Shown: one piece after another, positions 1 through 12,525 of the stretch
How positions within the stretch are numbered: the first letter of the stretch is position 1
Layout of the letters: each line of letters begins with the position of its first letter
NCBI GenBank assembly: GCA_002479245.1
Contig: DLMG01000333.1
Location: 1 to 12,525 of the forward strand
Direction of reading: 5' to 3'
Length of the DNA stretch: 12,525 bases
Source of the DNA: Verrucomicrobia subdivision 3 bacterium UBA7542
GTDB lineage: Bacteria > Verrucomicrobiota > Verrucomicrobiia > Limisphaerales > UBA11358
Notes under the pieces: model-generated
The model's database searches: none
Seen by the model: only the letters and a program-made list of their open reading frames with translations
What the model was told of the DNA's origin: nothing
Program-made: the position numbers and the translations under genes

Positions 1-354
1 AATGTTTATCTGCCGCCGGGAACCTGGATTGATTATCAAACCGGAAAATCCTACGACGGCGGCTGGCAAAAAATCGAGGCCGGCAAACTTCCGGTCGTGA
101 TGCTCGTGCGTGACGGCACGGTGCTGCCGCAAATCAAGCTCGCGCAATCCACCCTGCAGATGGATTGGTCGCAACTGGATCTCGTGGTCTTCGCCAAAGA
201 CGCCCAGACCGCCAAAGGCCTGGTTTATCTGCCCACGGACAATGTGCTGCGCGAGCTATCGTTGAACAAGAGCGGCAACACGTTCAAACTGGCGGACGAT
301 CCGCTGTCTGGCAAAGTCATCTGGAGTATAAAACAACCGTTCGGGCAGCGATAA
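1..354 (+). CDS. GH31 glycoside hydrolase, probable alpha-xylosidase (3' end only)
   Basis: The reading frame is open from base 1, so this is the last 117 codons of a gene that starts outside the window. The visible part opens with the GH31 proximal C-terminal domain signature VYLPPGTWIDYQTGK, followed by a G-G-W, an 'M-L-V-R-D-G-T-V-L-P' strand and the motif 'I-K-L-A-Q-S-T'. This is the usual GH31 pattern of 'V+LP.G.W.D..TG' followed by a 'R.G..+P' strand. The catalytic barrel is not in the window, so activity cannot be read directly. Alpha-xylosidase is inferred from the downstream GH3 and GH74 genes. The tail lacks the DUF5110-like end seen in the other GH31 of this window, so the two are different subtypes rather than recent copies. 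The next gene follows after 105 nt on the same strand and may be co-transcribed. Confidence 0.82.
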   Translation, partial: NVYLPPGTWIDYQTGKSYDGGWQKIEAGKLPVVMLVRDGTVLPQIKLAQSTLQMDWSQLDLVVFAKDAQTAKGLVYLPTDNVLRELSLNKSGNTFKLADDPLSGKVIWSIKQPFGQR

Positions 355-459
355 CCCAGGAATAACCGGACAAAAGGCGCACACTTTCGCGGCGACAAAT
401 ACGTGAAATGTTCGTTTTTTATCGGTAGGCGGACCAAGTTTTTGCACAAATCTAACATC

Positions 460-2631
460 ATGAAATGCCGAGCACATTCACTGCCTGCACTTTGCCTGCT
501 TTGCACCGTGCTCATCACGCCGGCTCACGCCCAATATCAATATCCATTTCAAGACCCGAACCTGCCGGAGGAAGTGCGCGTCACCAACATGGTTTCGTTG
601 ATGACGTTGGATGAGAAAGTGGACCTGCTGCGATTTCGTTCCGGCGTTTCACGGCTCGGCATCCCGCGGCTGGGTTCCGTCGAGGGCATTCATGGCGAAG
701 CAATGGGAGGAGTGGCCAACTGGGCCCCGAATCCACCCATCCCGACGACCATATTTCCGCAAGGGATTGGCATGGCCGAAACCTGGGACACGGAGGTTCT
801 CCGCCAGGCGGGCGCAGTGGAAGGTTACGAAGTGCGGTACATCGCGCAGAATAAAAATTACCACCACACAAACCAGCTCGTCGTCTTTGCGCCAAACGCG
901 GATTTGGGCCGCGATCCACGCTGGGGCCGGACGGAGGAATGTTACGGGGAGGACCCCTTCTTCAATGGAACGATGGCGGTGGCGTTCATCAAGGGACTCC
1001 AAGGCGACCACCCGAGGTATTGGCAGACCGCATCGCTGTTGAAACATTTTTTTGCCAACAGCAATGAAGACGGCCGCGATAGTTCCTCGTCCGATTTCGA
1101 CGAACAACTTTTCCGTGAATATTATTCCGTACCGTTCCGGATGGGGTTCGAGGAAGGTGGCGCACGGTGCTTTATGGCGTCCTACAACGCCTGGAATAAA
1201 ACTCCCTGCACCGTTCAGCCGGTCATCAAAAATGTGGCCATGAAGGAATGGGGCGTGGACGGAATCATTTGCACCGACGCCGGCGGCTATCGCAACCTCG
1301 TCAATCAATACCATTATTTTGCCACCACGAATGAAGCGGCCGCGGCCTGCATCAAGGCAGGCATCAACCATTTTCTGGACAATTATCGCGCCGGCGTGAC
1401 TGGCGCGCTCACCAACAAACTCCTTTCGGAAGCCGATCTCGACGAGGCCATCAAAGGCGTGTTGCGAATCCATGTCCGGCTCGGTTTGCTGGATCCGCCA
1501 ACGAACAATCCCTACGCCGTCATCGGCACGATCTCCGAACCCGAACCGTGGACCACGCCGGAACACAAGGCCGTTGCGCGGCTGGTGACGCAGAAATCCA
1601 TTGTCTTGCTTAAGAACTCGGAGAATCTTCTGCCGCTGGATAAGACCAAACTCAAGTCCATCGCCGTCATCGGCCCGCGGGCGAACGAGGTCCTGCTCGA
1701 CTGGTACAGCGGCATGCCGCCTTACATGGTCACGCCACTGCAAGGCATCACCGACAAGGTTGGCCCCGGGATCACCGTGAGCTTCGCCACCAATAACGCC
1801 TACGGCGAGGCCGTCAAAATCGCCCGGGCCGCCGACGTGGTGATTGTGTGTGTCGGAAATCATCCCAACGGTGACGTCACGAACTGGGCAAAGGTCGCCC
1901 TGCCCAGTTACGGCCGGGAAGCCGTGGACCGAAAGTCCATCACCCTGGAGGACGAGAAGCTGATCAAGCAAGTTTATCGGGCAAATCCAAAAACCGTCGT
2001 TGTGCTCATTTCCAGCTTTCCGTATGCAATCAACTGGACCCAAAAACATGTTCCGGCGATTGTTCATATGACGCATTGCAGCCAGGAGGAGGGGAACGCA
2101 CTGGCGGACGTCCTGTTCGGCGATTACAACCCGGCCGGGCGGCTGGTCGAGACCTGGCCAGTGTCACTCAAGCAACTGCCGCCCATGATGGATTACAACA
2201 TTCGACATGGGCGCACTTACATGTATTTCAAGGGCAAAACTCTGTATCCCTTCGGCTATGGCTTGAGCTACACGACGTTCGAATATTCCGATTTAAAAAC
2301 GAGTGCGCCGACACTCGCCAAAGACGGCTCCCTTACCGTGAGCGTAAATGTTAGAAATACCGGCAACCGGGCGGGCGAAGAAGTCGTCCAGCTTTACACC
2401 AAACGTCAGAAATCGGCGTTGGAACACCCGATTCAAGAACTCCGGGGATTCAAACGGGTGGCATTTCAACCCGGCGAGCAGAAGACGGTTGAAATCCCTT
2501 TGACAGCGAAATCGCTGGCCTATTGGGACGAAGCTCAACATGGCTGGACCGTTGAGAGCGGGGTGATTGAGGTCCGTGTTGGCGGCTCTTCGGCGGACAC
2601 ACGTTTAAAATCTGCCATCACCGTCGAGTAA
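460..2631 (+). CDS. Secreted GH3 beta-glucosidase / beta-xylosidase-type enzyme
   Basis: Family 3 glycoside hydrolases remove single beta-linked sugars from non-reducing ends by a retaining mechanism. I place the start at 460 because translation from there gives a clean signal peptide (MKCRAHSLPALC through a THAHA-like A-H-A/Q site near residue 24). The in-frame ATG at 403 would add 19 basic and polar residues in front of it. The N-terminal barrel shows G-R-D-P-R-W-G-R, then K195-H196-F197 and the M-A-S-Y-N motif. The likely nucleophile is Asp273 in C-T-D-A-G-G. The second domain contains G-R-E-A-V-D-R, whose Glu is a candidate acid/base, and N-P-A-G-R-L. A fibronectin-III-like domain closes the protein (about residues 635-723). 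Length (723 aa) is normal for the family. Beta-glucosidase acting on xyloglucan oligosaccharides is inferred from the neighbours; beta-xylosidase or arabinosidase cannot be excluded. Only 9 nt separate it from GH74. The 105 nt upstream hold no recognisable promoter or SD. Confidence 0.9.
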   Translation: MKCRAHSLPALCLLCTVLITPAHAQYQYPFQDPNLPEEVRVTNMVSLMTLDEKVDLLRFRSGVSRLGIPRLGSVEGIHGEAMGGVANWAPNPPIPTTIFPQGIGMAETWDTEVLRQAGAVEGYEVRYIAQNKNYHHTNQLVVFAPNADLGRDPRWGRTEECYGEDPFFNGTMAVAFIKGLQGDHPRYWQTASLLKHFFANSNEDGRDSSSSDFDEQLFREYYSVPFRMGFEEGGARCFMASYNAWNKTPCTVQPVIKNVAMKEWGVDGIICTDAGGYRNLVNQYHYFATTNEAAAACIKAGINHFLDNYRAGVTGALTNKLLSEADLDEAIKGVLRIHVRLGLLDPPTNNPYAVIGTISEPEPWTTPEHKAVARLVTQKSIVLLKNSENLLPLDKTKLKSIAVIGPRANEVLLDWYSGMPPYMVTPLQGITDKVGPGITVSFATNNAYGEAVKIARAADVVIVCVGNHPNGDVTNWAKVALPSYGREAVDRKSITLEDEKLIKQVYRANPKTVVVLISSFPYAINWTQKHVPAIVHMTHCSQEEGNALADVLFGDYNPAGRLVETWPVSLKQLPPMMDYNIRHGRTYMYFKGKTLYPFGYGLSYTTFEYSDLKTSAPTLAKDGSLTVSVNVRNTGNRAGEEVVQLYTKRQKSALEHPIQELRGFKRVAFQPGEQKTVEIPLTAKSLAYWDEAQHGWTVESGVIEVRVGGSSADTRLKSAITVE

Positions 2632-2640
2632 TTCTAACGT

Positions 2641-4899
2641 ATGGAAAAATCTGTTAAATTCCGTGGCGCCGTCGGGCTGATCGCGCTGGGTTTGGCCTGC
2701 TCTGCGCTGGCGCAATCCATGAATTCCCAGCCCCCGCCATCAGAGCCGTATCTCTGGCACAACGTGGCCATCGGCGGTGGCGGGTTTGTCACCGGCATCA
2801 TCCCTCATCCCTGCCAAAAAGGTTTGATGTATGCACGCACCGACGTTGGCGGCGCCTATCGCTGGGACGACTTCGTCCAACGATGGATTCCCCTCACCGA
2901 CGGGATTGGCGATGTTGATTTTACCGGCATTGAAAGCCTCGCGGTGGATCCTTCCGATACCAACCGCGTTTATCTGGCGGCCGGAATTTACAGCGGGGGG
3001 AAGGCCGCCATCTTGCGCTCCGCCGACCAGGGCCGCACCTGGCTGCTCACGGAAGTCCCGTTCAAAATGGGCGGCAACGAAGCCGGCCGCTTCAACGGCG
3101 AACGGCTCGCCGTGGACCCGAATGACGGCGGCATCCTCTTTTTCGGTTCACGCCGCGACGGATTGTGGAAAAGTACCGACCGGGGGGCGACTTGGCAGAA
3201 GGTGGAAGGTTTCCCGAATGTCAGTTCCCGCGAAGCGGCGTCAGGAGACGACTCCCGGCCCCGGTTCGGCTTCAACCAGCAGCCGGTCGGCATTGTCTGC
3301 GTTTTGTTTGACCCGGCCGGCAGCCGGCCCAGCCAGCCCACGCCCGTGTTGTATGCCGCCGTCTCCACCACGGAAACCAACCTCTATCGCAGCACCGACG
3401 GCGGGGGCGCCTGGCTGGCGGTGGCCAACCAACCCGTGGGCTTGTGTCCCAATCACCTCGTTCGGGCCTCTGATGGGACCCTTTATCTCAGCTATGGCAA
3501 GGAGCCCGGCCCGAATACGATGACGGATGGCGCGATCTGGAAATTCAACCCGAAAGACGGCGTCTGGACGGACATCACGCCAGTCAAGCCAAAGGATTCC
3601 GACCAGCCGTTCGGCTACGGCTGCGTCGCGGTGGACGCGCAAAATCCGTCCACGATCATGGCCACGACGTTCTGCCACTGGAAACCGCACGATGAAATTT
3701 TCCGCAGCACGAACGGCGGCTTGACCTGGACACTACTCTGGCAGACCAACACAGCCGTGTGGGATTATTCCAGCGCGCCGTACACCCAGACCCGCACGCC
3801 TCATTGGATGGGCACCATCGTAATCAACCCCTTTGATTCGGATCAGGTTTTGTTCACCACCGGCTTTGGCATCTGGTGCTGCACCCATGTCACGAAAGCC
3901 GATTCCGGCAAGCCGACGCACTGGGTCTTTCTCGACCGGGGACTCGAAGAAACGGTGCCGCTGGCTTTGATCAGTCCGCCCGCCGGCGCCCATTTGATCA
4001 GCGGCGTGGGCGACATTGACGGGTTCCGCCATGACAACGTGGATGTTTCACCAGCGGAAGGGTCCTTCGCCGGGCCGCGATTGTCGAGCACGCGAGACCT
4101 GGCGTTTGCCGCCAACAAACCCGAAGTGATGATCCGCATCGGCAACGGTGGTAGAGACATGTCGGCGCACGCCATCATCTCCGCAGACGGCGGCAAAACC
4201 TGGAAAGCCCTCGCGAGTGATCCCCCGGGCGGGAGTGGTGGACAAGGCAGGATTGTCTTGAGCGCCGACGGCAGAACCATTGTTTGGGCGTTGCAACGCG
4301 GTTCGGCCAGCTTCACCACGGACCGTGGAGTAACCTGGACCAACTGCGAGGGACTTTCCTCCGGAGTCAGTGTCGTTGCCGATCCGGTCAATGCTTCGCG
4401 TTTCTATGCGTTCGACGGCCAGACTGGCAAGCTGATGGCCAGCACGAATTCGGCCGCAACGTTTGAACCGACTGCGGCAGCACTCCCCAGTTCGCAGGGT
4501 GCCGGTCGCGACGGCGGCGTGTTGGCAGCCACTCCGGGTCTGCCGGGAGATCTGTGGGTTGGCTCCCGCGGGATCGGCCTTTACCACTCCACTGATGGCG
4601 GAGCCTCTTTCACCAAGCTGAACAAGGTCGGCGGCGCGGACGCACTCGGCTTCGGAAAGGCAGCGCCCGGGAAAACTTTCCCCGCGCTCTACCTGCTGGG
4701 AAACATCGAACAACTTCACGCCGATTACCGTTCCGACGACAACGGCCAGACTTGGGTGCGCATCAACGACGACCAGCACCAGTTCGGCGCTCCCAACCGC
4801 CCGATCATCATCGGCGACCCGCGCATTTATGGCCGGGTTTACCTGACCACTGGCGGCCGGGGCGTCATCTACGGAGCCCCGGATTCCACCTCAAAATAA
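2641..4899 (+). CDS. Secreted GH74 xyloglucanase
   Basis: GH74 enzymes cut the beta-1,4-glucan backbone of xyloglucan with inversion, using two aspartates in a cleft between two seven-bladed propellers. The protein (752 aa) starts with a signal peptide ending near A-L-A-Q (residues 23-26). The first family motif is A-R-T-D-V-G-G-A-Y-R with Asp68. The second is S-G-V-G-D-I-D-G-F-R-H with Asp458. The 390-residue spacing fits two propellers. At least eight Asp-box/BNR-like repeats of the S-x-D-x-G-x-T-W type are spread along the chain (for example R-S-A-D-Q-G-R-T-W, K-S-T-D-R-G-A-T-W and F-R-S-T-N-G-G-L-T-W). No carbohydrate-binding module or dockerin is appended. Exo or endo mode cannot be settled from the sequence. 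His388-Trp389 stands where processive relatives have two tryptophans. The gene lies 9 nt after GH3 and 3 nt before the next gene, so one mRNA is likely. No clear SD precedes the ATG (TCTAACGT-ATG). Confidence 0.92.
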   Translation: MEKSVKFRGAVGLIALGLACSALAQSMNSQPPPSEPYLWHNVAIGGGGFVTGIIPHPCQKGLMYARTDVGGAYRWDDFVQRWIPLTDGIGDVDFTGIESLAVDPSDTNRVYLAAGIYSGGKAAILRSADQGRTWLLTEVPFKMGGNEAGRFNGERLAVDPNDGGILFFGSRRDGLWKSTDRGATWQKVEGFPNVSSREAASGDDSRPRFGFNQQPVGIVCVLFDPAGSRPSQPTPVLYAAVSTTETNLYRSTDGGGAWLAVANQPVGLCPNHLVRASDGTLYLSYGKEPGPNTMTDGAIWKFNPKDGVWTDITPVKPKDSDQPFGYGCVAVDAQNPSTIMATTFCHWKPHDEIFRSTNGGLTWTLLWQTNTAVWDYSSAPYTQTRTPHWMGTIVINPFDSDQVLFTTGFGIWCCTHVTKADSGKPTHWVFLDRGLEETVPLALISPPAGAHLISGVGDIDGFRHDNVDVSPAEGSFAGPRLSSTRDLAFAANKPEVMIRIGNGGRDMSAHAIISADGGKTWKALASDPPGGSGGQGRIVLSADGRTIVWALQRGSASFTTDRGVTWTNCEGLSSGVSVVADPVNASRFYAFDGQTGKLMASTNSAATFEPTAAALPSSQGAGRDGGVLAATPGLPGDLWVGSRGIGLYHSTDGGASFTKLNKVGGADALGFGKAAPGKTFPALYLLGNIEQLHADYRSDDNGQTWVRINDDQHQFGAPNRPIIIGDPRIYGRVYLTTGGRGVIYGAPDSTSK
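3315..3329. repeat. Intragenic GC palindrome in the GH74 gene
   Basis: GGCCGGC-A-GCCGGCC is a perfect 7-bp inverted repeat around one base. It lies inside the GH74 coding region, in the stretch coding for D-P-A-G-S-R-P-S-Q-P, which looks like a loop between propeller blades. It shares the GGCCGG core with the stronger inverted repeat at 9860-9879. It could simply be a by-product of Pro, Ala and Gly codons in GC-rich DNA. Confidence 0.45.
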
Positions 4900-4902
4900 T
4901 CC

Positions 4903-6825
4903 ATGAAACATTCTCATTCTCTGGCCTGCATTCTGTCGGCGCTCATCCCCTCCCTCGCCCTGTTGTTCCCCGGCATTGGTCGGGCCGGCAATTATACCAA
5001 CTTCGACGTCGCCATCTACATCCCTGTCGGCGTCGTACAACATTTCGAAAACCTCGAAAACCTGACCAACGATTGGGACCGCATCCACCGCCAGTTGAAG
5101 GTGGACAAGGTGTACATCGAAGTGCAGCGGAACCGCACCCTGGCGACGGATGAAGAACTGGAGACGGTCAAGAAGTTCTTTGTGGACCGCGGCGTCAACG
5201 TGGCCGGCGGCATGGCGCTGTCGGATGGCGGCTCCGGCCAGTTCCGCTCGTTCTGCTACACCGATCCCGCCGACCGCCAGTTCATCAAGGGCGCGGCGGA
5301 ACTCGCCGCCCGGCATTTCGACGAAATCATCCAGGACGATTTCTTCTTCGTCACCACCAAAAACGACTCGGACATCGCCGCCAGGGGAACGAATACCTGG
5401 ACGGAGTTCCGGCTCAAGCTCATGGACGAGGCCGCGGAAAATCTCATCATCAAACCGGCCCGCGCCGTGAATCCCAAGGTCAAACTCATCATCAAATTCC
5501 CCAACTGGTACGAACATTTCCAGGGCCTGGGTTACGACCTCGACCGGGAACCGAAGCTGTTCGACGGCATCTACACCGGCACCGAAACCCGCGACCCGGT
5601 CATCACCGACCAGCATTTGCAGCAATACGAGAGCTACCTCATCATCCGTTACTTCGACAACATCAAGCCCGGCGGCAACGGCGGCGGCTGGGTGGACACC
5701 TACAGCATCCGATACATTGACCGCTACGCCGAGCAGCTTTGGGACACGATGTTCGCCAAGGCGCGGCAGATGATGCTGTTCGAATGGTCGGCGATGAGCC
5801 GCTCCATCCAACCGGGAGACCGCGCCGCCTGGCAGGATTTGCACACGAGTTTCGATTACAACCAGTTGTGGCAGGCCTGGACGAACTACGCCCCGGCCGG
5901 ATTGCCCGAACCCACCATCGCCCGTGTCGCCGGCTATGCCCTGGAACAGGTGGACCCGTTCCTCAGCCAGCTCGGCAACCCCATCGGCATCGCCGGCTAC
6001 AAACCGTATCAGTCCACCGGCGAGGATTTCCTGCACAATTATCTCGGGATGATTGGCATTCCCATGGACCTGTATCCGGAATTCCCGACCAACGCGGGCT
6101 TGGTCCTGTTGACCGAGTCGGCGAAGTCCGACCCCGACATTGTCGCCAAAATCAAGGGCCAGTTAACCGCCGGCAAATCGGTGGTCATCACCTCCGGCCT
6201 GTTGCACGCGCTCCAGCACCGGGGCATCGAAGACATCGTCGAGGCGCGGTACACCGATCACAAGGTGCTCGCGCATGAATATTCCGGCGGCTTCGGCTCC
6301 GGCAACGGCTCGGTGCTTGACGGCGGGAAAAACGAGGACGTCCTGTTCCCCGAAATTTTCTTTCTCACGAACGACGCTTGGCCGGTTGTCCGTCTTCTGG
6401 CCAACGGCAACGGCTATCCGCTCCTGCTCATGGACCGGTATTCCAAGGGCGTCCTTTACATCTGGACGATGCCGGAAAATTTCACCGACCTTTATTCGCT
6501 GCCCCCAAGCGTCACTAGCGCCATTAAAAATTACGTTATGCGCGGGTTCCCCATCCGGCTGGACGGCCCCGGCCAGGTGGCGCTGTTCGCCTATGACAAC
6601 CACACATTCATCGTGGAATCATATTTGCCTGCCGAAACCGACGTGAAGGTTTCATTGACCGGGAATTTCACCCGCCTGAAAAACCTGGTCACCGGCGAAG
6701 TGATTAACAGCCAGGCCCCGACGCAGGGCCGCGGCCGCTGGCGGGACGCCGAGGAAAGCCGCATATCCTTCAATCTCCATCTCCCGCCCCACAGCTACGC
6801 CGTCTTCGCCGCGGAGAAAAGGTAG
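4903..6825 (+). CDS. Unrecognised secreted protein, candidate TIM-barrel glycoside hydrolase
   Basis: I do not recognise the family. The 640-residue product starts with a signal peptide (hydrophobic L-A-C-I-L-S-A-L-I-P-S-L-A-L-L-F, cleavage near residue 28). After it come strand-like segments spaced as in a beta/alpha barrel: V-D-K-V-Y-I-E-V, V-A-G-G-M-A-L, E-I-I-Q-D145-D146-F-F-F, K-L-I-I-K-F-P-N-W, G-I-Y-T-G-T-E228-T-R-D and M-M-L-F-E294-W. Acidic residues at strand ends are candidates for catalysis, a guess from fold logic. Residues of about 390-440 (G-L-V-L-L-T-E-S-A through G-K-S-V-V-I-T-S-G-L-L) resemble a Rossmann-like glutamine-amidotransferase fold such as GH42 has after its barrel. 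The end (A-L-F-A-Y-D-N-H-T-F-I-V-E-S through H-S-Y-A-V-F) looks like a beta-sandwich. The start lies 3 nt after the GH74 stop, so co-translation and a role in xyloglucan breakdown are likely. Sure of the gene, unsure of the function. Confidence 0.88.
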   Translation: MKHSHSLACILSALIPSLALLFPGIGRAGNYTNFDVAIYIPVGVVQHFENLENLTNDWDRIHRQLKVDKVYIEVQRNRTLATDEELETVKKFFVDRGVNVAGGMALSDGGSGQFRSFCYTDPADRQFIKGAAELAARHFDEIIQDDFFFVTTKNDSDIAARGTNTWTEFRLKLMDEAAENLIIKPARAVNPKVKLIIKFPNWYEHFQGLGYDLDREPKLFDGIYTGTETRDPVITDQHLQQYESYLIIRYFDNIKPGGNGGGWVDTYSIRYIDRYAEQLWDTMFAKARQMMLFEWSAMSRSIQPGDRAAWQDLHTSFDYNQLWQAWTNYAPAGLPEPTIARVAGYALEQVDPFLSQLGNPIGIAGYKPYQSTGEDFLHNYLGMIGIPMDLYPEFPTNAGLVLLTESAKSDPDIVAKIKGQLTAGKSVVITSGLLHALQHRGIEDIVEARYTDHKVLAHEYSGGFGSGNGSVLDGGKNEDVLFPEIFFLTNDAWPVVRLLANGNGYPLLLMDRYSKGVLYIWTMPENFTDLYSLPPSVTSAIKNYVMRGFPIRLDGPGQVALFAYDNHTFIVESYLPAETDVKVSLTGNFTRLKNLVTGEVINSQAPTQGRGRWRDAEESRISFNLHLPPHSYAVFAAEKR

Positions 6826-6852
6826 GGCGCGTCACTCCGTGCGCGCCGGAGT
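6826..6852 (+). terminator. GC-rich hairpin after the glycoside hydrolase operon, no U-tract
   Basis: Directly after the stop codon of the 640-residue protein, GGCGCG (6826-6831) pairs with CGCGCC (6842-6847). An inner CAC/GTG pair around loop TCC extends it, with one bulged T. A second pairing, ACTCCG (6834-6839) with CGGAGT (6847-6852), excludes the first. No run of T follows, so intrinsic termination is uncertain. It may instead protect the mRNA 3' end or assist factor-dependent termination. Confidence 0.45.
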
Positions 6853-6928
6853 CAGTAGGCTCCCTTGATCAATCTTTGTATGATTGATTCCACCGGAAAA
6901 GCCGCTACGCTTTCAAAGCGAAGCCCGA

Positions 6929-8680
6929 ATGAAAACACACCGTGCATTTCTTTTCCCGGTTCTAATTGCAGCATTGATCGGAATCATCCTGATGCTGTCC
7001 GCGCGCGAACCACGTTATCGGGGGCGGTCGCTGATCAGTTGGTTGCAGCAGTATTATTATACTGCCTTGGATCAACCTCAACGCCGTCAGGAAGCGCAAC
7101 AAGCCGTTCTTGCCATGCCGCTCCACAAGGTTCTGCCCAGATTGCTCCGGATGGTTGAAGCCACGGACGACCCGGTCAGCTTATGGCTCATTGATAAAAC
7201 TGGCGAATTCAGAATCCGATTTCTCAGATGGAGTTCATCGGAACGTTATTCCTATGAGGATTGGCAACGAATCCAATGGCGTTCAGCAGAAGCTTTTCAA
7301 CAGCTTGGCATCGCCGGTTTTGAAATCTTGGGAACGAATGCGGCACCCGCGGTTGAAGAACTGGAAAAACTGCTTGATGAAAAAGATCACGCCTTCGACG
7401 CCAAGCGGTGTTTGGACTCTATCGGCAAACCCTCTGAACCGGTCTACTGCCGGGCACTGACCAATCAAGATGCGGACATCAGACAGTGGGGCATGGATGA
7501 ATTGGCGGCGGTCACCGATGATGTTGAGGTTTATATCGCCCGCATCAAAGACCGGCTTAAGGATTCCTCGGAGGCAGTGCGGGCTACCGCCGTGGATGAC
7601 ATTGGAATTCAGATGTCCGCGCCGGAATTGGCCGTTCCTCTCCTAGTCGCGGCTTTGAAAGATTCTTCCGATTTGGTCAGTTCGCACGCTGCGAGTTCAC
7701 TTGGTAATTTCGGCACGAATGTACTGGTCGCTTTTCCAATTTTGACAAATCTCGCGAGCGGCGTTGGAAACGCAGCAAGCGCGGCGTTAAGGACTCTAAC
7801 AATCATCGCGCCGGACAAAGCATGGCCCATTTTTACAAATTACCTTGCGCAGGGAAAACCAGGGATCAATGGCGCATTGAGTGCATTGACTGAGGTCATG
7901 CCAGACAAAGCACTGCCGATTGTTCTGGCTCGCTTGCAATCGCCTAGTATCGCCGTGCGGCACGAGGCGTTCGGACTATTACGCCATTATCCAGTGACTT
8001 CACAAATAGATTCAGCGATGCAAACCGTCGTCGCCGATTCCGATTTCGATCCCAACCTCGCCCTGGCCGCAAAAGGATTCCTGACCGATCAATATAAAAC
8101 CAACCATCCGGACGCATTATTATTTTCTGACGAACCGAGTTACAACGGCAAGCGATTGGGCGAATGGTTGGAAACGCGCATCAAAGGCGGAGGTGATTTG
8201 ACACCGGCGGCAAAAGACGCAATTCATCAAGTGGGAACCAACGCAATTCCCGCCTTATTGAAACGACTGACTTATGTGCGGCCACCATATTGTTTCAGTC
8301 CTTTCCAGATTAACATCAATGCCGCCATCGGATTTATTACACTGGGCGAACAGGCCAAACCCGCGTTGCCAGAGTTATGGATGCTCATGGACAGCACCAA
8401 CCAGGAGATTGCCCTGACCGCTATGATTGCCACCTTCGGAACCGGCTCAAACGCCATGCCCTTCCTGATCAAAGGATTGACCAACCAGTTTCCCAATGTT
8501 CGCAATGAAGCCGCCAATAGTTTGACGGATGGAATTGGCAAAGATTTTCCCGAATTGCGCCGTCAGGCTGTTCCTCTCTTTAAAAAACTTTTGAATGATC
8601 CAGATGAAGATGTTCGCAGCAATGCGACGAATGAACTTAAACAAATTGACCCTGTAGCGGCGGCCAAAGCGGGAATATAA
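6929..8680 (+). CDS. Membrane-anchored HEAT-repeat protein
   Basis: The product (583 aa from the chosen start) has one N-terminal hydrophobic segment (about residues 7-25, F-L-F-P-V-L-I-A-A-L-I-G-I-I-L-M-L-S-A) and then a long alpha-helical repeat region. Repeats of the HEAT/armadillo kind are visible as 'D-S-S-x-x-V-R-A-T-A-V-D-D-I', 'S-S-H-A-A-S-S-L-G-N-F', 'S-P-S-I-A-V-R-H-E-A' and 'F-P-N-V-R-N-E-A-A-N-S-L'. The start at 6929 puts the hydrophobic segment at the very N-terminus; an in-frame ATG at 6884 adds 15 residues and is less likely. The module E-P-x-Y-x-G-[KR]-x-L-x-x-W-L occurs twice, at residues 27-39 and 402-414, which suggests duplication. HEAT proteins are scaffolds for protein binding; no enzymatic motif is seen. 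The stop overlaps the next start by one base. Sampled GC is lower (31/60 at 7861-7920, 29/60 at 8101-8160) than in the upstream genes (38/60 at 5641-5700). Confidence 0.85.
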   Translation: MKTHRAFLFPVLIAALIGIILMLSAREPRYRGRSLISWLQQYYYTALDQPQRRQEAQQAVLAMPLHKVLPRLLRMVEATDDPVSLWLIDKTGEFRIRFLRWSSSERYSYEDWQRIQWRSAEAFQQLGIAGFEILGTNAAPAVEELEKLLDEKDHAFDAKRCLDSIGKPSEPVYCRALTNQDADIRQWGMDELAAVTDDVEVYIARIKDRLKDSSEAVRATAVDDIGIQMSAPELAVPLLVAALKDSSDLVSSHAASSLGNFGTNVLVAFPILTNLASGVGNAASAALRTLTIIAPDKAWPIFTNYLAQGKPGINGALSALTEVMPDKALPIVLARLQSPSIAVRHEAFGLLRHYPVTSQIDSAMQTVVADSDFDPNLALAAKGFLTDQYKTNHPDALLFSDEPSYNGKRLGEWLETRIKGGGDLTPAAKDAIHQVGTNAIPALLKRLTYVRPPYCFSPFQININAAIGFITLGEQAKPALPELWMLMDSTNQEIALTAMIATFGTGSNAMPFLIKGLTNQFPNVRNEAANSLTDGIGKDFPELRRQAVPLFKKLLNDPDEDVRSNATNELKQIDPVAAAKAGI

Positions 8681-9183
8681 TGAAAACGCACCCCAACCTC
8701 ATTGATTACGTCCGCCGGTTCGGAGTTTTGGCGGGGATAATCCTTTTGGCCGTCCCCGCGAAGGCCAACCCGATTCCGCTGCCTGAAAAATCCGTCACGC
8801 CGGAAATTTCCTTCATCATCGCCTTCGCCATTCTGTTGGAGGTGATTTGCATTTGGTTGATTCTCCGGCGCTCCCGCAGGCCGCGTTTTTTTATTCTTTG
8901 GCTGATCGGCCTGCACCTTCTCACCTATCCGTCATTTCTGTGCCTGCTTTGGCTGCTTCAAGATATGCGTCCGGCTTTTGCCGTGGTCAGCGGCGAGGGA
9001 TTGGTCGTGTTGATTGAGGGAGGTTTGATTTATCTGATTTGCCGTTTTGCGGCTCCGGCCAAACCCGAACTCACGGCACCGTCAATTGCCAAATGTTGGC
9101 TGGCTTCATTTATTGGCAATGTCTGTTCGGCGGTAGCATTTCCAATTTTGTTGGCGATTTATGATCATTTTGCTCCCGTCTGA
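8680..9183 (+). CDS. Small polytopic membrane protein of unknown function
   Basis: The product is 167 aa. An N-terminal hydrophobic stretch with an A-K-A-N end (G-I-I-L-L-A-V-P-A-K-A) could be a signal peptide. It is followed by N-P-I-P-L-P-E and four likely membrane helices: about residues 43-64, 69-94, 98-121 and 137-160. A basic loop R-R-S-R-R-P-R after the first helix suggests a cytoplasmic turn. I see no motif that assigns a function. The start codon shares its A with the last base of the HEAT-gene stop (TAATG), which implies translational coupling, so the two products probably work together at the membrane. Both proteins begin M-K-T-H, perhaps by chance. It converges on the - strand genes to the right. 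Confidence 0.78.
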   Translation: MKTHPNLIDYVRRFGVLAGIILLAVPAKANPIPLPEKSVTPEISFIIAFAILLEVICIWLILRRSRRPRFFILWLIGLHLLTYPSFLCLLWLLQDMRPAFAVVSGEGLVVLIEGGLIYLICRFAAPAKPELTAPSIAKCWLASFIGNVCSAVAFPILLAIYDHFAPV

Positions 9184-9270
9184 TTGTTGCGTTTAGCGAA
9201 CCCCCGACCCAAACGGCCTTCGGAATGCGGCCTTCTTTTGGATTTCGCCAATTCGGGTTTCGGCCTTCAC
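9184..9270. other. Intergenic stretch between converging genes
   Basis: These 87 bases separate the membrane-protein stop from the orphan reverse-strand C-terminus. CGGCCTTC occurs three times (9214-9221, 9228-9235, 9261-9268), and a weak GGCC/GGCC pairing near 9215-9232 is followed by TTCTTTT. This could act as a weak terminator for the + strand unit, but the stem is only four base pairs. Confidence 0.3.
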
Positions 9271-9390
9271 TCACCCTTCCAGCACGGCCACCACAGGGAT
9301 GGGCTCGGGATGCGAGGCGCGCACCGGCAAAACGTTGCCCGCAATGGTCCGGCCATTCACCAGCAGCTTCTTCACCCCGCGCTGTTTTCT
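9271..9390 (-). pseudogene. Orphan C-terminus resembling GH94 glycoside phosphorylase
   Basis: On the - strand, 39 codons ending in TGA (9273-9271) read R-K-Q-R and then GVKKLLVNGRTIAGNVLPVR, followed by A-S-H-P-E-P-I-P-V-V-A-V-L-E-G. The pattern 'V-x-x-[IL]-x-V-[ND]-G-x-x-I-x-G-N-x-[IL]-P' followed by a hydrophobic strand is how GH94 (cellobiose/cellodextrin phosphorylase) proteins typically end; this rests on my memory of the family, not on a search. No start codon with an SD precedes it, and its frame runs back into the end of the GH31 gene, which stops 3 nt upstream in a different frame. I read it as a remnant left when the rest of the gene was lost. Alternatives are another enzyme family with a similar tail, or chance. 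Confidence 0.45.
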
Positions 9391-9392
9391 GT

Positions 9393-12269
9393 TTATAATT
9401 GAACGATCTGTCGTTCGCCCTGGTATAAAATCACCTTGTCCGGACTGCCGGTAATTTCCACCCCGGTGCCATGGTCTTTTCCCACAATGACGAGGTTGAA
9501 ACTGCGTTCCTTCAGCATGCCGGGGAAGGCGCCTTTCCGGTCATCGATGGTCAGCCGGCGGTTGGCGTCGTCCCAGTGAAAAGCAATGGTGGCATGGACG
9601 CCTTTTTCATAATTGTAATTGTCGTTCTCATCTTCATAGAGCGTGAAACTTCCATCCGCGCCGGGATAGATGCGCAATTCAATGGGATCAGCCGGTTTTT
9701 CCGCCGCGTATTGAATGAACGGGCCCATGGGCACGATGGAGCCTGACCTGACCAGGAGCGGAATCTTGTCGATAGGAGCATCCGCAACAATCATTTGACC
9801 GCCGGGAAGAGGCTGTCCGGTCCAAAAGTCCACCCATTGATTTCCGGCCGGCAGATAGACCGGCCGGGTGCCCGGCCGGGGCTCGACAATTTTTTCCCGG
9901 GCAAAAATTTCCGGAGTCTTCCAGAAAAGCTGGGCCTTGAAAGCGCCCAGGACCGAATTGGCCGTCTCGCAGGCAAAGTCGTATTCCTTGCCGGCCTGTA
10001 GTTCCAGGGGAACGGTGTAGGATTCCACCGACGAGTAATTGTTTGTCAGTTCCTTGCCGTCCAGGAAGACCCGTTTTGGACCGAAGCTTTTGAAATGGAA
10101 GCGATAGGTCCCGGTTTCCGTCGGAACCAGCTTGCCCTCCCAGCGCATCGAGAATTTGGGACTGGTAATGTAATCCGGCCAGCCGGTGTACCAGTAAAGG
10201 TTGACGTTGGTCTCCACCTGTTCGTGACAGAGAGTCTTGAACTGGTCGTCACTGTAATATTTTGCGGTCAGCCCCGGCTGGCCGTCTTTCGTCCGGAAGA
10301 ATTCCGGCGCTATGGGGATGCTGCTCTCCGGCGGCCGATGGAGCATGTATTCCGTCACCGGACAGACCATGATGGCGGGCCCAAACATAAACTGGTCGTC
10401 AATGGCATAGGTCTTTTTGTCCGACGTAAAATCCATGGGCAGGCCGCGCATGATCGTGTAACCGTTGTCCGTCACCTGCCAGGCCAGCGAATAAATGTAG
10501 GGCATCAGGCGGTAGCGCAGATTGTCGAACTTCACGAGCACATCGGTGAAATCACCAAACTGCCAGATTTCCCGCGGCGTTTCCGAACCGTGCGAGCGGA
10601 AGATGGGACAAAAGGCGCCGAACTGAAACATGCGGGTATAAAACTCCTGATAGGCCGGGTCTTTGCCGCCGTTGGAAAACACCCCTTCGTAGGTGCCGAT
10701 GTTGAAAGCGCCGATATCAAACGTCCAATACGGAATCCCGGCCATGCAGTGGTTGATGCCGGCGGAGATTTGCTTCCGGTAAACATCCCAGTTCGCGCCG
10801 ATGTCGCCCGACCACGTGGTGGCGGCGGCCCGCTGCTGGCCGGCAAAGGTTGAGCGGGTGAGGATATAAACGCGTTTCTGGTCAGTTTCCTGCCGTTGAT
10901 GTTTATAGACTGATTCGGTGTCGAGCAGCGGATAGGTGTTGAGATAGCGGGCGAAGGAACCCAGATGATTGGTCCCCACCCGCTTCATTTCATACTCCTC
11001 CGATTCTTTGGTGATGGCATTGACGATGTCCGGCTCGGTCGAGTCCATCCACCAGCCGTCAATTCCCTGGGAGAAAAGACCTTTGCTCACGTATTGCCAG
11101 TACAGGTCGTTGGCCGCCGGATTATACACATCGAAATATTTGAAGTTGGCCCAGCCCACGGTCGGGTAAAGGTGGCCTCTTTGTTCCATGTCTTTGTAAA
11201 TCGGCGTGGCCGGCCCGAGTCCCGCCCAGATGGAAATCATGAGATGAAAGTTTTCCTGGTGCAGGATATCAATCATCTCCTTCGGGTTGGGGTACATTTT
11301 TTCGTCAAAGAACATGCCGCTCCAGTTGGTGTTGCCGCCCCAGTAATTCCAGTCCTGGACGAGGCCATCAATGGGAATCTGGCGCCGGCGGTATTCCCGC
11401 GCGATGCCCAGCAACTCATCGCGATCCGCGTAATGTTCCTTGCTTTGCCAGTAGCCATAAGCCCATTTGCCGTACATCGGCGCGTGGCCGGTCAAATCCC
11501 GGTATCCGGCAATGATGTCGTCCATGTTCTTGCCGCCGATGAAATAGTAATCAATGTTGTCGGCCACCTCCGACCAGAGCGACATGTTGTCCGGGTTGTC
11601 GGCAAAAATGGTTTTGGAATAATTGTCCCAAAGCAGCCCGTAATCCGCCGTGGAAACCAGGAACGGCGTGACTGCCTGGGTGTTGGCCTGCACCAGTTTG
11701 ACGGTGCGCCCGCGATAATTCATGTAACCGGATTGGTGCTGTCCCATACCATAGATACCTTCCTCCGGCGTCAACGTGAAATTCTGCCGGACACTGAACG
11801 CATTGGTTTCATGCGCGATGCTGACCGGGGTGACCACCGCCTCACCCTGCTCCTGCAAAATGACCCGGCCGGCGCTGTCGAGATATTGAATCGCGCCGTC
11901 GCTCTTGGACAACTGCACGATGACTTTATCGGAAGCCAAGGTGACCGTATCAGCATTCTCCGAGAACTGAACGTTCAACACCGGCAAGTTGGTTTGAATC
12001 ACAACCAAGCTGTTCTTCGCGGCTGTTCCGTTGGGCAGCCACTTAAGGACGCGAACGGTATCGGCGGAATAGAACTGCACTTTGACGTTCAGGGCGGCAG
12101 TGTTCAGCTGAACGCCATTTTGAACGCGTTGGACCGGTGACGGCGGTTGTTGGGCTTGTGCATCTTTCGGTGCGGAAGGTTTCGTCTGACACGAAACCAA
12201 CAGAAAGTTCATGCAGAAGACGCTGAACAAAACCGTTGCTCGCGGGGCGAACGGAAACATTTTTATCAT
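9393..12269 (-). CDS. Lipoprotein GH31 alpha-xylosidase with PA14 insert
   Basis: GH31 alpha-xylosidases release the terminal alpha-1,6-xylose of xyloglucan oligosaccharides with retention. The 958-aa product has a lipoprotein signal with lipobox L-V-S-C (Cys27) followed by Gln, so an outer-membrane anchor is plausible. A Pro/Gln-rich linker leads to an N-terminal beta-sandwich ending with G-Q-H-Q-S-G-Y. The barrel runs from about residue 263 to 590. The nucleophile is Asp409 in W-W-M-D-S-T-E-P-D, and the acid/base is Asp489 in T-W-S-G-D-I-G-A-N. Residues of about 663-795 form a PA14-like domain (G-L-T-A-K-Y-Y through F-L-D-G-K-E-L). Then come VYLPAGNQWVDFWTG and a DUF5110-like end (T-L-Y-E-D-E-N-D). 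Size and parts resemble the Cellvibrio and Bacteroides xyloglucan alpha-xylosidases, though PA14 sits elsewhere. AGGA 12 nt before the ATG is a weak SD. Other GH31 specificities remain possible. Confidence 0.88.
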   Translation of the reverse strand: MIKMFPFAPRATVLFSVFCMNFLLVSCQTKPSAPKDAQAQQPPSPVQRVQNGVQLNTAALNVKVQFYSADTVRVLKWLPNGTAAKNSLVVIQTNLPVLNVQFSENADTVTLASDKVIVQLSKSDGAIQYLDSAGRVILQEQGEAVVTPVSIAHETNAFSVRQNFTLTPEEGIYGMGQHQSGYMNYRGRTVKLVQANTQAVTPFLVSTADYGLLWDNYSKTIFADNPDNMSLWSEVADNIDYYFIGGKNMDDIIAGYRDLTGHAPMYGKWAYGYWQSKEHYADRDELLGIAREYRRRQIPIDGLVQDWNYWGGNTNWSGMFFDEKMYPNPKEMIDILHQENFHLMISIWAGLGPATPIYKDMEQRGHLYPTVGWANFKYFDVYNPAANDLYWQYVSKGLFSQGIDGWWMDSTEPDIVNAITKESEEYEMKRVGTNHLGSFARYLNTYPLLDTESVYKHQRQETDQKRVYILTRSTFAGQQRAAATTWSGDIGANWDVYRKQISAGINHCMAGIPYWTFDIGAFNIGTYEGVFSNGGKDPAYQEFYTRMFQFGAFCPIFRSHGSETPREIWQFGDFTDVLVKFDNLRYRLMPYIYSLAWQVTDNGYTIMRGLPMDFTSDKKTYAIDDQFMFGPAIMVCPVTEYMLHRPPESSIPIAPEFFRTKDGQPGLTAKYYSDDQFKTLCHEQVETNVNLYWYTGWPDYITSPKFSMRWEGKLVPTETGTYRFHFKSFGPKRVFLDGKELTNNYSSVESYTVPLELQAGKEYDFACETANSVLGAFKAQLFWKTPEIFAREKIVEPRPGTRPVYLPAGNQWVDFWTGQPLPGGQMIVADAPIDKIPLLVRSGSIVPMGPFIQYAAEKPADPIELRIYPGADGSFTLYEDENDNYNYEKGVHATIAFHWDDANRRLTIDDRKGAFPGMLKERSFNLVIVGKDHGTGVEITGSPDKVILYQGERQIVQL
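9860..9879. repeat. Strong inverted repeat inside the GH31 gene
   Basis: CCGGCCGGG-TG-CCCGGCCGG is a perfect 9-bp inverted repeat with a 2-base centre, all G/C in the stem. It lies in the coding region for P-R-P-G-T-R-P-V, the linker between the PA14 domain and the distal C-terminal domain. Another GGCCGGC lies just beside it at 9846-9852. In mRNA it would form a very stable hairpin. Confidence 0.6.
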
Positions 12270-12311
12270 ATTGTAATTTTTTCCTAACGATACTGAGCCA
12301 CAGCCGCTGGC

Positions 12312-12325
12312 GGCGCGCTCGCGCC
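12312..12325. repeat. GC-rich hairpin in the GH31 upstream region
   Basis: GGCGCG-CT-CGCGCC is a perfect 6-bp stem with a 2-base centre, 43 bases before the GH31 start. The partly overlapping GCCGC-TG-GCGGC (12303-12314) can form a second hairpin, so only one of the two can exist at a time. If transcribed, it lies in the GH31 leader. No riboswitch class is recognised. Confidence 0.4.
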
Positions 12326-12368
12326 TGCAACCACAGCGTTGTCACTGTCAATCATGGTCGAACTGAAT

Positions 12369-12434
12369 CGCCTAGCGGCCGTTGGCTCCAGTGATCTGGT
12401 TGGGCTTAGTATGATCAAGCGAAGCTACTAGGCG
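12369..12434. repeat. Spaced inverted repeat upstream of GH31
   Basis: CGCCTAG (12369-12375) and CTAGGCG (12428-12434) are perfect 7-bp inverted copies 52 bases apart. The arms could be paired regulator sites or the base of a long RNA stem. On the - strand a TTGCGC-N18-CATACT arrangement (12437 down to 12408) overlaps the right arm and is a very weak promoter candidate. Confidence 0.3.
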
Positions 12435-12459
12435 CAATCTTTCTACTCCACCGCATTTT

Positions 12460-12502
12460 CAGGACGACGTGGTAACGACAACGTCCTGTTTGGGATCCCA
12501 AA
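12460..12502. promoter_or_regulatory. Inverted repeat plus 14-bp perfect palindrome, possible operator
   Basis: CAGGACG (12460-12466) pairs with CGTCCTG (12482-12488) across 15 bases. It is followed at once by TTTGGGATCCCAAA (12489-12502), a perfect 14-bp palindrome. Symmetric sites of this length suit dimeric regulators, and the position about 220-235 bases before the GH31 start would suit an operator. The controlled gene could equally lie outside the window to the right, where AAGGAGG (12501-12507) looks like an SD, although no start codon lies at a suitable distance before the window ends. Confidence 0.35.
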
Positions 12503-12525
12503 GGAGGGTGTTTCCAAATTCCAAA

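Follow-up and report, generated by a model that had tools for sequence, protein, structure and literature searches.

A conserved gene beside a GH74 xyloglucanase in a verrucomicrobial genome encodes a putative exo-acting glycoside hydrolase whose family has no published function in the literature searched

The window considered here, i.e. the whole stretch of 12,525 nucleotides analysed from contig DLMG01000333.1 of Verrucomicrobia subdivision 3 bacterium UBA7542, is, judging from its predicted products, a xyloglucan gene cluster (GH31, GH3, GH74), in which an ORF on the forward strand (4903-6825), starting with ATG and encoding 640 aa, lies 3 nt (bases 4900-4902) after the stop of the GH74 ORF. 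Both this spacing and the xyloglucan operon setting had been put forward in the initial annotation, and both stand, the GH74, GH3 and GH31 neighbours having been matched to families and to solved enzymes. The main features are the following:

1..354, forward strand: GH31-type protein truncated at the window edge, with its C-terminal end inside the window (PF21365 above cut-off)
403..2631, forward strand: GH3 enzyme of the beta-xylosidase/beta-glucosidase type (family match and PDB match)
2641..4899, forward strand: GH74 xyloglucanase, 3 nt upstream of the target gene (family match and PDB match)
4903..6825, forward strand: gene of the 640-aa protein of the PF28584/PF28585/PF27250 family (ORF; accessions from the 120 homologues listed)
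4903..4986, forward strand: likely Sec signal peptide, residues 1-28 (by-eye reading; low-confidence model segment)
9393..12269, reverse strand: divergent gene of a GH31 alpha-xylosidase with a PA14 insert (family match; BoGH31A, E 7.1e-171)

The GH74 product resembles solved xyloglucanases (PDB search: 2cn2, E 2.6e-178), and the best solved matches of the GH3 product are a beta-xylosidase (E 1.3e-90) and beta-glucosidases. The GH3 ORF opens with GTG; since a better signal-peptide-like stretch (by eye) follows an ATG 19 codons further on, that ATG may be the true start. The 640-aa protein, described at the outset as secreted, is probably exported, its N-terminus reading by eye as a putative Sec signal. 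The region downstream (6884-9183) encodes two proteins that show no evident connection with sugar degradation, one of 598 aa with HEAT repeats and one of 167 aa, membrane-like and without a family match in the Pfam scan; searches for tandem repeats and tRNAs detected none in the window. Elsewhere in the same genome (G000), GH29, GH42 and GHL10 genes are found on other contigs (C348, C110 and C230), away from the cluster, so that the genome may have another source of fucosidase or galactosidase activity.

The 640-aa protein matches no Pfam model at E up to 1, using a library that lacks PF28584, PF28585 and PF27250; an NCBIfam scan gave a single meaningless match (E 0.086), and searches of PDB sequences, with the single sequence and with a profile, gave none at E up to 10. 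A strong match to a known non-enzymatic family was likewise not found. According to precomputed annotations, the 120 homologues listed (one of them 99% identical) all carry PF28584, PF28585 and PF27250, and those named by their source are all called 'hypothetical protein'. At least 7672 relatives at E up to 1e-3 were counted among 7998 scored candidates, after a search of 5.8 billion proteins. In shorter relatives, mostly of about 500-560 aa, PF28584 either stands by itself or is joined by one or both other accessions, and since PF28584 is what they keep, it most likely corresponds to the barrel domain described below. The newest Pfam release thus recognises the family, but a literature search found no published function for it: no paper was retrieved for PF28584, PF27250 or PF28585, and no title or abstract start named the family in the literature on GHL6, GH151, GH42/GH164, xyloglucan/GH74/Verrucomicrobia and Cwp19.

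Scanning genome contigs gave 118 confirmed stretches, from which 79 loci were retained; these are labelled Verrucomicrobia, Acidobacteria, Bacteroidetes, Planctomycetes, Ignavibacteria and Proteobacteria, and nearly all come from MAGs. Of 387 genomes sampled widely across the phylum to which the window belongs, 13 gave a match, 7 of them full-length (including the window genome) and 6 mainly in the barrel. Two candidates of the first phylum search were set aside: L006 (E 4.4e-4), whose frame resembles a dehydrogenase-complex acyltransferase, was dropped, and the weak match L007 (E 5.9e-4) was left out. A second family copy occurs at L009, L015 and L027, the gene appears to be in two pieces at L033, L075, L080, L081 and L085 as well as in the second copy at L015, and one genome labelled Proteobacteria (G198) has the gene three times, with about 4.5 kb between two copies that share a contig. 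Relatives that consist of the barrel only, some 390-400 aa long (L005, L103, L104, L106), retain the E73/D145/D146/E228/D265 pattern discussed below, and their neighbours, read by eye, include a rhamnosidase-like protein (L005) and beta-helix proteins (L104, L106).

The structure predicted from 101 diverse sequences (pLDDT 93.1, pTM 0.92), which replaces an earlier model built from 35 close homologues (pLDDT 54, set aside), comprises three domains, whose names are a reading of strand order and fold matches:

4990..5964, forward strand: predicted (beta/alpha)8 barrel, residues about 30-354 (model; PDB fold matches; matched part in shorter relatives)
5989..6552, forward strand: predicted Rossmann-like domain, similar to the GH42 trimerisation domain, residues about 363-550 (model; whole-length GH42/GH164/GH151 alignments)
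6553..6816, forward strand: predicted C-terminal beta-sandwich, residues 551-638 (model)

The barrel strands of the model run as b1 35-40, b2 69-76, b3 99-104, b4 141-144, b5 194-198, b6 222-227, b7 259-265 and b8 289-293. In the fold search, the succession of barrel, Rossmann-like domain and beta-sandwich is that of GH42, GH164 and GH151, so that the GH42-type layout first proposed from strand-like blocks, barrel included, agrees with both model and fold search. GH42 and GH164 provide the best whole-chain matches, while the GH151 structure 6tvk stands at row 33 of the fold table, below GH42, GH164, PgaB and several GH5 rows, rows within 1 Z counting as ties. By analogy with its structural relatives, the protein is probably oligomeric.

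Conservation was examined in an alignment of 101 sequences (set A3), which includes the window protein and reaches down to 26% identity to it, and in a second set of 120 more distant relatives, giving 221 aligned sequences whose rows are partly dependent (the A3 row L102 and P0242, a member of the distant set, are 100% identical). E73, D145, D146, R170, N190, K198, E228, R230, W263, D265 and E277 are identical in 101/101 sequences of A3 and R76 in 100/101, and E73, R76, D145, D146, K198, E228 and R230 show no substitution at all in the 120 distant relatives (2-4 gaps each). The corresponding segments of the gene are:

5119..5130, forward strand: E73 and R76, last part of beta-2 (E73 101/101, R76 100/101; both 116/120, the rest gaps)
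5335..5340, forward strand: D145-D146, just past beta-4, candidate nucleophile position (101/101 each; 116/120, the rest gaps; model strand end)
5494..5511, forward strand: K198-Y203, predicted pocket segment after beta-5, with K198, P200, W202 and Y203 conserved (both alignments)
5584..5592, forward strand: E228-T229-R230, just past beta-6, E228 being the candidate acid/base (E228 and R230 101/101; 118/120, the rest gaps)
5689..5697, forward strand: W263-V264-D265, end of beta-7, D265 being a rival candidate catalytic residue (101/101; D265 119/120, one Glu)

In the model, E73, R76, D145, D146, K198, W202, Y203, E228, R230, W263 and D265 gather at the C-terminal ends of the strands. Read on alignments and model, this pattern is that of a conserved catalytic pocket, and since E73, R76, D145, D146, K198, E228, R230 and D265 are practically invariant in the 221 aligned sequences, the family is very likely catalytic. 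Could it instead be a dead enzyme fold, retained as a sugar-binding or structural protein? In favour of this, no relative of known activity and no PDB sequence match were found; against it, the barrel mouth carries several carboxylates that are retained across the 221 sequences, an active-site pattern, which makes this reading very improbable. The residues singled out in the initial annotation fared unequally. The usual N-E pair is indeed missing at the end of beta-4, where the model places D145-D146, and E228 and E294 do follow b6 and b8; D145, D146 and E228 are kept in 101/101 sequences each, whereas E294, a Glu in only 15/101 sequences of A3 and in 0/120 distant relatives, is ruled out as a catalytic residue by this poor conservation.

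Which of the remaining carboxylates would form the catalytic pair? The best inference from model and analogy, for which the chances are about even, is a retaining two-step mechanism in which D145 or D146, the two Asp that close beta-4, would be the nucleophile and E228, which closes beta-6, the acid/base, a choice that rests on residue type and conservation. Such a pair, described as unusual at first, turns out to be precedented in the GH29 and GH151 alpha-L-fucosidases (PMC10154630). It would leave D265 and one of D145/D146 for substrate binding, and the conservation of D265 (beta-7), about as high as that of E228, counts against it.

Another arrangement would be a variant of the clan GH-A scheme in which D146 would occupy the acid/base site, held in that clan by the Glu of the N-E pair, and D265, at the end of beta-7, would replace the nucleophile, giving a beta-glycosidase, e.g. 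a beta-galactosidase. GH42 and GH164 are the top whole-chain fold matches, GH42 has the lowest of the four P-values when only the barrels are compared with hhalign (GH42 0.013, GHL6 0.034, GH29 0.23, GHL10 0.26), D265 is an Asp in 101/101 and 119/120 sequences, and a D-D pair is found in Cwp19, whose D195-D196 occupy the positions of Asn160-Glu161 of GH42 (PMC5765458). It would nevertheless have both catalytic Glu turned into Asp, the GH42 Pfam family is matched by 0/58 family members, and the removal of galactose, suggested in the initial annotation, is no obvious gap, as a GH2 lies within 1 kb of a homologue in 6 cases and a GH42 gene occurs elsewhere in the window genome. The beta-4/beta-6 pair is favoured because the GH-A scheme leaves the invariant E228 of beta-6 without a catalytic role and needs two Glu-to-Asp changes, and we consider that scheme rather unlikely.

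The gene neighbourhood of the homologues was surveyed at loci L008-L086, in ORFs of at least 250 aa (greedy longest ORFs), for GH2, 3, 9, 29, 31, 35/42, 39, 42, 43, 74 and 115, with the same queries near and far; several of the query proteins were taken from genes next to homologues, a bias towards the near set. Within 1 kb of a homologue, 30/124 ORFs match surveyed glycosidases (GH39 6, GH31 6, GH2 6, GH9 5, GH74 4, GH115 2, GH3 1), vs 11/134 at distances above 6 kb; for the 2.5 kb range it is 35/203 (Fisher p 0.02 vs the far set, with non-independent ORFs and the near set favoured). A Pfam scan of 69 same-strand adjacent genes yields the same families, plus lactonase-like propellers in 5/69; these Pfam neighbour scans, which also covered 116 of the 134 ORFs beyond 6 kb and the nearest 134 of the 203 within 2.5 kb, show the 25 commonest families and therefore give lower bounds. 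Homologues do adjoin polysaccharide genes, as anticipated, though not everywhere: 23/77 loci have a surveyed glycosidase within 2.5 kb and the other 54/77 have none. The proportion is 9/15 among the loci closest to the window (those of L008-L023 for which a neighbour was called) and only 3/21 in L026-L046, largely Opitutae and Acidobacteria. A relative of the window GH74 is present in the flanks, often short, of 5/79 loci (L009, L014, L015, L020, L039); at L020, a GH39 matches beta-xylosidases and the upstream GH31 best matches 5f7c (an alpha-glucosidase entry) and YicI. The xyloglucan link thus holds in the window and in part of its close relatives but is not general to the family, since surveyed glycosidases adjoin the homologue in only 23/77 loci.

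Such differing genomic settings would be explained if the same terminal acidic sugar were removed from several plant polysaccharides, i.e. if the protein were a uronidase, or else an inverting enzyme, with R76, K198 and R230 binding the carboxylate. These three residues are essentially invariant, GH115 enzymes, which are alpha-glucuronidases, are encoded within 1 kb at two loci (L063, L075), and the barrel-only relative L005 adjoins an alpha-L-rhamnosidase-like gene (by eye). However, the cluster in the window is one for xyloglucan and its neutral sugars, and many barrel enzymes use Lys and Arg to bind neutral sugars as well, which leaves an acidic substrate or inverting mechanism unlikely.

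Taken together, the 640-aa protein would be a secreted exo-acting glycoside hydrolase, and there is roughly an equal chance for and against its being a retaining exo-glycosidase of an undescribed family, acting here on xyloglucan side chains. Its part in the operon would be to remove one terminal side-chain sugar, probably in alpha linkage, from the oligosaccharides that GH74 frees from xyloglucan, while GH31 takes off xylose and GH3 glucose or xylose; alpha-L-fucose, by analogy, is the best single guess for this sugar, tentatively and with about a third of the weight. A more specific proposal, possible though somewhat short of an even chance, combines a GH42/GH164-type chain (clan GH-A) with a beta-4-Asp/beta-6-Glu pair of the GH29/GH151 type, recognising one -1 sugar across several phyla and, in the window, removing from xyloglucan side chains a sugar for which the cluster has no other gene (either fucose or an acidic sugar held by R76/K198/R230). 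A glycosidase with such a pair on a GH42-type chain would constitute an enzyme family of its own, new to science, extend the bacterial breakdown of xyloglucan and perhaps of other plant fibres by one step, and offer a test case for a switch of catalytic residues between clans.

How does this family compare with known systems? Its membership of GH42, GH29, GHL6/GH151 or GHL10 by sequence is unsupported by profile scans and profile comparison, and 58 family members scanned against Pfam at E 0.5 matched 23 families. With GH42, it shares the barrel, the Rossmann-like trimerisation domain and the beta-sandwich; it differs by the loss of the beta-4 N-E and the beta-7 Glu, in place of which D145-D146 and D265 are each found in 101/101 sequences, and PF02449 is matched neither by the window protein (E up to 1) nor by the 58 members (E 0.5). 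The beta-mannosidase Bs164 of GH164, a member of clan GH-A, has its catalytic Glu on beta-4 and beta-7 (PMC7105311), both absent from the window family. With GHL10/Cwp19 and PgaB the fold match is limited to the barrel, the GHL10 profile (PF02638) matches neither the window protein nor the 58 members, and GHL10 has a conserved Gly, according to PMC5765458, at the beta-7 position where D265 may stand in the window family.

On the fucosidase side, GH29 has its nucleophile Asp at the end of beta-4 and its acid/base at the end of beta-6, and the pair assigned in GH151 is D154 (beta-4) and E235 (beta-6), with an active-site His contributed by the neighbouring subunit (both from PMC10154630). The GH29 profile Alpha_L_fucos (PF01120) is not matched by the window protein or the 58 members. 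The GH151 enzyme Mfuc3 matches the Pfam family GHL6, as stated in PMC4723247, whereas GHL6 (PF14871) is matched by 0/58 members and not by the window protein; against the family profile (hhalign), it aligns in the Rossmann part only and not significantly (E 0.0062, probability 6%), and the barrel-only comparison with GHL6 given above (P 0.034) is not significant either. The conserved residues of GHL6 (HLDFH, CHH) have no counterpart in the window family, which leaves a fucose pocket unsupported.

Another point of comparison is a CxCxxC motif, possibly metal-binding, which begins 7 residues past D145 in 33/101 sequences of A3 (e.g. L101, L102), the window protein having none of its cysteines. 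Among 20 GHL6 proteins, in 15 of which the beta-4 pattern was recognised, it follows the beta-4 Asp at +7 in 5, at +8 in 2, and at +9 and +11 in one each; in GH42, it lies at +6 from the Asn of N-E in 14/15 proteins and at +12 in one, and it is absent from the 15 GH29 and 15 GHL10 proteins compared. Since GH42 has it after beta-4 too, the motif does not single out GH151, and its presence hints at common descent with the GH42/GH151 group. Judged from the model, GH42 is the closer fold; with GH151, the window protein shares the three-domain fold of ALfuk2 (PDB 6tvk), and its candidate residues D145/D146 and E228, of the kind needed for such a pair, are placed by the model at the corresponding strand ends, with a spacing of 83/82 residues here vs 81 in GH151 (PMC10154630).
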